A stretch of DNA of 64,000 nucleotides, from the NCBI RefSeq assembly GCF_017357425.1, contig NZ_CP014571.1, forward strand, positions 4,526,001 through 4,590,000. Reading direction: 5' to 3'. The DNA comes from Arthrobacter sp. D5-1. Its GTDB lineage: Bacteria; Actinomycetota; Actinomycetes; Actinomycetales; Micrococcaceae. Made by a program: the position numbers and the translations under genes. Below the pieces are notes generated by a model. That model worked only from the letters and a program-made list of their open reading frames with translations. It was not told where the DNA came from and made no database searches. Below are positions 1 to 64,000 of this stretch, one piece after another (positions within the stretch are counted from its first letter, which is position 1; each line of letters opens with the position of its first letter).

Positions 1-1300
1 GGTTTTGGGTCCAGATGTAGGCCGCCAGGCCGTACTTGGTGTTGTTGGCCAAGGCGAGGGCTTCGTCGTCGTTCTCGAACGGCGTGATGGCCACGACGGG
101 ACCGAAGATTTCCTCCTGGAAGATCCGCGCGTCAGGCGCGACGTCGGCGAACACCGTCGGTGCGATGTAGTTGCCTTCGGGCAAGTGGTCGGGCCTGCCG
201 CCGCCGGCGAGGAGCCGACCTTCAGACTTGCCGATCTCCACGTAGGACGCCACCTTGTTGTAGTGCTCCGGGTGAACCAAGGCACCCACCTGGGTCTTGG
301 GGTCGTGGGGATCGCCCACCACGATGTTCTTGGCCCGGGCGGCGTACTTTTCGCAGAACTCGTCGTAGATGGCACGTTCCACGAGGATGCGGGAACCAGC
401 GGTGCAGCGTTCGCCGTTGAGGGAGAATACCCCGAACAGCGCCGAATCGATTGCGGCGTCCAGATCGGCATCGGCGAACACGACGCACGGGGACTTGCCA
501 CCGAGCTCCATGGACAGGCCTTTGAGGTTGGCGGCGGCGTTGCGGAAGATGGTCTGGCCCGTGGTGGTCTCGCCGGTGAAGGAGATCAGCGGCACGTCGG
601 GGTGCTTCACGAGGGCATCGCCGGCTTCTTCGCCCAGGCCGTTGACCAGGTTGAACACACCGTCGGGCAGGCCCGCATCCTTGAAGATCTGCGCCCAGAG
701 CGAGGCGGACAAAGGCGTGAACTCGGCCGGCTTCAGCACCACAGTGTTGCCGGTGGCCAGCGCCGGGGCGAGCTTCCAGGACTCAAGCATGAACGGGGTG
801 TTCCACGGCGTGATCAGGCCTGCGACGCCAATCGGCTTCCGGTTCACGTAGTTGATCTGCGAGCCCGGGACCTTCATGGCGTCGTCGAACTGCGCCACGA
901 TCAGATCAGCAAAGAAGCGGAAGTTTTCGGCAGCCCGGAGTGCCTGGCCCTTGGCCTGGGTGATTGGCAGACCGGTATCGAACGTCTCCAGCTCGGCGAG
1001 GCGGGCTTCCTGTGCCTCGACGGCATCGGCGATCTTGTTCAGCACCCGGGCGCGTTCGCGCGGCTTCATCTTCGGCCACGGGCCATTGACGAATGCCTCA
1101 CGTGCCGCGGCGACGGCGAGGTCGATATCTTCCTTCTGGCCGGCGGCAGCGGTGGCGTAGTTGCCGTTCGATACCGGGTCCAGGACATCGAAGGTCTTGC
1201 CGGATACCGAATCAACGAACTCGCCGTTGATGAAGTGCTGGATGTGGGACGGCAGGTTCTCTGGGATGTAGTGCTTGGCGGTCTCTACTGAGGTCGTCAT
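1..1300 (-). CDS. hpaE: 5-carboxymethyl-2-hydroxymuconate semialdehyde dehydrogenase, 3' end cut by window
   Basis: NAD-dependent aldehyde dehydrogenase that would oxidise the ring-cleavage semialdehyde of homoprotocatechuate in the cytosol. The ATG is at 1300 and about 433 residues are read before the window edge; the family is usually near 490-500. Visible signatures are TPWNTPFM, SFTGETTTG, the general base Glu in SMELGGKSP and the catalytic Cys in NGERCTAGSR, followed by QEEIFGPVV. It is the third gene of a minus-strand run after the FAH-RraA fusion and a GntR regulator, a context that favours HpaE over a generic ALDH. The substrate is inferred from neighbours; another aromatic semialdehyde dehydrogenase is possible. 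Confidence 0.8.
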   Translation of the reverse strand, partial: MTTSVETAKHYIPENLPSHIQHFINGEFVDSVSGKTFDVLDPVSNGNYATAAAGQKEDIDLAVAAAREAFVNGPWPKMKPRERARVLNKIADAVEAQEARLAELETFDTGLPITQAKGQALRAAENFRFFADLIVAQFDDAMKVPGSQINYVNRKPIGVAGLITPWNTPFMLESWKLAPALATGNTVVLKPAEFTPLSASLWAQIFKDAGLPDGVFNLVNGLGEEAGDALVKHPDVPLISFTGETTTGQTIFRNAAANLKGLSMELGGKSPCVVFADADLDAAIDSALFGVFSLNGERCTAGSRILVERAIYDEFCEKYAARAKNIVVGDPHDPKTQVGALVHPEHYNKVASYVEIGKSEGRLLAGGGRPDHLPEGNYIAPTVFADVAPDARIFQEEIFGPVVAITPFENDDEALALANNTKYGLAAYIWTQN

Positions 1301-1335
1301 CGTTGAAGTCCTAACTAGCGATCAGTGGTTGGTAG

Positions 1336-2022
1336 TTATTGCTTGGCTTGGGCCAGGTAGGCGTCCAGGGTGGAAGCGCGGTGCTGGCGGGCTGCTTTTT
1401 CGATGGTGTCGGCGTCTGCACCGCTCTCGATGAGCTGCAGCAAAGCTTCGTGTTCCCGTACCGATTCCTGCGCTCGGCCAGGGACGAAACGGAAGGTCGA
1501 GGACCGGATGGAGGCCAGCCGGTTCCAGCCCCGGTGGACCAGGTCAAGAATGTGCGGGTTGGGGCAGTGCTCAAACAGGACACTGTGGAAGTCCTGGTTC
1601 AAGGAGGTGAAGCGGACCGGATCAAAGTGCTCCAGGCACTCCCGCATCTCCTCGTTCACCGCACGGGCACGGGCAATGGAGACCGAGTCAATCAGCGGCG
1701 CGGACAACGCCGTGGCCGCACCTTCCACGATGCTCAGGGTCTGCATGGTGTACAGGTACTCGGTGGGGTCGATTCCGGACACCGTAGCGCCCACGTTCCG
1801 CTCGAACTTCACCAGCCCTTCAGCCTCCAGGCGGCGGATCGCTTCGCGAACCGGGACCACGCTGAAACCCAAGTCCTCAGCAATCTTGGCGAGTACCAAG
1901 CGGTAACCCGGCGTATAAGCGCCCTCAACGATCCTCGCCTTCACGGCGGCATACGCCTGCTGGGACTTACTTTGGGCTCCGGCGTTTTCGACGGCGGTAC
2001 TTCCGACGGCGGTTTCAGTCAC
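1336..2022 (-). CDS. GntR family (FadR/FCD subfamily) transcriptional regulator
   Basis: A 228-residue DNA-binding regulator. The N-terminal winged helix (about residues 20-85) contains YAAVKARIVEGAYTPGYRL and VPVREAIRRLEAEGLV, the classic GntR signature. The C-terminal all-helical FCD ligand domain carries metal/ligand histidines in the usual pattern (NQDFHSVLF, VREHEALL). Its start overlaps the end of the upstream FAH-RraA gene by 8 bases, so it is probably cotranscribed and controls its own operon. The perfect palindrome at 3563-3574 ahead of the operon is the likely operator. The effector is probably an aromatic acid of the pathway, by inference. Confidence 0.88.
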   Translation of the reverse strand: MTETAVGSTAVENAGAQSKSQQAYAAVKARIVEGAYTPGYRLVLAKIAEDLGFSVVPVREAIRRLEAEGLVKFERNVGATVSGIDPTEYLYTMQTLSIVEGAATALSAPLIDSVSIARARAVNEEMRECLEHFDPVRFTSLNQDFHSVLFEHCPNPHILDLVHRGWNRLASIRSSTFRFVPGRAQESVREHEALLQLIESGADADTIEKAARQHRASTLDAYLAQAKQ

Positions 2023-3526
2023 TGTGGGCTCCTTGCCGGCTCTGCCACTCCTGGAAGCGTGCCTGCCAGTCCTTGTTCATCGGGTACAGCCCGTCCACGC
2101 TGTTGCCTTCCTGGACCATCTGGAAGATGAAGGTCTCTTCTTTTTCCTGCTGGATGCAGTCGTCCACCAGTTCCTCGGCGATGGCCGGCGGAATCACCAG
2201 GATGCCGTCGGAGTCGGCCACGATGATGTCGCCGGGCTGGACAGTTGCACCACCGCAGGCGATGGTGATGTCCGTGTCCCACGGGATGTGCCGGCGTCCG
2301 AGGACTGCCGGGTGCGGATTGGCGAAGTAGGTGGGCATCTCCAAGTCGGCCACGGCGGAGTAGTCGCGGACGCCGCCGTCGGTAATGATCGCCGCCGCTC
2401 CACGGACCTGGGCACGCAGCGCCAGGATGTCACCCACGGTGCCGGTGCCTTTCTCGCCGCGGGCTTCCATGACCAGGATTTCGCCGTCGTTCACGGAGTC
2501 GATGGCCCGCTTCTGGGCGTTGAATCCGCCGCCGTGGGTTGCGAAGAGGTCTTCACGGTTGGGCACATAGCGCAGGGTGCGGGCCAGCCCTACTACCTTG
2601 CGGTCGGGCCGGGTGGCCTGCAGGCCGTCGATGCTCACATTGTTCAGCCCTCGCTTGCGGAGCTGGGAGGACAGGGTGGCGGTGGCGACGGACTCCAATT
2701 TCGCCTTCAACTCCGGCGTCAGGACACTCTCGGCAGCTGCCGGTCCCGAAGCCTCCAGACCGGCAGCTTCCCGCGATCCGTAGGCCTCCTCACGCTGAGT
2801 ATCATCAGTCTTGGGGCGGGCACCAAAGTCCGCGAACGGCGTCGTGCCTTCCGTGACTTTGGTGGCCAGGCGGCCACTGCTGAAGTCACCGCCGGTGACC
2901 TCGATTTCGACGACGTCACCCGGCTTGGCCACCGAGGCGCCTGCCGGTGTTCCGGTGAGGATGATGTCGCCCTCCTCGAGCGTGAGCAGCTGCGAAAGGT
3001 CCGCAACGAGCTGCGCGAAAGGGAAGAGCAGGTCCTCGGTGGTGTCATCCTGGACGAGGTGGCCGTTGTGCCAGGTGCGGATCCTTAGAGCAGCGGGATC
3101 AACGGCGTCGGCCGGAATCAGCGCCGGGCCAACGGGGGTGAAACCATCGCCGCCCTTGGACCGGACGTTGGAGCCCTTGTCCGCATAGCGGAGATCGTAC
3201 ACACCAAGGTCGTTGGACGCCGTGACCCACTCGACGTGGCTCCATGCATCCTCGAGACCCACGCGACGGGCGGACTTGCCAATCACCAGCGCGATCTCGC
3301 CCTCATAGCCAAGCAGTTCGCAACCTGCGGGACGCTCAACAGTGCCCGGGGCGTCGGCGGAGCCGAGCGCCAACGACGACGACGGTTTCAGGAAGTACGA
3401 CGGCTGATCGGGAGTGCGCCCGCGCTGGGCCGCGCGGCTGGGGTAGTTGACGTGGACGGCAATGACTTTGCGCGTCCGGGCCAGCATGTCCTGGCTGACT
3501 TCCTGGGTCCGGAACTCCACTGTCAC
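2015..3526 (-). CDS. FAH-family isomerase/hydrolase fused to RraA-like aldolase/decarboxylase domain
   Basis: A 503-residue two-domain enzyme. Residues about 50-220 are a fumarylacetoacetate-hydrolase fold with metal-binding acids in YEGEIALVIG and the downstream Asp in TASNDLGVYDLR. It also has KGGDGFTPVGP and the LTGTPAGAS loop. After a linker, residues about 270-490 are RraA-like (4-carboxy-4-hydroxy-2-oxoadipate aldolase or demethylmenaquinone-methyltransferase-like family), with GDILALRAQ and the Arg-Asp pair in ITDGGVRD. Canonical HpaG is a tandem of two FAH domains, so this is an alternative architecture. As first gene of the HPA operon it likely decarboxylates/isomerises the carboxymethyl-hydroxymuconate product; the RraA half may do the decarboxylation or a later aldol cleavage. 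Confidence 0.85.
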   Translation of the reverse strand: MTVEFRTQEVSQDMLARTRKVIAVHVNYPSRAAQRGRTPDQPSYFLKPSSSLALGSADAPGTVERPAGCELLGYEGEIALVIGKSARRVGLEDAWSHVEWVTASNDLGVYDLRYADKGSNVRSKGGDGFTPVGPALIPADAVDPAALRIRTWHNGHLVQDDTTEDLLFPFAQLVADLSQLLTLEEGDIILTGTPAGASVAKPGDVVEIEVTGGDFSSGRLATKVTEGTTPFADFGARPKTDDTQREEAYGSREAAGLEASGPAAAESVLTPELKAKLESVATATLSSQLRKRGLNNVSIDGLQATRPDRKVVGLARTLRYVPNREDLFATHGGGFNAQKRAIDSVNDGEILVMEARGEKGTGTVGDILALRAQVRGAAAIITDGGVRDYSAVADLEMPTYFANPHPAVLGRRHIPWDTDITIACGGATVQPGDIIVADSDGILVIPPAIAEELVDDCIQQEKEETFIFQMVQEGNSVDGLYPMNKDWQARFQEWQSRQGAHSD

Positions 3527-3562
3527 GGCGCCTCCTCTTCCTCGAGCTGCATCAGGTACGAA

Positions 3563-3574
3563 ATCGTATACGAT
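3563..3574. promoter_or_regulatory. GntR/FCD-type operator palindrome
   Basis: ATCGTATACGAT is a perfect 12-base palindrome, 37 bases upstream of the FAH-RraA start. FCD-subfamily GntR proteins typically bind GTATAC-centred palindromes of this form. It is therefore the probable autoregulatory operator of the regulator at 1336-2022. Confidence 0.6.
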
Positions 3575-3718
3575 AACTATGAACCCGATATGTGACCCGC
3601 GTCAACCCCCCTTTCCGCGCCCAAGCGGGTGGGAATGCTGGTCCTTGGTGGGGGCAGTGGGAGGCCGCTTAGCCGACCACCCTTACATCCTGTCGGAGGC
3701 CTCCCGTAGGGTACCGGC

Positions 3719-4447
3719 ATGGACATCATCCTCGTACCCGGTTTCTGGTTGGACGCATCGTCGTGGGAGGAGGTGACTCCCCCGCTGGTTGCCGCCGGCC
3801 ATACAGTTCACCCACTGACCTTGCCCGGCCTGGAATCTGCCGATGCTCCACGCGCCGGCATCGGTCTTCGGACGCACATCGAGGCGGTGGTAGCGAAAGT
3901 GGACTCGCTGGAGGGCAACGTTATCCTGGTGGGCCACTCAGGCGGCGGCGCCATCATCCACGGCGCAGTCGACGCCCGCCCGGACCGTGTGGCCCGCGCC
4001 ATCTATGTGGACAGCGGACCACTTGGCGAGGGTGGGGTCATCAATGATGAGCTGCCCGACGACGGCGACGACATCCCGCTGCCGCCTTGGGAAGCGTTCG
4101 AAGACGAAGACCTGGTTGACCTCACCGATGACCTGAAGGAAACTTTCCGCGCCCGCGCCATCCCCGAGCCCAAGGGAGTGGCACTCGACCAGCAGCACCT
4201 GAGCGACGTCCGCAGGTACGACGTTCCGGCCACGATCATCGCGTGCCAGTTCCCGTCGTCGCTCCTCAAGGAATGGATGGACGCCGGGCACCCATTCACC
4301 GCCGAACTCGCACGGATCCGGGACGTGGACTACATCGACCTTCCCACGGGCCACTGGCCGCAATTCACCAAGCCGAAGGAACTGGGAGAGGCGATCCTGA
4401 CCGCTGCGGAGCACGCCAAGCAGCCCCCGACGCCGGCCCTCCCCTGA
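3719..4447 (+). CDS. alpha/beta hydrolase
   Basis: A 242-residue single-domain alpha/beta hydrolase starting MDIILVPGFWLDASSWEEV. The nucleophile elbow GHSGGG places the catalytic Ser near residue 74, and the catalytic His is in the C-terminal LPTGHWPQF. It belongs to the small esterase group related to plant-type salicylate/methyl-ester hydrolases (AB hydrolase_6). It is transcribed divergently from the HPA operon but separated by 190 bases and not obviously part of it. The substrate cannot be read from the sequence. Confidence 0.8.
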   Translation: MDIILVPGFWLDASSWEEVTPPLVAAGHTVHPLTLPGLESADAPRAGIGLRTHIEAVVAKVDSLEGNVILVGHSGGGAIIHGAVDARPDRVARAIYVDSGPLGEGGVINDELPDDGDDIPLPPWEAFEDEDLVDLTDDLKETFRARAIPEPKGVALDQQHLSDVRRYDVPATIIACQFPSSLLKEWMDAGHPFTAELARIRDVDYIDLPTGHWPQFTKPKELGEAILTAAEHAKQPPTPALP

Positions 4448-4503
4448 CACCGAAGCCCAGGGACCGGGGCCGTCCAACGTGAGGGGTACTACGCTCGAGG
4501 GAT

Positions 4504-4950
4504 TTAGGCCTTGGGCGGCGTGTTCGTGGCGGGCCCCTCCGGCACTGCGCCACCCTCATCCGCCCAGTCACTTCCGGTGGTGTCATCACGGGCTGGGTCC
4601 GACACGACGTCGGACGTGACCGTGGGGACGGTGGTGACAGTAGGGCCAGTGGAAGAGTTGCTGGTATGTGAGGGACCAGACCGCTGGTCCGCCTTCGGCG
4701 AGGTAATGCCGGGGAACATGCTCTCGGCCTTCTCCATCAGCTTTTTGCCGGCCTCATAGAGGTTGTCCAGGATGTCCGGAACCGACTCCTGGACAGCTTC
4801 AGTTGCATGGTGGACGTTCTCCTGGACTTCCGGATTCTTCCAGACCTTTTCAGTGCCTCCGCGGAGGCGCCGATACACCTCCGGCCAGGACTTGGATCCC
4901 CAGACGTAGCCAACGGCCACTCCAACGGCGAACAATGCTTTCCCTTTCAC
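4504..4950 (-). CDS. YtxH-like single-span stress protein
   Basis: The preferred start is the GTG at 4950, which has AGGAG eight bases upstream; this gives a 148-residue protein beginning MKGKALFAVGVAVGYVWGSK. That is the usual N-terminal membrane segment of YtxH-type proteins. An upstream GTG at 4986 lacks a ribosome site. After the single span come basic and amphipathic helical segments (EVYRRLRGGTEKVW, VQENVHHATEAVQE). The tail is a low-complexity Ser/Thr/Pro-rich and acidic stretch. The family is associated with general stress; no enzymatic residues are seen. Confidence 0.65.
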   Translation of the reverse strand: MKGKALFAVGVAVGYVWGSKSWPEVYRRLRGGTEKVWKNPEVQENVHHATEAVQESVPDILDNLYEAGKKLMEKAESMFPGITSPKADQRSGPSHTSNSSTGPTVTTVPTVTSDVVSDPARDDTTGSDWADEGGAVPEGPATNTPPKA

Positions 4951-5533
4951 AGGAATCACTCCTTTCGAGGCGGTATTCTTCGACACTAGTCCCGGCGGGC
5001 ATGACCTGTCACCTGCCCATTGATTACGGCATGCTCAATAGTAATTTGCCGAAATAGAACATTTGGAATATCCGCAAAGCCAGCCAGCGGGTAACCGCGG
5101 GAAGCAACACCGGTGACGGCGGCCTCCAGGCCGGGGCACGGCGGGCCATCTCAGGCAGACCTCCAGCAGTCGGGTGGGAAAATCGAGGCCGCCATTAAGG
5201 GCGTAGTGGACTCCCCCGAGGGCCACTGGGGCGCGGATCCCCGGCATTCCGGGCCCGCAAGCAAGGCTGAGCTAATAGTCAGGTTACTTGCTACTAGCCC
5301 CGGGAGCCGCTAGCGTTACTGGTGTAGTACCGAGACCGACCCAATCGGCAGGAGTGCTTTATTGGCTGCTTTTCATAAATTCATCGGGGTTGCATAAACA
5401 GTTCCAATCCCCACATTCCATAGGGCCTCCAGGGGCCCCATTACGGTGCCTATACCTCGGAACAGGCACCCGGTGAACTTACTCGCTTCATCACGTTCAT
5501 GGAATTTCCATCAACAAGAAAGTAGGACCAAAA
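4951..5533. other. 583-base stretch without a convincing gene
   Basis: It lies between the divergent YtxH-like and GlsB-like genes. Short open frames exist but have no ribosome site or recognisable composition. It must hold the promoters of both genes. I see a Shine-Dalgarno AGGA at about 5524 for the downstream gene but no promoter hexamers I would defend. Confidence 0.5.
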
Positions 5534-5803
5534 ATGGGTTTCTTTGGTTTTCTTCTGCTCGGTCTTCTGGCCGGCGCTATCGCTAAACTTATCCTTCCGG
5601 GCCGCCAGGGTGGCGGCTGGCTGATCACCCTCCTGTTGGGCGTCGTCGGCGCTCTTCTGGGCGGCTGGATCGGTGGCCTGATCTTCGGTACGGGCCTGCA
5701 GGAATTCTTCTCCTTGACCACTTGGCTCCTGGCTATCGGCGGCTCCATCATCGTGCTGCTGATCTACGGCCTGGTCACCAGCCGCAGGACCCACCATGGC
5801 TAA
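5534..5803 (+). CDS. GlsB/YeaQ/YmgE family stress membrane protein
   Basis: An 89-residue, three-helix integral membrane protein with the family hallmarks GLLAGAIAKLILPGRQGGGW and GALLGGWIGGLIFG. In Gram-positives such proteins (GlsB) accompany Asp23/Gls24 envelope-stress genes, which fits the Asp23 cluster 7 kb away. A paralogue lies at 60601-60861. The start has AGTAGGA eight bases upstream. The 3' end overlaps the next gene by 8 bases, implying coupled translation. The biochemical role is unknown. Confidence 0.88.
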   Translation: MGFFGFLLLGLLAGAIAKLILPGRQGGGWLITLLLGVVGALLGGWIGGLIFGTGLQEFFSLTTWLLAIGGSIIVLLIYGLVTSRRTHHG

Positions 5804-6056
5804 CAACCAGAACCGCGACGCCAACGGCGACGACCTCGAAGGCCAGTACTCCGAGGGCGACTACGGCGATTCCGGGGTATCCCCGGAAACCCTGAAAGAA
5901 GACGCCGGAGGCGACTACACCGCAGGGGACTACGCCGAGAAGACGGTACCCTCGGCCGACGCTGAGCTGGACGAGCACAACACGGAAGACATCCCTGAGG
6001 ACCGGCCCTTCTCATCCGAACCGGATGAAGAAGCATCCGGCTCCAGTCGCCCGTAA
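5796..6056 (+). CDS. small acidic hydrophilic protein coupled to GlsB-like gene
   Basis: An 86-residue, strongly acidic protein without hydrophobic segments, rich in Gly, Asp, Glu and Tyr. It has a short repeated GDY motif (SEGDYGDSG, GGDYTAGDYAEK). It starts inside the last codons of the GlsB-like gene and ends just before a terminator-like hairpin. It resembles small intrinsically disordered stress proteins, but no family is recognised. Being the second gene of a two-gene operon suggests a soluble partner of the membrane protein, by inference only. Confidence 0.6.
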   Translation: MANNQNRDANGDDLEGQYSEGDYGDSGVSPETLKEDAGGDYTAGDYAEKTVPSADAELDEHNTEDIPEDRPFSSEPDEEASGSSRP

Positions 6057-6100
6057 GAATGAACCGGTTGTCACCTAACCGGCAGTAACTGAATAACACC

Positions 6101-6140
6101 AAGGACCCGGAGTGCTGCAGCCGCAGCCTCCGGGTCCTTG
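6101..6140 (+). terminator. hairpin terminator after GlsB operon
   Basis: The arms AAGGACCCGG and CCGGGTCCTT (6101-6110 and 6130-6139) pair perfectly around a GC-rich loop. No long T run follows, as is common for terminators in GC-rich genomes. Confidence 0.6.
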
Positions 6141-6350
6141 CGTTGCATCGGATTCCGGCAGCGGAGGTGGCCCCGTTTCGGGGCTTCGCTGCGCGGCGTG
6201 CCGTCCGATCGGCTCTGATCGCAACGGGCCATCGAAGCGGGCCCTGATATTTTCGGGCAAGGATAGGTGGGGCATCGGTCCCAAGCCCTCCGTAGTGTCA
6301 AGGGCAGGAATGAAGACACGGTAGGGAAACAAGGCGAGGAACAGGTCAGC

Positions 6351-7220
6351 ATGCAGGAGTGGAACCGGGCAATAGAGGCAATCGAGCAGGACCTCACGGC
6401 AGACATTGACGTGGCGACTTTGGCCAGGATCGCCTTGACGTCCGAGTATCACTTCCGGCGGATGTTCTCCTCCTTGGCCGGGTTGCCGGTTTCGGAGTAC
6501 ATCCGGAGGCGCCGCCTGACAGCGGCCACGGCGGAGATCATCGACGGCGGCACAGTCCTGGCCGTTGCTGTCCGCTACGGCTATGCCTCTGCTGAGGCGT
6601 TCACCCGTGCGTTCAAGGCCATGCACGGCCTCACGCCGTCTGAAGCGAGGCAGGCCGGCGCCGTGCTTCATTCCCAACCTCAGCTGAGGTTCCACCTGCG
6701 AGTCGAAGGGAATACCGACATGAAACACCGTATAGAAGACAAATCCGCTTTCCGCCTCATTGGCCTGAAAGCCCGCGTCCCCCTGGTCCACGAAGGACCC
6801 AACCAGGCCATCATCGAATTTCAACGGGGCCTGGATCCCGCTGTCACCCAGCGCCTGCTGGGGCTGTCAGACATGGAGCCGGCGGGCCCGCTGTCCGTCA
6901 CTGACAACATCGATGAGCAGCGGAGCGAGGGAAGCGGGCTGGACTACTGGCATGCCGTGGCGTCCAGCCAGCCGGCACCGGAGGGGTTTGACGTCCTGGA
7001 CATTCCAGCGGGCCTGTGGGTGGTTTTCGAAACCGAGGGGAGTTTCCCGGAGGTCCTGCAAAGCATGTGGGCGGACGCTGCTACTGAGTGGTTTCCGGCC
7101 AACCCGTACAGGTGGGCACCGGGGCCGGAATTGCTCAGCGTCCAGGCGGAGGAAGGGGGCAACCGCGGCCGCGGACAGCTCTGGATTCCGGTGGAGCGGG
7201 AAGAACCAGGCGATCGCTAG
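6351..7220 (+). CDS. AraC-family regulator with GyrI-like effector domain
   Basis: The ATG at 6351 begins MQEWNRAIEAIEQDL, the standard start of Rob/SoxS-type regulators; an in-frame start at 6267 would add 28 atypical residues. Residues 1-105 form two HTH motifs (DVATLARIALTSEYHFRRMF and VAVRYGYASAEAFTRAFKAMHG). From about residue 120 a GyrI/BacR-like small-molecule-binding domain follows (MKHRIEDKSAFRLIGLKARV). Such proteins sense amphipathic compounds and activate efflux or detoxification genes. Its stop shares the tetranucleotide CTAG with the stop of the convergent gene. Confidence 0.88.
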   Translation: MQEWNRAIEAIEQDLTADIDVATLARIALTSEYHFRRMFSSLAGLPVSEYIRRRRLTAATAEIIDGGTVLAVAVRYGYASAEAFTRAFKAMHGLTPSEARQAGAVLHSQPQLRFHLRVEGNTDMKHRIEDKSAFRLIGLKARVPLVHEGPNQAIIEFQRGLDPAVTQRLLGLSDMEPAGPLSVTDNIDEQRSEGSGLDYWHAVASSQPAPEGFDVLDIPAGLWVVFETEGSFPEVLQSMWADAATEWFPANPYRWAPGPELLSVQAEEGGNRGRGQLWIPVEREEPGDR

Positions 7221-7786
7221 GACCAGGCTGGGGGCCCGGCTTCGAGGAACCGCAGGATCTCCTCCAGCGGCAGCACGGCTTGCCGGTATTCGCGGGTAAA
7301 GACCCGCAACACCGACTCGGCGGCCTCGGCGTTCTCCGTGCCGGTGGCCTCTGCAGCATAGATCACCCTGATGTTGTGGGCGAAGGCGTCGGCCGCAGTC
7401 TGCGCGATGCAGTTATGGGCGGAGATTCCGGCCAGGATCACAGTGTCCACCTCCCAGTTCCGGAGCCGCATGGCGAGGTCTGTCCCGAAGAAGGCGCTGT
7501 CCCGGGTCTTGAAGAGCCGGGGAAGGTCGGCAGTGAGCAGGCCGGCTACGAACTCCGCCTGCCCACTGCCCCGGAAGATGAAACCTTGATCGTCGTCCAG
7601 CATATTCAGGCTCCACGTGGATTTGTCCCGTTCATGCACGGTTCCCACCAAGAGCACGTATGCGCCCGCTTCACGCGCTGCGCTGGTCAGGGAGTTGCAG
7701 GCAGCAACAACTTCTTCCTGGCGGGCCTTCAATGCGGGGTCCTCGAAGTAAGCGTTCTGCATGTCGATGACCAGCACGGCGATCAT
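7217..7786 (-). CDS. isochorismatase-like cysteine hydrolase
   Basis: A 189-residue Rossmann-like hydrolase with the triad Asp8 (VLVIDMQNAY), Lys93 (RLFKTRDSAFFGT) and Cys126 (GISAHNCIAQTA). The cis-peptide pattern is typical of the nicotinamidase/isochorismatase superfamily. The SAHNCIAQ context is more like ureidoacrylate or N-carbamoyl amidohydrolases than true nicotinamidases, but the substrate cannot be decided. It sits just downstream of the SDR gene on the same strand. Confidence 0.85.
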   Translation of the reverse strand: MIAVLVIDMQNAYFEDPALKARQEEVVAACNSLTSAAREAGAYVLLVGTVHERDKSTWSLNMLDDDQGFIFRGSGQAEFVAGLLTADLPRLFKTRDSAFFGTDLAMRLRNWEVDTVILAGISAHNCIAQTAADAFAHNIRVIYAAEATGTENAEAAESVLRVFTREYRQAVLPLEEILRFLEAGPPAWS

Positions 7787-7808
7787 GGGCGCCCTCCGGC
7801 CAAGCGGC

Positions 7809-8735
7809 TCACAATCCCTTGCCTCCCGTCACAGGAAGCACGGCCCCGGAAATGTAGGAGCCTTCATCCGAGGCAAGCAACACGTAGGCCGGGGCCAGCT
7901 CAGCAGGCTGCCCGGCCCTGCCCAGCGGCGTGTCCTGGCCGAACGTGGGAAGCTTGTCCGGCCATTCCGTAGCGGGAATCAACGGAGTCCAGATGGGTCC
8001 CGGGGCCACGGCGTTGACCCGGATTCCCTTGGGCCCCAGTTCTTCGGCCATGGCCTTGGTGAAGGCCACCTGGGCAGCCTTGGTCATGGCGTAGTCCACC
8101 AACTGGGCGGAGGGGTTGAAGGCCTGGATAGAGGCCGTGACAATGATCGATGCTCCTGGCCTCAGGTGGGGAATGGCCGCCTGCGCAGTCCAGATGAGTG
8201 AGTACAGGTTGGTCTTGAAGACGCGGTCAAACTCCTCCGTGGGGATGGTTTCCAGGCCTTCACGGTTCTTTTGGTAAGCGGCGTTCAACACCACCACGTT
8301 GAGACCGCCGAGTTCCTGCACGGTCCGCTCCACGATCTCGGCCGCGAACGCCTCGTCCCGCGCATCACCGGGCAAGAGGAGCACCTGCGAGCCGCACTCG
8401 CGGATCCATTCCGCCGTCGACCTTGCGTCTTCTTCTTCCTCCGGCAGGTAACTGATGGCTACCTTCGCGCCCTCGCGGGCGTAGGCGATAGCCACAGCGG
8501 CGCCGATCCCGGAGTCTCCGCCCGTGATGAGCGCGGTTTTGCCTTGCAGCCGGCCGTGTCCCACGTAACTCTTCTCGCCGTGGTCCGGCTGCGGATCCAA
8601 GGGCCGGGTCAGGCCCGGTTGTTCCTGCTCCTGTTGTGGGAACTCGCCGGAGTGGTATCCGCGACGGGGGTCCGCCGGCGGAGAGGTGAGACGATTCTGT
8701 GGCTGGCCGGAGTTGTCCGGATCATGATGAGTCAT
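7809..8735 (-). CDS. SDR family oxidoreductase (general-stress type)
   Basis: A 308-residue short-chain dehydrogenase with a long hydrophilic N-terminal extension of about 60 residues rich in Pro and Gln. The extension is typical of the GspB39/YhdF/YghA group. The NADP-binding loop is TGGDSGIG at 71-78 and the catalytic set is Ser202, Tyr215 and Lys219 (YAMTK). C-terminal TGGKGL closes the fold. Related proteins are stress-induced aldehyde or sugar reductases; the substrate is unknown. The gene precedes the isochorismatase-like gene with a 22-base gap. Confidence 0.88.
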   Translation of the reverse strand: MTHHDPDNSGQPQNRLTSPPADPRRGYHSGEFPQQEQEQPGLTRPLDPQPDHGEKSYVGHGRLQGKTALITGGDSGIGAAVAIAYAREGAKVAISYLPEEEEDARSTAEWIRECGSQVLLLPGDARDEAFAAEIVERTVQELGGLNVVVLNAAYQKNREGLETIPTEEFDRVFKTNLYSLIWTAQAAIPHLRPGASIIVTASIQAFNPSAQLVDYAMTKAAQVAFTKAMAEELGPKGIRVNAVAPGPIWTPLIPATEWPDKLPTFGQDTPLGRAGQPAELAPAYVLLASDEGSYISGAVLPVTGGKGL

Positions 8736-8839
8736 GATTGTTCCTTACCCGCATTCGGCGCCGCCTAACCGCGCTGACCGCTTCTCGCACTTACCGCTGA
8801 ATCCGTATCCGCCCTTCCCGCCATAACAGTCCGGAAAAA

Positions 8840-9640
8840 CTAGGTCCGCAGGGTTCGCGCCTTGACCATCAGGAACAGGCCGTACGCGATCAGCCCCACT
8901 GCCACGGCAGCCAGCAGGTACACCCCGTAGGGCTGCTCCCTGAGCGCCTTCAAACCGCCGTCGAGCCCGGTTGACTGTTCGGGTTGGGCCCGCACCGACG
9001 CGATGACCACCAGCAGGCCCACCAGGAAGAGGGCGATCCCCTTGGCGATGTACCCCACCACGCCTACCCCCATTTGGAACTTCTTCACCGAACTGTTGGA
9101 GGACAACGTCAGGTCCTTGGTGAATTTCCGGCGGAATCCCCGCACTGCGAAAACGATTCCCGTGATGGCGATGCCGGCACCAACGGCGACCAGCAGAAAC
9201 ACCCCAAACGGGGCCTTGAGGAGCGTGACGGTGAAGTCACTGCTGGACTCCCGGCTGTTCTGGCCCTTGCCGGCAATGAAGGAGACGATGGTGGTGGCGA
9301 GGGCAGCGAAGACGATCGCCTGCCCTATGGCGGACAGCTTCTTGGTGATCTTGTCCGAGCCGTTCCGGTGGCCAAGGATGGCGTTTCCCAGTTGCCACAG
9401 TGCCAGCGCGGCGCAAGCAGCGAAGCACGCCCAGAGCAGCAGCGGCCCATAGGGCTGGCTGGCGAGGGACGTCACGGCCCCGCTGACATCGGCTTCGCCG
9501 CTGCTTCCGAACGCCAGTTGGAGGGCAATGACGCCAATGAGCACGTGCAGGATTCCGCTGACCACATACCCGCCGCGCGCAACAGCGGCAAAGGCCTGCG
9601 AATTCGACGCTTCCTCAGCCACTTCGGCGGCCTTCCTCAT
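8840..9640 (-). CDS. DUF1206 membrane protein
   Basis: A 266-residue integral membrane protein with six predicted spans arranged as three two-helix DUF1206 units. These begin FAAVARGGYVVSGILHVLIG, LSAIGQAIVFAALATTIVSF and MGVGVVGYIAKGIALFLVGL. The repeated R/K-G-x2-Y-x2-G-I pattern at the start of each unit is the family mark. Function is unknown. The start has AAGGAAGAG directly upstream. Confidence 0.88.
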   Translation of the reverse strand: MRKAAEVAEEASNSQAFAAVARGGYVVSGILHVLIGVIALQLAFGSSGEADVSGAVTSLASQPYGPLLLWACFAACAALALWQLGNAILGHRNGSDKITKKLSAIGQAIVFAALATTIVSFIAGKGQNSRESSSDFTVTLLKAPFGVFLLVAVGAGIAITGIVFAVRGFRRKFTKDLTLSSNSSVKKFQMGVGVVGYIAKGIALFLVGLLVVIASVRAQPEQSTGLDGGLKALREQPYGVYLLAAVAVGLIAYGLFLMVKARTLRT

Positions 9641-9691
9641 CTCTTCCTTGATGACAAGCCTCCTTATTTATTGAGCTGCATCCATCGTCCC

Positions 9692-9747
9692 TTAAAGGAC
9701 GCCGGGCAGGGTACCTCCCGGATGGGGGAGGTGCCTGCCCGCTTTAA
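9692..9747 (-). terminator. long imperfect hairpin
   Basis: The arms CGGGCAGGGTACCTCCC (9703-9719) and GGGGGAGGTGCCTGCCCG (9724-9741) pair with one bulge. They are extended by TTAAAG/CTTTAA outside. It lies between the small gene at 9779-9967 and DUF1206, so it most likely ends the small gene's transcript. Confidence 0.55.
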
Positions 9748-9778
9748 AGCTCCAGGTTTCTGGGTCAGTACGACCCTT

Positions 9779-9967
9779 CTAGAAACCGACCACCGACTGC
9801 GGCCAGATGCTGCGCAGTCCTACGCCCAGCGGGTTGAACTGCTCACGGACGGCCACACGCGTCTGGCCGAGAACCTCGCCGGCATGCCGGACGGCCTCTG
9901 CGGTGCCTGACAGGGCGTCATGAACGACGCTGGCGTTCTGGGACTGGGTGGAGATCTGGTCAGTCAT
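9779..9967 (-). CDS. small protein of unknown function
   Basis: A 62-residue hydrophilic, helix-prone protein (MTDQISTQSQNASVVHDAL, then AEAVRHAGEVLGQTRVAVRE). AGGAAGGA lies about 10 bases before the ATG, and a hairpin follows the stop, so it may form its own transcription unit. There is no membrane segment or known motif. Reality rests on the ribosome site and terminator. Confidence 0.5.
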   Translation of the reverse strand: MTDQISTQSQNASVVHDALSGTAEAVRHAGEVLGQTRVAVREQFNPLGVGLRSIWPQSVVGF

Positions 9968-10086
9968 TTGGGTGGTCCTTCCTGGAAGCTCCGTCAGCGG
10001 TTGGCTGATGTTTCAACCATCGGACGGAGCCCTCAAGAAGGGCGCCGGGTCATCTCAAGATTCGCTCAAGATTCCGGGCCGGCACT

Positions 10087-11988
10087 TCAGAGGGCGAACT
10101 CCACTTCCAGCACCTGGTCCGGGCCCAAGGCGAGGCGGGCGCTGACGCTGGCGCCGTCGTCGAACAGCTCAAAAGCGGGAGGAGGCCCGACGGCGGGAGG
10201 AACCCAGGCAGGCGGCTCGCCGCCGAGGTACACCAGGGAGGCGAAACAGCTGCGCTCCCCGGACAGTCTGCCCTCCAGATAGCGGCAACTGGCAAAGGCG
10301 CCAAAAGGGGACACCCCATGGGCCTGATACGTGCCGCTGTCCGTGTAGCCGTGGAGCGGCCAGATGGCTGTGTGCAGCCGGCCGTCAGCAAGGACGCCGC
10401 TGCTTGGCATCGGCTGATCACCCGCGAGCGCATATCCGCCGTCCCGGACCGCGAGGATGGAGCTGTCCGGCGCCTCCACTGCGTGCACCCGTAGTTCGTA
10501 TCCGCCTGCAGCGGCGGTCCCCGTCGCGGCGCGCCAGTCCGAATCAGCGGGATCCTCGGCATCGTTCCACACCGGGGCGTGCCAACTGGCTGCTTGCCCC
10601 GGCCCCGCAGGCAGCCGGTGGATCCGCGAGCGCCGGCTTGGCGTCCCAGCATCGTTGAGGAGGGCGAAGTGGTTGTCGACGGGGTGCTCCGTGAACAGCG
10701 GCGCCGTATGGCTTGAATAGGCGAGGCGGCGGTAGAGGGGATCATCCGGGCCGGGCGCATAGTACTTGTCGCTGCCATGGTTGAGGAGGCGGGCGATGCC
10801 GTCCGCAGCAGTGGAGTGGAGCAGGTAGTTGGGGGCTTCGGCATGCTTTAGGCCGTCTGCGGCTTCCAGGGGCGAAGGCTCCTCAACGGCGGTCCACACC
10901 GGGTGGTCGGCGGGAAGGAGCAGCCCGACGAATGCCTTGGAGGTCCAGTACGGCGAGGCCGGCCCGGAGTATTCCTGGGTCATCGGTTCAAAAGCGCCGA
11001 GCCATCCCAGTGACGGCAGGCCGTCGTCGTAGGCTCCGTTGTCGAGGAAGTACTTTGCTGCACCGCTGGCGATCCTGCGGGTCTGGCCGGGGGCGAGCGG
11101 CGTTGCGCAGATCGCCTCTCCCATGAAGAGGGGCGCGACGGCGGCGTAACGGTAGATCGGGGAGCGGCCTTGGAACATCGGGGCACCGTTGGCGCCGAAG
11201 AACCTGACATGGTCCTCCAGGAAGGTGGCGAGGCGGCGGCGGGAGATTTCAAGCCGGTGATCGGCTTGTGGATGCCGGCCGGCAGCAAACTCGGCCCACA
11301 GGATGGGGTACAAGTGCATGGCCCAACCGCAGTAGTAGTCGAAGAAGTCGCCGGTGCCGTCGTTGTCTCCGTCCCGGTACCAACCTCCGCCCGCGTACCA
11401 GTCGTCCAGCCTGTCCAGGCCATGCCCTATCTGGGCTGCGTTGTACTCAAAGCCCGCACCGGCCAGGAATTCGGCGATCATCACTTGGAAGAGCACCCAG
11501 TTGTTGTCCACACAGGTGCTGCGCGAGGAACCCCGCAGCCAGGCAGCCACCCGATCCTGTTGCGCAGCGGACAGCGTGTCCCACAACCAGGGCTTGGTGA
11601 GCTGGAGCCCCAGGACCACGGAGGCGGCTTCCACCATGGGCTGGGAGCGGTCGGTGATGGGCAGCCACGCTTCAGGCCCGTTCTTCTGCGTGCCGTGAAG
11701 CAGGCCCTCACGGTAAAAGTCCAGATGCCCGAAGGGGTCGCTGCCCTGCTCCCCCGCCACCCGGAAGGCCGCCAGCAAGAACGTCCGCGCGAAGCCCTCC
11801 AGGCCATCGGACACAGCTCCCGACGACGACGGGCGGCCACCCAGCCGGATGGCCGCCTTCAGCGGGGAGAAGTGGGGGCGCACCGCGAGTAACTGCTGAT
11901 CAGCGAAGGCTACCCAGTGTTCCCGGGTCCAGCCCGTGATGGGGCTGAGGTTAAAATCCGGGGCGGGCATGGTGATTGCGGTTGCCAT
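10087..11988 (-). CDS. DUF2264 domain protein
   Basis: The start at 11988 has GGAGAATC immediately upstream and gives 633 residues; 50 codons of open frame further upstream look non-coding. The first two thirds form an (alpha/alpha)-barrel-like DUF2264 domain with aromatic clusters such as GGWYRDGDNDGTGDFFDYYCGW, a motif that could line a carbohydrate-binding cleft. The C-terminal third is beta-rich. Relatives are often found with polysaccharide-degrading genes and resemble heparinase/alginate-lyase barrels, but no activity is established. It appears monocistronic. Confidence 0.85.
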   Translation of the reverse strand: MATAITMPAPDFNLSPITGWTREHWVAFADQQLLAVRPHFSPLKAAIRLGGRPSSSGAVSDGLEGFARTFLLAAFRVAGEQGSDPFGHLDFYREGLLHGTQKNGPEAWLPITDRSQPMVEAASVVLGLQLTKPWLWDTLSAAQQDRVAAWLRGSSRSTCVDNNWVLFQVMIAEFLAGAGFEYNAAQIGHGLDRLDDWYAGGGWYRDGDNDGTGDFFDYYCGWAMHLYPILWAEFAAGRHPQADHRLEISRRRLATFLEDHVRFFGANGAPMFQGRSPIYRYAAVAPLFMGEAICATPLAPGQTRRIASGAAKYFLDNGAYDDGLPSLGWLGAFEPMTQEYSGPASPYWTSKAFVGLLLPADHPVWTAVEEPSPLEAADGLKHAEAPNYLLHSTAADGIARLLNHGSDKYYAPGPDDPLYRRLAYSSHTAPLFTEHPVDNHFALLNDAGTPSRRSRIHRLPAGPGQAASWHAPVWNDAEDPADSDWRAATGTAAAGGYELRVHAVEAPDSSILAVRDGGYALAGDQPMPSSGVLADGRLHTAIWPLHGYTDSGTYQAHGVSPFGAFASCRYLEGRLSGERSCFASLVYLGGEPPAWVPPAVGPPPAFELFDDGASVSARLALGPDQVLEVEFAL

Positions 11989-12085
11989 GATTCTCCTGCA
12001 GGGGCACGTAGTAGTAGCCCCACCACAGTAGGAGTTCCATCCTTCGCATGACGCGAGTTGAACAATAGTGAACCCGACGCCAGGC

Positions 12086-12364
12086 CTACTGCATGAGGCG
12101 CTCGATGTCGGCAAAGCCCAGGCCCGAGGCAATCGCAAGGTCCGGAAGGCCTGCTCCCGCCGCCGTCGCGTTTCGCATGGCCCGTACCAGGCAATCCTCA
12201 GCCTGGTCCATTTCCCACTGCAACCCCTCCACCCGGGCGGCAGCTGTCCACACTTCGTCCAACACTCCGGTTCTTCGGGCCGTAGCGGCCTCGGTGATCA
12301 GTACTGGGGGCGTTACTTCGAGGGAAGCTCCACCTTGCGATTCCCTCACAACTACTGCAGTCAC
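12086..12364 (-). CDS. small HTH-like protein, paralogue of 61854-62255 product
   Basis: A 92-residue protein starting at GTG 12364 behind GGGAAGG. The N-terminus (MTAVVVRESQGGASLEV) and the C-terminus (AAGAGLPDLAIASGLGFADIERLM) resemble the product of 61854-62255. The C-terminal helix-turn-helix-like segment looks like the recognition part of a small DNA-binding fold. Both genes share CACATATAACTAG upstream. The function is unknown; a regulator or structural DNA-binding role is inferred. Confidence 0.6.
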   Translation of the reverse strand: MTAVVVRESQGGASLEVTPPVLITEAATARRTGVLDEVWTAAARVEGLQWEMDQAEDCLVRAMRNATAAGAGLPDLAIASGLGFADIERLMQ

Positions 12365-12400
12365 TTGGTGCCTTCCCGTGTAAGAATGTGTCTCGACAAA

Positions 12401-12413
12401 CTAGTTATATGTG
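12401..12413 (-). promoter_or_regulatory. shared upstream element CACATATAACTAG
   Basis: Read on the minus strand, CACATATAACTAG lies 37 bases before the start of the small HTH-like gene. The identical 13-mer precedes the paralogous gene (62294-62306). TATAAC could be the -10 hexamer. Confidence 0.5.
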
Positions 12414-12550
12414 AATCTAGCTAAATTGGCGAGTTGCGGTGGGGGTGATGCACATCACTAAAACTCGAGCGTGAGGAATCCCTGCATCTGCACGTCTTAT
12501 TCATGACGGCGCACAACAAGCGCTGCAACCAACGGACAGGAGCAATCGCC

Positions 12551-13051
12551 ATGACGATCCAGACGCACACCCCCGCAGATGTCCCGGCCAGGAACACCAC
12601 GGCGGGCGACAACCCCACAGCGGCCCATGACACCACCACTCCTGCACTGAATAAGGGCAAGGATGGCCGCGGGGCCACCACGGTTGCCGACGGCGTCGTC
12701 GCCAAAATCGCCGGCATCGCCATCCAGGAAATCCCGGGCGTCCACGCCCTCGGCGGCGGTGCTGCCCGCGCCATCGGCAACCTGCGCGAGAAGGTGGGCC
12801 AGAAGGACCTCACCCAGGGCGTCACCGTTGAAGTGGGCCAAACCCAGGTGGCCGTAGATGTCACCCTGGTTGTTGAGTACCCGCACCCGCTCCAGGAAGT
12901 AGCGGACAACGCCCGCGACGCCGTCTACACCGCCATCGAGGACCTGGTGGGCATGGAAGTGACCGAGGTCAACATCACCATCACCGACATCCACGTTCCT
13001 TCCGAGGATGAAGACGCAGACGACGCCGGGCGCGAGCCGAGGGTCGCATGA
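12551..13051 (+). CDS. Asp23/Gls24 family envelope stress protein
   Basis: A 166-residue protein read from ATG 12551 (ACAGGAG upstream). After a disordered Thr/Ala-rich N-terminus of about 45 residues comes a complete Asp23 domain. It runs from VADGVVAKIAGIAIQEIPGV through VTVEVGQTQVAVDVTLVVEY and LQEVADNARDAVYTAIEDLVGMEVTEVNITITDI. Asp23 proteins are abundant alkaline-shock proteins tethered to the membrane by AmaP. It heads a run of coupled genes at 12551-14829 encoding further Asp23-like and membrane-anchor proteins. Confidence 0.92.
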   Translation: MTIQTHTPADVPARNTTAGDNPTAAHDTTTPALNKGKDGRGATTVADGVVAKIAGIAIQEIPGVHALGGGAARAIGNLREKVGQKDLTQGVTVEVGQTQVAVDVTLVVEYPHPLQEVADNARDAVYTAIEDLVGMEVTEVNITITDIHVPSEDEDADDAGREPRVA

Positions 13052-13239
13052 ATCCCACCATCGCCGGCATAGCCATCGGAGCGGTCCTGGCCCTGGCAGG
13101 GTTGGCCTTTGGTTTCTGGGGCCTCCTGCTGACGGCACTGTTCATGGGCGCCGGGGCTGTGCTGGGCCGTTCCGCCGAGGGAAAGCTTGACCTGCGTGGC
13201 GTGCTGGATGCACTGCGGGGCAAGCGCTCCTCATCATGA
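13048..13239 (+). CDS. DUF2273-like small membrane protein
   Basis: A 63-residue protein with two closely spaced hydrophobic helices and a basic C-terminus (GRSAEGKLDLRGVLDALRGKR). The layout is that of DUF2273 partners encoded beside asp23 and amaP. It starts at an ATGA overlap with the Asp23 gene, so translation is coupled. It is likely a membrane component of the Asp23 assembly. Confidence 0.82.
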   Translation: MNPTIAGIAIGAVLALAGLAFGFWGLLLTALFMGAGAVLGRSAEGKLDLRGVLDALRGKRSSS

Positions 13240-13613
13240 ACCGCGCCGGAACGAACCGCCCCGGACATACCCGCATCACCCAGCACGCCCTCCGGAAAAC
13301 CCTGGAAGCCGTCACCGCCCAGGCGTTCCGGGTGGGAGCGGGAAACGTGGCAGCCGAGCTGGAGGACGATGCCGGCAAGCTCGGAGTAAGCCTCTCCGTC
13401 AAGCTGTCGCTCGCGCCGCTTCCGGGCCCGCGGAAAACCACAGCCACCGTCTTTCAGCAGGCTCAAACAGCACGAACACAACTGGTGTCCCGCGGCCTGG
13501 AGCTGACCGGGCTCGAGATCGGCCGGGTGGATATCCGCCTCGCCGGAGCCAAGGAGCAGCCCCGTACCAAGGAACACTCCACGGAACGACTCAAGGAAAG
13601 GAGCGTGCTGTGA
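13236..13613 (+). CDS. divergent Asp23-like protein
   Basis: A 125-residue soluble protein overlapping the preceding stop by 4 bases. The order helix (RKTLEAVTAQAF), strand (KLGVSLSVKLSLAP), helix (VFQQAQTARTQLVSRG) and strand (GLEIGRVDIRLAG) matches the Asp23 fold, although sequence identity to the first gene is low. The C-terminal tail is charged. It could pair with the other Asp23-like proteins; annotation is by fold pattern and operon position. Confidence 0.7.
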   Translation: MNRAGTNRPGHTRITQHALRKTLEAVTAQAFRVGAGNVAAELEDDAGKLGVSLSVKLSLAPLPGPRKTTATVFQQAQTARTQLVSRGLELTGLEIGRVDIRLAGAKEQPRTKEHSTERLKERSVL

Positions 13614-14191
13614 ACCAGGACCGAACCCAACGGCGGATGATCCGTCGGGAAACGCACTCTTCGCGGGCTCTTCCGTCCATCCTTTCCGCCTGCATCCTCA
13701 TGGTCGTCTTCCTCTGGCTCGCAGTGGAAGCCGTGCTGTGGATACTTAAGGACCAGGCGTTGCTGGCAAGCCCCGCACAGATGCTCCAGTGGCTCGTGGA
13801 CCTTCCGGTCACCACACTCCCGGTGGGAATGGCAGCTGCGGGAGCGGGCCTTGGAATTCTGGGCCTGCTGTTGCTGGGACTTGCCGTGGGCAGGGGACGG
13901 AAGGCCCGACGCTCCCTGGCGAGCCGGCGCGCCGCCGTGGTGGTGGACGACGACGTGATCGCCGCAGCTCTCTCCAACACCACCCGGCTCGCCGCCGGCC
14001 TGGCCCCCGGGCAGGTGACCACCACCGTCGGTGGACGGTCCGTACGCGTCCGGGTGCGTCCGACGTCGGGCGTTCCGTTGGACCTTGAGTCCGTGACAAC
14101 AGTGGTCGACGGCGAACTGGCCGCCTTTGCGCTGGACCGCCGGACCTCATCTGATGTCCAGGTATTGAACCAAGGAGCAGTGGGGCAATGA
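13610..14191 (+). CDS. DUF6286-like membrane protein with Asp23-like cytosolic domain
   Basis: The GTG at 13610 lies in a GTGA overlap and is preceded by AAGGAAAGGAG; the 193-residue product begins MNQDRTQRRMIRRE. Two membrane helices (about 22-46 and 66-90) are followed by a soluble domain, VDDDVIAAALSNTTRLAAGL then SVRVRVRPTSGVPLDLESVT. This resembles the C-terminal part of actinobacterial Asp23-operon membrane proteins (DUF6286). It probably anchors Asp23-type proteins at the membrane. Some upstream in-frame codons are open but overlap real genes. Confidence 0.75.
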   Translation: MNQDRTQRRMIRRETHSSRALPSILSACILMVVFLWLAVEAVLWILKDQALLASPAQMLQWLVDLPVTTLPVGMAAAGAGLGILGLLLLGLAVGRGRKARRSLASRRAAVVVDDDVIAAALSNTTRLAAGLAPGQVTTTVGGRSVRVRVRPTSGVPLDLESVTTVVDGELAAFALDRRTSSDVQVLNQGAVGQ

Positions 14192-14829
14192 GGCAAACAA
14201 ACCGTGCACTGAACCGTATCCTGCTTGCGCTCCTGGGCCTTGCACTGCTGGGAGCCGGTGGCGCAGTCATTGCAGCTGGCACCATGCCGGGAGCAGCGGA
14301 TACCTGGACAGCAGTGGCATCGTCCGTCCGCGAATCCGCCAGGAACCTCGTGGGCGCCGCACCTCTACCGGACCCCGTCCGGAGTTGGTGGCTGGTGGCA
14401 GGAATCGCCGTGTTGCTTGTGGGGATCGCCCTCAACGCAGCCTGGCTCGCCTCCCAAGGCGGAGGACGCACTCCTCGCCTCGCCGAGCAACTGGACGGGA
14501 CGGTCGCAGGCAACGGCCCCCCGGGGACAGGCGGGGCCCGGGGCCGGACAGTGGTGGATGTCAGCCTGGTCTCCAGAGCCCTCCGGGAAGCCCTAGGCGG
14601 GAACCGCGACGTCCTTGCCACGTCCGTTTCGGCGTGGGAGTCACGGCGGGGAACCGCCCTCCGGCTCCGCGTGGAAGCCCGCAAGGGAAGCTCGCCACGC
14701 GAACTTGCCGACACCGCCGAAGAACTCATCCGCGAAATAGATGCCCTGCTGGGACATCCCATCCCCGTCCTGATCCGAATTACCAGCGGCGCCCGAACCC
14801 AGGTGTCAGGATCCCGACGTGCACGTTAA
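14188..14829 (+). CDS. AmaP-like alkaline shock membrane anchor
   Basis: A 213-residue protein with a first hydrophobic helix at about 10-30 and a second at about 68-90. The cytosolic domain (VVDVSLVSRALREALGG, TALRLRVEARKGSS, IPVLIRITSG) repeats the Asp23-like strand-helix-strand pattern. The overlap of start and stop (ATGA) couples it to the preceding gene. AmaP in staphylococci recruits Asp23 to the membrane, and a similar role is inferred. It is the last gene of the first coupled block. Confidence 0.78.
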   Translation: MRQTNRALNRILLALLGLALLGAGGAVIAAGTMPGAADTWTAVASSVRESARNLVGAAPLPDPVRSWWLVAGIAVLLVGIALNAAWLASQGGGRTPRLAEQLDGTVAGNGPPGTGGARGRTVVDVSLVSRALREALGGNRDVLATSVSAWESRRGTALRLRVEARKGSSPRELADTAEELIREIDALLGHPIPVLIRITSGARTQVSGSRRAR

Positions 14830-14905
14830 CCGCTGGAACGCACTTCTCTCCACTCAAACCTGCGCGGCACCACAGAGCACGCGCACTGAAAGAAAAGGGA
14901 ACACC

Positions 14906-15136
14906 ATGGGAATCAACGACAAGATCAGCAACGCTGCCACCGAACACCTCGGCGCTGCCAAGGAAGGTGCCGGAAAACTGACCGGCGACCAGTCACTGGA
15001 GCGCGAAGGCCAGCACGATCAAGCCCAGGCAAAACTCCAGCAGGCAGGCGAGAAGGTCAAGGACGCTGCCGCCGACATCGGAGACAACATCAAAGATGCG
15101 GCCCGGAAACTCAAAGAGGGTTTCACCGGGAAGTAG
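14906..15136 (+). CDS. CsbD family general stress protein
   Basis: A 76-residue hydrophilic, Lys/Ala/Asp-rich protein starting MGINDKISNAATEHLGAAKE. The CsbD pattern is GKLTGDQSLEREGQHDQAQAKL followed by an amphipathic helical tail. CsbD proteins are induced by general stress and have no known catalytic activity. It sits between the Asp23/AmaP block and the ECF sigma gene with its own ribosome site, and is followed by a strong terminator. Confidence 0.92.
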   Translation: MGINDKISNAATEHLGAAKEGAGKLTGDQSLEREGQHDQAQAKLQQAGEKVKDAAADIGDNIKDAARKLKEGFTGK

Positions 15137-15145
15137 GCCCCTCCC

Positions 15146-15177
15146 GGGCCGGCCCCTTACCGATGGGGGGCCGGCCC
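15146..15177 (+). terminator. GC-rich terminator after csbD-like gene
   Basis: GGGCCGGCCCC (15146-15156) and GGGGCCGGCCC (15167-15177) pair perfectly around a 10-base loop, followed by a short CTTT. It separates the Asp23/CsbD block from the sigma-factor block. Confidence 0.75.
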
Positions 15178-15217
15178 CTTTCCACCACTAACCTCGACCC
15201 CACTGGGAAGGCAGAAC

Positions 15218-15802
15218 GTGACTGGTTCACCCGTGGCGCAGCACCAACTGGACCTCGTTCCGGATGCCTTGCTGGCCGGCCGGGCAGCAGACGGTGACAC
15301 GGCAGCTTTCGAAGCGCTTGCCCGTCGCCACGGCCCTCTGATGCGGGCCACCGCCCGCCGGTTGACCGGCAGCCTGGCGGACGCCGATGACGTGGTCCAG
15401 GAAACACTGGTGCAGGCCTGGAAACAGCTGGACACCCTCCGGGAGCCTGCCGCCGTCAAAGGCTGGCTGTTGAGGATCCTTGGCAGCCGCAGCATCGACC
15501 ACCTCAGGAAACGACGCCACCACATGGATCTGGACGACGTGGAAAACCAGCGCGATGACAGCCCCCGGACGAGAACCCAGGATCCGGAAAACAACGCAGT
15601 CAATGCCTCCCGGGTGGAAGCCCTCAAGGCCGCACTGGCCGCACTCCCCGAGGAACAACGACGCTGTTGGGTACTCAAGGAGTTCAATGACCAGAGCTAC
15701 GAAGAGATTGCGCTGACGTTGAACATCAGCCCAGCCAGTGTCCGCGGCCGGTTGGCCCGGGCACGGATCACGCTCGCACGCACCATGGAGGAATGGCGAT
15801 GA
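15218..15802 (+). CDS. ECF-type RNA polymerase sigma factor
   Basis: The GTG at 15218 is preceded by GGAAGG; 194 residues. Sigma region 2 spans about 28-95 (FEALARRHGPLMRATARRL, DADDVVQETLVQAWKQ, VKGWLLRILGSRSIDHLRKR). Region 4 spans about 130-187 (LAALPEEQRRCWVLKEFNDQ, YEEIALTLNISPASVRGRLARARITL). Only these two regions are present, as in ECF sigmas. Its stop overlaps the start of the zinc-finger anti-sigma gene, the usual sigma/anti-sigma arrangement. It probably drives stress-response genes; the target promoters were not identified. Confidence 0.93.
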   Translation: MTGSPVAQHQLDLVPDALLAGRAADGDTAAFEALARRHGPLMRATARRLTGSLADADDVVQETLVQAWKQLDTLREPAAVKGWLLRILGSRSIDHLRKRRHHMDLDDVENQRDDSPRTRTQDPENNAVNASRVEALKAALAALPEEQRRCWVLKEFNDQSYEEIALTLNISPASVRGRLARARITLARTMEEWR

Positions 15803-16434
15803 ACACCCCCAGCGACACCCTCGAATGCGGGCACAGCCTTGCGGATCTCAGTGCCTATCTGGACACGGGACAGATTGATGATCCCGCCCACCTGGAGAGG
15901 TGCCCCGAATGCCAGGCCGCGTTGGCCTCCTTGCGCCATCTCTCCCAACTCGGCGGAGATTTGCTCCGGTCCGATGTAGCAGACGCGGGCTCAGGCAATG
16001 ACGACTGGATGCAGTCCATCCTGGACAACCTGCGCCTGGAACTGCGGCCCGGACGGAGCATTCCCTTGCAGGCGGAACACCCGGATGACACGCTCTGGGA
16101 ATCCGAAGGAGCCATCTCCGCCCTGATCCGGTCCGTGGCCGATGCACTCCCTGGAACAGCCGCCGGCAAATGCCGGCTGCAGGGAGAGGTGACCACCATG
16201 GGAGCCCCCATCACCGTGGAGGTGGAAGTGGCCGTGGTGTACGGACACCCGATGGAAGAACGCGCAGCCACCCTCCGCGACGAGCTGGCAAGGACCCTGG
16301 CAGCCCAGACAGAACTGAACATCCAAGCCATCAATATCACCGTGACGGACGTCCTTGAGCCGCCGGCACCGCCGGTCCAGCCCACAGATACACCCGCCAC
16401 CACCGGACCGCTGAGCACGGAGGACCAGCCATGA
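15799..16434 (+). CDS. zinc-finger anti-sigma factor fused to Asp23-like domain
   Basis: The start at 15799 has GGAGGAA seven bases upstream; 211 residues. The N-terminus is a ZAS/zf-HC2 anti-sigma domain with the H-x3-C-x2-C zinc motif HLERCPEC and a preceding Cys-Gly-His. From about residue 95 an Asp23-like domain follows (GAISALIRSVADAL, ITVEVEVAVVYGHPMEERAATLRDEL, LNIQAINITVTDV). No membrane helix is present, unlike most sensory anti-sigmas. It presumably holds the ECF sigma factor and docks on the Asp23 membrane assembly, by inference. Confidence 0.85.
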   Translation: MNTPSDTLECGHSLADLSAYLDTGQIDDPAHLERCPECQAALASLRHLSQLGGDLLRSDVADAGSGNDDWMQSILDNLRLELRPGRSIPLQAEHPDDTLWESEGAISALIRSVADALPGTAAGKCRLQGEVTTMGAPITVEVEVAVVYGHPMEERAATLRDELARTLAAQTELNIQAINITVTDVLEPPAPPVQPTDTPATTGPLSTEDQP

Positions 16435-16793
16435 CGGAGTTTTTGAAAGCCGCGAACACTTCCCCTTCAGGCGGGTCGGCAGCCGCGTCAACCACCCTGG
16501 CTGAGGAACTGCTCGTGCTCGTCCAGGCGGTAGAAGGGGTCCACTCGGTCTATCCCGCGCAGCCGTTGTGGCAGTCCATAGCCGGCGCCGCCCTTGCCGC
16601 GGTCACCGGAGAGACACTTCCCCTGATCGGCCTGGCCGGGACCGCCGACACACTGGCAGTGAAAGTCAGGATTGGCGTGGATGCTTCCCGTCCTGCTCCG
16701 GCTGTTACGCGCGAAGCAGCCGCCGCGATCCGCAGGCACCTTCTCCCCCGGGCCGCCGTCGTCGAGATATCCGTGGTGAAGCTGGGCAGTTAG
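16431..16793 (+). CDS. Asp23-like small protein
   Basis: A 120-residue protein overlapping the previous stop by 4 bases. The pattern LLVLVQAVEGVHSVYPA, TLAVKVRIGVDASRPAPAV, TREAAAAIRRHL and AAVVEISVVKLG matches a compact Asp23-like fold. An Ala/Gly-rich insertion replaces the usual first loop. It is the final gene of the sigma/anti-sigma operon, so it may be the partner of the Asp23-like half of the anti-sigma factor. No catalytic residues are apparent. Confidence 0.68.
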   Translation: MTEFLKAANTSPSGGSAAASTTLAEELLVLVQAVEGVHSVYPAQPLWQSIAGAALAAVTGETLPLIGLAGTADTLAVKVRIGVDASRPAPAVTREAAAAIRRHLLPRAAVVEISVVKLGS

Positions 16794-16820
16794 CCGACGG
16801 GTCCACGCAGCCGGGTTCTG

Positions 16821-16852
16821 GTTCATAATGAACAAACTGAACACAAGTGAAC
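16821..16852. promoter_or_regulatory. operator pair before the DeoR/LacI hybrid regulator
   Basis: GTTCATAATGAAC (16821-16833) is a palindrome around a central base. GAACACAAGTGAAC (16839-16852) follows at once. Related GTTYACTTnTG sequences occur before the binding-protein gene (18000-18041). The promoter-proximal position suggests autoregulation. Confidence 0.6.
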
Positions 16853-16871
16853 TTGATAGGCGGACACCTGC

Positions 16872-17975
16872 ATGCTGACCGAGGATCGTCAACAGCTCAT
16901 CCTGAGGGAACTCGCCCTGAACGGTTCCCTCAATGCCAGCGAATTCGCGGCGAAACTGGGCACCTCGGGGATGACCGTGCGGCGGGACCTCGCAGTGCTC
17001 GCTGAACAGGGCCTGCTCGAACGGGTCCACGGCGGCGCCATCCCGGTGGGCGGCAAGCCGTCGGCAGGACCCGCTACGCAGCCCTCCACGTCCTGGCGGC
17101 CTGGCGGGAGGCGGCCTTTGGCCACCATCGGGATGATCGTGCCGTCGGCGTCGTACTATTTCCCGGGCGTCATTCGCGGCGCCGAAGCCGCCGCGCAGGA
17201 AGCAGGCGTCCGCTTGGTGCTGGGCGTCACCAACTATTCAGACGCGGAAGAGCGGCGGCAGCTGCGGCGGCTCTACGAACACGGCGTGGATGGAATCCTC
17301 ATTACGCCCAGCGGGCAATCGTTGGCAGGTACCGAAACACTGGACCTGCTGGCCGAGGCAGAGGTGCCGGTGGTAGTGGTGGAACGGTCTATCGACGACG
17401 CCTTGGACCACGGCCGGCTCGAAGCCGTGCGGAGCGACCATGTCCGCGGCTCGGAAATCGCCGTGAACCACTTGTTGGGCCTCGGCCACCGGAAAATCGC
17501 CATTTGCCTCCGTGAAAACAGCCCCACCGCCCCGCAACTCATCGATGGCTTCCACCTGGCCATGCACCGTGCCGGACATGCCCGCGACGACTCGATGGTG
17601 CGTGCCATGTCCCGCGCCCAAAACGATCCCCAGGCCCACCGTGAACTGGTGGACCGGATCCTGGATTGGTGCGGATCGGCGGAGGTGACGGCCGCTGTTG
17701 TCCACACCGACGAGGACGCGCTCCAGTTCGTCAGTGCCTGCCTGGAACGGCAGATCCGCGTGCCGGAGGACTTCGCTATCGTTTCTTACGACGACGAGAT
17801 CGCCGCCCTCGGCGCCGTCCCGCTTACCGCTGTGGCACCGCCAAAATACGACGTCGGCCACCAGGCTTTGGTGATGTGCCTGAGCCGCATCGGGGCGCGG
17901 CGCGGAAGCACGTCCGCGCTGCAACGGGTGAACCTGTCCCCGGCGCTGGAAGTGCGCGGCTCCACGCAGGTGTAG
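16872..17975 (+). CDS. hybrid regulator: DeoR-type HTH with LacI-type sugar-binding domain
   Basis: A 367-residue regulator. Residues 1-60 are a DeoR winged helix (EDRQQLILRELALNGSLNAS, GTSGMTVRRDLAVLAEQGLL, ERVHGGAIPV). From about 80 on it has the periplasmic-binding-protein-like effector domain of LacI repressors (ATIGMIVPSASYYFPGVIRG, GVDGILITPSG, VPVVVVERSIDD, DFAIVSYDDEIAAL). True DeoR proteins carry a sugar-phosphate-isomerase-like domain instead, so this is a domain shuffle. It lies directly before the ABC transporter and shares operator sequences with it, so it likely responds to the transported sugar. Confidence 0.88.
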   Translation: MLTEDRQQLILRELALNGSLNASEFAAKLGTSGMTVRRDLAVLAEQGLLERVHGGAIPVGGKPSAGPATQPSTSWRPGGRRPLATIGMIVPSASYYFPGVIRGAEAAAQEAGVRLVLGVTNYSDAEERRQLRRLYEHGVDGILITPSGQSLAGTETLDLLAEAEVPVVVVERSIDDALDHGRLEAVRSDHVRGSEIAVNHLLGLGHRKIAICLRENSPTAPQLIDGFHLAMHRAGHARDDSMVRAMSRAQNDPQAHRELVDRILDWCGSAEVTAAVVHTDEDALQFVSACLERQIRVPEDFAIVSYDDEIAALGAVPLTAVAPPKYDVGHQALVMCLSRIGARRGSTSALQRVNLSPALEVRGSTQV

Positions 17976-17999
17976 CCTGCCCACACCTGCGATTCGACT

Positions 18000-18041
18000 G
18001 TTTACTTCTGTTCATTTTGTTGATGATGTTCACTTTTGTGG
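18000..18041. promoter_or_regulatory. repeated operator sites before the ABC transporter operon
   Basis: GTTTACTTCTGTTC (18000-18013) and GTTCACTTTTGTGG (18028-18041) match the reverse complement of GAACACAAGTGAAC found before the regulator gene. They lie 76-117 bases before the binding-protein start, consistent with repression by the hybrid regulator. Confidence 0.6.
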
Positions 18042-18116
18042 ATTTCATGGTGCCTAGTCCGAAAGTGCCCCCAGAGCACCACGACTTTCGCATCGTGAAC
18101 TTCAAAGGAGAACAGA

Positions 18117-19430
18117 ATGAAGCGTCGCCAGCTTCTGCTTGGAGCAGCCAGCCTCATGGCCAGCGCTGCACTCGTCACCGGCTGTGGCAGCACCCCCACC
18201 GCCACGCCAGCCCCAACCCCGGTGGAAGACCCCAGCGGTAACATCACGTTCTGGTCCTCCATGGCCGGTATGGACAAGGTGGCGGAAGCGTTCAACGCCA
18301 GCCAGGACAAGATCAAAGTCACGTTTGAAACCATCCCCAACGGCGGAGCCGGCGGTTATGCCAAGCTCTCCACTGCCATCACCGCAGGCAACGGCCCGGA
18401 CGTCGCCACCATCGAATATCCGCAGTTGCCCCAATTTGTCAGCAACGGCCAGCTACAGCCTCTTGACGGCTACATCAACAAGGCTGAAACCGTGGACAAA
18501 CTCACGGATGAAACCAAGGCCCTGGTGCAGTTTGGCGAGCAGACCTACGCACTCCCCTACGATGCCGCGCCGATGATCATGTGGTACCGCAAGGACATGC
18601 TGGACAAGGCCGGAGTCTCCACTCCCAAGACCTGGCAGGAGTTCGAGGAGGCCGGTAAGAAGCTCAAGGCCGTTGCCCCCGAAGCGCATTTGGCCAGCTT
18701 CAACCCGAACGAGGCTGCGCTGACTGCTGCGCTGTCCTGGCAGGCGGGCGGCAAGTGGTTCGGCACCGAAGGCGACAGCTGGAAGGTGGGTGTTAACGAC
18801 GAAGCCACCCGGAAAGTCGCCACGTACTGGCAGAAGCTTATCGACCAGAAGATCGTCAAAGTCCAGCAGTCCTTCAGTGACGAATGGTCCGCAGACCTGG
18901 CGAGCGGCGCCGTCGTCGGAGTCCTGGGTGCCAACTGGAGCGCCACCGGTATCCAGAAGCGGACGGAGGCCAGCGGCCAAAAGGGTCAGTGGATCGCTGC
19001 CGAGGTGCCCAACTGGGGCACTCCGGCGGACGCGTTCTACGGCGGCTCCAGCTTCAACATCACCAAGAGCAGCAAGAATCCGGCCGCCGCGGCGAAATTC
19101 ATCGAGTTCCTTGCCACCAGCAAAGAGGCCATCTCTGCCCGCGGCAACACCGGCTCTGCGTTCCTTGCCTACCCGGGCCTGACCCCCGTGGCGCAGAAGG
19201 CCTTCGATGCCAGCTACTTCGGCAACGACATCTACGAGGTCTTCGACAAGGCATATTCCACCATCACGCCGGGCTGGCAGTGGGGTCCCAACTGGGACAT
19301 CACCAACACCGCGCTCAAGGACGCCTACGGCACGCTGACCAGCGGCGGCAAGGTCCTGGACGCCGTCGATACCGCCCAGGACGCCACAGTGGCCGGGCTC
19401 AAGCAGAACGGCCTCTCCGTCAAGGAGTAG
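18117..19430 (+). CDS. ABC transporter sugar-binding lipoprotein
   Basis: A 437-residue extracellular solute-binding protein (SBP family 1). A basic N-terminus and hydrophobic stretch end in the lipobox LVTGC with the modified Cys at residue 23, followed by a Thr/Pro linker. The fold is recognisable from NITFWSSMAGMDKVAEAFN, GPDVATIEYPQLPQFV, ALPYDAAPMIMWYRKDML and TWQEFEEAGKKLKA. It captures a sugar or oligosaccharide outside the membrane for the two permeases encoded next. The ligand is not predictable. AAAGGAG precedes the start. Confidence 0.93.
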   Translation: MKRRQLLLGAASLMASAALVTGCGSTPTATPAPTPVEDPSGNITFWSSMAGMDKVAEAFNASQDKIKVTFETIPNGGAGGYAKLSTAITAGNGPDVATIEYPQLPQFVSNGQLQPLDGYINKAETVDKLTDETKALVQFGEQTYALPYDAAPMIMWYRKDMLDKAGVSTPKTWQEFEEAGKKLKAVAPEAHLASFNPNEAALTAALSWQAGGKWFGTEGDSWKVGVNDEATRKVATYWQKLIDQKIVKVQQSFSDEWSADLASGAVVGVLGANWSATGIQKRTEASGQKGQWIAAEVPNWGTPADAFYGGSSFNITKSSKNPAAAAKFIEFLATSKEAISARGNTGSAFLAYPGLTPVAQKAFDASYFGNDIYEVFDKAYSTITPGWQWGPNWDITNTALKDAYGTLTSGGKVLDAVDTAQDATVAGLKQNGLSVKE

Positions 19431-19490
19431 GCCCGCACAGTGGGGCGGCTCCGCACTTACGGAGCCGCCCTGCCAGCGAGGAGAATCATC

Positions 19491-20471
19491 ATGGCCGACC
19501 GTGCCACACCGTCCACAGCAACTACTTCACCCACACTGCCCAAGGCAGCCAACGCCGTCGAGCCTCGAAACCCGAAGAAACCCCGTGCAATGTCCGGAAC
19601 CGGGGGCCGGACGGCTGCACTGTTCCTGACGCCGTTCTTCACCATTTTTGCCCTCGCCATGGTTGCGCCAGTGATCTACGCGATGGTGCTCAGCTTCTTC
19701 GCCCAGCAGAAGTCCGGGCTCGGCTTCGGTGAGGCCAAGACCGCGTTTGTGGGCTTCGAAAACTACGTCCAGGTCCTGCAGTCCGAGAGCTTCGTTGGCG
19801 GCATCGGACGCCTTGTCCTGTACTGCCTGCTCTACATCCCCTTGATGATGGGCGGCGCCCTGGCATTTGCGCTGCTGCTGGATTCGGCCGTCGCGCGGGC
19901 CAGGAAACTGTTCCAACTGCTCGTCTTCCTCCCCCACGCAGTGCCCGGCGTCATCGCCGCATTGATCTGGGCCTACCTCTACACACCCGGAGTCAGCCCG
20001 ATCGTTTCAGTCCTGGAAACCGGCGGAATCTCGCTGAACTTCCTGGACAACCAGCTGATCCTGCCGTCCATCGTGAACATCGCCGTGTGGGAGTGGACGG
20101 GCTACAACGTCATTGTGCTCTTCACTGCCCTGCAGGCAGTGCCCCGGGAAATCCTGGAAGCTGCCCGTGTGGACGGCGCAGGGGAGATCCGTGCAGCCAT
20201 GAGCATCAAGCTGCCTCTGATCCTCCCGGCGCTGAGCGTGATCATGCTCTTCACCGTGATCGGCACGCTGCAGCTCTTCACCGAGCCGAACATCATCTCC
20301 AAGGCCACGGCATCAGTAACCAGCACGTGGGTGCCCAACATGTGGGCCTACGACGCCGCGTTCAACCGCCACAACCTCAACCAGGCCGCGGCTGCCTCCA
20401 TCATCATCGCGCTCATAGCCGCAGTCCTGTCCTGGGCCGTGACCCGCTTCAGTTCAAAGAACACAGCATGA
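19491..20471 (+). CDS. ABC sugar transporter permease (MalF type)
   Basis: The start at 19491 follows GAGGAG; 326 residues. About 45 hydrophilic residues precede six membrane helices. The EAA loop that contacts the ATPase is EILEAARVDGAGEIRAAMSI. It pairs with the permease encoded by the overlapping next gene. No ATPase gene is in the operon, so a shared MsiK-type ATPase elsewhere is likely, as is common in actinobacteria. Confidence 0.93.
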   Translation: MADRATPSTATTSPTLPKAANAVEPRNPKKPRAMSGTGGRTAALFLTPFFTIFALAMVAPVIYAMVLSFFAQQKSGLGFGEAKTAFVGFENYVQVLQSESFVGGIGRLVLYCLLYIPLMMGGALAFALLLDSAVARARKLFQLLVFLPHAVPGVIAALIWAYLYTPGVSPIVSVLETGGISLNFLDNQLILPSIVNIAVWEWTGYNVIVLFTALQAVPREILEAARVDGAGEIRAAMSIKLPLILPALSVIMLFTVIGTLQLFTEPNIISKATASVTSTWVPNMWAYDAAFNRHNLNQAAAASIIIALIAAVLSWAVTRFSSKNTA

Positions 20472-21379
20472 GCACCTCCACGATGTCCCGGACCCCAGCC
20501 GAAGCCCCCGCGCCGTCACAGGGCAGGCGCCGGCACGCCCGCAACGGCGGCTTCGCGAGCACGTTCACCGTGAATGCCCTGCTCATCCTGGGCTGCGCCT
20601 ACATGGTGCTTCCCGTGGTGTGGCTGTTCTTCGCCTCCACCAAAAACACTGCGGATCTCTACGGAACAGCCGCCTACGCTTTTGGTGAACCGGCCTTCTT
20701 CGAGAACGTCCTGGCGGTCGTGAACCAGGACGGCGGGATGTTCCTCCGCTGGATGGCCAACTCCATGTTCTACGCCGCCTTCGGAGCAATTCTTGGCGGC
20801 CTCATCTCCGTCATGGCCGGTTACGCATTCGACAAATTCCAGTTCCGCGGCAAGGATTCGTTCTTCGGGATCGTCTTGGTGGGCGTGCTGATTCCCAACA
20901 CGGCCACGGTTCTGCCCATGTATCTCTTGGCCTCCGTTTTCGGCATCACCAACACCATCTGGGCCATCCTCATCCCGGTGCTCTGCAACCCGTTCGGGGT
21001 GTACCTGGCCAGGGTGTATTCGGCGGCCTACGTTCCTGCCGAGACCCTGGAGGCAGCCCGCGTTGACGGAGCCGGGCCCATCCGGTCCTTTTTCTCCTTG
21101 GGCCTTCCCATGATGATGCCCGGGTACATCACTATCGCCCTGTTCCAGTTTGTGGGCGTCTGGAACAACTTCATGCTCCCGCTGGTGATGCTCCAGGACC
21201 AGAAGCTGTTGCCCGTCAGTGTGGGTATCTCCATCTGGCAGGGCTATTCCATCCCCCAGCCCGAATTCACACCCATGGTCATTACCGGTTCCTTGCTCTC
21301 GATCATCCCGCTGCTGCTCGCGTTCGTCATGTTGCAGCGGTTCTGGAAGTCCGGCCTCACAGCAGGGAGCGTCAAGTGA
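20468..21379 (+). CDS. ABC sugar transporter permease (MalG type)
   Basis: The start at 20468 lies in an ATGA overlap with the first permease; 303 residues with six membrane helices. The EAA motif is ETLEAARVDGAGPIRSFFSL, and the typical final FWKSGLTAGSVK C-terminus of MalG-type permeases is present. It forms the heteromeric channel with the preceding gene's product. The stop overlaps the start of the dehydrogenase gene, placing all four genes in one transcript. Confidence 0.93.
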   Translation: MSTSTMSRTPAEAPAPSQGRRRHARNGGFASTFTVNALLILGCAYMVLPVVWLFFASTKNTADLYGTAAYAFGEPAFFENVLAVVNQDGGMFLRWMANSMFYAAFGAILGGLISVMAGYAFDKFQFRGKDSFFGIVLVGVLIPNTATVLPMYLLASVFGITNTIWAILIPVLCNPFGVYLARVYSAAYVPAETLEAARVDGAGPIRSFFSLGLPMMMPGYITIALFQFVGVWNNFMLPLVMLQDQKLLPVSVGISIWQGYSIPQPEFTPMVITGSLLSIIPLLLAFVMLQRFWKSGLTAGSVK

Positions 21380-22380
21380 CCTTGAACGTTGCCTTGGCCA
21401 TGCCGTCCCACACAGCACGGGCGGTGTTTCCGCCCAGGAGCCTGGATCCCCTGGAGCCAGCACTGACGCTGCTGAGCCGTGACCCCATTCAGGACTTCAC
21501 CACTGCGGAAGGCCGCGCCGTATTGGCGGAGGCCGATATCCTCATCACCGGTTGGGGGTGTCCGATGATCGACCACACCGTCCTGGATGCCGCACCCCGG
21601 CTGCGCTATGTCCTGCATGCCGCGGGCAGCGTCAAACACCACATCGGTGACGCCTGCTGGGAACGGGGCATCCAGGTCAGCTCCGCCGCGGACGCCAACG
21701 CCATCCCGGTGGCCGAGTACACCGTGGCCATGATCATCCTCGCCAACAAGCGCGTCCTCCAGATCGCCCGCGCCCTGCACACCACCCGGACCGACGTCCT
21801 GGCTGAGCAACTCTTCCCGGACATGGGCAACTACCGGAAGCGGGTCGGCATCATTGGGGCCTCGAAGATCGGCCGGCACGTGATCAGGCTGCTGGCTCCG
21901 TACGAGCTGGAGGTAGTGGTGGCCGACCCTTACCTCTCCCCCGAGGAAGCGGCCGTCCTCGGCGTCGGGCTCGTCAGTTTGGAGGAGCTGGTGTCAGGCA
22001 GCGATGTGGTCAGCCTCCATGCGCCGTCGTTGCCCTCCACCAGGAACCTCATGGACGCGGGGTTGATCGAGCGGATGCAGCGGGGCACCACGTTCATCAA
22101 CACCTCCCGCGGCGAACTGGTGGACCAGGATGCACTGCTCGCACGGATAGAACGCGGCGACCTCTACGCGGTCCTGGACGTGACCACCCCGTGGGTGCTG
22201 CCCGCCGAATCCCGCTTCTACACGCATCCCAACGTGCTGCTCACCCCGCACGTGGCGGGGTCGCTGGGCAACGAGCTGGAGCGCATGGCGGCGAGCGCCG
22301 TGAACGAGGCCCTGCGGTTGTCCCGCGGGGAAACGCTGAGGTTCCCGGTGAGGCTGGAAGACCTGGCGTTCACAGCCTGA
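21376..22380 (+). CDS. D-isomer-specific 2-hydroxyacid dehydrogenase
   Basis: A 334-residue NAD(P)-dependent dehydrogenase starting at GTG 21376 in an overlap with the permease stop. The Rossmann loop is atypical (VGIIGASKIGRHVIRLL, with Ala-Ser in place of the second and following Gly positions). The substrate-binding Arg lies in INTSRGELVD and the catalytic His in LLTPHVAGSLG. It resembles the phosphoglycerate/glyoxylate reductase group. Cotranscription with a sugar transporter suggests a step in using the imported compound. Confidence 0.88.
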   Translation: MTLNVALAMPSHTARAVFPPRSLDPLEPALTLLSRDPIQDFTTAEGRAVLAEADILITGWGCPMIDHTVLDAAPRLRYVLHAAGSVKHHIGDACWERGIQVSSAADANAIPVAEYTVAMIILANKRVLQIARALHTTRTDVLAEQLFPDMGNYRKRVGIIGASKIGRHVIRLLAPYELEVVVADPYLSPEEAAVLGVGLVSLEELVSGSDVVSLHAPSLPSTRNLMDAGLIERMQRGTTFINTSRGELVDQDALLARIERGDLYAVLDVTTPWVLPAESRFYTHPNVLLTPHVAGSLGNELERMAASAVNEALRLSRGETLRFPVRLEDLAFTA

Positions 22381-22405
22381 CCGCACCACAGCGCAACCGA
22401 AACAG

Positions 22406-22435
22406 CGCACGACGGCGGCCTCCCGCCGTCGTGCG
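22406..22435. terminator. dispersed hairpin, copy 1
   Basis: CGCACGACGGCGG and CCGCCGTCGTGCG form a perfect 13-bp stem with a CCTC loop, just after the dehydrogenase and before the convergent small gene. It is the reference copy of a hairpin repeated seven times in this window. Confidence 0.8.
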
Positions 22436-22496
22436 TTTGCCGCTTTTGCTGGTGGCCGGCTCAGCGCGCGTCATTCTTGGCTAGGCGTTGGGCGCT

Positions 22497-22874
22497 TTAA
22501 GACCCCTCGGAGGTTTCCCGGAGCCAGGAGAGAGCTTCCGTGTGGGAGGTGAAAAAGCGCGTGGGGCAGGGCGGTTCTTGGACGGCCAATTGGTAGTCGG
22601 CGAGCATGCGGTCCACGGGATTGTTCCCCAGCAAAGCAATCCTCGAGGCAGCGCAGGGTTCAACAAAGACGTCGCGGGCTGCGCGGCTAAGATGCGCGGT
22701 CTCGGCCATGGTCACCAAGAGGGGGTACCTGCTGCCTGCGGCGAGGTCGTTCACAGCCTCGACGGCGGCCCGCGCGTTGGCAGCTTCGATGCGGACCCCG
22801 GAATTCCACACCAAAAACATCACGTCGTCCGGTTCAAAGCCAATGACGTAGTCGCAGGGATCCTTCTCCTCCAT
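22497..22874 (-). CDS. STAS/SpoIIAA-like small protein of unknown function
   Basis: A 125-residue soluble protein. Strand-helix alternation (DVMFLVWNSGVRIEAANARAA, YPLLVTMAETAHLSRAARDV, ASRIALLGNNPVDRMLADYQ) and the final TSHTEALSWLRE resemble STAS/SpoIIAA-like proteins found in Arthrobacter relatives. It is convergent with the transporter operon and 150 bases downstream of the start-side of nothing obvious. No catalytic motif is seen; the call rests on fold-like pattern only. Confidence 0.6.
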   Translation of the reverse strand: MEEKDPCDYVIGFEPDDVMFLVWNSGVRIEAANARAAVEAVNDLAAGSRYPLLVTMAETAHLSRAARDVFVEPCAASRIALLGNNPVDRMLADYQLAVQEPPCPTRFFTSHTEALSWLRETSEGS

Positions 22875-23024
22875 GGAAGCACCTCCCTCTCTGTGGCGCT
22901 GCCCCCGGCGCCACGGTCTGACTCAACCCTGCACCCAGGGACAATCATGCCCTCTCATCCGAAAAGAGTGATCTTTGGGTGCTCGTCTGCCCTGGTTTCG
23001 GGTCAGTCAGGCGGAATCAACACC

Positions 23025-24434
23025 TCAACCTGCCGCTGAAGAGTCCGCGTTCTCGGGTTCCTCCGATGCTGTCTGCGCATACGAGGCCGAGACACGCCGG
23101 TAGACCGGGGTCAGGAAGGCAAGCAGCGCCACGGCAATCATGATGAGGCCGGCCACCAGGAATACCAAGGCGATACCACGGGAAATGCCCTCACCCAGCA
23201 GCGGTTCCAGTTGTGCTGCCCCCTCGGACGAACGGGCGTAGGGGATGATCCAGAACTGGGCGATCGGGGCAATGAGGAAGGCGGTGATGGGTGCGGCCGC
23301 CGACTCGAATGCCATGGCGAAGCCGAACACCCTTCCTTGGCGGGGCAGCGGAACCACCTTCTGGATAACTGTCTGCTCGGCTGCTTCCACTACCGGAACC
23401 AACGCCATGTACAGCCAGATCCCCACGATGTAGAGCCAGGCCCATTCCCGCAGCGTAAACACGGCACCGATGAGGCCCATCAGCCCCACCGCGATGAGCA
23501 TGGTCCGCAAGGGGTTGGGTCCCAGGCCAAACTTGCCGATCAGCGCGCCGCCCACCACAAACCCGGTGGCTCCTATCGCGAAGACGGTTCCCCACATCTC
23601 CACGGAGAACATTTCCAGGCCGTAGGGGTCCATCAGCGCCATGTAGACGCCGCCGATGAAGTTGTTGAACGTGGAGAAGAGAATCAGTGCGAACAGTCCG
23701 GAAATTGCCATAACGGCAGCCCAAGAGCCGCGCAGGTCGAATCCACCTTCGGCGTCGGAGGCGGCTGCCCGTACTTCTTCCGGCAGGCGCAGCGTCAGCA
23801 GGTGTCCGAAGGCCAACGCCGTAAGCACCAGGGCGACAACCACGGTCCACCCCATGCCCAGCAGCCCCACGGACAACCCGGACAGCACCGAGGTAACAAT
23901 GAACATGAGCCCCTGCACCATACCCACCAGCCCGTTGGCGTTGGCCCGGCGGTCAGGCTCTATCAGGATGGTGACCGTGGTGGACAGTGCGATGTTGCGC
24001 ATGTTCTCCACCACCGCGCCGATCAGGATGATCATGGTGAAGATCCAGAACCAGGGCTGTGTCAGGTCAAGCAGGGCTTCCTCCGGTGTCAGGAGGAACA
24101 TGACCCCTGACAGCACGAACATCACCAGGGTGAACGCGGCGGCGAACCGCATCACGGCCAATTTCCTGTAACGGTCCACGAAGGTTCCGAAGCTGATGCT
24201 GGAGAGGGCAATCAACAGCATGTAGGCGCCGCCGATTACCCCCGTGGCAATGACGTTGCGGGTCTCCAGGTACACCCAAAAGGTCAACGCGAACCAGAGA
24301 TAGCTCGTGGTGATGTTGGCCATGGCTGTATTGACCAGGATCCCGGTGAACGTGCGGGATCTTTGTGCCGGGGTCCGTAGGGAGAGATCGATGCTGTCAG
24401 TAGACGCGGCGGTGGCCGGTTCCTGCTCGGTCAT
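23025..24434 (-). CDS. MFS transporter
   Basis: A 469-residue major-facilitator protein with about twelve membrane helices and hydrophilic termini. The conserved loop 2-3 region is FGTFVDRYRKLAVMRFAAA. It resembles the enterobactin-exporter-like MFS group (EntS/MFS_3) by length and loop pattern. It is transcribed divergently from the histidine kinase at 24513, with 78 bases shared between them. The substrate is unknown; drug or siderophore export is possible. Confidence 0.85.
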   Translation of the reverse strand: MTEQEPATAASTDSIDLSLRTPAQRSRTFTGILVNTAMANITTSYLWFALTFWVYLETRNVIATGVIGGAYMLLIALSSISFGTFVDRYRKLAVMRFAAAFTLVMFVLSGVMFLLTPEEALLDLTQPWFWIFTMIILIGAVVENMRNIALSTTVTILIEPDRRANANGLVGMVQGLMFIVTSVLSGLSVGLLGMGWTVVVALVLTALAFGHLLTLRLPEEVRAAASDAEGGFDLRGSWAAVMAISGLFALILFSTFNNFIGGVYMALMDPYGLEMFSVEMWGTVFAIGATGFVVGGALIGKFGLGPNPLRTMLIAVGLMGLIGAVFTLREWAWLYIVGIWLYMALVPVVEAAEQTVIQKVVPLPRQGRVFGFAMAFESAAAPITAFLIAPIAQFWIIPYARSSEGAAQLEPLLGEGISRGIALVFLVAGLIMIAVALLAFLTPVYRRVSASYAQTASEEPENADSSAAG

Positions 24435-24512
24435 GCGTTCCAGTAAACCACCGGGTCCAACCTCCCGGTAGTATCGGCAGGGAATTCACGAGACGCTGGG
24501 GGGATTGTTTTT

Positions 24513-25742
24513 ATGACGGAAATTCAGGGGCAGCTGTCCTTCACCAAGGACGCCGGCAGGGACTTGGAACTCCAGGAATACGGCCTCGACCCCGCCATGG
24601 ATTCGACGCTCCTGCCCAATGCCGCCGTCATGAGCGCCTTGCAGAACCTCGTGAGGCTGGCCACGGAGCTGTGCGGGGCGCCGTTTGGCGTGGTCAACAT
24701 CATCAGCGCCGAGTACCAGCACCAGATAGGGGCCTGGGGCGTGGACCCGGGGGTTTGCTCCCGCGAAGACTCCATGTGTGCCAAGGTTTTCCTCTCCCGC
24801 GAGAGGACGGTGGTGGCGGACGCATCCAAGGATCCGCGCTTCGCGGACAATCCCTTTGTCACCGGGGAAATCGGCAAAGTCCGCTTCTATGCCTCGGTTC
24901 CCTTGCAAACAGAGTCCGGGTTCGTCCCCGGGACCCTGTGTGTTTTCTCTGATAAGACCCAGGAGCTCCGCCCCGAACAGGTCAGCATGCTGGAGGTCCT
25001 GGCCAAGCAAGTAGTGGAGTTGCTCGAGCTGCAGCACCGCACCGTCCAGCTGGACCGCACCTACACCGAGTTGAGGGACAGCAACGCCAAACTCGCCGGA
25101 TTTGCGGGCCGCGTCAGCCACGATCTCCGCATCCCGTTGACCACCATCCTCGGCTACGTGGAATTGGTGGAGGATGATCCGGACGTGGAACCCGACAGCA
25201 CTGCTGCGCGGTACCTGGACCGCATCGGTGCCAGCGGCCGCCGGATGCTCGGGATGCTCGAAGATGTCCTGAGCTACTCCCGCGTGGGCGGTGGCATCCA
25301 GCCCACCAACGTCTCCCTGCACGAGGTCACCCAGGAGGTTGCCCGGGACCTTGGCATCGAAAACGACGGCATCGTGGAGGTCCAGGAGCTCGGGCTCCAC
25401 GCGGACCGCGGCCAGCTCCGCACCCTGCTGCAGAACCTCCTGTCCAACGCCATGAACTACCGCAGCCCGGACCGCGACCTCCGCATCCGGATCAGCGGCG
25501 TTTCCAACTACCATGGGGCCACCATCTACGTTGCGGACAACGGCAAGGGGATCGCCCCCGAGGACCGCGCCAAGGTCCTGGAACCGTTGGTACGCCTGCG
25601 GAGGCAGGGCGATGGCCCGGGTTCCGGCCTGGGACTGGCCACCTGCAGCAGCATCGCCAAAGCCCACGGAGGCGACCTCACCCTCGCGGAAACCCCGGGC
25701 GGCGGAACCACCGTGGCAGTGAGCTTTCCCTCCGGAAGTTGA
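24513..25742 (+). CDS. soluble GAF-domain sensor histidine kinase
   Basis: A 409-residue kinase with no membrane helix. Residues about 25-175 are a GAF domain (LCGAPFGVVNIISAEYQHQIG, DPRFADNPFVTGEIGKVRFY). The dimerisation/phosphorylation region has the H-box SHDLRIPLT with His203. The ATP-binding domain shows NLLSNAMNYR, VADNGKGIAPED and GSGLGLATCSSIAKAHGG. No response-regulator gene is adjacent, so it is an orphan. It probably senses an intracellular cue such as redox state or a small ligand. Confidence 0.9.
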   Translation: MTEIQGQLSFTKDAGRDLELQEYGLDPAMDSTLLPNAAVMSALQNLVRLATELCGAPFGVVNIISAEYQHQIGAWGVDPGVCSREDSMCAKVFLSRERTVVADASKDPRFADNPFVTGEIGKVRFYASVPLQTESGFVPGTLCVFSDKTQELRPEQVSMLEVLAKQVVELLELQHRTVQLDRTYTELRDSNAKLAGFAGRVSHDLRIPLTTILGYVELVEDDPDVEPDSTAARYLDRIGASGRRMLGMLEDVLSYSRVGGGIQPTNVSLHEVTQEVARDLGIENDGIVEVQELGLHADRGQLRTLLQNLLSNAMNYRSPDRDLRIRISGVSNYHGATIYVADNGKGIAPEDRAKVLEPLVRLRRQGDGPGSGLGLATCSSIAKAHGGDLTLAETPGGGTTVAVSFPSGS

Positions 25743-25743
25743 T

Positions 25744-25771
25744 GCACGACGGCGGCAGGTCGCCGTCGTGC
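25744..25771. terminator. dispersed hairpin, copy 2
   Basis: GCACGACGGCG (25744-25754) pairs with CGCCGTCGTGC (25761-25771) around a 6-base loop, between the convergent histidine-kinase and Ser/Thr-kinase genes. It probably ends both transcripts. Confidence 0.78.
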
Positions 25772-25791
25772 GTTGGCCACCAGCGCTTGGA

Positions 25792-27240
25792 CTACTTCCC
25801 GTTGCCCTTGCTGTTCTCGGACTTCTTGTCGTTCTTGCCCTCGCTTTTCTGGCCTGCGAGGTCCTTGCCCGTGAGGGGCGCCTGCTCAACGGCGGGCGGG
25901 TTGGCGGGCGCTGGAACCTGCTCCGGGCGGGTTGCCTCCGAGAGGTCCACCACTTCCGCCTGCACGCTCCCACCTGGCGCAGTCTCCGCAGGGACCGGAT
26001 CCGCGATTACCGGATCCACGGGCGCGGCCGGGGCGGCAGGACTGCTTGGCTGCGGCTCGGCCTGCGATACGCCGGGATCAGCGGGCTGTGACGGATCGGC
26101 AGTGTTGTTGCCGGACGGATTGATCCCCTGCGAGAAAATCAGCAGCGCCAGCGGGATGGTGACGGCGGCTGCTGCGACACCCCTGACCGTCTTGGGCCGG
26201 CGCCTGCCGAAGTCAAGGATGCTGGTAACCGTCGCCTGCTTCCGGGTCGACGAACGCAGCGGACGCTTCGGAAGCACGGTCGGAAGCACGGTCGGCAGCA
26301 ACGCAGTCCTGCGGCCGGACTGGATGCCTTCTTTGGCCAGTGACTGTTCCACATGGTGGGCGCTGGGACGCTTATCGGGATCCATGTCCGTCATGGCTTC
26401 CAGGAGCTCCCTCAGCGGGGCGGGCAATTCCATGGGGACCTGTGGCGCGCGATGCAGGCGCGCTGATGCCGTTTCGATGGGCGTCCCCGGGTATTCTGCC
26501 TTGCCGGTGAGGCATTCAAGGAGCACCAGGCCCAGAGAGTAGATGTCGCTCGCCGGTGTCAGATGCAAACCCTGGGCTTGTTCGGGACTCAGGTACTGTG
26601 CCGTGCCCACGGTGAATCCGGTGGCGGTCAGGCGGTTGTCGTTCATCACCAGCGCCACGCCGAAGTCCGCCAACTTCACCGACTCCCCCAGCGCGTCGTC
26701 GTCGGATACCAGAATGTTGGCAGGCTTGATGTCACGGTGGATGACGCCCTGCTTGTGAACCTGGGACAGCGCCCCGGCCAACCGGATCCCTATGCGGGCG
26801 GTCTCAGGAACGGTGAGCGGTCCATCCGACAGCACGGCCCGCAGGTCCCGGCCTTCCGCCAGTTCCATGACCAGATAGGCGCGCTCTTCGTCGTTCCTGG
26901 TGTCCACGCCGGCATCGAATGCGGCCACGAGCCCTGGATGGTCAAAGGCGGCGAGGAGCCGCATCTCGTTTTCCTGGCGGGCCCGGAATGACTCGTCGCC
27001 TGAGCCGGGCAGGAAGATCTTGATGGCCACCTCGCGGCCCAGCAGCAGATCTGTCGCACGGTAGACAGCCGACATGGCGCCACGGCCAAGGACGGGCCCC
27101 AGCTGGTAGCGGCCGTCAAGTGTGTCGTCAATGGAATCAGGGACGGGGGAGTCCACAGCCTCGTCAATGGTGCCCACGAATGTCACGTCCTTCAGGCAAA
27201 CCTGGAGCCCCGGACCCAAACGCTGTCCTTGCGTCACCAA
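25792..27240 (-). CDS. transmembrane Ser/Thr protein kinase
   Basis: A 482-residue Hanks-type kinase. The catalytic domain is at about 43-300, with the glycine loop GRGAMS (52-57), Lys74 in VAIKIF, HRDIKPAN (168-175) and DFG (192-194). A juxtamembrane basic region precedes one membrane helix at about 355-375. The extracellular tail is Pro/Ala-rich and ends in a highly charged Lys/Ser segment (GKNDKKSENSKGNGK). No PASTA repeats are present, so this is not PknB-like. A downstream alternative start (Val22 codon, GTG) cannot be excluded. Confidence 0.9.
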   Translation of the reverse strand: MVTQGQRLGPGLQVCLKDVTFVGTIDEAVDSPVPDSIDDTLDGRYQLGPVLGRGAMSAVYRATDLLLGREVAIKIFLPGSGDESFRARQENEMRLLAAFDHPGLVAAFDAGVDTRNDEERAYLVMELAEGRDLRAVLSDGPLTVPETARIGIRLAGALSQVHKQGVIHRDIKPANILVSDDDALGESVKLADFGVALVMNDNRLTATGFTVGTAQYLSPEQAQGLHLTPASDIYSLGLVLLECLTGKAEYPGTPIETASARLHRAPQVPMELPAPLRELLEAMTDMDPDKRPSAHHVEQSLAKEGIQSGRRTALLPTVLPTVLPKRPLRSSTRKQATVTSILDFGRRRPKTVRGVAAAAVTIPLALLIFSQGINPSGNNTADPSQPADPGVSQAEPQPSSPAAPAAPVDPVIADPVPAETAPGGSVQAEVVDLSEATRPEQVPAPANPPAVEQAPLTGKDLAGQKSEGKNDKKSENSKGNGK

Positions 27241-27408
27241 GCAATGCCGTCAATCAAACTTTCACGATGGCCGCGCGGCCGACTGCTTCAGCCACGTGCG
27301 GCCCAGGCAAGGAGCCCGAACAGCATCATCCGGTTTCACCAGATAAGTCATCAGGATACTGATTAAGGAGCTGGAAGGACAATGCGGAGTGCTGCGTTAC
27401 GGCGGGAA

Positions 27409-28050
27409 TCAGGCCTCGCGCACCTGATCCACCGCCGCCCGCAGCGTTCCCGCGGGCACGCCAAGGGACCATTCGGCAACATCGGCGACGAACCGAGTGA
27501 ACGCTTCATAGTCGAAGGTTCCGGGGTTGTTGACGTAGGAGCCGACACCGTCGATCGCCACCCAGATCCGGATGCAGGCCGCGAAGGGGTCATCCACGAC
27601 GAAGTCACCGGACGTCACGCCATGCTCAATGAGGGTTGTAAGCCGTGTCCGGTCCAGATATTCCTGGGCCAGCATGGCATCCGCCAACGCTGGCGTGAAG
27701 CGGCAGAGGTGCCTCGCATTGAGCCAAAGCCGGGTGAGCTCCAAGGCGCCGCCGCCCTCGATGCGGGAAATCAGGTGGGCCATCCGGGCGAGCGGCGTTC
27801 CGCCGTCGGGAAACAACTCTTCCCGCTCTTCCGATACCGCCAGAACAAAGGCTGCGACCACCAGATCCTCGGCAGCGGGGTAGTAGTGGCTGATCAGGCC
27901 GGGTCGCACACCCAATCGGTCCGCGACAGCGCGGAGGGTTATCCGCTCGAGCCCCTCACTCAGGGCAATCGACGCGGCCTCGGCGAGGATTTCGGCACGG
28001 CGCTCGCCGGGTAATTTTCGAACGCGTTGGGATGTGGGGCTTGACACCAT
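27409..28050 (-). CDS. TetR family regulator of the NCS1/amidohydrolase operon
   Basis: A 213-residue regulator with an N-terminal HTH (GLERITLRAVADRLGVRPGLISHYYPA) and a helical ligand domain. GAGGAGC lies just before the ATG at 28050. It is divergent from the permease gene. The intergenic region holds two TTGG-N8-CCAA palindromes that should be its operators. BetI/RutR-like proteins of this size sense metabolites of the adjacent pathway; the ligand is unknown. Confidence 0.88.
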   Translation of the reverse strand: MVSSPTSQRVRKLPGERRAEILAEAASIALSEGLERITLRAVADRLGVRPGLISHYYPAAEDLVVAAFVLAVSEEREELFPDGGTPLARMAHLISRIEGGGALELTRLWLNARHLCRFTPALADAMLAQEYLDRTRLTTLIEHGVTSGDFVVDDPFAACIRIWVAIDGVGSYVNNPGTFDYEAFTRFVADVAEWSLGVPAGTLRAAVDQVREA

Positions 28051-28060
28051 GCTCCTCAGT

Positions 28061-28102
28061 CTATTGGATTAGTGACCAATAGCACGTTGGTCGCATGACC
28101 AA
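28061..28102. promoter_or_regulatory. paired TetR operators
   Basis: TTGGATTAGTGACCAA (28064-28079, extended to CTATTGG/CCAATAG) and TTGGTCGCATGACCAA (28087-28102) are 16-base inverted repeats spaced 23 bases apart. They lie between divergent tetR and the permease operon. Confidence 0.65.
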
Positions 28103-28162
28103 TAGCACCAATGGCCCGGTATCCCATCGTCGTGAGCCGGACCTTGCCCGAGAGGAACAGCG

Positions 28163-32477
<4,315 letters not shown>

Positions 32478-32540
32478 AACCACCGCGCCGATCCAGAACG
32501 CCCGCTGCTCCGAATCACTGGCAAAGACCAGGAGCAGCGG

Positions 32541-33452
32541 GTGACCACGGAAGTTCAACAGGAAGCGTCCCTACCGGGCAGCGCAGTTTTTAGGCGGGAG
32601 GTGATTCCCACCCAACTGGGTCCGTGCGCTGTACGCGTTCAGGAAGCCCCGAGGAGGCGTGACCACATCGCCGACGTCTACCTCCACGGCGCCGCGGGAT
32701 CGTGGACGACCTTCCAACCACTGCTCCCCGGCTCCCCTGAACGCGACCAAATCCTCCTGGACCTGCCCGGCTGGGGTGACTCCACCGTAAGTGCGCGGCT
32801 GGAGTCCGCTACCGTCGAGGCCATGGCGGGTGCCGTGGTCGAGGTTCTGGACAGCCTCGGTTACCGCACGTGGAACCTGGTGGGCCACTCCATGGGTGGC
32901 GTCATTGCCTTGCATCTTGCTGCGGCGTGGCCTGAACAAACACGCAGCGTTGCGGCTATATCGCCCACGGCCTTCGGCGTTGCCCACTCTGTCCGGCATC
33001 CGTGGCGCGGGCTCGCGACGCTGCCGTGGTTTGTCGGGATGCTCCTGCTCATGCGTGCCATGGCAGCCCCGGGCGCCTGGGGCCTGCCCCTGATCCGAGG
33101 TGTCGGCGCCACTCCACTGATGCGGCTGCTGTTGTCGCCCCTCTTCGCGGACCCTGCGGCCATTCCGGCGGACGTCATCCGCGGGTTGGGACGCAACGCC
33201 CGCCCACGGGCCTTCTGCGCAGCAACGCGGGCCGTGGCGCAGTACGACTTTGCCCAGTGGAACGGCATCAGGTGTCCCATCCTTGCAATCCGCGGGGACA
33301 GCGATGCGTTCACTCCCCCATCCGATCTTGATCAGCTGGCCTCCGCTGGGCCGCATGTCAGGACCATGACAGTGCCGAACTGCGGCCACTTCGCGATTGC
33401 CGAGCAACCCACCCTCGTCACGGAACTGCTGGACGAACTGCGGCACCGCTGA
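32541..33452 (+). CDS. alpha/beta hydrolase
   Basis: A 303-residue hydrolase starting at GTG 32541 with GGAG ten bases upstream. The oxyanion region is LHGAAGSWTTF, the nucleophile elbow is VGHSMGG with Ser117, and the acid and His are in IRGDSDAFTPP and NCGHFAIAEQP. It resembles haloperoxidase/BioH-like esterases. It follows the amidohydrolase by 63 bases and ends against a dispersed hairpin. It could belong to the same transcript; the substrate is unknown. Confidence 0.85.
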   Translation: MTTEVQQEASLPGSAVFRREVIPTQLGPCAVRVQEAPRRRDHIADVYLHGAAGSWTTFQPLLPGSPERDQILLDLPGWGDSTVSARLESATVEAMAGAVVEVLDSLGYRTWNLVGHSMGGVIALHLAAAWPEQTRSVAAISPTAFGVAHSVRHPWRGLATLPWFVGMLLLMRAMAAPGAWGLPLIRGVGATPLMRLLLSPLFADPAAIPADVIRGLGRNARPRAFCAATRAVAQYDFAQWNGIRCPILAIRGDSDAFTPPSDLDQLASAGPHVRTMTVPNCGHFAIAEQPTLVTELLDELRHR

Positions 33453-33453
33453 A

Positions 33454-33483
33454 CGCCCGACGGCGACCTCCCGCCGTCGTGCG
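33454..33483. terminator. dispersed hairpin, copy 3
   Basis: CGCCCGACGGCG and CGCCGTCGTGCG pair with one mismatch around ACCTCC, directly after the hydrolase stop (33450-33452). Confidence 0.7.
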
Positions 33484-33542
33484 CTTCCTTACGTGACGTA
33501 CGGAACTGCGGTCCCGCAGGTACGCAGGGCACAATGGAAGGC

Positions 33543-34127
33543 ATGACCCTCACAACTTTCGCCCTCGTCCGCCATGGCCAGACCGACTGGAACGCGGAGC
33601 GCCGGTTGCAAGGGTCCACTGATATTCCGCTGAACGACGTCGGTCGCGGCCAGGCGCGCGAAGCCGTCGCCTTCCTGTCGGACCAGCCGTGGGACGCCGT
33701 AGTGTCCTCGCCGTTGGGCCGTGCCGCCGAAACTGCGGAGATCATCGCCGAAGGGCTTGGCTTGAAGGTTGCCCGGCTGGTTCCTGAGCTCACCGAGCGC
33801 AGCTTTGGACCCGCCGAAGGATTACAGGCCGGCCCGGAACTGGAGGCCCTGCGCATCCCGGGCGGTTTCCGCGGCGGCGAAAGCGATGAAGCCGCAGCCG
33901 ATCGAGGAATCGCAGCGTTGGAAGAATTGGCTCAAGAATTCGCCGGCAAGCGCGTCCTCGTGGTCGCGCACGGCACGTTGATCCGGCTGACCCTCAGCCG
34001 CGCCATCGGCCGCACCTTGGACAGCGTCCAGAACGCGGTGCTGAATCTGGCCCATCACCACGTGACCGACGGCTGGCAGCTGGCGTACTTCAACGGCGAG
34101 CGCGTCACCGCCGACGTCGAGGCCTGA
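33543..34127 (+). CDS. histidine phosphatase family protein
   Basis: About 194 residues from ATG 33543; an ATG three codons earlier is also possible. The phosphoglycerate-mutase-like signature LVRHGQTDWNAERRLQG carries the phospho-accepting His. The second His is in LVVAHGTLIRLTLS, and Glu in the PELTERSFGPAEG segment acts as acid. Such enzymes act on small phosphate esters or on phosphorylated alpha-ribazole (CobC-like). The cellular substrate cannot be told from sequence or context. Confidence 0.9.
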   Translation: MTLTTFALVRHGQTDWNAERRLQGSTDIPLNDVGRGQAREAVAFLSDQPWDAVVSSPLGRAAETAEIIAEGLGLKVARLVPELTERSFGPAEGLQAGPELEALRIPGGFRGGESDEAAADRGIAALEELAQEFAGKRVLVVAHGTLIRLTLSRAIGRTLDSVQNAVLNLAHHHVTDGWQLAYFNGERVTADVEA

Positions 34128-34214
34128 TTTCGCGTTTTGTCCAAGGAAAAGCGGCCGCCGGTGTTGGCGACCGCCTTCGCCCTCCCGACGGCTGAACCCT
34201 CGGCGGCGGGCAGC

Positions 34215-34466
34215 TTAGTAGTTGTAGCCGAAGCTGCCGATGTACATCCGCTGGTACTTGTTCCAGTGGCACGGAGTAACCGCAGTTACCGAACCCCCAT
34301 AAGCCTGGATCGCTGCACGGAGTTCTGCTGAACACGCAGCGTTGGTGGCCCTGACCACTTGGTAGGTGTTGTAGTCAGCATGGGCTGGCGCGGCCATCAC
34401 CAGCGCCCCTGCACTGAGAGAAATTCCCGCCACTGCTGTTGCCAGGACCGTATTGAGCTTTTTCAT
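34215..34466 (-). CDS. small secreted protein
   Basis: An 83-residue precursor starting at ATG 34466 (MKKLNTVLATAVAGISLSAG), with a clear Sec signal peptide cleaved near PAHA-DYN. The mature part, about 52 residues, has two Cys that may form one disulfide (ATNAACSAELRAAIQAYGG, VTPCHWNKYQRMY). It is rich in Tyr. No known domain is recognised. The divergent intergenic region is 200 bases to the TetR start at 34665. Confidence 0.72.
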   Translation of the reverse strand: MKKLNTVLATAVAGISLSAGALVMAAPAHADYNTYQVVRATNAACSAELRAAIQAYGGSVTAVTPCHWNKYQRMYIGSFGYNY

Positions 34467-34626
34467 CGTTACCCCCTGTTGGATTACCTTGCCCCCCACA
34501 TTAGGGGCGCCTTCGATGCGACGGGAATGGGCAGAAGTCCCCTGCCAGCCGCTCAGCGCGGCTTCCAACCAGCGGTCACAAGCTGGACATTCCGGTCCTG
34601 GGAGGGATTGCCGTGATCACGGCGCC

Positions 34627-34656
34627 AATAGCAGACCGACTAGTCGGTCTGCTATT
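34627..34656. promoter_or_regulatory. perfect 30-bp palindrome, TetR operator
   Basis: The central 18 bases AGACCGACTAGTCGGTCT lie in a perfect 30-base palindrome ending 8 bases before the TetR start codon at 34665. ACCGAC/GTCGGT arms are typical TetR operators, so autorepression is likely. Confidence 0.75.
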
Positions 34657-34664
34657 GTTTTTCC

Positions 34665-35174
34665 ATGTCCATGAGGGAACAGATTCTTGCCACAGCCCGT
34701 CAGCTGGCCATCAGCACCGGGTCCGTACCCTCGATGGATGCTGTGGCAGCCGCGGCGAAGGTGTCAAAGGGTGGCTTTACGCATCACTTCAGAACCAAGG
34801 CTGCATTGCTCGAAGGCTTGGCAGTCCAGGCCATCGAATCCTTGGATGAGGCCCTCAACGCGGCCGTCACCAGGGGGAACGTGGTTGAGACGTGGCTGCG
34901 CATCTCGATGTCACAAGATGACGCGGATCTCTACAGGGCGCTACTCGTGTCCTTCACGGACCTGGGAGAGAACGCAGACGGGCTGTTGAGCCTTTCAGCG
35001 GAGGCATCAAAGCGCTGGGAGCAACTCCTGGCAGCCGAGCTCGGAGACCCCGTGGCAGCGTCGATCGTTCGACTCCTTGGAGATGGCATGGTGATGAACT
35101 CCCTGACGAGGGAGGCTCTTCCCCCGGTCGAGAACATCCTGACGTGGCTGGAGCCACGAAGCAACGCCGAATGA
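34665..35174 (+). CDS. TetR family regulator
   Basis: A 169-residue regulator whose HTH is SMDAVAAAAKVSKGGFTHHF, followed by a short helical ligand domain. No Shine-Dalgarno sequence is seen between the operator palindrome and the ATG, so translation may be leaderless or start at the second ATG (34671). The stop overlaps the start of the downstream GAP-family gene, indicating that it controls that transporter-like protein. Confidence 0.88.
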   Translation: MSMREQILATARQLAISTGSVPSMDAVAAAAKVSKGGFTHHFRTKAALLEGLAVQAIESLDEALNAAVTRGNVVETWLRISMSQDDADLYRALLVSFTDLGENADGLLSLSAEASKRWEQLLAAELGDPVAASIVRLLGDGMVMNSLTREALPPVENILTWLEPRSNAE

Positions 35175-35833
35175 CCGCCGGCCTGCTGTGGGCGATCCTT
35201 GGTCTCGGCTTTGCGGACAGCCTCAATCCGGCGACAATCGTGACCATAACCCTCATCCTGCTCACGGTCCGCAAGCACCCGGTGACCTCGGCATTGTCGT
35301 TTGTCGTGGGCGCCTTGAGCACCGTGTTCATTCTGGGTACAGTGATCTTCCTCGGCGCCGGAGCAGCAGCAGACACCGTCAGTGACGGACTTGTCTGGCT
35401 CCGGAGAATCGTCTTCCTTGTGGCTGCCGTAACACTGTTCATCACCGGCTACCGGCGCCTCAAGGATCGCCCTCGAAAGGGCATCGGCTTGCCATCCTGG
35501 TTCGGGATAGGCACAGCATTTCCGTTCGGTGTACTGGTCACCGGCGCCGATCTTCCCAACGCGTTCCCCTACTTCATTGCCATTGAACGGATGGTGGACG
35601 CAGATACATCCATGGGAACGGGCCTGCTTGTCCTCGCCGGATACGCGCTCATCTATTGCGTGCCATGCCTGATTCTGCTTGCCCTCGGCATCGCTCACGG
35701 CGACAAGGTCCGCGAAAAACTTCAAAAGGTCTACGACCGATTCGCCACGGGCACCACCCAACGATCGGTTGCTGCAGCAGTGCTCTATCTTCTCTTGGGG
35801 GTCGGCGTCCTCGCGATCGCCCTCTGGCCTTAA
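35171..35833 (+). CDS. GAP family (Sap/LysE-like) membrane protein
   Basis: The start at 35171 overlaps the TetR stop; 220 residues with about six membrane helices. The N-terminal ILGLGFADSLNPATIVTI motif is characteristic of the GAP (sulfolipid-1-addressing) and cytochrome-c-biogenesis-like transporter fold. TGADLPNAFPYF is a second conserved loop. Members are thought to export lipids or small molecules. TetR coupling suggests an inducible efflux role. Confidence 0.85.
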   Translation: MTAGLLWAILGLGFADSLNPATIVTITLILLTVRKHPVTSALSFVVGALSTVFILGTVIFLGAGAAADTVSDGLVWLRRIVFLVAAVTLFITGYRRLKDRPRKGIGLPSWFGIGTAFPFGVLVTGADLPNAFPYFIAIERMVDADTSMGTGLLVLAGYALIYCVPCLILLALGIAHGDKVREKLQKVYDRFATGTTQRSVAAAVLYLLLGVGVLAIALWP

Positions 35834-35855
35834 CGGGCGGGCATAGACCCGCCGG

Positions 35856-36140
35856 CTACCGTGCTTCCAGCCGCGCCTTCAGCTGTTCAGCGTAATCCGT
35901 ATAGGCGGCAGCAATCTCTTCCAGGTCCACTGTTTGGGGGAAGTCGATCACCGGCTGGTGCTCGGCCAGGTACGACGTGGTTTCTTCAACAACGAGCTGC
36001 TCGTCGAATCCGCCAAGGCCAGCCTCGGCAAGGAACTCCGGGTTGGTGTGGACCAGGGATTCCCCGGTTTGGCCTTCCGAGGCCCAGCGCACCAAGTATT
36101 CGTTCTGATTGACCAGTTCAATATCGAATGACTTCTCCAT
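35856..36140 (-). CDS. small acidic protein of unknown function
   Basis: A 94-residue soluble, acidic protein (MEKSFDIELVNQNEYLVRW, FDEQLVVEETTSYLAEHQ, IAAAYTDYAEQLKARLEAR). Beta-strand then helix composition and good codon usage support a real gene. No family or catalytic residue is recognised. It lies between the convergent GAP gene and the decayed TetR gene. Confidence 0.65.
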   Translation of the reverse strand: MEKSFDIELVNQNEYLVRWASEGQTGESLVHTNPEFLAEAGLGGFDEQLVVEETTSYLAEHQPVIDFPQTVDLEEIAAAYTDYAEQLKARLEAR

Positions 36141-36174
36141 GCCAGCAGCCTAACGCCGGGCGCGCCGTTCGCCG

Positions 36175-36699
36175 TTACGTGGCCGGTGCCGATCGTGCGC
36201 CCATGCGCTCCAGCAGCGCCCCAGCCGGCAGCCCCAGAAGGGCGGACGCCAGGCTCCCCATGAGATCCAGCACGTACTCACTGCCGGCACTTCCGGCCAG
36301 CACATCCATCACCAGCCCGTCTTCCTGGGCAACCAGGGTCCTGGCGATCTTGGCCGGGTCCAGAAGGGGAGAGAACTCGCCGGAGCGGGTTCCGGCGTCG
36401 ATGATGTCGCGGTAGATCTGCTCTTGGGCGCTGGTGAGCTCGTCCTGGATGCGCCGCTGCTCGGGGTCACGGAGCATGTGGGGCCAGTATTCGTAAAGGA
36501 TCCGGGAGACGTCATCGTCCAGTCCGGCAGTAGTGCCCGCGCTCATGACGGCGGCGAGCCGCGCCGTCGGGCTCATGTCAGGGTCAACGGATTCGGCGAG
36601 TTTCTCAAGAAACCTGCTGGAGGAAGCGCGCACGGCTGCAGCGATGATCTCGGCATGGCTGCCGAAACTCCGGGACCAGGAAGGTTCGGCGGCGCCCAC
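36175..36699 (-). pseudogene. TetR regulator remnant lacking its HTH
   Basis: The frame encodes the ligand domain of a TetR protein (SFGSHAEIIAAAVRASSSRF, ILYEYWPHMLRDPEQRRIQD, GRSGEFSPLL-like DAGTRSGEFSPLLDPAKIA). The sequence normally found before SFGSHAEI, the roughly 40-residue DNA-binding HTH, is missing. Upstream in frame a TGA occurs after about ten unrelated codons, and no other frame supplies the HTH. A hairpin repeat lies close by at 36783. It is probably a 5'-truncated gene, though a frameshifted remnant cannot be excluded. Confidence 0.6.
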
Positions 36700-36782
36700 T
36701 TCCAGTCGCCGGACTGGAGCGAGGATTCACCCGGTGCGCGGCAGGGCACCGGAACGGCCTGACCGCCCGCCCAAGGCAAGCA

Positions 36783-36814
36783 GCGTTCGACGGCGGGCTG
36801 CCGCCGTCGAACGC
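36783..36814. terminator. dispersed hairpin, copy 4 (compensated variant)
   Basis: GCGTTCGACGGCGG and CCGCCGTCGAACGC form a perfect 14-bp stem with a GCTG loop. Relative to other copies, the CAC/GTG outer pairs are replaced by TTC/GAA while pairing is kept. Confidence 0.75.
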
Positions 36815-36848
36815 GCCTCCTCCTAGAGAAGATCAGGTTACTTACTTC

Positions 36849-36854
36849 TATAAT
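36849..36854 (+). promoter_or_regulatory. TATAAT -10 box, likely leaderless transcript
   Basis: A consensus TATAAT ends 6 bases before GTGATG at 36861-36866. Transcription starting at the usual distance would begin at the initiation codon of the ZIP gene, so the mRNA is probably leaderless. No convincing -35 is seen. Confidence 0.55.
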
Positions 36855-36863
36855 GGCATTGTG

Positions 36864-37658
36864 ATGGCATCACTGTGGTTCGGATTGATTGCCTCCAGCG
36901 CCTTGGTGATAGGCGCGCTCATCGGTGTGCGTTTCGAGTTGCCGAAGCGGCTCCTCGCCATCCTGCTGTCCTTCGCGGCCGGCTCACTCATTACCGCGCT
37001 GGCGTTCGAACTGTTCGAGGACGCCTACCAGCAAGGCGGAATTGTGCGTGCGGCCGTGGGGCTCCTTGCCGGGGCCATAGTGTTTACCGCGCTCAGCGCC
37101 TTCCTGGATCGCCTGGCCCAACCCGGCCGCACATCGAAATCCAAGCCCGCAGACGAAGTGCAGGGCAGCCCGAAGCTGGACACCGACGCCGCCGCGTCGG
37201 ATAGGGCAGCCACGTCAGCCTCCACACGCGGGGCTGCCGGAATGGCGTTGCTGGCCGCAGTGACCCTGGACGGCGTACCGGAAAACGTGGCGTTGGGCAT
37301 CTCCCTGGAAGAAGGATCCGGCGGCCTGGCACTACTGGCGGCCATCTTTGTGTCCAACTTCCCCGAGGCCCTGGTGGGGGCCTCGTCCATGCGCAGCCAG
37401 GGGCGCAAGGCCGGGTCGATCATGCTGCTCTGGAGTGTGTGCGCCGTGCTGCTGGTGGCAGCCGTGGTCCTTGGCGCCGGCCCCCTGTCCTCCGCCGAAC
37501 CCGCCACCATCTCCCTGCCGTTGGCGTTCGCCGCCGGCGCGGTGATCGCGTCGCTGGCGGACACCCTCATGCCCGAGGCCTACGAGCATGGCGGCCCCGC
37601 AGTGGCACTGAGCACGGCAGCGGGCTTCGTCCTTTCGTTCACCCTCTCACTCGTGTGA
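36864..37658 (+). CDS. ZIP family metal transporter
   Basis: About 264 residues with eight membrane helices. The ZIP signature is VTLDGVPENVALGISLEEG (metal site in helix 4) and FVSNFPEALVGASSM (helix 5). A hydrophilic cytosolic loop follows helix 3. It probably moves Zn or another divalent metal. A paralogue lies at 54323-55078. The start is the ATG at 36864 or the GTG three bases before; there is no Shine-Dalgarno, in keeping with a leaderless transcript. Confidence 0.88.
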   Translation: MASLWFGLIASSALVIGALIGVRFELPKRLLAILLSFAAGSLITALAFELFEDAYQQGGIVRAAVGLLAGAIVFTALSAFLDRLAQPGRTSKSKPADEVQGSPKLDTDAAASDRAATSASTRGAAGMALLAAVTLDGVPENVALGISLEEGSGGLALLAAIFVSNFPEALVGASSMRSQGRKAGSIMLLWSVCAVLLVAAVVLGAGPLSSAEPATISLPLAFAAGAVIASLADTLMPEAYEHGGPAVALSTAAGFVLSFTLSLV

Positions 37659-37703
37659 GCGGTGAGCGACCGGACTGCTGGACGACGGCCGACTGGGCGC
37701 CCG

Positions 37704-37751
37704 ACGCAAGAAGCGCGCTACGCAAGAAGCGCGCTACGCAAGAAGCGCACG
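37704..37751 (+). repeat. 16-bp tandem repeat, about three copies
   Basis: ACGCAAGAAGCGCGCT is repeated exactly at 37704-37719 and 37720-37735, and imperfectly from 37736. The third unit runs into the dispersed hairpin at 37745. No coding function is seen. Confidence 0.8.
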
Positions 37752-37776
37752 ACGGCGGCAGTCCGGCGTCGTGCGC
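37745..37776. terminator. dispersed hairpin, copy 5
   Basis: GCGCACGACGGCGG and CCGGCGTCGTGCGC pair with one internal mismatch around CAGT. It follows the ZIP gene and precedes the convergent DUF6458 gene. Confidence 0.7.
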
Positions 37777-37805
37777 TACTTGTTGTCTTGCTGGTGCAGC
37801 GGCTG

Positions 37806-38066
37806 CTAGACCTCCGGGCGACGCTCTACAACCGTTTCAGGGGCGGCGCGTCGCTCGACCACTGTTTCAGGGGCGGTGCGGCGCTCGACGACCGTCCGGC
37901 GGGTCCTGTTGGACATGGCGATGGAGATGATGAGGCCAATGACGCCGACCACCATCAGGATGTAGCCCACCAGGACTTGGTCCAGGAAGGGAATGAGTCC
38001 CGGGGCGAGCGCGAAGGCCAAAATAGCGCCGATGGCAATCAGGGCAATGGAAGAACCAATTCTCAT
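37806..38066 (-). CDS. DUF6458 small membrane protein
   Basis: An 86-residue protein with two membrane helices (IGSSIALIAIGAILAFAL, VLVGYILMVVGVIGLIISI). This is the DUF6458 pattern common in actinobacteria. A C-terminal basic tail follows in which TVVERR(T/A)APE occurs as tandem units, ending VVERRPEV. The DNA repeat that encodes it is about 30 bases. Function is unknown. A conserved stress-type motif lies 55 bases upstream (38121-38138). Confidence 0.85.
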   Translation of the reverse strand: MRIGSSIALIAIGAILAFALAPGLIPFLDQVLVGYILMVVGVIGLIISIAMSNRTRRTVVERRTAPETVVERRAAPETVVERRPEV

Positions 38067-38120
38067 AGCGTGCTCCTCGTGTCCGTTCGGCGCGTGGTCA
38101 GGGATCGTCGGCCGAATCTA

Positions 38121-38138
38121 TACAGTCAGCATACTTAT
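38121..38138. promoter_or_regulatory. conserved element ATACAGTMAGCATRCTTA, copy 1
   Basis: ATACAGTCAGCATACTTA differs at two positions from 45872-45889 before the PRC-barrel gene. A partial copy lies at 46057-46069. It is upstream of the DUF6458 gene. Confidence 0.5.
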
Positions 38139-38186
38139 GAACCACGGCTCCCACCAGCCATACGAAGCCCTCCGACGGGCCCTGCA

Positions 38187-39083
38187 TCAGTGGCCGTACC
38201 GTGCGGCCACCCGGGCGATGGCGTCCTCGGGAGTCGGCGCGGGCCCGAACACCTGCTCCTGGCGGGTGGTGTCCGCAACATATTTGCCGGTCTCGAACCA
38301 CGCCACCATGCTGGCCATGTCTCCTACCAGCGGAAGGACTTTCGAGGTCACCTTGCCGAGCCCGGCAATGGCACCCGCGGGAATGGACATCACCTTGATC
38401 TGCTTGCCTGCCCGCTGGCCGGCAATGTCCGCAGCGTCCTGAATGCTGACGGGGCGGCTCCAGCCAACATCAATGTGCTCCCCCTCAACAATGTCCGCGT
38501 CAACAGCCTCCGCGAGGTACCGTGCCACATCGCTGGCCAGGACAAAAGTGAGCCTGGCGTCCTTGGAGCCAAGCCATACAAAGCGGCCCTTGGCGAAGGG
38601 GTCGCCGCCCATGCCCACCGCCTGGTCAAAGAAAGCACCCGGGCGGAGAGCCACAAAGGGAACGCCGAGCTCCCGGAACTTGTCCTCAGCCAGCTTCTTG
38701 TTCCAAAAATGCGGGATCTGTGGCGTTTGGTCGCTGGTGACGATGCTGATCAGCACGAAGCGGGGCACGCCGGCATACTTGGCGGCGACGGCCAGGTTGC
38801 TGTTGCCAAAGGTGTCGATGGCCTGGGCGTTCTTGTCATTTCGCGTATAGCCGGCGGCTGTCGAGACAACCGCCGAAACGCCCGTCATCGCGGCGATCAA
38901 GGAGGCGGCGTCCAGCATGTCCCCGCGGATGATCTCAACTCCCTTGGCCTCGACCTTGGCGGCGTTGGATTTGGGCCTTACCAAGGCCCGGACGTTCTTG
39001 CCGAGCTTCAGGAGCTCATCCACCACTTGGCCACCAAGGAATCCCGTGGCACCAATAACAAGGACAGGAAGGTCTTCGGCCAC
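38187..39083 (-). CDS. NAD(P)-binding atypical SDR (NmrA-like)
   Basis: A 298-residue protein starting at GTG 39083 (AAAGGAG before it). The dinucleotide loop is VIGATGFLGGQVV. A short-chain-like core follows (AVVSTAAGYT, VPRFVLISIVTS), without the usual Tyr-x3-Lys catalytic pair in the standard position. It resembles NmrA/complex-I-assembly-like NAD(P)-binding proteins that act as epimerase-like enzymes or redox sensors. It is divergent from the XRE-cupin gene. Confidence 0.82.
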   Translation of the reverse strand: MAEDLPVLVIGATGFLGGQVVDELLKLGKNVRALVRPKSNAAKVEAKGVEIIRGDMLDAASLIAAMTGVSAVVSTAAGYTRNDKNAQAIDTFGNSNLAVAAKYAGVPRFVLISIVTSDQTPQIPHFWNKKLAEDKFRELGVPFVALRPGAFFDQAVGMGGDPFAKGRFVWLGSKDARLTFVLASDVARYLAEAVDADIVEGEHIDVGWSRPVSIQDAADIAGQRAGKQIKVMSIPAGAIAGLGKVTSKVLPLVGDMASMVAWFETGKYVADTTRQEQVFGPAPTPEDAIARVAARYGH

Positions 39084-39183
39084 GATTTCTCCTTTGGTTT
39101 TGCTCCTAGGGTCAGTGGTAGCACGAGCGCGGGACGGCGGCCAGCCCCCGATTCACCCCGCCTCGGACCTCGCTGATAGCGAG

Positions 39184-39213
39184 AGTGCACTGAAAGTGCA
39201 GTATGCTGCACTT
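39184..39213. promoter_or_regulatory. AAGTGCA/TGCACTT operator over a leaderless start
   Basis: AAGTGCA (39194-39200) and TGCACTT (39207-39213) are inverted arms; a further AGTGCA lies at 39184. The TATGCT -10-like box is at 39202-39207, so transcription would start at the ATG at 39214. The XRE-cupin regulator encoded there likely represses itself. Confidence 0.55.
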
Positions 39214-39837
39214 ATGGATGACAGCACCACCACCCTCTCCCTGGCCATCGGCACCCGGGTCAAGCAGGAACGCCAAGCCCGCGGATGGACCTTGGACCAC
39301 CTGGCCGAGGCTGCAGGCGTGAGCCGCCGGATGATCGTCAACGTGGAGCAAGGAGCCGCGAACCCCAGCATCGGAACACTGCTGCGGATCAGCGACGCCC
39401 TGGGAGTTGGGCTCCCGGCCCTGGTGGAGTCCCCGCGCCCCAAGCCCGTCAAGATCACCCGCAGCGGCGAAGGCGCAACACTCTGGAGCAGCGGACAGGG
39501 CGGCCAGGGAATCCTGGTGGCCGGGACCGACTCACCGGACGTAGTGGAACTCTGGGACTGGACCCTGGGCCCCGGCGACAGCCATGCCAGCGAGGCCCAC
39601 ACGGCGGGCACCAAGGAACTCCTGCAGGTTCAAGCCGGTGCGGTGACGGTAGATGCCGGGGAGCACTCAGTAACCCTCGAAGGTGGTGATGCCATGACCT
39701 TCCCAGGCGACATCGCCCACTCCTACGCCAACCTTGGCGCTACGCCGGCCCGATTCATCCTTGCTGTTTTTGAGCCTGGCGTGGGCTCAGGGCATCGGCA
39801 GGACACGGATCCCAGCGGCATGGGAATCAACAAGTGA
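39214..39837 (+). CDS. XRE-family regulator with C-terminal cupin
   Basis: A 207-residue protein with an N-terminal HTH (VKQERQARGWTLDHLAEAAG, VSRRMIVNVEQGAANPSI) and a cupin beta barrel from about residue 90 (GDSHASEAHTAGTKELLQV, GDAMTFPGDIAHSYANLG). No Shine-Dalgarno precedes the ATG, and a -10 box 7 bases upstream suggests leaderless translation. Its stop overlaps the EamA exporter start by 4 bases, so it likely senses a substrate of that exporter. Confidence 0.88.
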   Translation: MDDSTTTLSLAIGTRVKQERQARGWTLDHLAEAAGVSRRMIVNVEQGAANPSIGTLLRISDALGVGLPALVESPRPKPVKITRSGEGATLWSSGQGGQGILVAGTDSPDVVELWDWTLGPGDSHASEAHTAGTKELLQVQAGAVTVDAGEHSVTLEGGDAMTFPGDIAHSYANLGATPARFILAVFEPGVGSGHRQDTDPSGMGINK

Positions 39838-40760
39838 GCGCCCGCAAAGGCGGCCCCATTCCGCCTTGGGGCCTTGCTGTTGCAGCCATGTTCTCGGTGC
39901 AGCTCAGCTCCGCCCTCTCGGTGGGCCTCATCGCGGAGGTGGGTGCGGCCGGAACAGCATGGTTGCGGCTCAGCCTGGGTGCCATCATCTTCCTTGCCAT
40001 CGCGCGCCCACCCCTGCGATCGGTTCGTCGGCCGGACATCCTGCCACTCCTGGGCCTCGGCATCGCTACCGGGCTCATGACCATCATGTTCCTCGCTGCC
40101 GTGGAGCGGATCCCGTTGGGCACCACCGTCGCCATCGAGTTCCTGGGCCCACTGACGGTGGCGGCCATCCGCAGCCATAACCGCCGCGCCTTGGCATGGC
40201 CGGTGCTGGCGCTGCTGGGAGTGGTCCTGCTGACCGAGCCCTGGCATGGCCGCGTCGACTTCCTGGGAATCATGTTCGCGGCCATCGCAGCCGCTGGGTG
40301 GGGCGCCTATATTCTTCTGACGCAGCTGATCGGCGACCGTTTCACCGGCATCGGAGCGCTCTCCCTGACAGTCCCCATCGTCGCCGCGACGGCCGCCGTC
40401 GTCGGCATTCCACAGGCTGCCGGGCACCTCAACTGGGGCATCCTGGCAGGTGCCTTGGGCGTCGCCATCCTGATGCCGGTCCTGCCGTTCGTGTTGGAGC
40501 TGAAAGCACTGCGCCGGATGACGTCCACGGCTTTCGGCACGCTGATGTCGCTGGAACCTGCCTTCGCCGTTCTCCTGGGACTGCTGGTGCTGCACCAGCA
40601 ACCCACCATCGTCCAATTCATCGGTATCGCGCTGGTTGTTGTTGCCGGCGTCGCCTCCCAGCGCGGGGGCGAGAGGAAACTGCCTCCCCTGGCCGAGCCC
40701 ACCACCATGGGACCCGCACCTGAGACCTTATCCGCCACCGGTCCCGGCAAAGAGAACTGA
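39834..40760 (+). CDS. EamA/RhtA-type exporter
   Basis: A 308-residue protein starting at GTG 39834 in an overlap with the regulator stop. About ten membrane helices are arranged as two EamA repeats (AGTAWLRLSLGAIIFLAIAR, IEFLGPLTVAAIRS, MSLEPAFAVLLGLLVLHQQP). The RhtA group exports amino acids such as threonine/homoserine or related metabolites. The last codons and TGA lie within the 22-bp stem of the following hairpin. Confidence 0.88.
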   Translation: MSARKGGPIPPWGLAVAAMFSVQLSSALSVGLIAEVGAAGTAWLRLSLGAIIFLAIARPPLRSVRRPDILPLLGLGIATGLMTIMFLAAVERIPLGTTVAIEFLGPLTVAAIRSHNRRALAWPVLALLGVVLLTEPWHGRVDFLGIMFAAIAAAGWGAYILLTQLIGDRFTGIGALSLTVPIVAATAAVVGIPQAAGHLNWGILAGALGVAILMPVLPFVLELKALRRMTSTAFGTLMSLEPAFAVLLGLLVLHQQPTIVQFIGIALVVVAGVASQRGGERKLPPLAEPTTMGPAPETLSATGPGKEN

Positions 40761-40800
40761 CGCACGACGGCGACCTCCCGCCGTCGTGCGTCAGTTCTCT
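40751..40800. terminator. dispersed hairpin, copy 6, extended 22-bp stem
   Basis: The core CGCACGACGGCG/CGCCGTCGTGCG is extended on both sides by AGAGAACTGA/TCAGTTCTCT, giving a perfect 22-bp stem with an ACCTCC loop. The left arm contains the EamA stop codon (40758-40760). Confidence 0.8.
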
Positions 40801-40824
40801 TGGCTCTTGCCTTGCACCCACCGC

Positions 40825-41877
40825 TTAGAGGGTGATGGCGACCTTGCCGCGGACCTTGCCGGAATCCAAGTAGCGCATGGCGTCCGGGACCTGGGCCAGC
40901 GGGTACGTCCGGTCGATGACGGGAGTAATGGTTCCCGCCTCGAGAAGTCCGGCCAAGTACTCAAGATCCGGTGCGTTTTGGGTACCCACGATCATGGTGA
41001 GGCGCTGGCGGATGAAGGGCGAGAGCGCCACGGCGCGCAATTGCCTGTCCATGCTTCCCGTCCACGAGCCGCCCTCCTCGCCGCCGGTGATCACGGCAGT
41101 CCCGGACGGGGTGAGTGACCGGCGTAAACGTGTAACCGAGGGGTTGCCCGCGATGTCGATGATGACGTCGTACTGCTCAGTGCCGTCGAGGAAGTCCTGG
41201 GTGGTGTAGTCGATCACGTGGTCGGCACCGAGGGTCCTCAGCATCGGCACTTTCGCAGCACTGGCCACTCCGGTGACCTCAGCCCCGGCAGCTTTGGCCA
41301 ACTGCACCACATAACTGCCCACGCCGCCCGAAGCTCCAGTGACCATGACCCTGAGCCCTTGCGCCGGGTGGTCCTGGCTGGGCTCGATGCCGCCCGCACG
41401 CAGGGCGATCAGGGCCGTGCACGCGGACACCGGCACCACCGCGGCCTGCTCGAAGGTGATGTTCGCCGGCTTGTGGGCCAACTGGTTTTCGCGGGCTGCG
41501 GCATACTCGGCAAACGTTCCCCTGCCCGAGCCGAACACTTGGTCACCTACCGCAAAGCGGGTCACCTTTGCTCCCACCGCTTCAACGGTTCCCGCGAGGT
41601 CCAGCCCGGGGACGGGCTGCCTGGGAGCCTTGAATCCATACACCAGGCGCAGCGCATAGGGCAGGCCGGTGGCTATGTGCCAGGTGCCGCGATCCAGCCC
41701 GGCCGCCTGGACTTTCACCAGTACTTCGTTCTCCGCGATGACAGGACGCGGAACCCGGGCCTCATGGAGAACGTCGGCGGAACCGTAGCCGTCCTGCACG
41801 ATGGCACGCATGGTGGGACCCGGCAACGCCCGATCCTTGTGGCGACGGGATTCTTTGGCTTGCTGACCAGTGGTCAT
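40825..41877 (-). CDS. zinc-less medium-chain dehydrogenase (quinone-oxidoreductase-like)
   Basis: The preferred start is ATG 41877 (GAAAGG before it); 350 residues. The N-terminal GroES-like domain has PGLDLAGTVEAVGAKVTRFAVGDQVFG and no catalytic zinc Cys. The nucleotide loop is VTGASGGVGSYVVQLAKAAGA. The C-terminus has GKVRGKVAITL. It is probably an NADPH-dependent quinone reductase. It is divergent from a TetR gene with duplicated operator sites, suggesting induction by a xenobiotic or quinone. Confidence 0.9.
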   Translation of the reverse strand: MTTGQQAKESRRHKDRALPGPTMRAIVQDGYGSADVLHEARVPRPVIAENEVLVKVQAAGLDRGTWHIATGLPYALRLVYGFKAPRQPVPGLDLAGTVEAVGAKVTRFAVGDQVFGSGRGTFAEYAAARENQLAHKPANITFEQAAVVPVSACTALIALRAGGIEPSQDHPAQGLRVMVTGASGGVGSYVVQLAKAAGAEVTGVASAAKVPMLRTLGADHVIDYTTQDFLDGTEQYDVIIDIAGNPSVTRLRRSLTPSGTAVITGGEEGGSWTGSMDRQLRAVALSPFIRQRLTMIVGTQNAPDLEYLAGLLEAGTITPVIDRTYPLAQVPDAMRYLDSGKVRGKVAITL

Positions 41878-41939
41878 GGCCGACCCTTTCAGTGCTTGTG
41901 CGGTGGGTGAGTGATGCAGCAGGGGTTTGGTGTGGTTTT

Positions 41940-41975
41940 CGTACGCTGTACCAATGAGATTACCGTACACTGTAC
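41940..41975. promoter_or_regulatory. duplicated operator CGTACRCTGTAC
   Basis: CGTACGCTGTAC (41940-41951) and CGTACACTGTAC (41964-41975) are direct copies 24 bases apart. Each contains GTAC-N3-GTAC. They lie between the divergent dehydrogenase and tetR genes. Confidence 0.65.
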
Positions 41976-42013
41976 TAATCCGCTAGAGCCCAGCAACCAG
42001 TCGAGGAGTGCCC

Positions 42014-42679
42014 GTGCCCACCGCAGCATCGCAGCGAAGCCCGCTGAGCCGGGAGCGGGTCCTTGAATGCGCCGTCACCCTCGCCGACGAGTCTGGAATC
42101 GACGCCCTGACCATCCGCACGCTCGCCCTCAGCATGGGAACCAAACCCATGTCCCTCTACTACTACGTCGCCAACAAGGACGAGATCCTGGACGGCATCG
42201 TGGATATGGTGTTCAGCGAAATCGAGCTGCCGGCACCTGACGGGGACTGGCGCAAGGAGATGGAGCTGAGGGCCCACCGGATGCGGTCGGCACTCAGGCG
42301 CCACCCCTGGGCAGTCGGGTTGCTGGAGAGCCGGTCCGCGCCTGGCCCTGCAACGCTCCGGCATCACGAAGCAACGCTCGCGACGCTGAGGACCGCAGGA
42401 TTCTCCGTCCAGCTCACTGCCCACGCCTACGCCCTGCTGGACAGTTACATTTACGGCTTTGCCGTGCAGGAAGCGGCCCTCCCGTTCGAGGGGCGGGACA
42501 CCGCAGCCGAGATCACCAGCCCCATCCTGGAGCGCTTCGCCACCGGCGAGTATCCCCGCATGGTGGAGATCGCCGTCGAGCATGTCCTTAAGCCCGGCTA
42601 CGACTTTGGCGACGAATTCCAGTTCGGCCTGAACCTCATTCTGGACGGCTTGAGCCGTCTGGCGGGAGACGCGGACTAG
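42014..42679 (+). CDS. TetR family regulator (TetR-C1 type)
   Basis: The start at GTG 42014 has GAGGAG five bases upstream; 221 residues. The HTH is IDALTIRTLALSMGTKPMSLYYYV, as in true TetR/ActII-like repressors. The ligand domain has VDMVFSEIELPAP and HPWAVGLLESR. It is divergent from the quinone-oxidoreductase gene and probably binds the two CGTACRCTGTAC sites. The first GTG (42008) is too close to the ribosome site. Confidence 0.88.
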   Translation: MPTAASQRSPLSRERVLECAVTLADESGIDALTIRTLALSMGTKPMSLYYYVANKDEILDGIVDMVFSEIELPAPDGDWRKEMELRAHRMRSALRRHPWAVGLLESRSAPGPATLRHHEATLATLRTAGFSVQLTAHAYALLDSYIYGFAVQEAALPFEGRDTAAEITSPILERFATGEYPRMVEIAVEHVLKPGYDFGDEFQFGLNLILDGLSRLAGDAD

Positions 42680-42689
42680 GATCTGATCC

Positions 42690-44549
42690 ATGGCCAGGAT
42701 TGAGGACTACGCGATCATCGGGGACCTGAACACCGCTGCCTTGGTAGGGCGGAGCGGGTCCATTGACTGGATGTGCCTGCCACGGTTCGACTCCCCCGCC
42801 TGCTTCGCGTCACTGCTGCACACGCCCGACGCCGGCCGCTGGCTTTTGGCGCCCGCCGGCACACCCGACGGCGGCAACTGCACCCGACGCCGCTACCGCG
42901 AGGACACCCTCATCCTGGAGACAGAGTGGGAAGTGGACGGCGGCAAGGTCCGGGTGATCGACTTCATGCCGGTCCGGGACGACGCCGTGGACCTGGTGCG
43001 GATCGTGGAGGGCATCTCCGGCGAAGTCACCATGCAGATGGAGTTGGTCCTGCGCTTCGATTACGGCCGCGTGGTGCCGTGGGTCCGGCACAGCAAGCAC
43101 GGCATCAGCGCGGTAGCGGGCCCCGACTCGGCCTACCTCACCACCCCTGTCCCGCTCGAGGGCCGGGACAAGCGCACCTACAGCGAATTCACGGTCCGCG
43201 CGGGTGATCGGGTCCCGTTCGTGCTGCGCTGGGCGCCGAGCCACGAGCGGGAGCCGCGACGGATCGACCCCTTCCGTGCACTCTCAGTGACCGAGTCGTT
43301 CTGGCTGGAGTGGATTGGCCGCAGCGAAATGGCCGGGAAGTACAAGGAACCGGTGGAGCGGTCCCTCATCACCCTCAAGGCACTGACGTATGCGCCCACC
43401 GGAGGCATTGTGGCAGCGGCAACCACGTCCCTGCCCGAGCAGATCGGCGGGCCCCGGAACTGGGACTACCGCTACTGCTGGTTGCGCGACGCTACCCTGA
43501 CCCTGCAATCACTGCTCGCCGCCGGGTACACGGAGGAGGCGTCCGCATGGCGGGACTGGCTGCTGCGCGCTATCGCCGGCGACCCGTCGGAGCTTCAGAT
43601 TGTGTACGGGCTCGACGGCGCGCGGAGACTCCCCGAGGCAGACATCCCGTGGCTCTCCGGTTACGAAGGTTCACTGCCCGTCCGCACCGGAAACGCCGCA
43701 GCCCCGCAGTTGCAACTTGATGTGTGGGGCGAGGTCCTGGACGGCCTTTCCCTGACCCGGGCGGCTTTCCAGGACGGCACCGTGGACAGTTCCTGGGACA
43801 TCCAGGTGGCCCTGATGGAGTATCTCGAAGGAGCCTGGGACCAGCCGGACAACGGGCTCTGGGAAATGCGCGGACCGAGGCAGCATTTCACCCATTCCAA
43901 GGTCATGGCATGGGTGGCAGCAGATCGCATGGTCAAAGGCGTCCGGACCTCCGGACTACCTGGCCCACACGACCGCTGGGCAGCACTCCGTAGCGAAATC
44001 CATCACGACGTCATGACCAGGGGGTTCGACGAGGAACTCAACACCTTCGTCCAGTCTTACGGAAGCAAGGAACTGGATGCCAGCCTGCTTCTGGTCCCCC
44101 GCGTCGGCTTCCTCCCGCACAGGCATCCACGCGTCGCAGGGACAGTGGAAGCCATCCAAAAAGGACTCACGGATGACGGCCTGGTCCTCCGCTACAGAAC
44201 GCAGTCCGGGCACGACGGCCTGCCTGGCGACGAAGGAGTTTTCCTTGCCTGTTCATTCTGGCTGGTGGATGCGCTGCTGGGCATCGGCCGCTCCACCGAG
44301 GCAACCGGGCTCTTTGAGCGGCTCCTCACCCTGCGCAACGATGTGGGTTTGCTGAGCGAGGAGTGGGACCCCCGTGCCCAACGGCAACTGGGCAACACTC
44401 CCCAGGCCTTCAGCCATTTCCCCCTCATTCACAGCGCCTTGCAACTGCATCAGGGAGAGGCACACAAGAGCGACACCCCGCTGGGGCACCCAAAACATCC
44501 GGGGCACTCCAGCGGTTCTACCCTTCGGAATGACCCTCGCCTGCGTTAG
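42690..44549 (+). CDS. glycoside hydrolase family 15 protein (trehalase/glucoamylase type)
   Basis: A 619-residue enzyme. The N-terminal beta-rich domain (IEDYAIIGDLNTAALVGRSG, SIDWMCLPRFDSPACFASLL) is followed by the GH15 (alpha/alpha)6 barrel. The barrel has NWDYRYCWLRDATLTLQ near residue 255 and NGLWEMRG with a likely catalytic Glu. Actinobacterial members are often trehalases. There is no signal peptide, so it acts inside the cell. The tail is Gly/His/Ser-rich and overlaps the convergent small gene by 32 bases. Confidence 0.92.
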   Translation: MARIEDYAIIGDLNTAALVGRSGSIDWMCLPRFDSPACFASLLHTPDAGRWLLAPAGTPDGGNCTRRRYREDTLILETEWEVDGGKVRVIDFMPVRDDAVDLVRIVEGISGEVTMQMELVLRFDYGRVVPWVRHSKHGISAVAGPDSAYLTTPVPLEGRDKRTYSEFTVRAGDRVPFVLRWAPSHEREPRRIDPFRALSVTESFWLEWIGRSEMAGKYKEPVERSLITLKALTYAPTGGIVAAATTSLPEQIGGPRNWDYRYCWLRDATLTLQSLLAAGYTEEASAWRDWLLRAIAGDPSELQIVYGLDGARRLPEADIPWLSGYEGSLPVRTGNAAAPQLQLDVWGEVLDGLSLTRAAFQDGTVDSSWDIQVALMEYLEGAWDQPDNGLWEMRGPRQHFTHSKVMAWVAADRMVKGVRTSGLPGPHDRWAALRSEIHHDVMTRGFDEELNTFVQSYGSKELDASLLLVPRVGFLPHRHPRVAGTVEAIQKGLTDDGLVLRYRTQSGHDGLPGDEGVFLACSFWLVDALLGIGRSTEATGLFERLLTLRNDVGLLSEEWDPRAQRQLGNTPQAFSHFPLIHSALQLHQGEAHKSDTPLGHPKHPGHSSGSTLRNDPRLR

Positions 44550-44763
44550 GCGGGGTTTCGCCTTTATGGCTCGCTTCTTCCAAGTGGATATCCAACTTGC
44601 GTTCGGCCTCACGCCGCCGCTGGCCGACGGTCCTCAACTGCTGGGTGGTGGGGTCTGCCCTGTCCTCCGGCGCGGCGGCTGATTGTGCGGCGGCTGTTTG
44701 TCCCGTGTCCGTTTGTGCGGCGTCCGAGCGCGCAGCAGTCCGGTCCTTCTCATGTTCGCCCAT
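44518..44763 (-). CDS. small disordered protein of unknown function
   Basis: An 81-residue, very hydrophilic protein starting at ATG 44763 with no strong ribosome site. It is rich in Ala, Gln, Asp and Thr (DAAQTDTGQTAAAQSAAAPE), then has a helical segment (VGQRRREAERKLDIHLEEAS). The 3' end overlaps the GH15 gene tail-to-tail by 32 bases. Reality is supported only by composition and intact frame. Confidence 0.45.
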   Translation of the reverse strand: MGEHEKDRTAARSDAAQTDTGQTAAAQSAAAPEDRADPTTQQLRTVGQRRREAERKLDIHLEEASHKGETPPNAGEGHSEG

Positions 44764-44876
44764 AAGGAGATCGTCCCATCGCCCGCCCTTTTGCGATAGC
44801 GAAATTCTCGATGCGGGGCCCGCTCTGCGCCCATACCCGGGCACGTGGGACGTAGAGCGGGCCTCACACCATGCGT

Positions 44877-45752
44877 TTAGCGGCGGACGTCGTCCGAGCT
44901 GGTTCCCTCGGTTTCGATGCGCTCCTTCCGGACTTCCTCGTCCACCCGAACATCCTCGGTCACTGTGTCCTTTTCGAGGCGGACGCGCTCCACCGGGACG
45001 GTCTCCTTGTCCACCACGGGCCTCTCCTCGTGGAGGGTGACCTCGTGCTCACTCTCCGTCAGTTCGGCACCGGACATGGCATCGCCTGCGTTCGCGTCCG
45101 TAATGGGCTCCCGCTCCACACGGACTTCCTCGCGCTGCACGGGGACCGTCGTGGTGACGTTCTCAGTGGTGATGTACTTCCTGAGGCGTGCCCGACCCGT
45201 GGCTTGCTTCTCCGTGCCGACGTTCAACCTTTCTTCAGAGCGGGTCATGGCGTCGTCGTCGTTCCTGTCAGCCTCCGGACGATAGGCGCCTCCCGTGTCC
45301 ATCGCGTCCCTGGTGCCGAGCGTATCCTGGGTTCCCACCGGGTCCCGCGTACCCACTGTGCCGGCGAAATGTGCATCACGATCAGTTGTCGAGTCGGCGC
45401 GCAAATCATCGCCGTGACCGCTGAAGCCGCGCTCGCCCTCGAGTCCGTAATGGTTATACAGGCGACTCTCCTCACCCGGATCCAAGTGCCCGTCTTCGGC
45501 CACCCGGGGAGCATCTTTGATGTGGTCCTTGCTGTAGGGAACCACTACGTCGTCACCATCCACGGCGGCGTCCTGAAGCGGTATGAACGATTCCGAACTG
45601 CCAAAAAGTCCGGTCTTGACGGTCACCCAGGTGGGTTCGCCGGTGTCATCATCGGTGTAAAACGTGCCGATCGAACCCACCTTGTCACCTTCAGTGGTAC
45701 GGACGTGTCCGTTGAGGCCCATCAACCGGTCAATGTTTTCCCTAGCGAGCAT
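44877..45752 (-). CDS. PRC-barrel and DUF2382 (YsnF/AvaK) stress protein
   Basis: A 291-residue protein. Residues about 8-80 are a PRC-barrel domain (GLNGHVRTTEGDKVGSIGTF, SESFIPLQDAAVDGDDVVVP). A charged linker rich in Gly, Thr and Asp follows. Residues about 165-285 are DUF2382, a heptad-like Glu/Val/Arg repeat (SEERLNVGTEKQATGRARLR, REEVRVEREPI, ERPVVDKETVPVERV). These proteins are stress-associated surface or cytosolic proteins of unknown function. The conserved motif at 45872 lies 120 bases upstream. Confidence 0.9.
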   Translation of the reverse strand: MLARENIDRLMGLNGHVRTTEGDKVGSIGTFYTDDDTGEPTWVTVKTGLFGSSESFIPLQDAAVDGDDVVVPYSKDHIKDAPRVAEDGHLDPGEESRLYNHYGLEGERGFSGHGDDLRADSTTDRDAHFAGTVGTRDPVGTQDTLGTRDAMDTGGAYRPEADRNDDDAMTRSEERLNVGTEKQATGRARLRKYITTENVTTTVPVQREEVRVEREPITDANAGDAMSGAELTESEHEVTLHEERPVVDKETVPVERVRLEKDTVTEDVRVDEEVRKERIETEGTSSDDVRR

Positions 45753-45871
45753 GATGTCTCCTTGGAATGCGGTTCTCTTATGTGGTTGCCAAAGCGGGCT
45801 GCATCACCAGGCATGGTTTCCGAACGCCGGAACGGGGAAGAAATTCAACCCGTCGGCTTTAAGGAACACCA

Positions 45872-45889
45872 ATACAGTAAGCATGCTTA
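45872..45889. promoter_or_regulatory. conserved element ATACAGTMAGCATRCTTA, copy 2
   Basis: ATACAGTAAGCATGCTTA includes the perfect 12-base palindrome TAAGCATGCTTA. It matches 38121-38138 at 16 of 18 positions. Confidence 0.55.
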
Positions 45890-45955
45890 GTGTTTACTTG
45901 GCAAGACTCAATGTGAGAACCGGCGGAATCCGCCGCGCAGTCAGGCTAAATAACC

Positions 45956-45981
45956 CACAACGGCGAGCTGCCGCCGTCGTG
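45956..45981. repeat. dispersed hairpin, copy 7 (decayed)
   Basis: CACAACGGCG and CGCCGTCGTG pair with one mismatch around AGCTGC. This copy lies between divergent genes rather than at an obvious transcript end, unlike the others. Confidence 0.6.
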
Positions 45982-46136
45982 CGCCTGTGTGCTACCCGCC
46001 GCTATCCTTGGCGGGCTGGCCGTGGCCTGCCCTCGCCACTGCTGTAACAGCATTTTAGTAAGCATCCTTGCTTTCTAGCTGAAGATGGTGTTTTGCTTGG
46101 TTTACCAAAGTTCAGGCAACCGGTTCAGGAGCTGAC

Positions 46137-46760
46137 ATGGTTGATGGATATGACTCGGGATCAAGCACTCCCAAAGCCCGCAGGGACGAGGTCGTCCGGG
46201 CGGAAAAGGACCGTTTTGGCGGCATCAAATGGGGCTCGGCCTTCTTTGGCTGGCTAACGGCCGTCGGGATGACCGTCCTTCTCACCGCCTTGGCTACGGC
46301 CATCGGGGTTGGCGTAGGAGCGGCGAACCCGTCAGGCGCCGGTCAGGCAGCAGATCAGGCCCGGCAGAACGCAGAAACCCTGGGGATCGTCGGTGGAATC
46401 GTGCTGGCAGTCGTCCTGTTCCTGGCCTACTACTGTGGCGGCTACGTCGCCGGCCGGATGGCCCGCTTCGATGGTGCGAAGCAAGGGCTCGCTGTGTGGT
46501 TGTGGGGCATCATTGTCGCCATTCTCGTGGCGATCCTCGCGGCAGTAGCAGGTAACCAGTTCAACATCCTCGACGACCTCAACGGCGCACCCCAGATTCC
46601 CCTCGACGGAAGCCTGATGACTGCCAGCGGCATCATCGGGCTCGTCATCGCCTTGATCGTCCCGCTTCTGGGCGCCATCGTCGGCGGAAAGGCCGGCATG
46701 CGTTTCCACCGAAAGGTGGACCAAGCAGGCATCGACCACCAAACCGGAGTCGCCGGATAA
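46137..46760 (+). CDS. membrane protein of unknown function (YrzE-like layout)
   Basis: A 207-residue protein starting at ATG 46137 behind CAGGAG. A basic N-terminus (SSTPKARRDEVVRAEKDRFG) is followed by four membrane helices (about 33-58, 82-105, 118-140 and 160-188). Gly-rich loops (GGYVAGRMARFDGAKQGLAV) resemble the YrzE/TIGR04086 type. The AGTAAGCATCCTT site 68-80 bases upstream groups it with the stress genes nearby. Function is unknown. Confidence 0.75.
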   Translation: MVDGYDSGSSTPKARRDEVVRAEKDRFGGIKWGSAFFGWLTAVGMTVLLTALATAIGVGVGAANPSGAGQAADQARQNAETLGIVGGIVLAVVLFLAYYCGGYVAGRMARFDGAKQGLAVWLWGIIVAILVAILAAVAGNQFNILDDLNGAPQIPLDGSLMTASGIIGLVIALIVPLLGAIVGGKAGMRFHRKVDQAGIDHQTGVAG

Positions 46761-46870
46761 GAGCCTTCTAGACGGTGGCCTGCAGGTATTGCAGGAGCCT
46801 CCGACGGTAGTTTTCCACATAGCGCAGATGAGGGCTTATAGCGGTCAAGCCATCGTGACAGGCTTGATTT

Positions 46871-48781
46871 ATGGATGGCATAGGGCAGATCGTGGCGCGG
46901 CGGGCAGGTTCGTCCGGCGCCCCTCAAATGTCATCATTCTCTCTGGACTCGATTACCGGACCCGCTGTCCGCAAGTGCCCGACGCCGGCAGCTGGCGATG
47001 CTGTTACCGACCGGAATTCCGGGCTGCTTCCTCGACCCGATTCGTTGCCCACTCCCGGTGAACCTCTGCCTGAGGCATTGCTGGAGACGGCGGTGTCCGC
47101 GGGCTCGAAATCCGCGCCAGGGGAAGGTCGGGGCCCGTTGTCCGCCGAGCCGTCATTACCTGACGTGCCCACATTGGAAGCGGCGCTATTTGAGGGTGCC
47201 GCCGCAGCCCACGCGTTGCGATCGATAGCTGCCGGTGAGGCGCGGCTGTTTGGGTTTGTTGAAGCGGCGGATTTTGCCGGCAAGGTCGAGGAGATCGCCC
47301 GGTCGGTGGAGTACTTGCAGGTGGTCGCGGCGCAGGCTGTGGAACGGACCCGGACCGAAGCCCAGCAAACCAAGCCCGGACCCTCGGCGGCAGCACCGGA
47401 ATGGCGGACCGGCTGGACCGAACCAGAGCCAGGAACCGACACCGCGGCAGCTTCGCAGAGCGCGGCTTCCCAGAGCGGAGCTTCCCATGGCAGGACGGGA
47501 ACCGCCACCGCTGCGGCGACCGATGGTGAAACAGGATCAGCACGTTGGGCATCGGACGCCCAGGCCAGTGTTCTGGATGACGGGTACCGGAACGCGGCCC
47601 AGTTCCTGCGCGCACGGTTGCGGATCAGCATCGCAGAAGCCAAGCGCCGGCTCGCCCTCGCACCCGACGTCCTCCCCCAAACCGGGATCACCGGGCAGAA
47701 CATCCCGGCCCGCCACTCAATCCTCTCCCAAGCGGTCGGTTCCGCACTGGTGCCTTCCCGTTCGGCCTCGATCATCAGCACCGCCCTGGACAAAGTCCGG
47801 AACCTCACCGACGAGGACACCCTCACCCGGATGGAACACGCCCTCACCACCACCGCGGTCGAAACCGACCCGGACTTCGTCACCACAATGGCCAAACGCT
47901 GGATCGACGCCATCGACCACGACGGCCCCGAACCCACCGAAGAAATCCTCCGCCAACTCCAAGGCGTGTTCCTCCGCCGCCAACGCCGCCACGGCCTCCA
48001 CCACCTCGAAATCTTCGCCACCGACGAACAATACGAAATCCTCACCACCGCCATGAACGTCGCCACCAACCCACGCCTCACCACCACCGGAACCGCAGCC
48101 GATACCGAAGTCATTACCGATGCCGTTGCCGATGCCGATCAGACGGGCCCTGCCGGTCCGGACCTGGACCGGCGCAGCCGCCCACAGAAACTCCTCAACG
48201 GCCTCACCAGCGCCTGCAGCCTCGCCATGCGCACCGAAAAACTACCCGCCAACGGCGGCCTCCCACCCCAACTCACCGTCACCATCGGATACCAAGAACT
48301 CCTCGAACAAGTCCACAACCACCACAGCCCCGGCACCGGCACCGGCACAGTGGCTGGGCTAGGGACCGGCACCGGGAGAGGGACAGGGGCTGGGGCAGCG
48401 CCAGTAACTGGGATAGGGACCGGGGCTGGGACCGGCACCGCGACCTTCACCGGCCCGATGCACCCGAACACCATCCGCAAAATCGCCTGCGACGCCGACA
48501 TCCTCCCCGTCGTGCTCGGCAGCGACTCCCGCGTCCTGGACATCGGCCGCACCACCCGGATCTTCCCACCCCACATCCGCAAAGCCATCACCGCCCGCGA
48601 CCAAGGATGCGCCTTCCCCGACTGCACCATGCCCGCTCCCTGGTGCGAAGCCCACCACACCACCTACTGGTCCAACGGCGGCACCACCTCAACAGACAAC
48701 GGCACCCTGCTCTGCAGCCACCACCACCACCTCATCCACAAAGAACAATGGCGCATCGACATCAAAACCGGCATCCCCTAG
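46871..48781 (+). CDS. DUF222 / HNH endonuclease domain protein (13E12-like)
   Basis: A 636-residue protein. The DUF222 core runs from about 115 to 480 (QYLQVVAAQAVERTRTE-like VEYLQVVAAQAVERTRTE, LRARLRISIAEAKRRLAL, HHLEIFATDEQYEILTT). The HNH motif at the C-terminus is CAFPDC, WCEAHHTTYWSNGG and LCSHHHHLIH. A Gly-Thr-rich low-complexity insert interrupts the region before HNH (about 48331-48445). The family is a multicopy actinobacterial group, possibly once mobile. The start codon is not certain because the ribosome site is weak. Confidence 0.85.
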   Translation: MDGIGQIVARRAGSSGAPQMSSFSLDSITGPAVRKCPTPAAGDAVTDRNSGLLPRPDSLPTPGEPLPEALLETAVSAGSKSAPGEGRGPLSAEPSLPDVPTLEAALFEGAAAAHALRSIAAGEARLFGFVEAADFAGKVEEIARSVEYLQVVAAQAVERTRTEAQQTKPGPSAAAPEWRTGWTEPEPGTDTAAASQSAASQSGASHGRTGTATAAATDGETGSARWASDAQASVLDDGYRNAAQFLRARLRISIAEAKRRLALAPDVLPQTGITGQNIPARHSILSQAVGSALVPSRSASIISTALDKVRNLTDEDTLTRMEHALTTTAVETDPDFVTTMAKRWIDAIDHDGPEPTEEILRQLQGVFLRRQRRHGLHHLEIFATDEQYEILTTAMNVATNPRLTTTGTAADTEVITDAVADADQTGPAGPDLDRRSRPQKLLNGLTSACSLAMRTEKLPANGGLPPQLTVTIGYQELLEQVHNHHSPGTGTGTVAGLGTGTGRGTGAGAAPVTGIGTGAGTGTATFTGPMHPNTIRKIACDADILPVVLGSDSRVLDIGRTTRIFPPHIRKAITARDQGCAFPDCTMPAPWCEAHHTTYWSNGGTTSTDNGTLLCSHHHHLIHKEQWRIDIKTGIP

Positions 48782-48986
48782 TTCATCCCCCCACCCCACA
48801 TCGACCCACACCAAACACCCCGACGCAACCACCACCACACACCCCACAGAACATAGGAGGCCCGGGTTCAACTGGGGGGAAGAGGCCAAGGGCCCGATCT
48901 TGCTCCGGGGGCGGCGACCCATCGCCATCAGGAGATGAGGCGCCGTCGAGCGCTTCCTGAACGGTTCGCCCGGCAAATCCGCGGGC

Positions 48987-50174
48987 TTACTGCGAGGCGG
49001 GCCAGCCTGTGTAAGACTCTGCGAGGTATGCCTTAGCGTGCTCGGAAGTCACCACCGAGTGCAGTTCACCGAGTTGTCGGGCGCGGTCGAAGTCGTCGGC
49101 ACCCGGCACCGTGTGCAGCATGGAGGTCATCCAGTATGAGAAGTGCTGGGCCTTCCATACGCGGTCCAAAGCACGGTTGCTGTACGAATCCAACAGCGCC
49201 GTGGATCCCTTGGAGTAGAAGGAGTCGAGGCCCTCAAAGAGCATTTTGACGTCATGGATAGCCAGGTTGAGGCCCTTGGCTCCCGTGGGTGGAACAGTGT
49301 GCGCCGCATCGCCGGCCAGGAAGAGGTTGCCGTAGCGCATGGGGGTGTGGACGAAGCTGCGGAATGGCAGGACCATTTTCTCCAGCACGGGCCCTTCCTT
49401 GAGCTCAAACCCGTTGCCGTTGACGCGCTTGCGGAATTCGTTCCAGATGCGTTCGTCATCCCAGTCGGCCACTTTTTCCTTGGGATCGCACTGGAAGTAC
49501 ATACGCTGCACAGTTTCGGTGCGCTGGCTGATCAGGGCGAATCCGTTCTCGGAGTTGGCGTAGATCAGTTCGTCGGCGCTGCGCGGAGCTTCGGCGAGGA
49601 TCCCGAACCATGCGAAAGGGTACTCGTGGAAGTACCACTTTCGGTCGGCCTCGGGGATCTGGAAGCGGCAGTGGCTGCGGGATCCGTCAGCTCCCACCAG
49701 GAAGTCGGCCTGGATTTCGAATTCATGGCCGTCGGCGTCCGTGAACCACACCTTTGGCTTGCCTTCGAGGTCGTGAACCGTGGTGTCCGTGACGCTGTAC
49801 CGGACGTCGCCGCCGTCGGCCTCCCGCTTCGCTGCGAGGTCCATGAAAACGTCAGTTTGCGGGTAAAGCCACACGGATTCGCCGACGAGTTCCTTAAAGT
49901 TGATCCGGTGGCTCTCGCCATTGAACCGCAACTCGATGCCGTCGTGCCGGTCGCCTTCGCGAAGCACCCGGTCGGAGACGCCGGAATCCACCAACAAGTT
50001 CACAGTCCCGTGCTCAAGAATTCCAGCGCGAACCGTCTCCTGGATGTCCTTGCGGCTTCGGATCTCCACCACTACGGACTCGATGCCCTGTTTGGCCAGC
50101 AAATGGGAGAGCATGAGGCCTGCGGGGCCTGCGCCCATAATGGCCACTTGGGTGCTGATGGGTGTGCGTACCAT
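48987..50174 (-). CDS. pobA: 4-hydroxybenzoate 3-monooxygenase
   Basis: A 395-residue FAD-dependent hydroxylase that converts 4-hydroxybenzoate to protocatechuate using NAD(P)H and O2. The FAD loop is GAGPAG (14-19), followed by the DG motif in FLVGADGSRSHCRF and the GD motif in FLAGDAAHTVPPTGAKGLN. The length matches PobA exactly. It is preceded by an IclR regulator gene and a PcaK-type transporter. The promoter region contains a palindromic site at 50271-50285. This assignment is firm. Confidence 0.96.
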   Translation of the reverse strand: MVRTPISTQVAIMGAGPAGLMLSHLLAKQGIESVVVEIRSRKDIQETVRAGILEHGTVNLLVDSGVSDRVLREGDRHDGIELRFNGESHRINFKELVGESVWLYPQTDVFMDLAAKREADGGDVRYSVTDTTVHDLEGKPKVWFTDADGHEFEIQADFLVGADGSRSHCRFQIPEADRKWYFHEYPFAWFGILAEAPRSADELIYANSENGFALISQRTETVQRMYFQCDPKEKVADWDDERIWNEFRKRVNGNGFELKEGPVLEKMVLPFRSFVHTPMRYGNLFLAGDAAHTVPPTGAKGLNLAIHDVKMLFEGLDSFYSKGSTALLDSYSNRALDRVWKAQHFSYWMTSMLHTVPGADDFDRARQLGELHSVVTSEHAKAYLAESYTGWPASQ

Positions 50175-50270
50175 GGTTGTTCCTCGCTTCGTTGCGGATC
50201 CCGGCTTGCTCTGAAGCGGGATGAATCTGGAATCAGTGTGGCCCGCGACGGGTGATTGGCGTTACAACAA

Positions 50271-50285
50271 TTCCGTTGAACGGAA
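50271..50285. promoter_or_regulatory. palindrome TTCCGTTGAACGGAA before pobA
   Basis: It is a perfect palindrome around a central G. It lies 97 bases before pobA and immediately after the regulator's stop codon, a natural place for IclR-type control of pobA. Confidence 0.6.
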
Positions 50286-50291
50286 GCTCCA

Positions 50292-51032
50292 TCAATCACC
50301 CAGTTGGCGTCCGATGCCGCGGGCTGCCGTTTGGAGCGCGGGTACCAGTGCCTGCAGCCTCATCTCAGCCAGCGGGACCACGACACCCAGTGCCGCCACG
50401 GTCCGACGCTTGCCGTTCATCACAGGAACGGCAATGCCCCACGTGTCAGGATCCACAACACCCGCGAGCTGCGCGTATCCTTGCTGGGCCGTTTCGGCCA
50501 GGAAATGACGCACGACGTCGGCAGTCACCTTCCCGGATGGATCCTCGAATTGTTCGAGGTACTCCGCCTGCAGTTCCCGTGATTGGTGGGACATCAGGGC
50601 CAGCCCTGCCGAGGAGATGTGGACAGGCATCCTTCCGGCGATCCTGGCCCGGTTGGCCACTGATCCCCTCCGCGAAAGCCGCTCCACGAAGAGCGCCTCC
50701 CACCCTTCCAGCACGGCAAGGTTCACGTTCTGGTTCAGGACCTGCTGGATATCCTCCATGAAGGGCATGGCAGCTTGCCGGAGGGCCAAGGTAGGCGAAT
50801 TGCGGTTGACGAGTTCCCACAGACGCAGGCCCAGGCGCACCGTCCCGCCGGCACCAAGATCCAGCAACCCGTGCTCCGAGAGTTGGCGGACCAATCGATG
50901 CGCCGAGGATAGCGGGAGCCCGGCCCGGTCAGCCAACTCGGTCAATTGCAGCGAGGTCACCCCCTCAGGAAAGGCTTCTATCACCCGCACCACGCGGTCA
51001 ACCACGGAATCTCCGGATGCTGAGTTGGCCAC
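50292..51032 (-). CDS. IclR-family regulator of 4-hydroxybenzoate use
   Basis: The start is taken as GTG 51032, with AAAGGAG eight bases upstream, giving 246 residues (usual IclR length about 250). An ATG-like start at 51155 would add 41 Gln/Ala/Thr-rich residues encoded by a tandem repeat. The HTH is VTSLQLTELADRAGLPLSSAHRLVRQL, and the effector domain has VNLAVLEGWEALFVERLSRR. PobR/PcaR-like activators of this family respond to 4-hydroxybenzoate or protocatechuate. It lies between pobA and the transporter. Confidence 0.88.
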   Translation of the reverse strand: MANSASGDSVVDRVVRVIEAFPEGVTSLQLTELADRAGLPLSSAHRLVRQLSEHGLLDLGAGGTVRLGLRLWELVNRNSPTLALRQAAMPFMEDIQQVLNQNVNLAVLEGWEALFVERLSRRGSVANRARIAGRMPVHISSAGLALMSHQSRELQAEYLEQFEDPSGKVTADVVRHFLAETAQQGYAQLAGVVDPDTWGIAVPVMNGKRRTVAALGVVVPLAEMRLQALVPALQTAARGIGRQLGD

Positions 51033-51045
51033 GATGCGCTCCTTT

Positions 51046-51105
51046 GCTTGCTGGTCGGTTGCTTGCTGGTCGGTTGCTTGCTGGGCGGTTGCTTGCTGGT
51101 CAGGG
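51046..51105. repeat. 15-bp tandem repeat, four copies
   Basis: The unit GCTTGCTGGTCGGTT is repeated four times with small changes (51046-51060, 51061-51075, 51076-51090, 51091-51105). It lies just upstream of the preferred start of the IclR gene, on the leader of its transcript. Confidence 0.85.
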
Positions 51106-51277
51106 GCCTGCTTTGTGGAGAGTGGGTGACATTCACGCCGGCAGACGCCTTCCATTCAATGGTAGAACGTGTGCCACACAACATCAGACGGTGATACAAC
51201 TCTCATGACCGACCGAACGTTCTTTGGCTCTGGAATCGATCAGCCAAGACCAACAACAACGAAGTACCGAGGACGCT

Positions 51278-52561
51278 ATGCCAACGATGTCATCTGCCCG
51301 CCGCTCCCAATGGCCCGTTTGGCTATGCTGGCTGGCCATGGTTCTGGACGGCTTCGACCTCGTGGTTCTCGGAACTGTCATCCCCACACTCATCAAGACC
51401 GGTGAACTGGGCTTCGACGCGGTCGGAGCCACCTTCGCGGCCACCATCTCCTTGGTTGGCGTTGGTCTCGGGGCGCTGTTCATCGCGCCGCTATCGGACA
51501 AGTTTGGCCGTAGGAATCTCCTGATCGCCTGCGTGGCAGGCTTCTCGCTGTTCACCATCGGCGTTGCCTTCGCCCCGAACGTTGCGGTCTTCTCACTGCT
51601 CCGCCTGTTGGCCGGTCTAGGGTTGGGCGCCTGCCTTCCGGCGGCATTGGCATACATGAACGACTACGCACCAGCAGGATCAGCCGGAAAGTCCACCACC
51701 CGGACCATGACCGGGTACCACGTGGGCGCCGTATCGACGGCTCTGTTGGCCATTTTCATCGTTCCCGACTGGCGGCTCATGTTCATCATCGGTGGCGTGG
51801 CTGGGCTGGTACTGCTGCCATTCCTGTGGGCCAAGTTGCCCGAATCCCTCCCGGAAGCAACTCCTGCCAACGAGGGCGAGTCCAAGGCGGGCGGATCCGC
51901 ACAGGCGACGGCCGCCGTCGAACATTCTGCCGGTACCAAACCAAGGACCGGCTTCCGCGACCTCCTGCAGAAGCCCTATCCTCTGGTGGCGGTTGGTATT
52001 GGCATTGCATCCTTCATGGGGCTGCTGCTGGTCTACGGGCTGAATACGTGGCTGCCGCAACTGATGGCTGCCGCCGGATATCCCGTGAGCACCGGGCTGA
52101 CGCTGTTGCTGATCCTGAATGTAGGCGCCGTGGCGGGGCTGTTCGTCGCCGGAATCCTTGCCGATAAGCATGGGACCAAGAAGATCGTGCTGCTGTGGTT
52201 CGGGTTGTCGGCGGTGCTGCTGGCCATCCTCAGCGTCAAGATCCAGAACGAATTCCTGCTCAACGCGGCCGTCTTCGTGACGGGAGTCTTTGTCTTCAGC
52301 TCCCAGGTGCTGGTGTATGCCTGGGTCAGCCAGCTCTTCCCGGCCAGGCTCCGCGGAACTGCACTGGGCTTCGCTGCAGGGGTCGGCAGGTTGGGCGCGA
52401 TCGTTGGTCCTGCGGTGACCGGAACCCTGGTGGCCGCGAATATCGCCTACCCTGCAGGCTTCTACGTCTTTGCAGGTGCCGGTGTCCTGGCCGTTGCCGC
52501 GTTGTTCCTGGTGCCGCATGAGGTCAAAGCCGCCGACACCTCCGTGCCGACCCACCACTAA
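51278..52561 (+). CDS. aromatic acid:H+ symporter of the MFS (PcaK type)
   Basis: The start at ATG 51278 has CGAGGA six bases upstream; 427 residues with twelve membrane helices. The first helix carries the DGFD motif (LAMVLDGFDLVVLGTVIP) essential in PcaK/BenK transporters. The loop SDKFGRRNLLI is the MFS signature. It imports 4-hydroxybenzoate or related aromatic acid for PobA. It is divergent from the regulator gene, with a GTGTGCCACAC site (51169-51179) between them. Confidence 0.9.
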   Translation: MPTMSSARRSQWPVWLCWLAMVLDGFDLVVLGTVIPTLIKTGELGFDAVGATFAATISLVGVGLGALFIAPLSDKFGRRNLLIACVAGFSLFTIGVAFAPNVAVFSLLRLLAGLGLGACLPAALAYMNDYAPAGSAGKSTTRTMTGYHVGAVSTALLAIFIVPDWRLMFIIGGVAGLVLLPFLWAKLPESLPEATPANEGESKAGGSAQATAAVEHSAGTKPRTGFRDLLQKPYPLVAVGIGIASFMGLLLVYGLNTWLPQLMAAAGYPVSTGLTLLLILNVGAVAGLFVAGILADKHGTKKIVLLWFGLSAVLLAILSVKIQNEFLLNAAVFVTGVFVFSSQVLVYAWVSQLFPARLRGTALGFAAGVGRLGAIVGPAVTGTLVAANIAYPAGFYVFAGAGVLAVAALFLVPHEVKAADTSVPTHH

Positions 52562-52601
52562 CTCCTTGCGCCACCTGGGACTCACCGCCGGGGACCAACC
52601 A

Positions 52602-52620
52602 CCGGGCGCTCACCGCCCGG
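52602..52620 (+). terminator. short hairpin after the transporter gene
   Basis: CCGGGCG (52602-52608) pairs with CGCCCGG (52614-52620) around CTCAC, between the transporter and the convergent Hpt-like gene. Confidence 0.5.
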
Positions 52621-52623
52621 GAT

Positions 52624-53034
52624 TCATTGCCCTTGGCCCTGCCGCAGTGACCCTTGCGCTTTCACGAGCAGCTGCGGACCCTCCGCGAAGCAGCGGTCCG
52701 TGGAGTTCTGCAGCGCGGGGAGTGCCAGGACCGCGGAATCGAAATGGTCGCCCCGGATCATGATTTCAATGGCCCGGCACTGGTTTTCCGTTTCCAAGGC
52801 CCCCACCATGGCGGAGGAAATCTTGAGGCTCAAGACCGCGTCCATACTGGCATCGGCATCGCGCAGGCAAAGGCCCGTGGAGATTCTAAGGATCCTGCCC
52901 GGCAGCATGGACAGGTATGTGGAGAGGAAGCTGATGGCCGGCGCAGAGTCGTCCAACTCCTCAGCCAGTGCCTGTAGCGTGCACGCCTCCAGAACAGATT
53001 CCGATGGTGTCGGGTGTGGTTCAGCGTGACTCAT
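52624..53034 (-). CDS. Hpt-like protein lacking the phosphoacceptor histidine
   Basis: A 136-residue helical protein whose pattern follows histidine phosphotransfer domains: LEACTLQALAEELDD, ISFLSTYLSMLPGRILRIST, DADASMDAVLSLKISSAMVG and ENQCRAIEIMIR. In Hpt domains the segment before SSAMVG reads His-Ser-Leu-Lys; here the His position is Leu (LSLK). It therefore cannot carry phosphate on the canonical residue. It may act as a non-phosphorylated signalling adaptor. The start is uncertain (an upstream GTG at 53055 is also open). Confidence 0.7.
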   Translation of the reverse strand: MSHAEPHPTPSESVLEACTLQALAEELDDSAPAISFLSTYLSMLPGRILRISTGLCLRDADASMDAVLSLKISSAMVGALETENQCRAIEIMIRGDHFDSAVLALPALQNSTDRCFAEGPQLLVKAQGSLRQGQGQ

Positions 53035-53047
53035 CACTGCCCGCCAG

Positions 53048-53191
53048 TCACTCACCAGGTGCTGCTTGGGGCTCTGGGACGCCAGTGGTGATGATCTGGG
53101 TTTTCACCCGCTGGTCTTCGCCCGGGATGTGGCAGGTAGTGACGTCGGCTGCCTTGATGCCCGTGCTGGGGGTGCTGTTGAGGGTGCTCAT
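53048..53191 (-). CDS. possible small protein
   Basis: A 47-residue frame from ATG 53191 (AAGGAA nine bases upstream), reading MSTLNSTPSTGIKAADVTTC and then HIPGEDQRVKTQIITTGVPE. It lies just upstream of the Hpt-like gene on the same strand. It is not related to a known family and could be a spurious frame. Confidence 0.3.
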   Translation of the reverse strand: MSTLNSTPSTGIKAADVTTCHIPGEDQRVKTQIITTGVPEPQAAPGE

Positions 53192-53497
53192 TGTCCTGGC
53201 GTTCCTTCCGGGTGTTGATCGGCTTCCGGGGCGAGCCTGCATCGGAGCCTGCGTGGCCCGGCTCCGGCTTCCTGCGGAAAGTCCTCAAGGCTGGCTCAGG
53301 ACCAGGGTGTGACCCCGGCGTACTCATTAGTACAGCTGGCCCGGAAATATTGGCTGCCGGGAAAATACCGGCGGACCTGATCGGGCAGGGGGGCGCCCGA
53401 CCAGGCCCGGCGGGGCTTGATGGTGTTTCTGTTGCGGCAATCGCAGCTGGCTGCCCGGTGTTACCGCGGGCTGCTGTTGGGGGTCAGCGGGTGGGTG
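53192..53497. other. 306-base stretch without a convincing gene
   Basis: It contains GTACTCATTAGTAC (53320-53333), an inverted repeat, and GC-rich segments downstream of the SipW-type protein gene that could act as a terminator. No gene or promoter is supported. Confidence 0.45.
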
Positions 53498-54106
53498 TTA
53501 TTTGGTGGTTTCGGTGCGCTGGGTGCCGGTGAAGGAGAAGGCGATGGTGGAGGTGGCGCCTTGGAAGTCGTTGTTCGCGGTGGTGGGGAACGCGGTGGTG
53601 ATTTTGAGGTTGTCGGTCTTGGCGGACGTCAGTGCGGTCAGGTTGGCCAGGGCCTTGTTGGCGGTGATGACCGGGGCGGAGGCCAGGACGGTGCTCTTGG
53701 TTCCGGTGCAGGTGTAGGGGGCTGCGGTGCCGGTCCAAGCCACGGAGCAGTTTTCGATGGTCAGCTGCAGACCGTTGGTCACGTCGGTGGTGAGCAGGGA
53801 TCCGGTGGCCCCGGCGGAGGTGGTGAGGGTGACGTTGTTCAGGTCCGAGTTGCCGGTGTTGGCCAGGGTGACGAGCTTTTCGACCTTGTCTCCGGGCAGC
53901 AGTCCTGCGATGGGGACGTTGAGGGTGTTGGCCGGGCCGGGGGCGCCCAGGGCGATGGTGACCGTACCTGCGGTGACAGCCTGTGACGCGGAGGTCGATG
54001 AAGTGAACGCACCGTAGGTTCCCATGCCGGCGACGGCGGCTGCGGTGCCGACCAGTGCGACGGAGGCGAGGATTTTGCCGGAGGTGGTCTTGAGGCTGAT
54101 GGCCAT
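53498..54106 (-). CDS. SipW-type signal peptide protein (TasA/CalY-like)
   Basis: A 202-residue secreted protein starting at 54106. The signal region KILASVALVGTAAAVAGMGTYGAFTSS matches the SipW-dependent type, with cleavage near the GAFTSST motif. The mature part is a beta-rich domain with Thr/Ser/Asn-heavy composition (NTGNSDLNNVTLTTSAGA, NCSVAWTGTAAPYTCTGTK). It has two Cys. TasA-type proteins form extracellular fibres in bacilli; in actinobacteria their role is unclear. No SipW peptidase gene is adjacent. Confidence 0.78.
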   Translation of the reverse strand: MAISLKTTSGKILASVALVGTAAAVAGMGTYGAFTSSTSASQAVTAGTVTIALGAPGPANTLNVPIAGLLPGDKVEKLVTLANTGNSDLNNVTLTTSAGATGSLLTTDVTNGLQLTIENCSVAWTGTAAPYTCTGTKSTVLASAPVITANKALANLTALTSAKTDNLKITTAFPTTANNDFQGATSTIAFSFTGTQRTETTK

Positions 54107-54322
54107 CTGAGTATGGTCCTTTCGGGAGGCCACCGCGGGTCCGGCCGGCCGTTTCTTCCAGCCTCTCTGGCTGACAAGAACTACTGTGCCGGGGCTGGAT
54201 CAAGAACTAATCCTGCAAACCCGCAACAGTTCCTCAGGAAAACCTCAAGACTCACCACAGCCCCACCAACCCCATATGAAACACTCATGGGGCACGTGAA
54301 AGGCAAAGGAAAGGGCACAAGA

Positions 54323-55078
54323 ATGCCGATGTGGTTGCAAGCCCTGATGTGGGGAACACTGGCAGGCGGAGCCCTGGTTCTCGGCGCGGGCATTGCCTGG
54401 CTGTGGAAAGTCCCGCCCAAGGTTGTTTCCACGGTGATGGCTTTCGGCGCTGGCGTCCTGATCTCAGCCCTTGCCTTCGAACTGGTGGACGAAGCCGTCC
54501 AAGGCGGGGGATTGATCCCCACCATCTTGGGCTTCCTCCTCGGTGCACTGATTTTTGTGGGCTCGAACGTTCTGTTGGCTCGCGCCGGCGCCAAACATCG
54601 GAAACGCTCCTCCGGACCCCAGCCGTCCGAAAAGGACAGCCCCGGCAGTGGAACGGCCATCGCCGTGGGCGCGCTGATTGACGGCATTCCCGAATCGGTG
54701 GTGCTCGGCGTCGGCCTCCTTGCCGGCGGGGCGGTGAGCCCCGCCATGCTGGCCGCCGTCTTTATCTCCAATGTTCCCGAGGGCTTGTCCAGCACAGCCG
54801 GCATGAAGAAGGCCGGGCGAAGCCCTGCCTACGTCTTTGGCACGTGGACCGGCATTGCTGTGTTCAGCGGACTCGCGGCGCTCATCGGCTACACCGCGTT
54901 GGAGAACGCCCCCGGGACTGTCATTGCGTTCATCACCGCGATCGCCGCCGGCGGAATCCTGGCCATGCTGGCGGACACCATGATTCCCGAGGCTTTCGAA
55001 GAGCACCATAACCTCACGGGGCTGACGGCCGCCGTCGGGTTCTTGAGTGCCTTCACGATCCATCACGTCGGCGGCTGA
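54323..55078 (+). CDS. ZIP family metal transporter (second copy)
   Basis: The start at ATG 54323 has AAAGGAAAGG upstream; 251 residues with eight membrane helices. The metal-site helices are IAVGALIDGIPESVVLG and AVFISNVPEGLSSTAGM. A basic hydrophilic loop follows helix 3. The paralogue at 36864-37658 shares the helix order. Zn or other divalent metal transport is likely. It is convergent with the duplicated membrane protein at 55098, 20 bases away. Confidence 0.88.
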   Translation: MPMWLQALMWGTLAGGALVLGAGIAWLWKVPPKVVSTVMAFGAGVLISALAFELVDEAVQGGGLIPTILGFLLGALIFVGSNVLLARAGAKHRKRSSGPQPSEKDSPGSGTAIAVGALIDGIPESVVLGVGLLAGGAVSPAMLAAVFISNVPEGLSSTAGMKKAGRSPAYVFGTWTGIAVFSGLAALIGYTALENAPGTVIAFITAIAAGGILAMLADTMIPEAFEEHHNLTGLTAAVGFLSAFTIHHVGG

Positions 55079-55097
55079 CGGTGAAGGCCAAAAGAGG

Positions 55098-56345
55098 CTA
55101 GTGCGGCAGCAGCCCCAGCAACGGCAGGGCGACCGCCGTCGACACTGCCATGGCCGCCGTGTTGCCGATCACCGGGTGAAATCCGGCGGGCAGGCGAGCG
55201 GAAACCACGCGGGCAAGGGGTGGTGCCAGGACTGCTCCCAGCACAGCGCCTCCCACCACCGCGGACCACGAGCCTCCGTAGGCCAGGACGGCGGCAGGAG
55301 CCACGGACACCACGGACGCATAGGTGGCCGCCCACCCACCGTCGCGGTACCAGCGCTGCCAGAGGACGACGCCGATTGCCGAGGTCAGCGCCTGGGCGAA
55401 CAGTATGTGGGGCAACAGGTTGGTTCCATACGACGGAAACGCCGGGTTCAGCACGAACGCCGCCGAGACGGCCAGAATCACGCCGATAGCTGCGAGCTCG
55501 TTGGCGAAGAAGTGCGTTTCAGTGAAGTCCTTGAGGACGCGGCGGGCAGCCCACGCGGCGTCGTTGCGGAAGGTGCCGTGAACGCCCGACGGCGGCCGGC
55601 ACGGTTCCGGCGGTTGCCCCGGCTTGTGCAGTGCCAGCCACGGCAACCGTCTGGCGACCATGAACGCCAGCACAGAACCAATGGACATCGCGAGGACGTT
55701 TGCCACCACCACGGGCAGGCCGAGCGGCGTCGAAAAGGCCGGAATGAACAGCAAAGCCAGGGGCGTCGTGGTGGCTGCTCCCAGAACGGCGCCGGTGACA
55801 CAGGTCCTCCAGCCGGCCCCGTAGAGAAGGACCATGGCGGGAGCGACGCAAACAAAAGGCACGAACGTGGGCTGCCACCCGTCGTCGAGCATCCACCCGA
55901 AAGCCAGGTTGGATAGGAGCAAGCTCAGCGACGCCGACGCCAGCACCCACGGCCAGAGGCCGGTTCCGTAGGTGAGCGATCCCACCCAACTCTTCCCCCG
56001 CCGTCCGGCCCACCATGCCAGCGCGGCCCCTGACAGCAGGCCAAGTGCGGCGAGGTCCGAAGCCCAGAACAGGGGCTCGGTCATGTCGCTGAGGAACCAG
56101 CGAAGGGCAGTCATCGGTGAGTCGGCGGCGGCTTCCGACCAGCCCGTGTAAACCGGGCCAATCCGCGGAGACTGTCGAGCGAGTGTGTGCACGAGCAGCG
56201 CGAAGACCCCGACGACAGCCGCCATGCTGAAGGCCCCCAGTGCGACCGCTGCCGAATGGTGATGGGGCGCTTGCTCCGACCCTCGCGTGACCTTGGGTTT
56301 GGTTGGGAGGTCAACTGCCGGAGGAGTTGGTAAAGAGTGCGTCAT
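55098..56345 (-). CDS. membrane protein with two repeated halves
   Basis: A 415-residue, roughly ten-helix membrane protein of unknown family. Two halves carry matching segments: VAPAMVLLYGAGWRTCVTGA with GAVLGAATTTPLALLF in the first, and VAPAAVLAYGGSWSAVVGGA with GAVLGAVLAPPLARVV in the second. The central linker is Pro/Arg-rich. Internal duplication suggests an inverted- or direct-repeat transporter fold. No substrate can be assigned. Confidence 0.72.
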   Translation of the reverse strand: MTHSLPTPPAVDLPTKPKVTRGSEQAPHHHSAAVALGAFSMAAVVGVFALLVHTLARQSPRIGPVYTGWSEAAADSPMTALRWFLSDMTEPLFWASDLAALGLLSGAALAWWAGRRGKSWVGSLTYGTGLWPWVLASASLSLLLSNLAFGWMLDDGWQPTFVPFVCVAPAMVLLYGAGWRTCVTGAVLGAATTTPLALLFIPAFSTPLGLPVVVANVLAMSIGSVLAFMVARRLPWLALHKPGQPPEPCRPPSGVHGTFRNDAAWAARRVLKDFTETHFFANELAAIGVILAVSAAFVLNPAFPSYGTNLLPHILFAQALTSAIGVVLWQRWYRDGGWAATYASVVSVAPAAVLAYGGSWSAVVGGAVLGAVLAPPLARVVSARLPAGFHPVIGNTAAMAVSTAVALPLLGLLPH

Positions 56346-56659
56346 TGGAACCCTAAAACGTGCGGTGGTGCGTGGCTTTGAGCAGCGTAACCGACCGTTT
56401 GACGCCAACTGCAACGGCCAGGTTATGGGGAATTTGTGACCGGAGCGGGCGCCCAGCCCAGCTGCCCGTCGTCGGGCCTCACAATCTCCGCTCACCCTTA
56501 GTGGGTGATCTTTCTGCCCAATCGCTGCCGATCCAGCGCAGACTGCCGCTGGCGGGTCCGGGCGAATCGAGAATGGTGTTGTGGTCCCGCCGGGGAACGG
56601 GTCCCTTGCCGGATGACGACGGCCCTGCCCCGGGCCGAACGAACGATGGGAAAGACACC
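56346..56659. other. 314-base divergent region without a gene
   Basis: It lies between the duplicated membrane protein and the SHOCT gene. No recognisable promoter box or repeat was found apart from the expected ribosome site near 56650 (GGGAAAG). Confidence 0.4.
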
Positions 56660-57037
56660 ATGAACTTTTTGGAATCGTTGTGGAGCATCATTGTCGCTTT
56701 CTTCTTCATTGCCTATTTGATCCTCCTCTTTCAGATCATTTCGGATCTTCTCCGCGATAAAGCCCTGGGCGGCGGTGTAAAAGCCCTCTGGATCCTGTGC
56801 CTGTTCGTGGCACCGTTTATCTCGGCCCTGATCTACGTCATCATGCGCGGGAAAGGTATGGCGCTTCGCAGCGAAATACGCGTCCGTGAGTCAGTGGAGG
56901 AAGCAGAAAATTACATCCGGGAGGTTGCTGGAGCGCCGACGCCCACCCAACAAATCGAATCAGCCAAAGCACTGCTTGCCGCTGGCGACATTACCGAGGC
57001 GGAGTACGCCCGCCTGAAGGAGCTCGCGTTGGCGTGA
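56660..57037 (+). CDS. SHOCT-domain membrane protein with PLDc_N-like helices
   Basis: A 125-residue protein starting at ATG 56660. Two membrane helices (LESLWSIIVAFFFIAYLILL, GVKALWILCLFVAPFISALI) resemble the N-terminal part of phospholipase D-like membrane proteins. The C-terminus is a SHOCT module (IESAKALLAAGDITEAEYAR, LKELALA). SHOCT domains mediate oligomerisation or act as small linkers. It heads a run with the AI-2E-family and cardiolipin synthase genes, all oriented alike. Confidence 0.88.
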   Translation: MNFLESLWSIIVAFFFIAYLILLFQIISDLLRDKALGGGVKALWILCLFVAPFISALIYVIMRGKGMALRSEIRVRESVEEAENYIREVAGAPTPTQQIESAKALLAAGDITEAEYARLKELALA

Positions 57038-57081
57038 TTCGCGCGACGGCCCACCATCCATATACCGCCGAAAGGGACCGC

Positions 57082-58146
57082 ATGACGCGATTGAAGGCAT
57101 TTCCGCTGTTGGAAGCCGGGCCGTTCCGATTCGGCCTGATCACGGCATTGGGTGTCCTGGTTGCCTTGGCTTTGGGTTCGGCCGTCATCACGTTGCGGTA
57201 CTCGCTGACGTTGATCTTCGCGGCCTTGTTCATCTCCTTGGGCCTGTATCCCTTGGTCCGTTGGCTGGAAAGGTGGAAGCTCTCACGTGGCGGCGCAGTG
57301 CTCGTGGTAGCGGTTGGCTTCCTGGTGCTCGTGGTTGTGCTGATCCGTTTCGTGGTCCCCATCCTGGTGGAGGAGGGCGCGGCGCTGGTCAGGGTGCTGC
57401 CGTCCAGTTTCGAGGCCGTGAGTGAACAAGAGTGGTTCCGGGACGTCAACGGTTCATTGGGCGGAGCACTGACTCCGTTGCTGGAATGGCTGGAAACCTC
57501 GGCGGCGGATCCCAATGTCTGGCTGGCCATTGGCGGCGGAGCGGTCCAGGTTGGCTACAACGTAGTTAACGGGACCTTCGCCGTGGTCTTCGTGGTGGTC
57601 TTGACCCTCTATTTCGTAGCCGGACACGAGGTCATGAAATCCAGCCTCTATGCACTGGTGCCGGCATCACGCAGGGAATCATTCGCCGATATCTCCGAAA
57701 CAATCATTGCCTCCGTGGGTAAATACCTGAGCGGCATGTCGATCCTGGCATTGCTGAATGCCGTCTTCACGTTCATCCTCCTTTCCGTGGCCGGGGTCAG
57801 GTATGCCGCTGTACTCGCCGTCCTGGCATTCCCCATTACCCTCATACCGCTGGTGGGCAGCGCGATCAGCACCGCCATCATCACCGTGGTTTCACTTTTC
57901 ACCTCTCCCTCAACGGCGCTGGTTGTCTTCCTCGTCATGCTGGCCTACATGCAGATCGAGGCCTACATCCTGACGCCCCGTGTGGTGGGCAAAGCGATCA
58001 GCATCCCGGGTTCCCTGGTGCTCATCGGCGCGATGGTGGGCGGAACGCTGCTGGGCCTGCTGGGGGCGCTGATCGCCTGCCCCACCACGGCTTCCATCCT
58101 GCTGATCATCAAAAAAGTGGTCATCCCGCAGCAGAACGCCAAGTAG
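57082..58146 (+). CDS. AI-2E family transporter (YdiK-like)
   Basis: The start at ATG 57082 has AAAGGGA upstream; an earlier GTG (57034) overlaps the SHOCT gene. The product has 354 residues with about eight membrane helices. The family signature is the segment LTLIFAALFISLGLYPLVRWLE, the extended loop with VPILVEEGAALVRVLP, and the C-terminal YILTPRVVGKAISIPGSLVL. Members export autoinducer-2-like or other small molecules; no specific substrate is known. Confidence 0.9.
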   Translation: MTRLKAFPLLEAGPFRFGLITALGVLVALALGSAVITLRYSLTLIFAALFISLGLYPLVRWLERWKLSRGGAVLVVAVGFLVLVVVLIRFVVPILVEEGAALVRVLPSSFEAVSEQEWFRDVNGSLGGALTPLLEWLETSAADPNVWLAIGGGAVQVGYNVVNGTFAVVFVVVLTLYFVAGHEVMKSSLYALVPASRRESFADISETIIASVGKYLSGMSILALLNAVFTFILLSVAGVRYAAVLAVLAFPITLIPLVGSAISTAIITVVSLFTSPSTALVVFLVMLAYMQIEAYILTPRVVGKAISIPGSLVLIGAMVGGTLLGLLGALIACPTTASILLIIKKVVIPQQNAK

Positions 58147-58152
58147 CGCGGC

Positions 58153-59619
58153 ATGCAAGGACTACTGCCCGACGCCGATGCCGCCGCCTTGATCTTGTTG
58201 GCGCTCCACATCGTGCTCGGATCAATTGCCGCGGTGATGGTTTCGGCCAACCGGAAACCGTCGTCGGCCATTGCCTGGGTGCTGGCGATCATTTTCATCC
58301 CGTACTTAGGCACGGTGGCGTTCCTGCTGGTGGGCCGCGGCAAACTCCCCAAGGCCCGGCGCGACAAACAACGCGCCGTCAACGAGCTGATGCTTGGACG
58401 CACGCCTGGCCTCTCAGCAGTCAGCCACAGTGAGGACTGGCCCGCCTGGCTGCGTTCCGCCGTCGAACTTAACCTCAGGCTGGGCGCGCTGCCCATGGTG
58501 GGCGGCAACCGCGCCGAATTGCTGGAGGACTACAAGGGTTGCTTCGACCGCATGATCGCGGATATGGACACCGCTGAAGAGTACGTCCATGTGGAGTTCT
58601 ACATTTTGTCCCTGGACCCCACGACTTCTCCATTCTTCGATGCCCTGGCCAGGGCCCGCCAACGCGGTGTTGCGGTCAGGGTGCTCTTCGACCACCTGGC
58701 AGCACTGGGCGACCCCAAATACAAGGACATGCTGCAGGCTTTTGACGGTATGGGCGCCGAGTGGCACGCGATGCTTCCCTTGCGCCCCTTCAAGGGTCAA
58801 TGGCAACGCCCGGACCTGCGGAACCACCGGAAACTGGTGGTGGTGGATGGAAGGGTGGGCTACACCGGCTCCCAAAACCTGATCGATGCCTCCTACAACA
58901 AGAAGCGGAACATCAGACGCGGCCTCCAATGGCATGAGCTGATGGTGCGTTTGGAGGGGCCTGCGGTGCGGGAGCTCAACGCGGTGTTCGTCACCGACTG
59001 GTACAGCGAATCCCAGACCCTGCTTCCGTTGGACACTTCACCGGTGATCCTGGGGTCGGAGCCGGAGCTGATCGACGCCCAGGTCCTGCCCAGCGGTCCC
59101 AGCTTTGACAACGACAACAACCTCAAGCTCTACACCACGCTCATTTACAAGGCCGAGCACCGCGTCAGCATCACCAGCCCCTACTTTGTGCCCGACGAAG
59201 CCATCCAACTGGCCATCGTCACCGCAGCGTCCCGGGGTTTGAGCGTTGAACTTTTCGTCTCGGAAGTGGGCGACCAGGCCATGGTCTACCACGCCCAGCG
59301 TTCCTACTATGAAGTCCTGCTGCGGGCCGGCGTCCGCATCTACCTTTACCGGGCCCCGCAGGTCCTGCACGCCAAGCACTTCACCATAGACCACGACGTC
59401 GCCGTTATCGGCTCAAGCAATATGGATGTCCGCTCGTTCAGCCTCAACATGGAAGTCTCAGTGCTGGTCCATGGTCGATCCATCGTGGACCGGATGCGTG
59501 AGGTCGAAGACAGCTACCGCGCAGCAAGCACGGAGCTGCTGTTGGAGGACTGGCTGCGGCGACCGGTGGGCCAGGTGGCTCTGGACAATCTGGCCGGGCT
59601 GACGTCGTCGTTGCAGTAG
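58153..59619 (+). CDS. cls: cardiolipin synthase
   Basis: A 488-residue membrane enzyme that condenses phosphatidylglycerol with another phospholipid to make cardiolipin. Two N-terminal membrane helices (PLDc_N) are followed by two HKD motifs: NHRKLVVVDGRVGYTGSQN and LHAKHFTIDHDVAVIGSSN. The spacing and length fit bacterial Cls. It follows the AI-2E family gene by 6 bases and is probably cotranscribed. Confidence 0.94.
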   Translation: MQGLLPDADAAALILLALHIVLGSIAAVMVSANRKPSSAIAWVLAIIFIPYLGTVAFLLVGRGKLPKARRDKQRAVNELMLGRTPGLSAVSHSEDWPAWLRSAVELNLRLGALPMVGGNRAELLEDYKGCFDRMIADMDTAEEYVHVEFYILSLDPTTSPFFDALARARQRGVAVRVLFDHLAALGDPKYKDMLQAFDGMGAEWHAMLPLRPFKGQWQRPDLRNHRKLVVVDGRVGYTGSQNLIDASYNKKRNIRRGLQWHELMVRLEGPAVRELNAVFVTDWYSESQTLLPLDTSPVILGSEPELIDAQVLPSGPSFDNDNNLKLYTTLIYKAEHRVSITSPYFVPDEAIQLAIVTAASRGLSVELFVSEVGDQAMVYHAQRSYYEVLLRAGVRIYLYRAPQVLHAKHFTIDHDVAVIGSSNMDVRSFSLNMEVSVLVHGRSIVDRMREVEDSYRAASTELLLEDWLRRPVGQVALDNLAGLTSSLQ

Positions 59620-59652
59620 CGCGGGTCTCTTCAGCAGCACGGGCGGGATAAG

Positions 59653-60249
59653 TCAGTCGTCCAACTGCAAATACCACGTCACCGCGGCGCTGATTCCCCG
59701 GCCCAGCAGCAGCGAGAAGGCAATGGCGATGACAACGGCGAACTCTGTGGAAAGCCCCGGCAAAAGCCCTGAAAGGGCGCCAATCCCCACAGAGTAGGCG
59801 GACCACAGGATGCCCGCTGCGACGGAATAGAGGACAAACCTGCCACGCGGCACCGGGGTGATGGCACTGGCTACGTTCATGGTCAGCCGTCCCAGCGGGA
59901 CAAACCGGGACGTCAGGACCCACGATGCGGCGTGTTTTGATAGACGCTCACTGGAGGCATGCAGGGCCTTCTGCGTCCGGGGGCCCTGGAGGATCTTCCA
60001 GGTGGCCATGTCCCGGCGCCGGACCAATTCATACGCACCGAGGTCACCGGCAACCGCTCCGGCCAGCATCGCGGCCACCAACAGGTATCCGTTGGGAAGG
60101 TTGTCGGTGGCGGACAGGGCCCCCAAAGCCACAAACAAGGACGTAGTGGGAATGGGTGGAAAGACTGCGGACAACGCCACGAACACGGCCCCGAGCGGGT
60201 AGACCCAGCCGGAATCCGCAGCGCTCATGATGTCCCTGAAAGCCTGCAC
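59653..60249 (-). CDS. DedA/VTT-domain membrane protein
   Basis: The start is taken as GTG 60249, with AAGGGG eight bases upstream; 198 residues with four to five membrane helices. The VTT-domain pattern is visible: VFVALSAVFPPIPTTSLFV, a re-entrant acidic Gly-Asp loop (AGAVAGDLGAYELVRRRD) and VLTSRFVPLGRLTMNVASAI. DedA proteins act as undecaprenyl-phosphate or phospholipid flippases. An upstream extension in open frame is unlikely. It is convergent with the cardiolipin synthase gene. Confidence 0.88.
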   Translation of the reverse strand: MQAFRDIMSAADSGWVYPLGAVFVALSAVFPPIPTTSLFVALGALSATDNLPNGYLLVAAMLAGAVAGDLGAYELVRRRDMATWKILQGPRTQKALHASSERLSKHAASWVLTSRFVPLGRLTMNVASAITPVPRGRFVLYSVAAGILWSAYSVGIGALSGLLPGLSTEFAVVIAIAFSLLLGRGISAAVTWYLQLDD

Positions 60250-60377
60250 GGTGAAACCCCCCTTCCGGGCTTCGCCCAAGCGTCTCACGGCGGACAACAC
60301 AATCCTTACGCTCAGGGGCCGCCTCGCGGATCGCCTGTACTGGGTGAATCCTCGCAGTCCCACCCCTACACTGAAGG

Positions 60378-60492
60378 AACCTTGGCGGACCCTACGCCGG
60401 CTCCACCACTGCCGCGTTGTTCCTGGCCGAGTTCGTGGGCGACATCCCGGGGCGCACTCATCGAGTTGGCCCTCGACTATTCAGCCACCTGA
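60378..60492 (+). pseudogene. leucyl aminopeptidase (PepA) C-terminal fragment
   Basis: From 60378 the frame reads NLGGPYAGSTTAALFLAEFV followed by GDIPG, closely resembling the PepA/PepB segment N-T-G-G-x-x-G-G-x-I-T-A-A-L-F-L-x-E-F-V-G-D-x-P-W. After GDIP the match continues only in shifted frames (GAH, then WPST). No start, no upstream PepA domain and no catalytic Lys/Asp are nearby. It is a decayed fragment, not a gene. Confidence 0.55.
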
Positions 60493-60538
60493 CCGTACCC
60501 CTGAACTTCACCGCTGGACGCCGCACCGCAGACAGCTA

Positions 60539-60570
60539 CGAGGCCCCGACGCAGCAGCGTCGGGGCCTCG
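60539..60570 (-). terminator. strong terminator after GlsB-like gene
   Basis: CGAGGCCCCGACGC (60539-60552) and GCGTCGGGGCCTCG (60557-60570) form a perfect 14-bp stem with an AGCA loop. It lies 31 bases beyond the stop of the minus-strand GlsB-like gene. Confidence 0.78.
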
Positions 60571-60600
60571 TGGCGTTCAGGCGGTGTGGCTATCAGGCGG

Positions 60601-60861
60601 TTAGGCCTTCTTGCGGGTAAGCAGTCCCCAGATGATGAGGACCAGCAGTGCGCCGCCGATGGCGAGCAGCCATGTGGACAGCGACCAGAACTCATTGATG
60701 CCGACGTTGAAGAGCGCGCTGCCGATCCAACCGCCAAGAACTGCGCCGACGATACCGAGCAGCAGCGTAGCGATCCAGCCGCCGCCCTGCTTGCCAGGCT
60801 TAATGGCCTTAGCGATGGCTCCAGCAATCAAACCCAAAACGATCCAACCAATGATTCCCAT
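60601..60861 (-). CDS. GlsB/YeaQ/YmgE family stress membrane protein (second copy)
   Basis: An 86-residue, three-helix protein (GLIAGAIAKAIKPGKQGGGW, GIVGAVLGGWIGSALFN) ending LLTRKKA. It is paralogous to 5534-5803. A short hydrophilic protein does not follow it here, unlike the first copy. GAGAGATG-like sequence and AAAGAGAG precede the ATG at 60861. It is probably a stand-alone stress gene. Confidence 0.88.
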   Translation of the reverse strand: MGIIGWIVLGLIAGAIAKAIKPGKQGGGWIATLLLGIVGAVLGGWIGSALFNVGINEFWSLSTWLLAIGGALLVLIIWGLLTRKKA

Positions 60862-60933
60862 TTTTCATCTCTCTTTCGTAAGTAGGACCCAGTTCGGCAT
60901 AAGGACGCATGCCGCTATCGACCTGATTGTTGG

Positions 60934-61857
60934 CTACCAGCTGAGCCGTCGGAGCATGCCGACGGTTTGGCTGGCAGACGGCCTGCCGGCAGGATCGGGG
61001 TCTGTCATGGCATGAAGCACCATGGACCAGCGCCGCCGAACCGTGCCGGGAATTCGGGGTTCCCCCAGAGTCCTTGCAACCATTGACTCGAGGGGAGGGC
61101 CTGGGAACGCTTTGGTTCCGGTCAGGCATTCAAGTGCCACCAAGCCCAGCGAGTAGATATCACTGGCCGACGTGGACGTGCCGCCGCACACCTCTTCGGG
61201 ACTCAAGTAATGCGGTGTTCCCGACGACGATTTGGGCGCCGAATGGCGCCCGTCGATGGCTATCCCAAAGTCGGTCAACTTTGCGATCCCGGGACCGTCC
61301 GGGTCCGCGTGGAAATCCACCAGGATGTTGCCCGGCTTGATGTCGTTGTGGACGATCCCCCGGCGATGAAGATGCGTGAGTGCCCTGGCGATTCCGCTCA
61401 TCCACGCCACCGTCTGCTCGGGCGAGGCCGGGTGCTCGTGGAGGATGGACCGGAGGTCGTTGCCGTCCATCAGATCCATCACCAGATAGTTGCGGCTTCG
61501 CTGGGAGTCCTCGTCCGCCGTCGTGCCCGAACCGAGCACCGCGACGATGTTCTGGTGGCGAAGCCTGCTATGGATGTCCACCTCGCGGCGGAAGGGCGAG
61601 TCCTTGGCGAGGTCCGTTGTGGAGGGATCCGTTGCCCGGAAGATCTTCACGGCCACGTGCTTTCCTGTGCGGAGGTCGAGGGCCTCATTGACGTAGGCTT
61701 CCGAGCCGCCCCCCAGCCGACCGCCCAGACGGTACCGTCCGCCGAGCACTGCTGCACTTGGCTGGGCTGCACTTGGTTGGACTGCACCTGGCTGCGCCAT
61801 GCTTGAACACCCGGCCCCGCGATCAAGGCGGACGGCCGCAACGTCAAGCGTGGTCAC
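60934..61857 (-). CDS. soluble Ser/Thr protein kinase
   Basis: A 307-residue Hanks-type kinase starting at GTG 61857 in a GTGA overlap with the upstream gene; an alternative start is ATG 61800. A short Ala/Gln/Pro-rich N-terminus precedes the kinase core. The glycine loop is GRLGGGSEAYV, Lys is in VAVKIF, the catalytic loop is HNDIKPGN (Asn replaces Arg of the usual HRD) and DFG is present. It has no membrane helix or extracellular domain. It is cotranscribed with the small HTH-like gene. Confidence 0.86.
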   Translation of the reverse strand: MTTLDVAAVRLDRGAGCSSMAQPGAVQPSAAQPSAAVLGGRYRLGGRLGGGSEAYVNEALDLRTGKHVAVKIFRATDPSTTDLAKDSPFRREVDIHSRLRHQNIVAVLGSGTTADEDSQRSRNYLVMDLMDGNDLRSILHEHPASPEQTVAWMSGIARALTHLHRRGIVHNDIKPGNILVDFHADPDGPGIAKLTDFGIAIDGRHSAPKSSSGTPHYLSPEEVCGGTSTSASDIYSLGLVALECLTGTKAFPGPPLESMVARTLGEPRIPGTVRRRWSMVLHAMTDPDPAGRPSASQTVGMLRRLSW

Positions 61858-62255
61858 GCCAGGAGTGTTTCGATCTCGGCGGCCGGAACGCCGGCCACCT
61901 CCGCAAGCGCCTGGGGGTTGACTCCAGCGTCAACGGCCTTCCTGAAGGCCAAGGCAAGGGTGTTCTGGGAGATAGCGAGTTCATGCTGGAGACTCTGGCG
62001 GCGAAGCGCAGCGATCCAGACCCCACTCACGGGATCAATGGCGTCGATGTCCATGCGGAAGCCGCACCCGCAGGCCCACTCCGGCCAGATGGGCTCTACC
62101 GAAACCCACTTCATGGCGTCATGGGATGGTCCGGCGGATATGGCCATGTGCGCCCCGCAATGCACTGGTCCCACGGGAATTACCTGGTCCGTAACAACGT
62201 GCACGTCATTCTCAGCCACTGGTGTGGAACTTGGTTCACGCAGCGCGACTGTCAT
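61854..62255 (-). CDS. small HTH-like protein, paralogue of 12086-12364 product
   Basis: The preferred start is ATG 62255, with GGGAAG just upstream, giving 133 residues (an ATG at 62270 is also open). The N-terminus MTVALREPSSTPVAENDVHV resembles the 12.1-kb paralogue. A central Cys/His-containing segment (VGPVHCGAH, WACGCGFRMD) is unique to this copy. The C-terminus VDAGVNPQALAEVAGVPAAE resembles the paralogue's HTH-like end. It overlaps the kinase gene (4 bases), so it could be the kinase's substrate or regulator. Confidence 0.62.
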   Translation of the reverse strand: MTVALREPSSTPVAENDVHVVTDQVIPVGPVHCGAHMAISAGPSHDAMKWVSVEPIWPEWACGCGFRMDIDAIDPVSGVWIAALRRQSLQHELAISQNTLALAFRKAVDAGVNPQALAEVAGVPAAEIETLLA

Positions 62256-62293
62256 CGTCTTCCCACACATTCACTAGTAAGTAGCTTGGCTAT

Positions 62294-62306
62294 CTAGTTA
62301 TATGTG
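62294..62306 (-). promoter_or_regulatory. shared upstream element CACATATAACTAG, copy 2
   Basis: It is identical to the 13-mer at 12401-12413 and lies 38 bases before the start at 62255. It probably includes the -10 region of the HTH-like/kinase operon. Confidence 0.55.
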
Positions 62307-62312
62307 TACTTA

Positions 62313-62834
62313 TCAATTATGTCCAGCCGGGACGTCAGGGGTTGCGACGCTGTCAATGGCTGCGCGCATGCGCCGGAGGAACTCCACCACCACGGCGGCG
62401 TCTTCTGCGCTTAGGGTTTCCGCGGCCTCCATCATCCGCGCATGCATGTCCCCCAAAGTGCCGCGAACCTCCTGGTCAGAACCCGGGGTCGGCCGCAGAA
62501 TGAGGGCCCGCCGATCGGTTGGATGCGGTTCCCGGCTCACGTAGCCGGACCTGACCAAGCGGTCCACCAGGGAGGTCATGGACGCCGACGTCACACCGAG
62601 ACGGACGGCCAACTCCTTGGGTCCCACATCGCGCCCGGCCCGCTCGGCTTCAAGGAGGTAGCGCAAGGCTAGAAGATCGGTTTCGCCCATTCCCATGGAG
62701 GCGCGCGTTCGGCGGCGCATATCAGCCTCGGCGGAGCGATAGTCCCTGAGTGCATTCAGGACGTCCACTGCGCCCATCTGCTTACGGCTCTCCAGCCCGT
62801 ACCAATAGCCCTGACGTTCACTTTTGTCGCTCAT
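62313..62834 (-). CDS. MarR family regulator
   Basis: The start at ATG 62834 has AAAGGA eight bases upstream; 173 residues. The winged helix is LAVRLGVTSASMTSLVDRLV, RSGYVSREPHPTDRRALIL. Long N- and C-terminal helices form the dimer interface. An inverted repeat TAGACA/TGTCTA upstream (62849-62871) is the probable operator. The FUSC transporter gene lies directly upstream on the same strand, which MarR may control. Confidence 0.88.
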   Translation of the reverse strand: MSDKSERQGYWYGLESRKQMGAVDVLNALRDYRSAEADMRRRTRASMGMGETDLLALRYLLEAERAGRDVGPKELAVRLGVTSASMTSLVDRLVRSGYVSREPHPTDRRALILRPTPGSDQEVRGTLGDMHARMMEAAETLSAEDAAVVVEFLRRMRAAIDSVATPDVPAGHN

Positions 62835-62848
62835 CACCAGTCCTTTGG

Positions 62849-62871
62849 TAGACATGTATCTCGCTTGTCTA
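62849..62871. promoter_or_regulatory. MarR operator TAGACA-N11-TGTCTA
   Basis: The arms TAGACA (62849-62854) and TGTCTA (62866-62871) flank 11 bases, 15 bases before the MarR start. Confidence 0.6.
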
Positions 62872-62920
62872 ACCAATCGATCCTAGGCGATAACTTGCCG
62901 CACCGCTGACGTCAACCCGC

Positions 62921-63958
62921 TCAGGCCCTGGACAATCCCCCGCGCACCCGCCGCCAGACCGCCGGGGCCACCACCACTGCGACGCCGACGGCGGCACCAA
63001 TGACCGTCTCGATGATGCGGTCCCGGAGGAGCAAAGCAGGATCCACCGGCGCCGCCAACAACGTGGCAATCAACGCGAGCGGAGTCACGAAGACCTGTGC
63101 CACCAGGTACTGCCGGGCGATGAACATTTCCGCGCCGAACTGGCACGCCGCGATCACCAGGACCATGGCCCAGGGCGCCGGGTTGAGCAACAGGATGCCG
63201 GCCAGCAGCACCAGCCCGATCACCGTTCCTGCGATCCTTTGGATGCCGCGGCTCACGCGGTGGCGCGTCGAGTGGCCCACCAGCGGAACCACGGCCGCAA
63301 CCATCGCCCAGTAGGTGTGCCCGAACCCGAGCCGCTCCCCCACCAGCGTCGCGATGGTCCCCGCAAGGCCCGCAGCAATCAGGTAACCGCCGCCTTCCAG
63401 CCAGATCGCCCGCCGCTCGGCCTCGGTGTGACGGATGGGAGGCGGACGTTTCCACGGTGTCCGGTGGCTCTTGACGACGCGGGACGACATGCCAATCAGG
63501 AGGCAAAAAACAGTGGTCAGAAGCGATACCAGCATCGCTTCCCACAGAGGCGGTTGGGCGGCGATGGACGCGATGGCAGCAAACGCAAAGATGTGAAAGA
63601 GCGAACCGCCCGGACGGAGCCGCCAGGCAGCCACCACAACGGAGCACACGCCGGCCACAATGGTGGTCGCAGCCGTCAGCAACCACGAATATGCGGCACC
63701 TTCCAGCCCCGTGCTCTGCGCAAAGCGGGCAATGAGAGTGGCAAGGAGAATGATGAAAAGCATGAAGCCGCCGGCGCGCAACTGGCTGCGGAAGCGGATG
63801 CTGTGGGGCTCGTTGCGGCCATAAATTCCTGTGAAGGCTCCGAACGAGGCAAACACTGCCAGGTCCAGGCGTCCGATCAGCGTCAGCGTGATCAGCGGAA
63901 CAAACACACCTACGGCGCAGCGGAGGGCGGGATGGTGGTCCTTGTTTCCAGGACCCAT
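62921..63958 (-). CDS. FUSC family aromatic acid exporter-like protein
   Basis: About 345 residues from ATG 63958 (MGPGNKDHHPALRC); a TTG at 63985 would add nine residues and the true start may lie beyond the window. Ten or more hydrophobic helices are present. The FUSC-type segments ALRCAVGVFVPLITLTLIGR, FGHTYWAMVAAVVPLVGHST and QRIAGTVIGLVLLAGILLL are clear. Proteins of this family export aromatic carboxylic acids. Position beside MarR fits regulated efflux of aromatics. Confidence 0.82.
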   Translation of the reverse strand: MGPGNKDHHPALRCAVGVFVPLITLTLIGRLDLAVFASFGAFTGIYGRNEPHSIRFRSQLRAGGFMLFIILLATLIARFAQSTGLEGAAYSWLLTAATTIVAGVCSVVVAAWRLRPGGSLFHIFAFAAIASIAAQPPLWEAMLVSLLTTVFCLLIGMSSRVVKSHRTPWKRPPPIRHTEAERRAIWLEGGGYLIAAGLAGTIATLVGERLGFGHTYWAMVAAVVPLVGHSTRHRVSRGIQRIAGTVIGLVLLAGILLLNPAPWAMVLVIAACQFGAEMFIARQYLVAQVFVTPLALIATLLAAPVDPALLLRDRIIETVIGAAVGVAVVVAPAVWRRVRGGLSRA

Positions 63959-64000
63959 CGTGAAAATTTCCGCTACAGCCTTCAAGGGGGCGGCTCGCCT

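Follow-up and report, generated by a model that had tools for sequence, protein, structure and literature searches.

The region 12551-16793 of the window (the whole 64,000-nucleotide stretch of DNA analysed here, from a Paenarthrobacter-like genome) contains nine genes in two tightly coupled blocks, in the order asp23-DUF2273-aspB-tmD-amaP, then csbD, then ECF sigma-anti-aspC. These genes, together with the predicted regulatory elements, are as follows.

12445..12458, + strand: CRP/GlxR-like palindrome GTGATGCACATCAC; its start lies 25 nt 5' of the ECF-type promoter element
12470..12499, + strand: predicted two-part ECF sigma promoter, CGTGAGGAAT-N13-CGTCTTA, a conserved motif
12551..13051, + strand: asp23, Asp23-family protein, 166 aa, no hydrophobic segment (PF03780, E 1.9e-26, 93.1 bits)
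13048..13239, + strand: DUF2273 small membrane protein, 63 aa, one hydrophobic stretch at 1-40 (PF10031, E 4.1e-06)
13236..13613, + strand: aspB, 125 aa, the second of the soluble Asp23-domain proteins (profile-profile match to Asp23 96.8%, against no more than 0.6% in shuffled controls)
13610..14191, + strand: tmD, membrane protein, 193 aa, hydrophobic segments 17-48 and 69-96, putative divergent Asp23-like C-terminal domain (profile)
14188..14829, + strand: amaP-like membrane anchor, 213 aa, hydrophobic segments 7-34 and 63-91, putative divergent Asp23-like C-terminal domain (profile, AlphaFold2 model)
14906..15136, + strand: csbD, CsbD-like stress protein, 76 aa (PF05532, E 1e-14)
15146..15177, + strand: hairpin 3' of csbD, possible terminator without a U-tract (fold -33.3 kcal/mol, z -2.64)
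15218..15802, + strand: ECF sigma factor, 194 aa (PF04542, 1.5e-18, region 2; PF08281, 5.9e-14, region 4)
15799..16434, + strand: likely anti-sigma factor, 211 aa, N-terminal ZAS zinc motif and C-terminal Asp23 domain, no hydrophobic segment (motif, profile)
16431..16793, + strand: aspC, closing the three-gene sigma block; product of 120 aa, the third of the soluble Asp23-like proteins (profile, AlphaFold2 model)

Gene order and its recurrence

The nine genes were found where the initial annotation had placed them, and its remark that start-stop overlaps link nearly every gene was borne out: all six within-block joins (asp23/DUF2273, DUF2273/aspB, aspB/tmD, tmD/amaP, ecf/anti and anti/aspC) are overlaps of 4 bases, csbD being the exception, as it overlaps neither neighbour. 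In the relatives, start codons were picked near the preceding stop, which biases overlap counts towards overlap, so only the overlaps of the window are quoted. The strong terminator that had been claimed after csbD holds in part, as a strong hairpin is present but is absent from the output of the terminator scan.

The five-gene block is present a second time in the same genome (L004:5834-8115), in identical order and followed by a repeat-rich csbD-like gene, but the 12 kb fetched contain no match to ecf-anti-aspC, and the promoter motif is missing. Furthermore, both blocks occur together in 41 of the 47 mapped stretches (L054-L098, L004 and one slice of the window), a count that is conditional on the anti-sigma gene, because all but L004 and the window were collected through it; among the stretches are close relatives (L072/L073) and, for G035 and G113, pairs of loci from a single genome. 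This recurrence and this co-occurrence argue that the arrangement is not due to chance. The sigma-less paralogous block also lends some weight to the view that the locus is nothing more than a constitutive Asp23 envelope operon that has paralogues, in which the sigma/anti-sigma pair and the Asp23 fusion would have no regulatory role for the operon. So do five further loci (L140-L144), in which an anti-sigma relative sits next to asp23 and the 3.4 kb read contain no ecf match; they suggest that the Asp23 parts can occur where the sigma factor is missing, and count against the model that we favour below. We nevertheless consider a constitutive operon highly improbable, given that the ecf-anti order and the ZAS motif are conserved and that the ecf-anti pair is associated with the promoter motif described below.

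Asp23-type domains and their membrane partners

The HMM search that the initial annotation had recommended placed 12551 in the Asp23 family and 13048 in DUF2273 above the Pfam cut-offs, and membrane segments were called by a hydropathy scan. The products of 13236, 13610, 14188 and 16431 matched no Pfam family above cut-off, PF03780 included, and their kinship was traced by profile-profile comparison, for which column-shuffled controls reached a maximum of 2.4%. By this measure AspC (16431) matches the anti-sigma family at 92.3% and Asp23 at 74.7%, and 15799 matches Asp23 at 97.5%; clear Asp23-type domains can thus be recognised from sequence in four products, 12551, 13236, 15799 and 16431. The two membrane proteins match the Asp23-type domain marginally. 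TmD (13610) matches AspB and the anti-sigma factor at 58.2% each and AmaP at 96.7%, and the AmaP-like 14188 matches the anti-sigma factor at 58.5% and AspB at just 5.8%; neither rises above control level when compared with Asp23 itself (0.4% for TmD).

AlphaFold2 models of 16431 (mean pLDDT 76.8; order alpha-beta-(alpha)-beta-beta-alpha-beta) and 14188 (pLDDT 80.9; C-terminal alpha-beta-beta-alpha-beta) have the core order alpha-beta-beta-alpha-beta in common, 16431 carrying an inserted helix and short strand. An Asp23 domain in 14188 is therefore suggested by a weak profile match together with the predicted secondary-structure order, and one in 13610 by the profile. The likeness of 14188 to AmaP lies in its overall layout, hydrophobic segments with an alpha-beta tail; it falls short of the equivalog cut-off of the NCBIfam AmaP model (NF033218), scoring 16.6 bits against 55 over residues 6-33 only.

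The initial annotation had made its proposal, that several different Asp23-type domains are produced together with membrane partners, hinge on an Asp23 fold in 13236, 13610, 14188 and 16431. The proposal is supported, with the fold indicated by profile for 13236 and 16431 and weakly for 14188. Domain fusions occur in other loci: AspB and TmD are fused in two (L085, L086), and an anti-type Asp23 domain is joined to an AspC-like domain in one protein clearly in three (L140, L141, L143) and more weakly in one (L142). These fusions make a heteromeric Asp23 assembly plausible at the level of sequence.

The sigma factor, its likely anti-sigma factor and the predicted asp23 promoter

The product of 15218 carries sigma regions 2 and 4 above the Pfam cut-offs with no region 3 family listed, as expected of an ECF sigma factor. 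The next gene, 15799, lies directly 3' of it with a 4-base overlap, and its product had been annotated as an Asp23-domain protein. This is correct, as the 15793/15799 gene reaches 28.3 bits against a PF03780 cut-off of 28 over the C-terminal half of the profile only; what had been missed is the N-terminal H-x3-C-x2-C motif with an upstream cysteine (ZAS ligands C10, H31, C35 and C38), which makes 15799 likely to be a soluble anti-sigma factor of the ZAS type with an Asp23 domain fused to it. Pfam zf-HC2 stays below its cut-off in this protein (9.1 against 22.2 bits), and among seven PDB matches at E ≤ 1 there are weak ones to the anti-sigma factors DdvA (E 0.016) and RsiW (0.52). All four ligands are present in 38 of 45 relatives, and both CxxC cysteines in 45/45; the incomplete ligand sets of the other seven count against our preferred model, as does the L138 relative, in which, judged by eye, the zinc ligands are mostly gone.

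It has been reported that the anti-sigma factor RsrA binds zinc through Cys11, His37, Cys41 and Cys44, with Cys11-Cys44 as its trigger disulfide (PMC4960319). The resemblance of the four ligands in 15799 to this set raises the possibility of a redox switch, in which thiol stress would expel the zinc by joining C10 and C38 in a disulfide, with the Asp23 domain a mere scaffold or localiser and the layer one output of an oxidative response. The CxxC conservation fits such a switch, and C10 is kept in 42/45 relatives, including the four with Tyr at the position of H31. We regard it as a serious alternative, though a less likely one than the model favoured below: C10 is lost in 3/45, the cysteines are mostly gone in L138, no thiol-repair family was matched among the nine genes, and a ZAS protein is not necessarily a redox sensor.

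Sigma-factor control, as put forward in the initial annotation, is probable for the asp23 operon in view of a conserved promoter motif, which had been overlooked along with the CRP-like site. A loose form of the motif occurs in 26 of 42 asp23 upstream regions (0.02 expected) and in 0/45 ecf upstream regions; its absence from the other 16 asp23 upstream regions counts against the preferred model. A stricter, exact pattern has one match in the genome of the window and 27 in 120 genomes of the family, of which 21 lie directly upstream of an asp23 gene and six elsewhere. In one genome (G106) the exact motif stands at an asp23 gene ~155 kb from the ecf-anti pair, and in two others (G056, G115) one exact motif each is found at an asp23 gene on a different contig from that pair. 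The exact motif is present at asp23 in 17 of the 39 genomes that have asp23 and the anti-sigma gene together and in 0/39 with asp23 alone (Fisher p 1.6e-6); with four incomplete-anti genomes moved, the counts become 15/35 and 2/43 (p 5.6e-5), both tests being uncorrected for kinship. The anti-sigma gene was scored as present in 41 genomes, those with >60 bits in the census; in the four in question (G002, G008, G042, G107) the match begins no earlier than profile position 40, leaving the zinc part unconfirmed, and two of them, G008 and G107, belong to the 17 motif genomes. Absence of the anti-sigma gene means none among the candidates scored, at most 26 per genome, and is thus not airtight. Three results here count against the preferred model: the six exact matches away from asp23 are one, the exact motif is absent at asp23 in 22/39 genomes with both genes, and two genomes (G033, G059) have the sigma block with no asp23 match at E 1e-20.

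The palindrome GTGA-N6-TCAC lies upstream of asp23 in 20/42 loci (0.26 expected from shuffles) and upstream of ecf in 2/45 (0.16 expected), and its distance to the promoter element is 25 nt in 17 of the 20 loci, 24 nt in two and 22 nt in one. This fixed spacing, the loci lacking the loose motif and the strong CRP-type regulator that the genome encodes would all suit a scheme in which sigma block and asp23 operon are merely conserved neighbours, CRP is the main regulator and the 12470 promoter is used chiefly by a different sigma factor, either the housekeeping one or another ECF. Such a scheme seems quite improbable to us, as no sigma-70-type promoter was found in 12000-17000 (although shuffles, too, averaged just 0.5), as asp23 lacks the exact motif in 39/39 genomes counted as anti-less, or 41/43 on the stricter count, and as this motif is present at asp23 genes distant from ecf.

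A proposed self-regulating membrane layer and related systems

The reading that we favour, with a probability of roughly 60%, is a self-regulating Asp23 membrane-layer system whose anti-sigma factor reads the layer through its own Asp23 domain. In this model the sigma factor 15218 would transcribe the asp23 operon from 12470-12499, probably assisted by a CRP-like activator at 12445. The products AmaP, TmD and DUF2273 would hold an Asp23/AspB layer beneath the membrane. The anti-sigma factor 15799 would hold the sigma factor through its N-terminal zinc (ZAS) domain, and its C-terminal Asp23 domain, with AspC, would link it to the layer. Disturbance of the layer or membrane would then alter this contact and release the sigma factor, so that more layer is made. 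The sequence itself shows the order of the genes, their domains, the zinc ligands and the conserved promoter motif with its association to the anti-sigma gene; binding of sigma by anti-sigma, promoter recognition, docking in the layer and the signal are what we infer from this arrangement. Envelope stress is the presumed signal. The fall of an Asp23 gene of S. venezuelae at each of the three times sampled following ethanol treatment, reported in PMC9769785, counts against the model. As a tentative extension, the anti-sigma factor might itself be a subunit of the layer, its Asp23 domain filling or capping positions in an Asp23/AspB/AspC assembly, so that the completeness of the lining would be gauged by the anti-sigma factor absorbed and the lining made to match. 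If true, the envelope would be sensed from the cytoplasm, by reading a protein coat and not a transmembrane signal. More broadly, a building block of a stress-protein layer is joined here to what is likely the brake on a gene switch, and this suggests that in this soil bacterium the state of the layer controls how much layer is produced.

Among the closest known systems are the predicted Asp23-family anti-sigma factors beside ECF286 and ECF292, which, in the review that describes them, are listed as without experimental data (PMC8999054). By its description an ECF sigma factor is encoded next to a soluble member of the Asp23 family, the predicted anti-sigma factor, so the present system varies an already described type; it differs in the additional ZAS zinc domain of the Asp23 protein, and in having the third gene aspC and a candidate target promoter before the asp23 operon. 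For the anti-sigma factors of that review (PMC8999054), 15799 offers a candidate mechanism. With RsrA-SigR the system shares a soluble ZAS anti-sigma factor with the ligand pattern C, H-x3-C-x2-C (PMC4960319), but 15799 has a C-terminal Asp23 domain and its predicted target is an envelope operon. The staphylococcal Asp23, which forms filaments in vitro and is located under the membrane (PMC6954212), is likewise accompanied by a membrane anchor, AmaP. The layer proposed here, in contrast to the staphylococcal one, would comprise several Asp23-type domains and two anchor-like membrane proteins, with an ECF sigma/anti-sigma pair as neighbour. The molecular function of Asp23 is called still unclear in the same study (PMC6954212); since an Asp23 domain is here joined to a likely sigma inhibitor with a candidate target promoter, what Asp23 senses or reports becomes testable.

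Gene organization and conservation

The nine genes and coordinates of the initial annotation were confirmed on the window sequence, as were its start-stop overlaps: the six joins within the two blocks, asp23-DUF2273-aspB-tmD-amaP (12551-14829) and ecf-anti-aspC (15218-16793), are exact 4-base overlaps, and csbD stands alone between the blocks. Pfam matched the products listed below and named no family for the remaining four (13236, 13610, 14188 and 16431).

Genes by start position, with Pfam family
12551, asp23: Asp23
13048, DUF2273 gene: DUF2273
13236, aspB
13610, tmD
14188, amaP
14906, csbD: CsbD
15218, ecf: ECF sigma
15799, anti: Asp23, borderline half match
16431, aspC

Among 47 mapped stretches, the DUF2273 block and ecf-anti occur together in 41, lying on one strand in 25 of these, as in the window, and on opposite strands in 16; another four carry ecf-anti without the DUF2273 block. 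The gene after anti, third of the sigma block, is present in 42/45. The anti-sigma protein is 95% identical to that of a Paenarthrobacter nitroguajacolicus locus, the closest named locus among those found, and the window's chromosome is, judged by sequence, Paenarthrobacter-like. Above 60 bits, our own cut on the family profile rows, the anti-sigma profile matches at least 41 of 120 family genomes, with up to 26 candidates scored per genome; at E 1e-12, with up to 10 scored, it matches at least 12 of 296 phylum genomes, a count that includes the window's own genome and some sigma-less relatives. Beyond the sigma block, 16872-17975 encodes a regulator in which a DeoR-type HTH is joined to a LacI-type sugar-binding domain, and the next ORF (18117-19430) encodes a putative sugar ABC-transporter binding protein, a resemblance seen by eye only.

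Asp23-type domains and their fusions

Families of 39 to 45 rows, built from the loci, were compared profile against profile. Columns were shuffled ten times for each pair, and the sigma and DUF2273 families served as negative controls; every shuffle scored at most 2.4%, and every real pair with sigma or DUF2273 at most 1.4%.

Profile matches between product families
asp23-aspB 96.8%
asp23-anti 97.5%
aspB-anti 96.8%
anti-aspC 92.3%
asp23-aspC 74.7%
aspB-aspC 60.0%
aspB-tmD 58.2%
tmD-anti 58.2%
amaP-anti 58.5%
tmD-amaP 96.7%
Against Asp23 kinship of the membrane proteins:
tmD-aspC 13.9%
aspB-amaP 5.8%
amaP-aspC 5.5%
asp23-amaP 2.3%
asp23-tmD 0.4%

On these values, set against the shuffles and negative controls, the asp23, aspB, anti and aspC products are clearly related to one another; tmD and amaP form a pair of relatives whose kinship with those four is marginal. 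The proposal of multiple Asp23 proteins therefore holds by profile for 12551, 13236, 15799 and 16431, and is marginal for 13610 and 14188. AlphaFold2 models of 16431 and 14188, the two compared, have a common core in the order alpha-beta-beta-alpha-beta, to which 16431 adds a helix and a short strand. Hydrophobic segments number one in 13048 and two each in 13610 and 14188; the other products have none.

Single reading frames join aspB and tmD in two loci (L085:7918-9243 and L086:7212-9593). In L140, L141 and L143 one protein combines an anti-type Asp23 domain with an AspC-like domain (domain E 4.5e-6 to 1.6e-5); the combination is seen weakly (0.0043) in L142, and L144 gave no aspC-profile match. 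The anti-type relatives in L140-L144 adjoin asp23, and the 3.4 kb read showed neither a ZAS nor an ecf match. On contig 1 near 560.8 kb (L004:5834-8550), the window's own genome also carries a paralogue of the five-gene Asp23 block that lacks the sigma gene; behind it lies a gene of repeated csbD-like segments.

The probable anti-sigma factor

An N-terminal zinc-ligand (ZAS) part of 15799 had been overlooked: C10, H31, C35 and C38 lie within the first 40 residues, and are retained in 42, 41, 45 and 45 of 45 relatives, respectively (all four together in 38). The zinc ligands of RsrA are Cys11, His37, Cys41 and Cys44, with Cys11-Cys44 as trigger disulfide, according to an excerpt of PMC4960319. 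DdvA (E 0.016) and RsiW (0.52), both anti-sigma factors, are among the seven weak rows that the 15799-family profile gave against PDB sequences at E up to 1; unrelated proteins are among these rows too. On account of the four-ligand set, the RsrA pattern and these rows, the gene directly after sigma looks like one for a soluble ZAS-type anti-sigma factor with an Asp23 C-terminal domain.

Predicted promoter elements and a possible regulatory loop

Upstream of asp23, the loci have in common CGTGASGWWT, 12 or 13 bases, and CGTCYT, a predicted ECF-type element (12470-12499 in the window). Its loose form was counted in 26/42 asp23 upstreams, versus 0.02 expected from shuffles, and in 0/45 ecf upstreams; for a second form the counts are 23/42 and 0/45. 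Possible copies near ecf appear in L134, L135 and L137 when the -10 is laxer. The exact pattern has 27 matches in 22 of the 120 family genomes, versus 2 for the reversed control pattern; 21 of the 27 lie directly upstream of an asp23 gene, and the window's own genome contains the pattern once. Three asp23-linked matches are away from their own ecf-anti, in G106 (about 155 kb), on G056 contig 2 and on G115 contig 12. In G106, ecf-anti-aspC and the motif-bearing asp23 operon, ~155 kb apart, are the loci L068 and L110.

Each of the 17 genomes that carry the motif at asp23 belongs to the at least 41 having an anti-sigma match. At E 1e-20, asp23 was found in 78 genomes, 39 with anti-sigma and 39 with asp23 alone (anti-sigma among the matches listed), and the motif stands at asp23 in 17/39 versus 0/39 (Fisher p 1.6e-6, kinship ignored). 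Four anti-sigma genomes match the profile only beyond the zinc part; with these moved out, the counts are 15/35 versus 2/43 (p 5.6e-5, kinship ignored).

A palindrome, GTGA-N6-TCAC, also precedes asp23 in 20/42 loci (0.26 expected). In 17 of them its spacing to the promoter element is 25 nt, and all 20 have both blocks on one strand. From the known consensus we take the window's copy (12445-12458) to be a putative CRP or GlxR site; one strong match to a CRP-type regulator (E 2.0e-18) is encoded in the genome.

The arrangement reads most simply as a loop linking sigma, Asp23 layer and anti-sigma, a view favoured by the gene coupling, by the fusions and by the motif at asp23 genes away from ecf-anti. 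In this loop sigma would lead to production of the layer, the layer would hold the anti-sigma factor, or be read by it, and a disturbance would set sigma free. Candidate inputs of such a sensor are layer integrity, membrane state, and zinc or thiol state.

An Asp23-family predicted anti-sigma factor beside an ECF sigma is already known: in the available part of a review (PMC8999054), ECF286 and ECF292 adjoin soluble Asp23-family proteins, predicted anti-sigma factors without experimental data, and the ZAS-regulated groups ECF270 and ECF271 are given apart from them. The sigma block here resembles ECF286/ECF292 in this arrangement, whereas the fusion of ZAS and Asp23 is, relative to that part of the review, its own feature.
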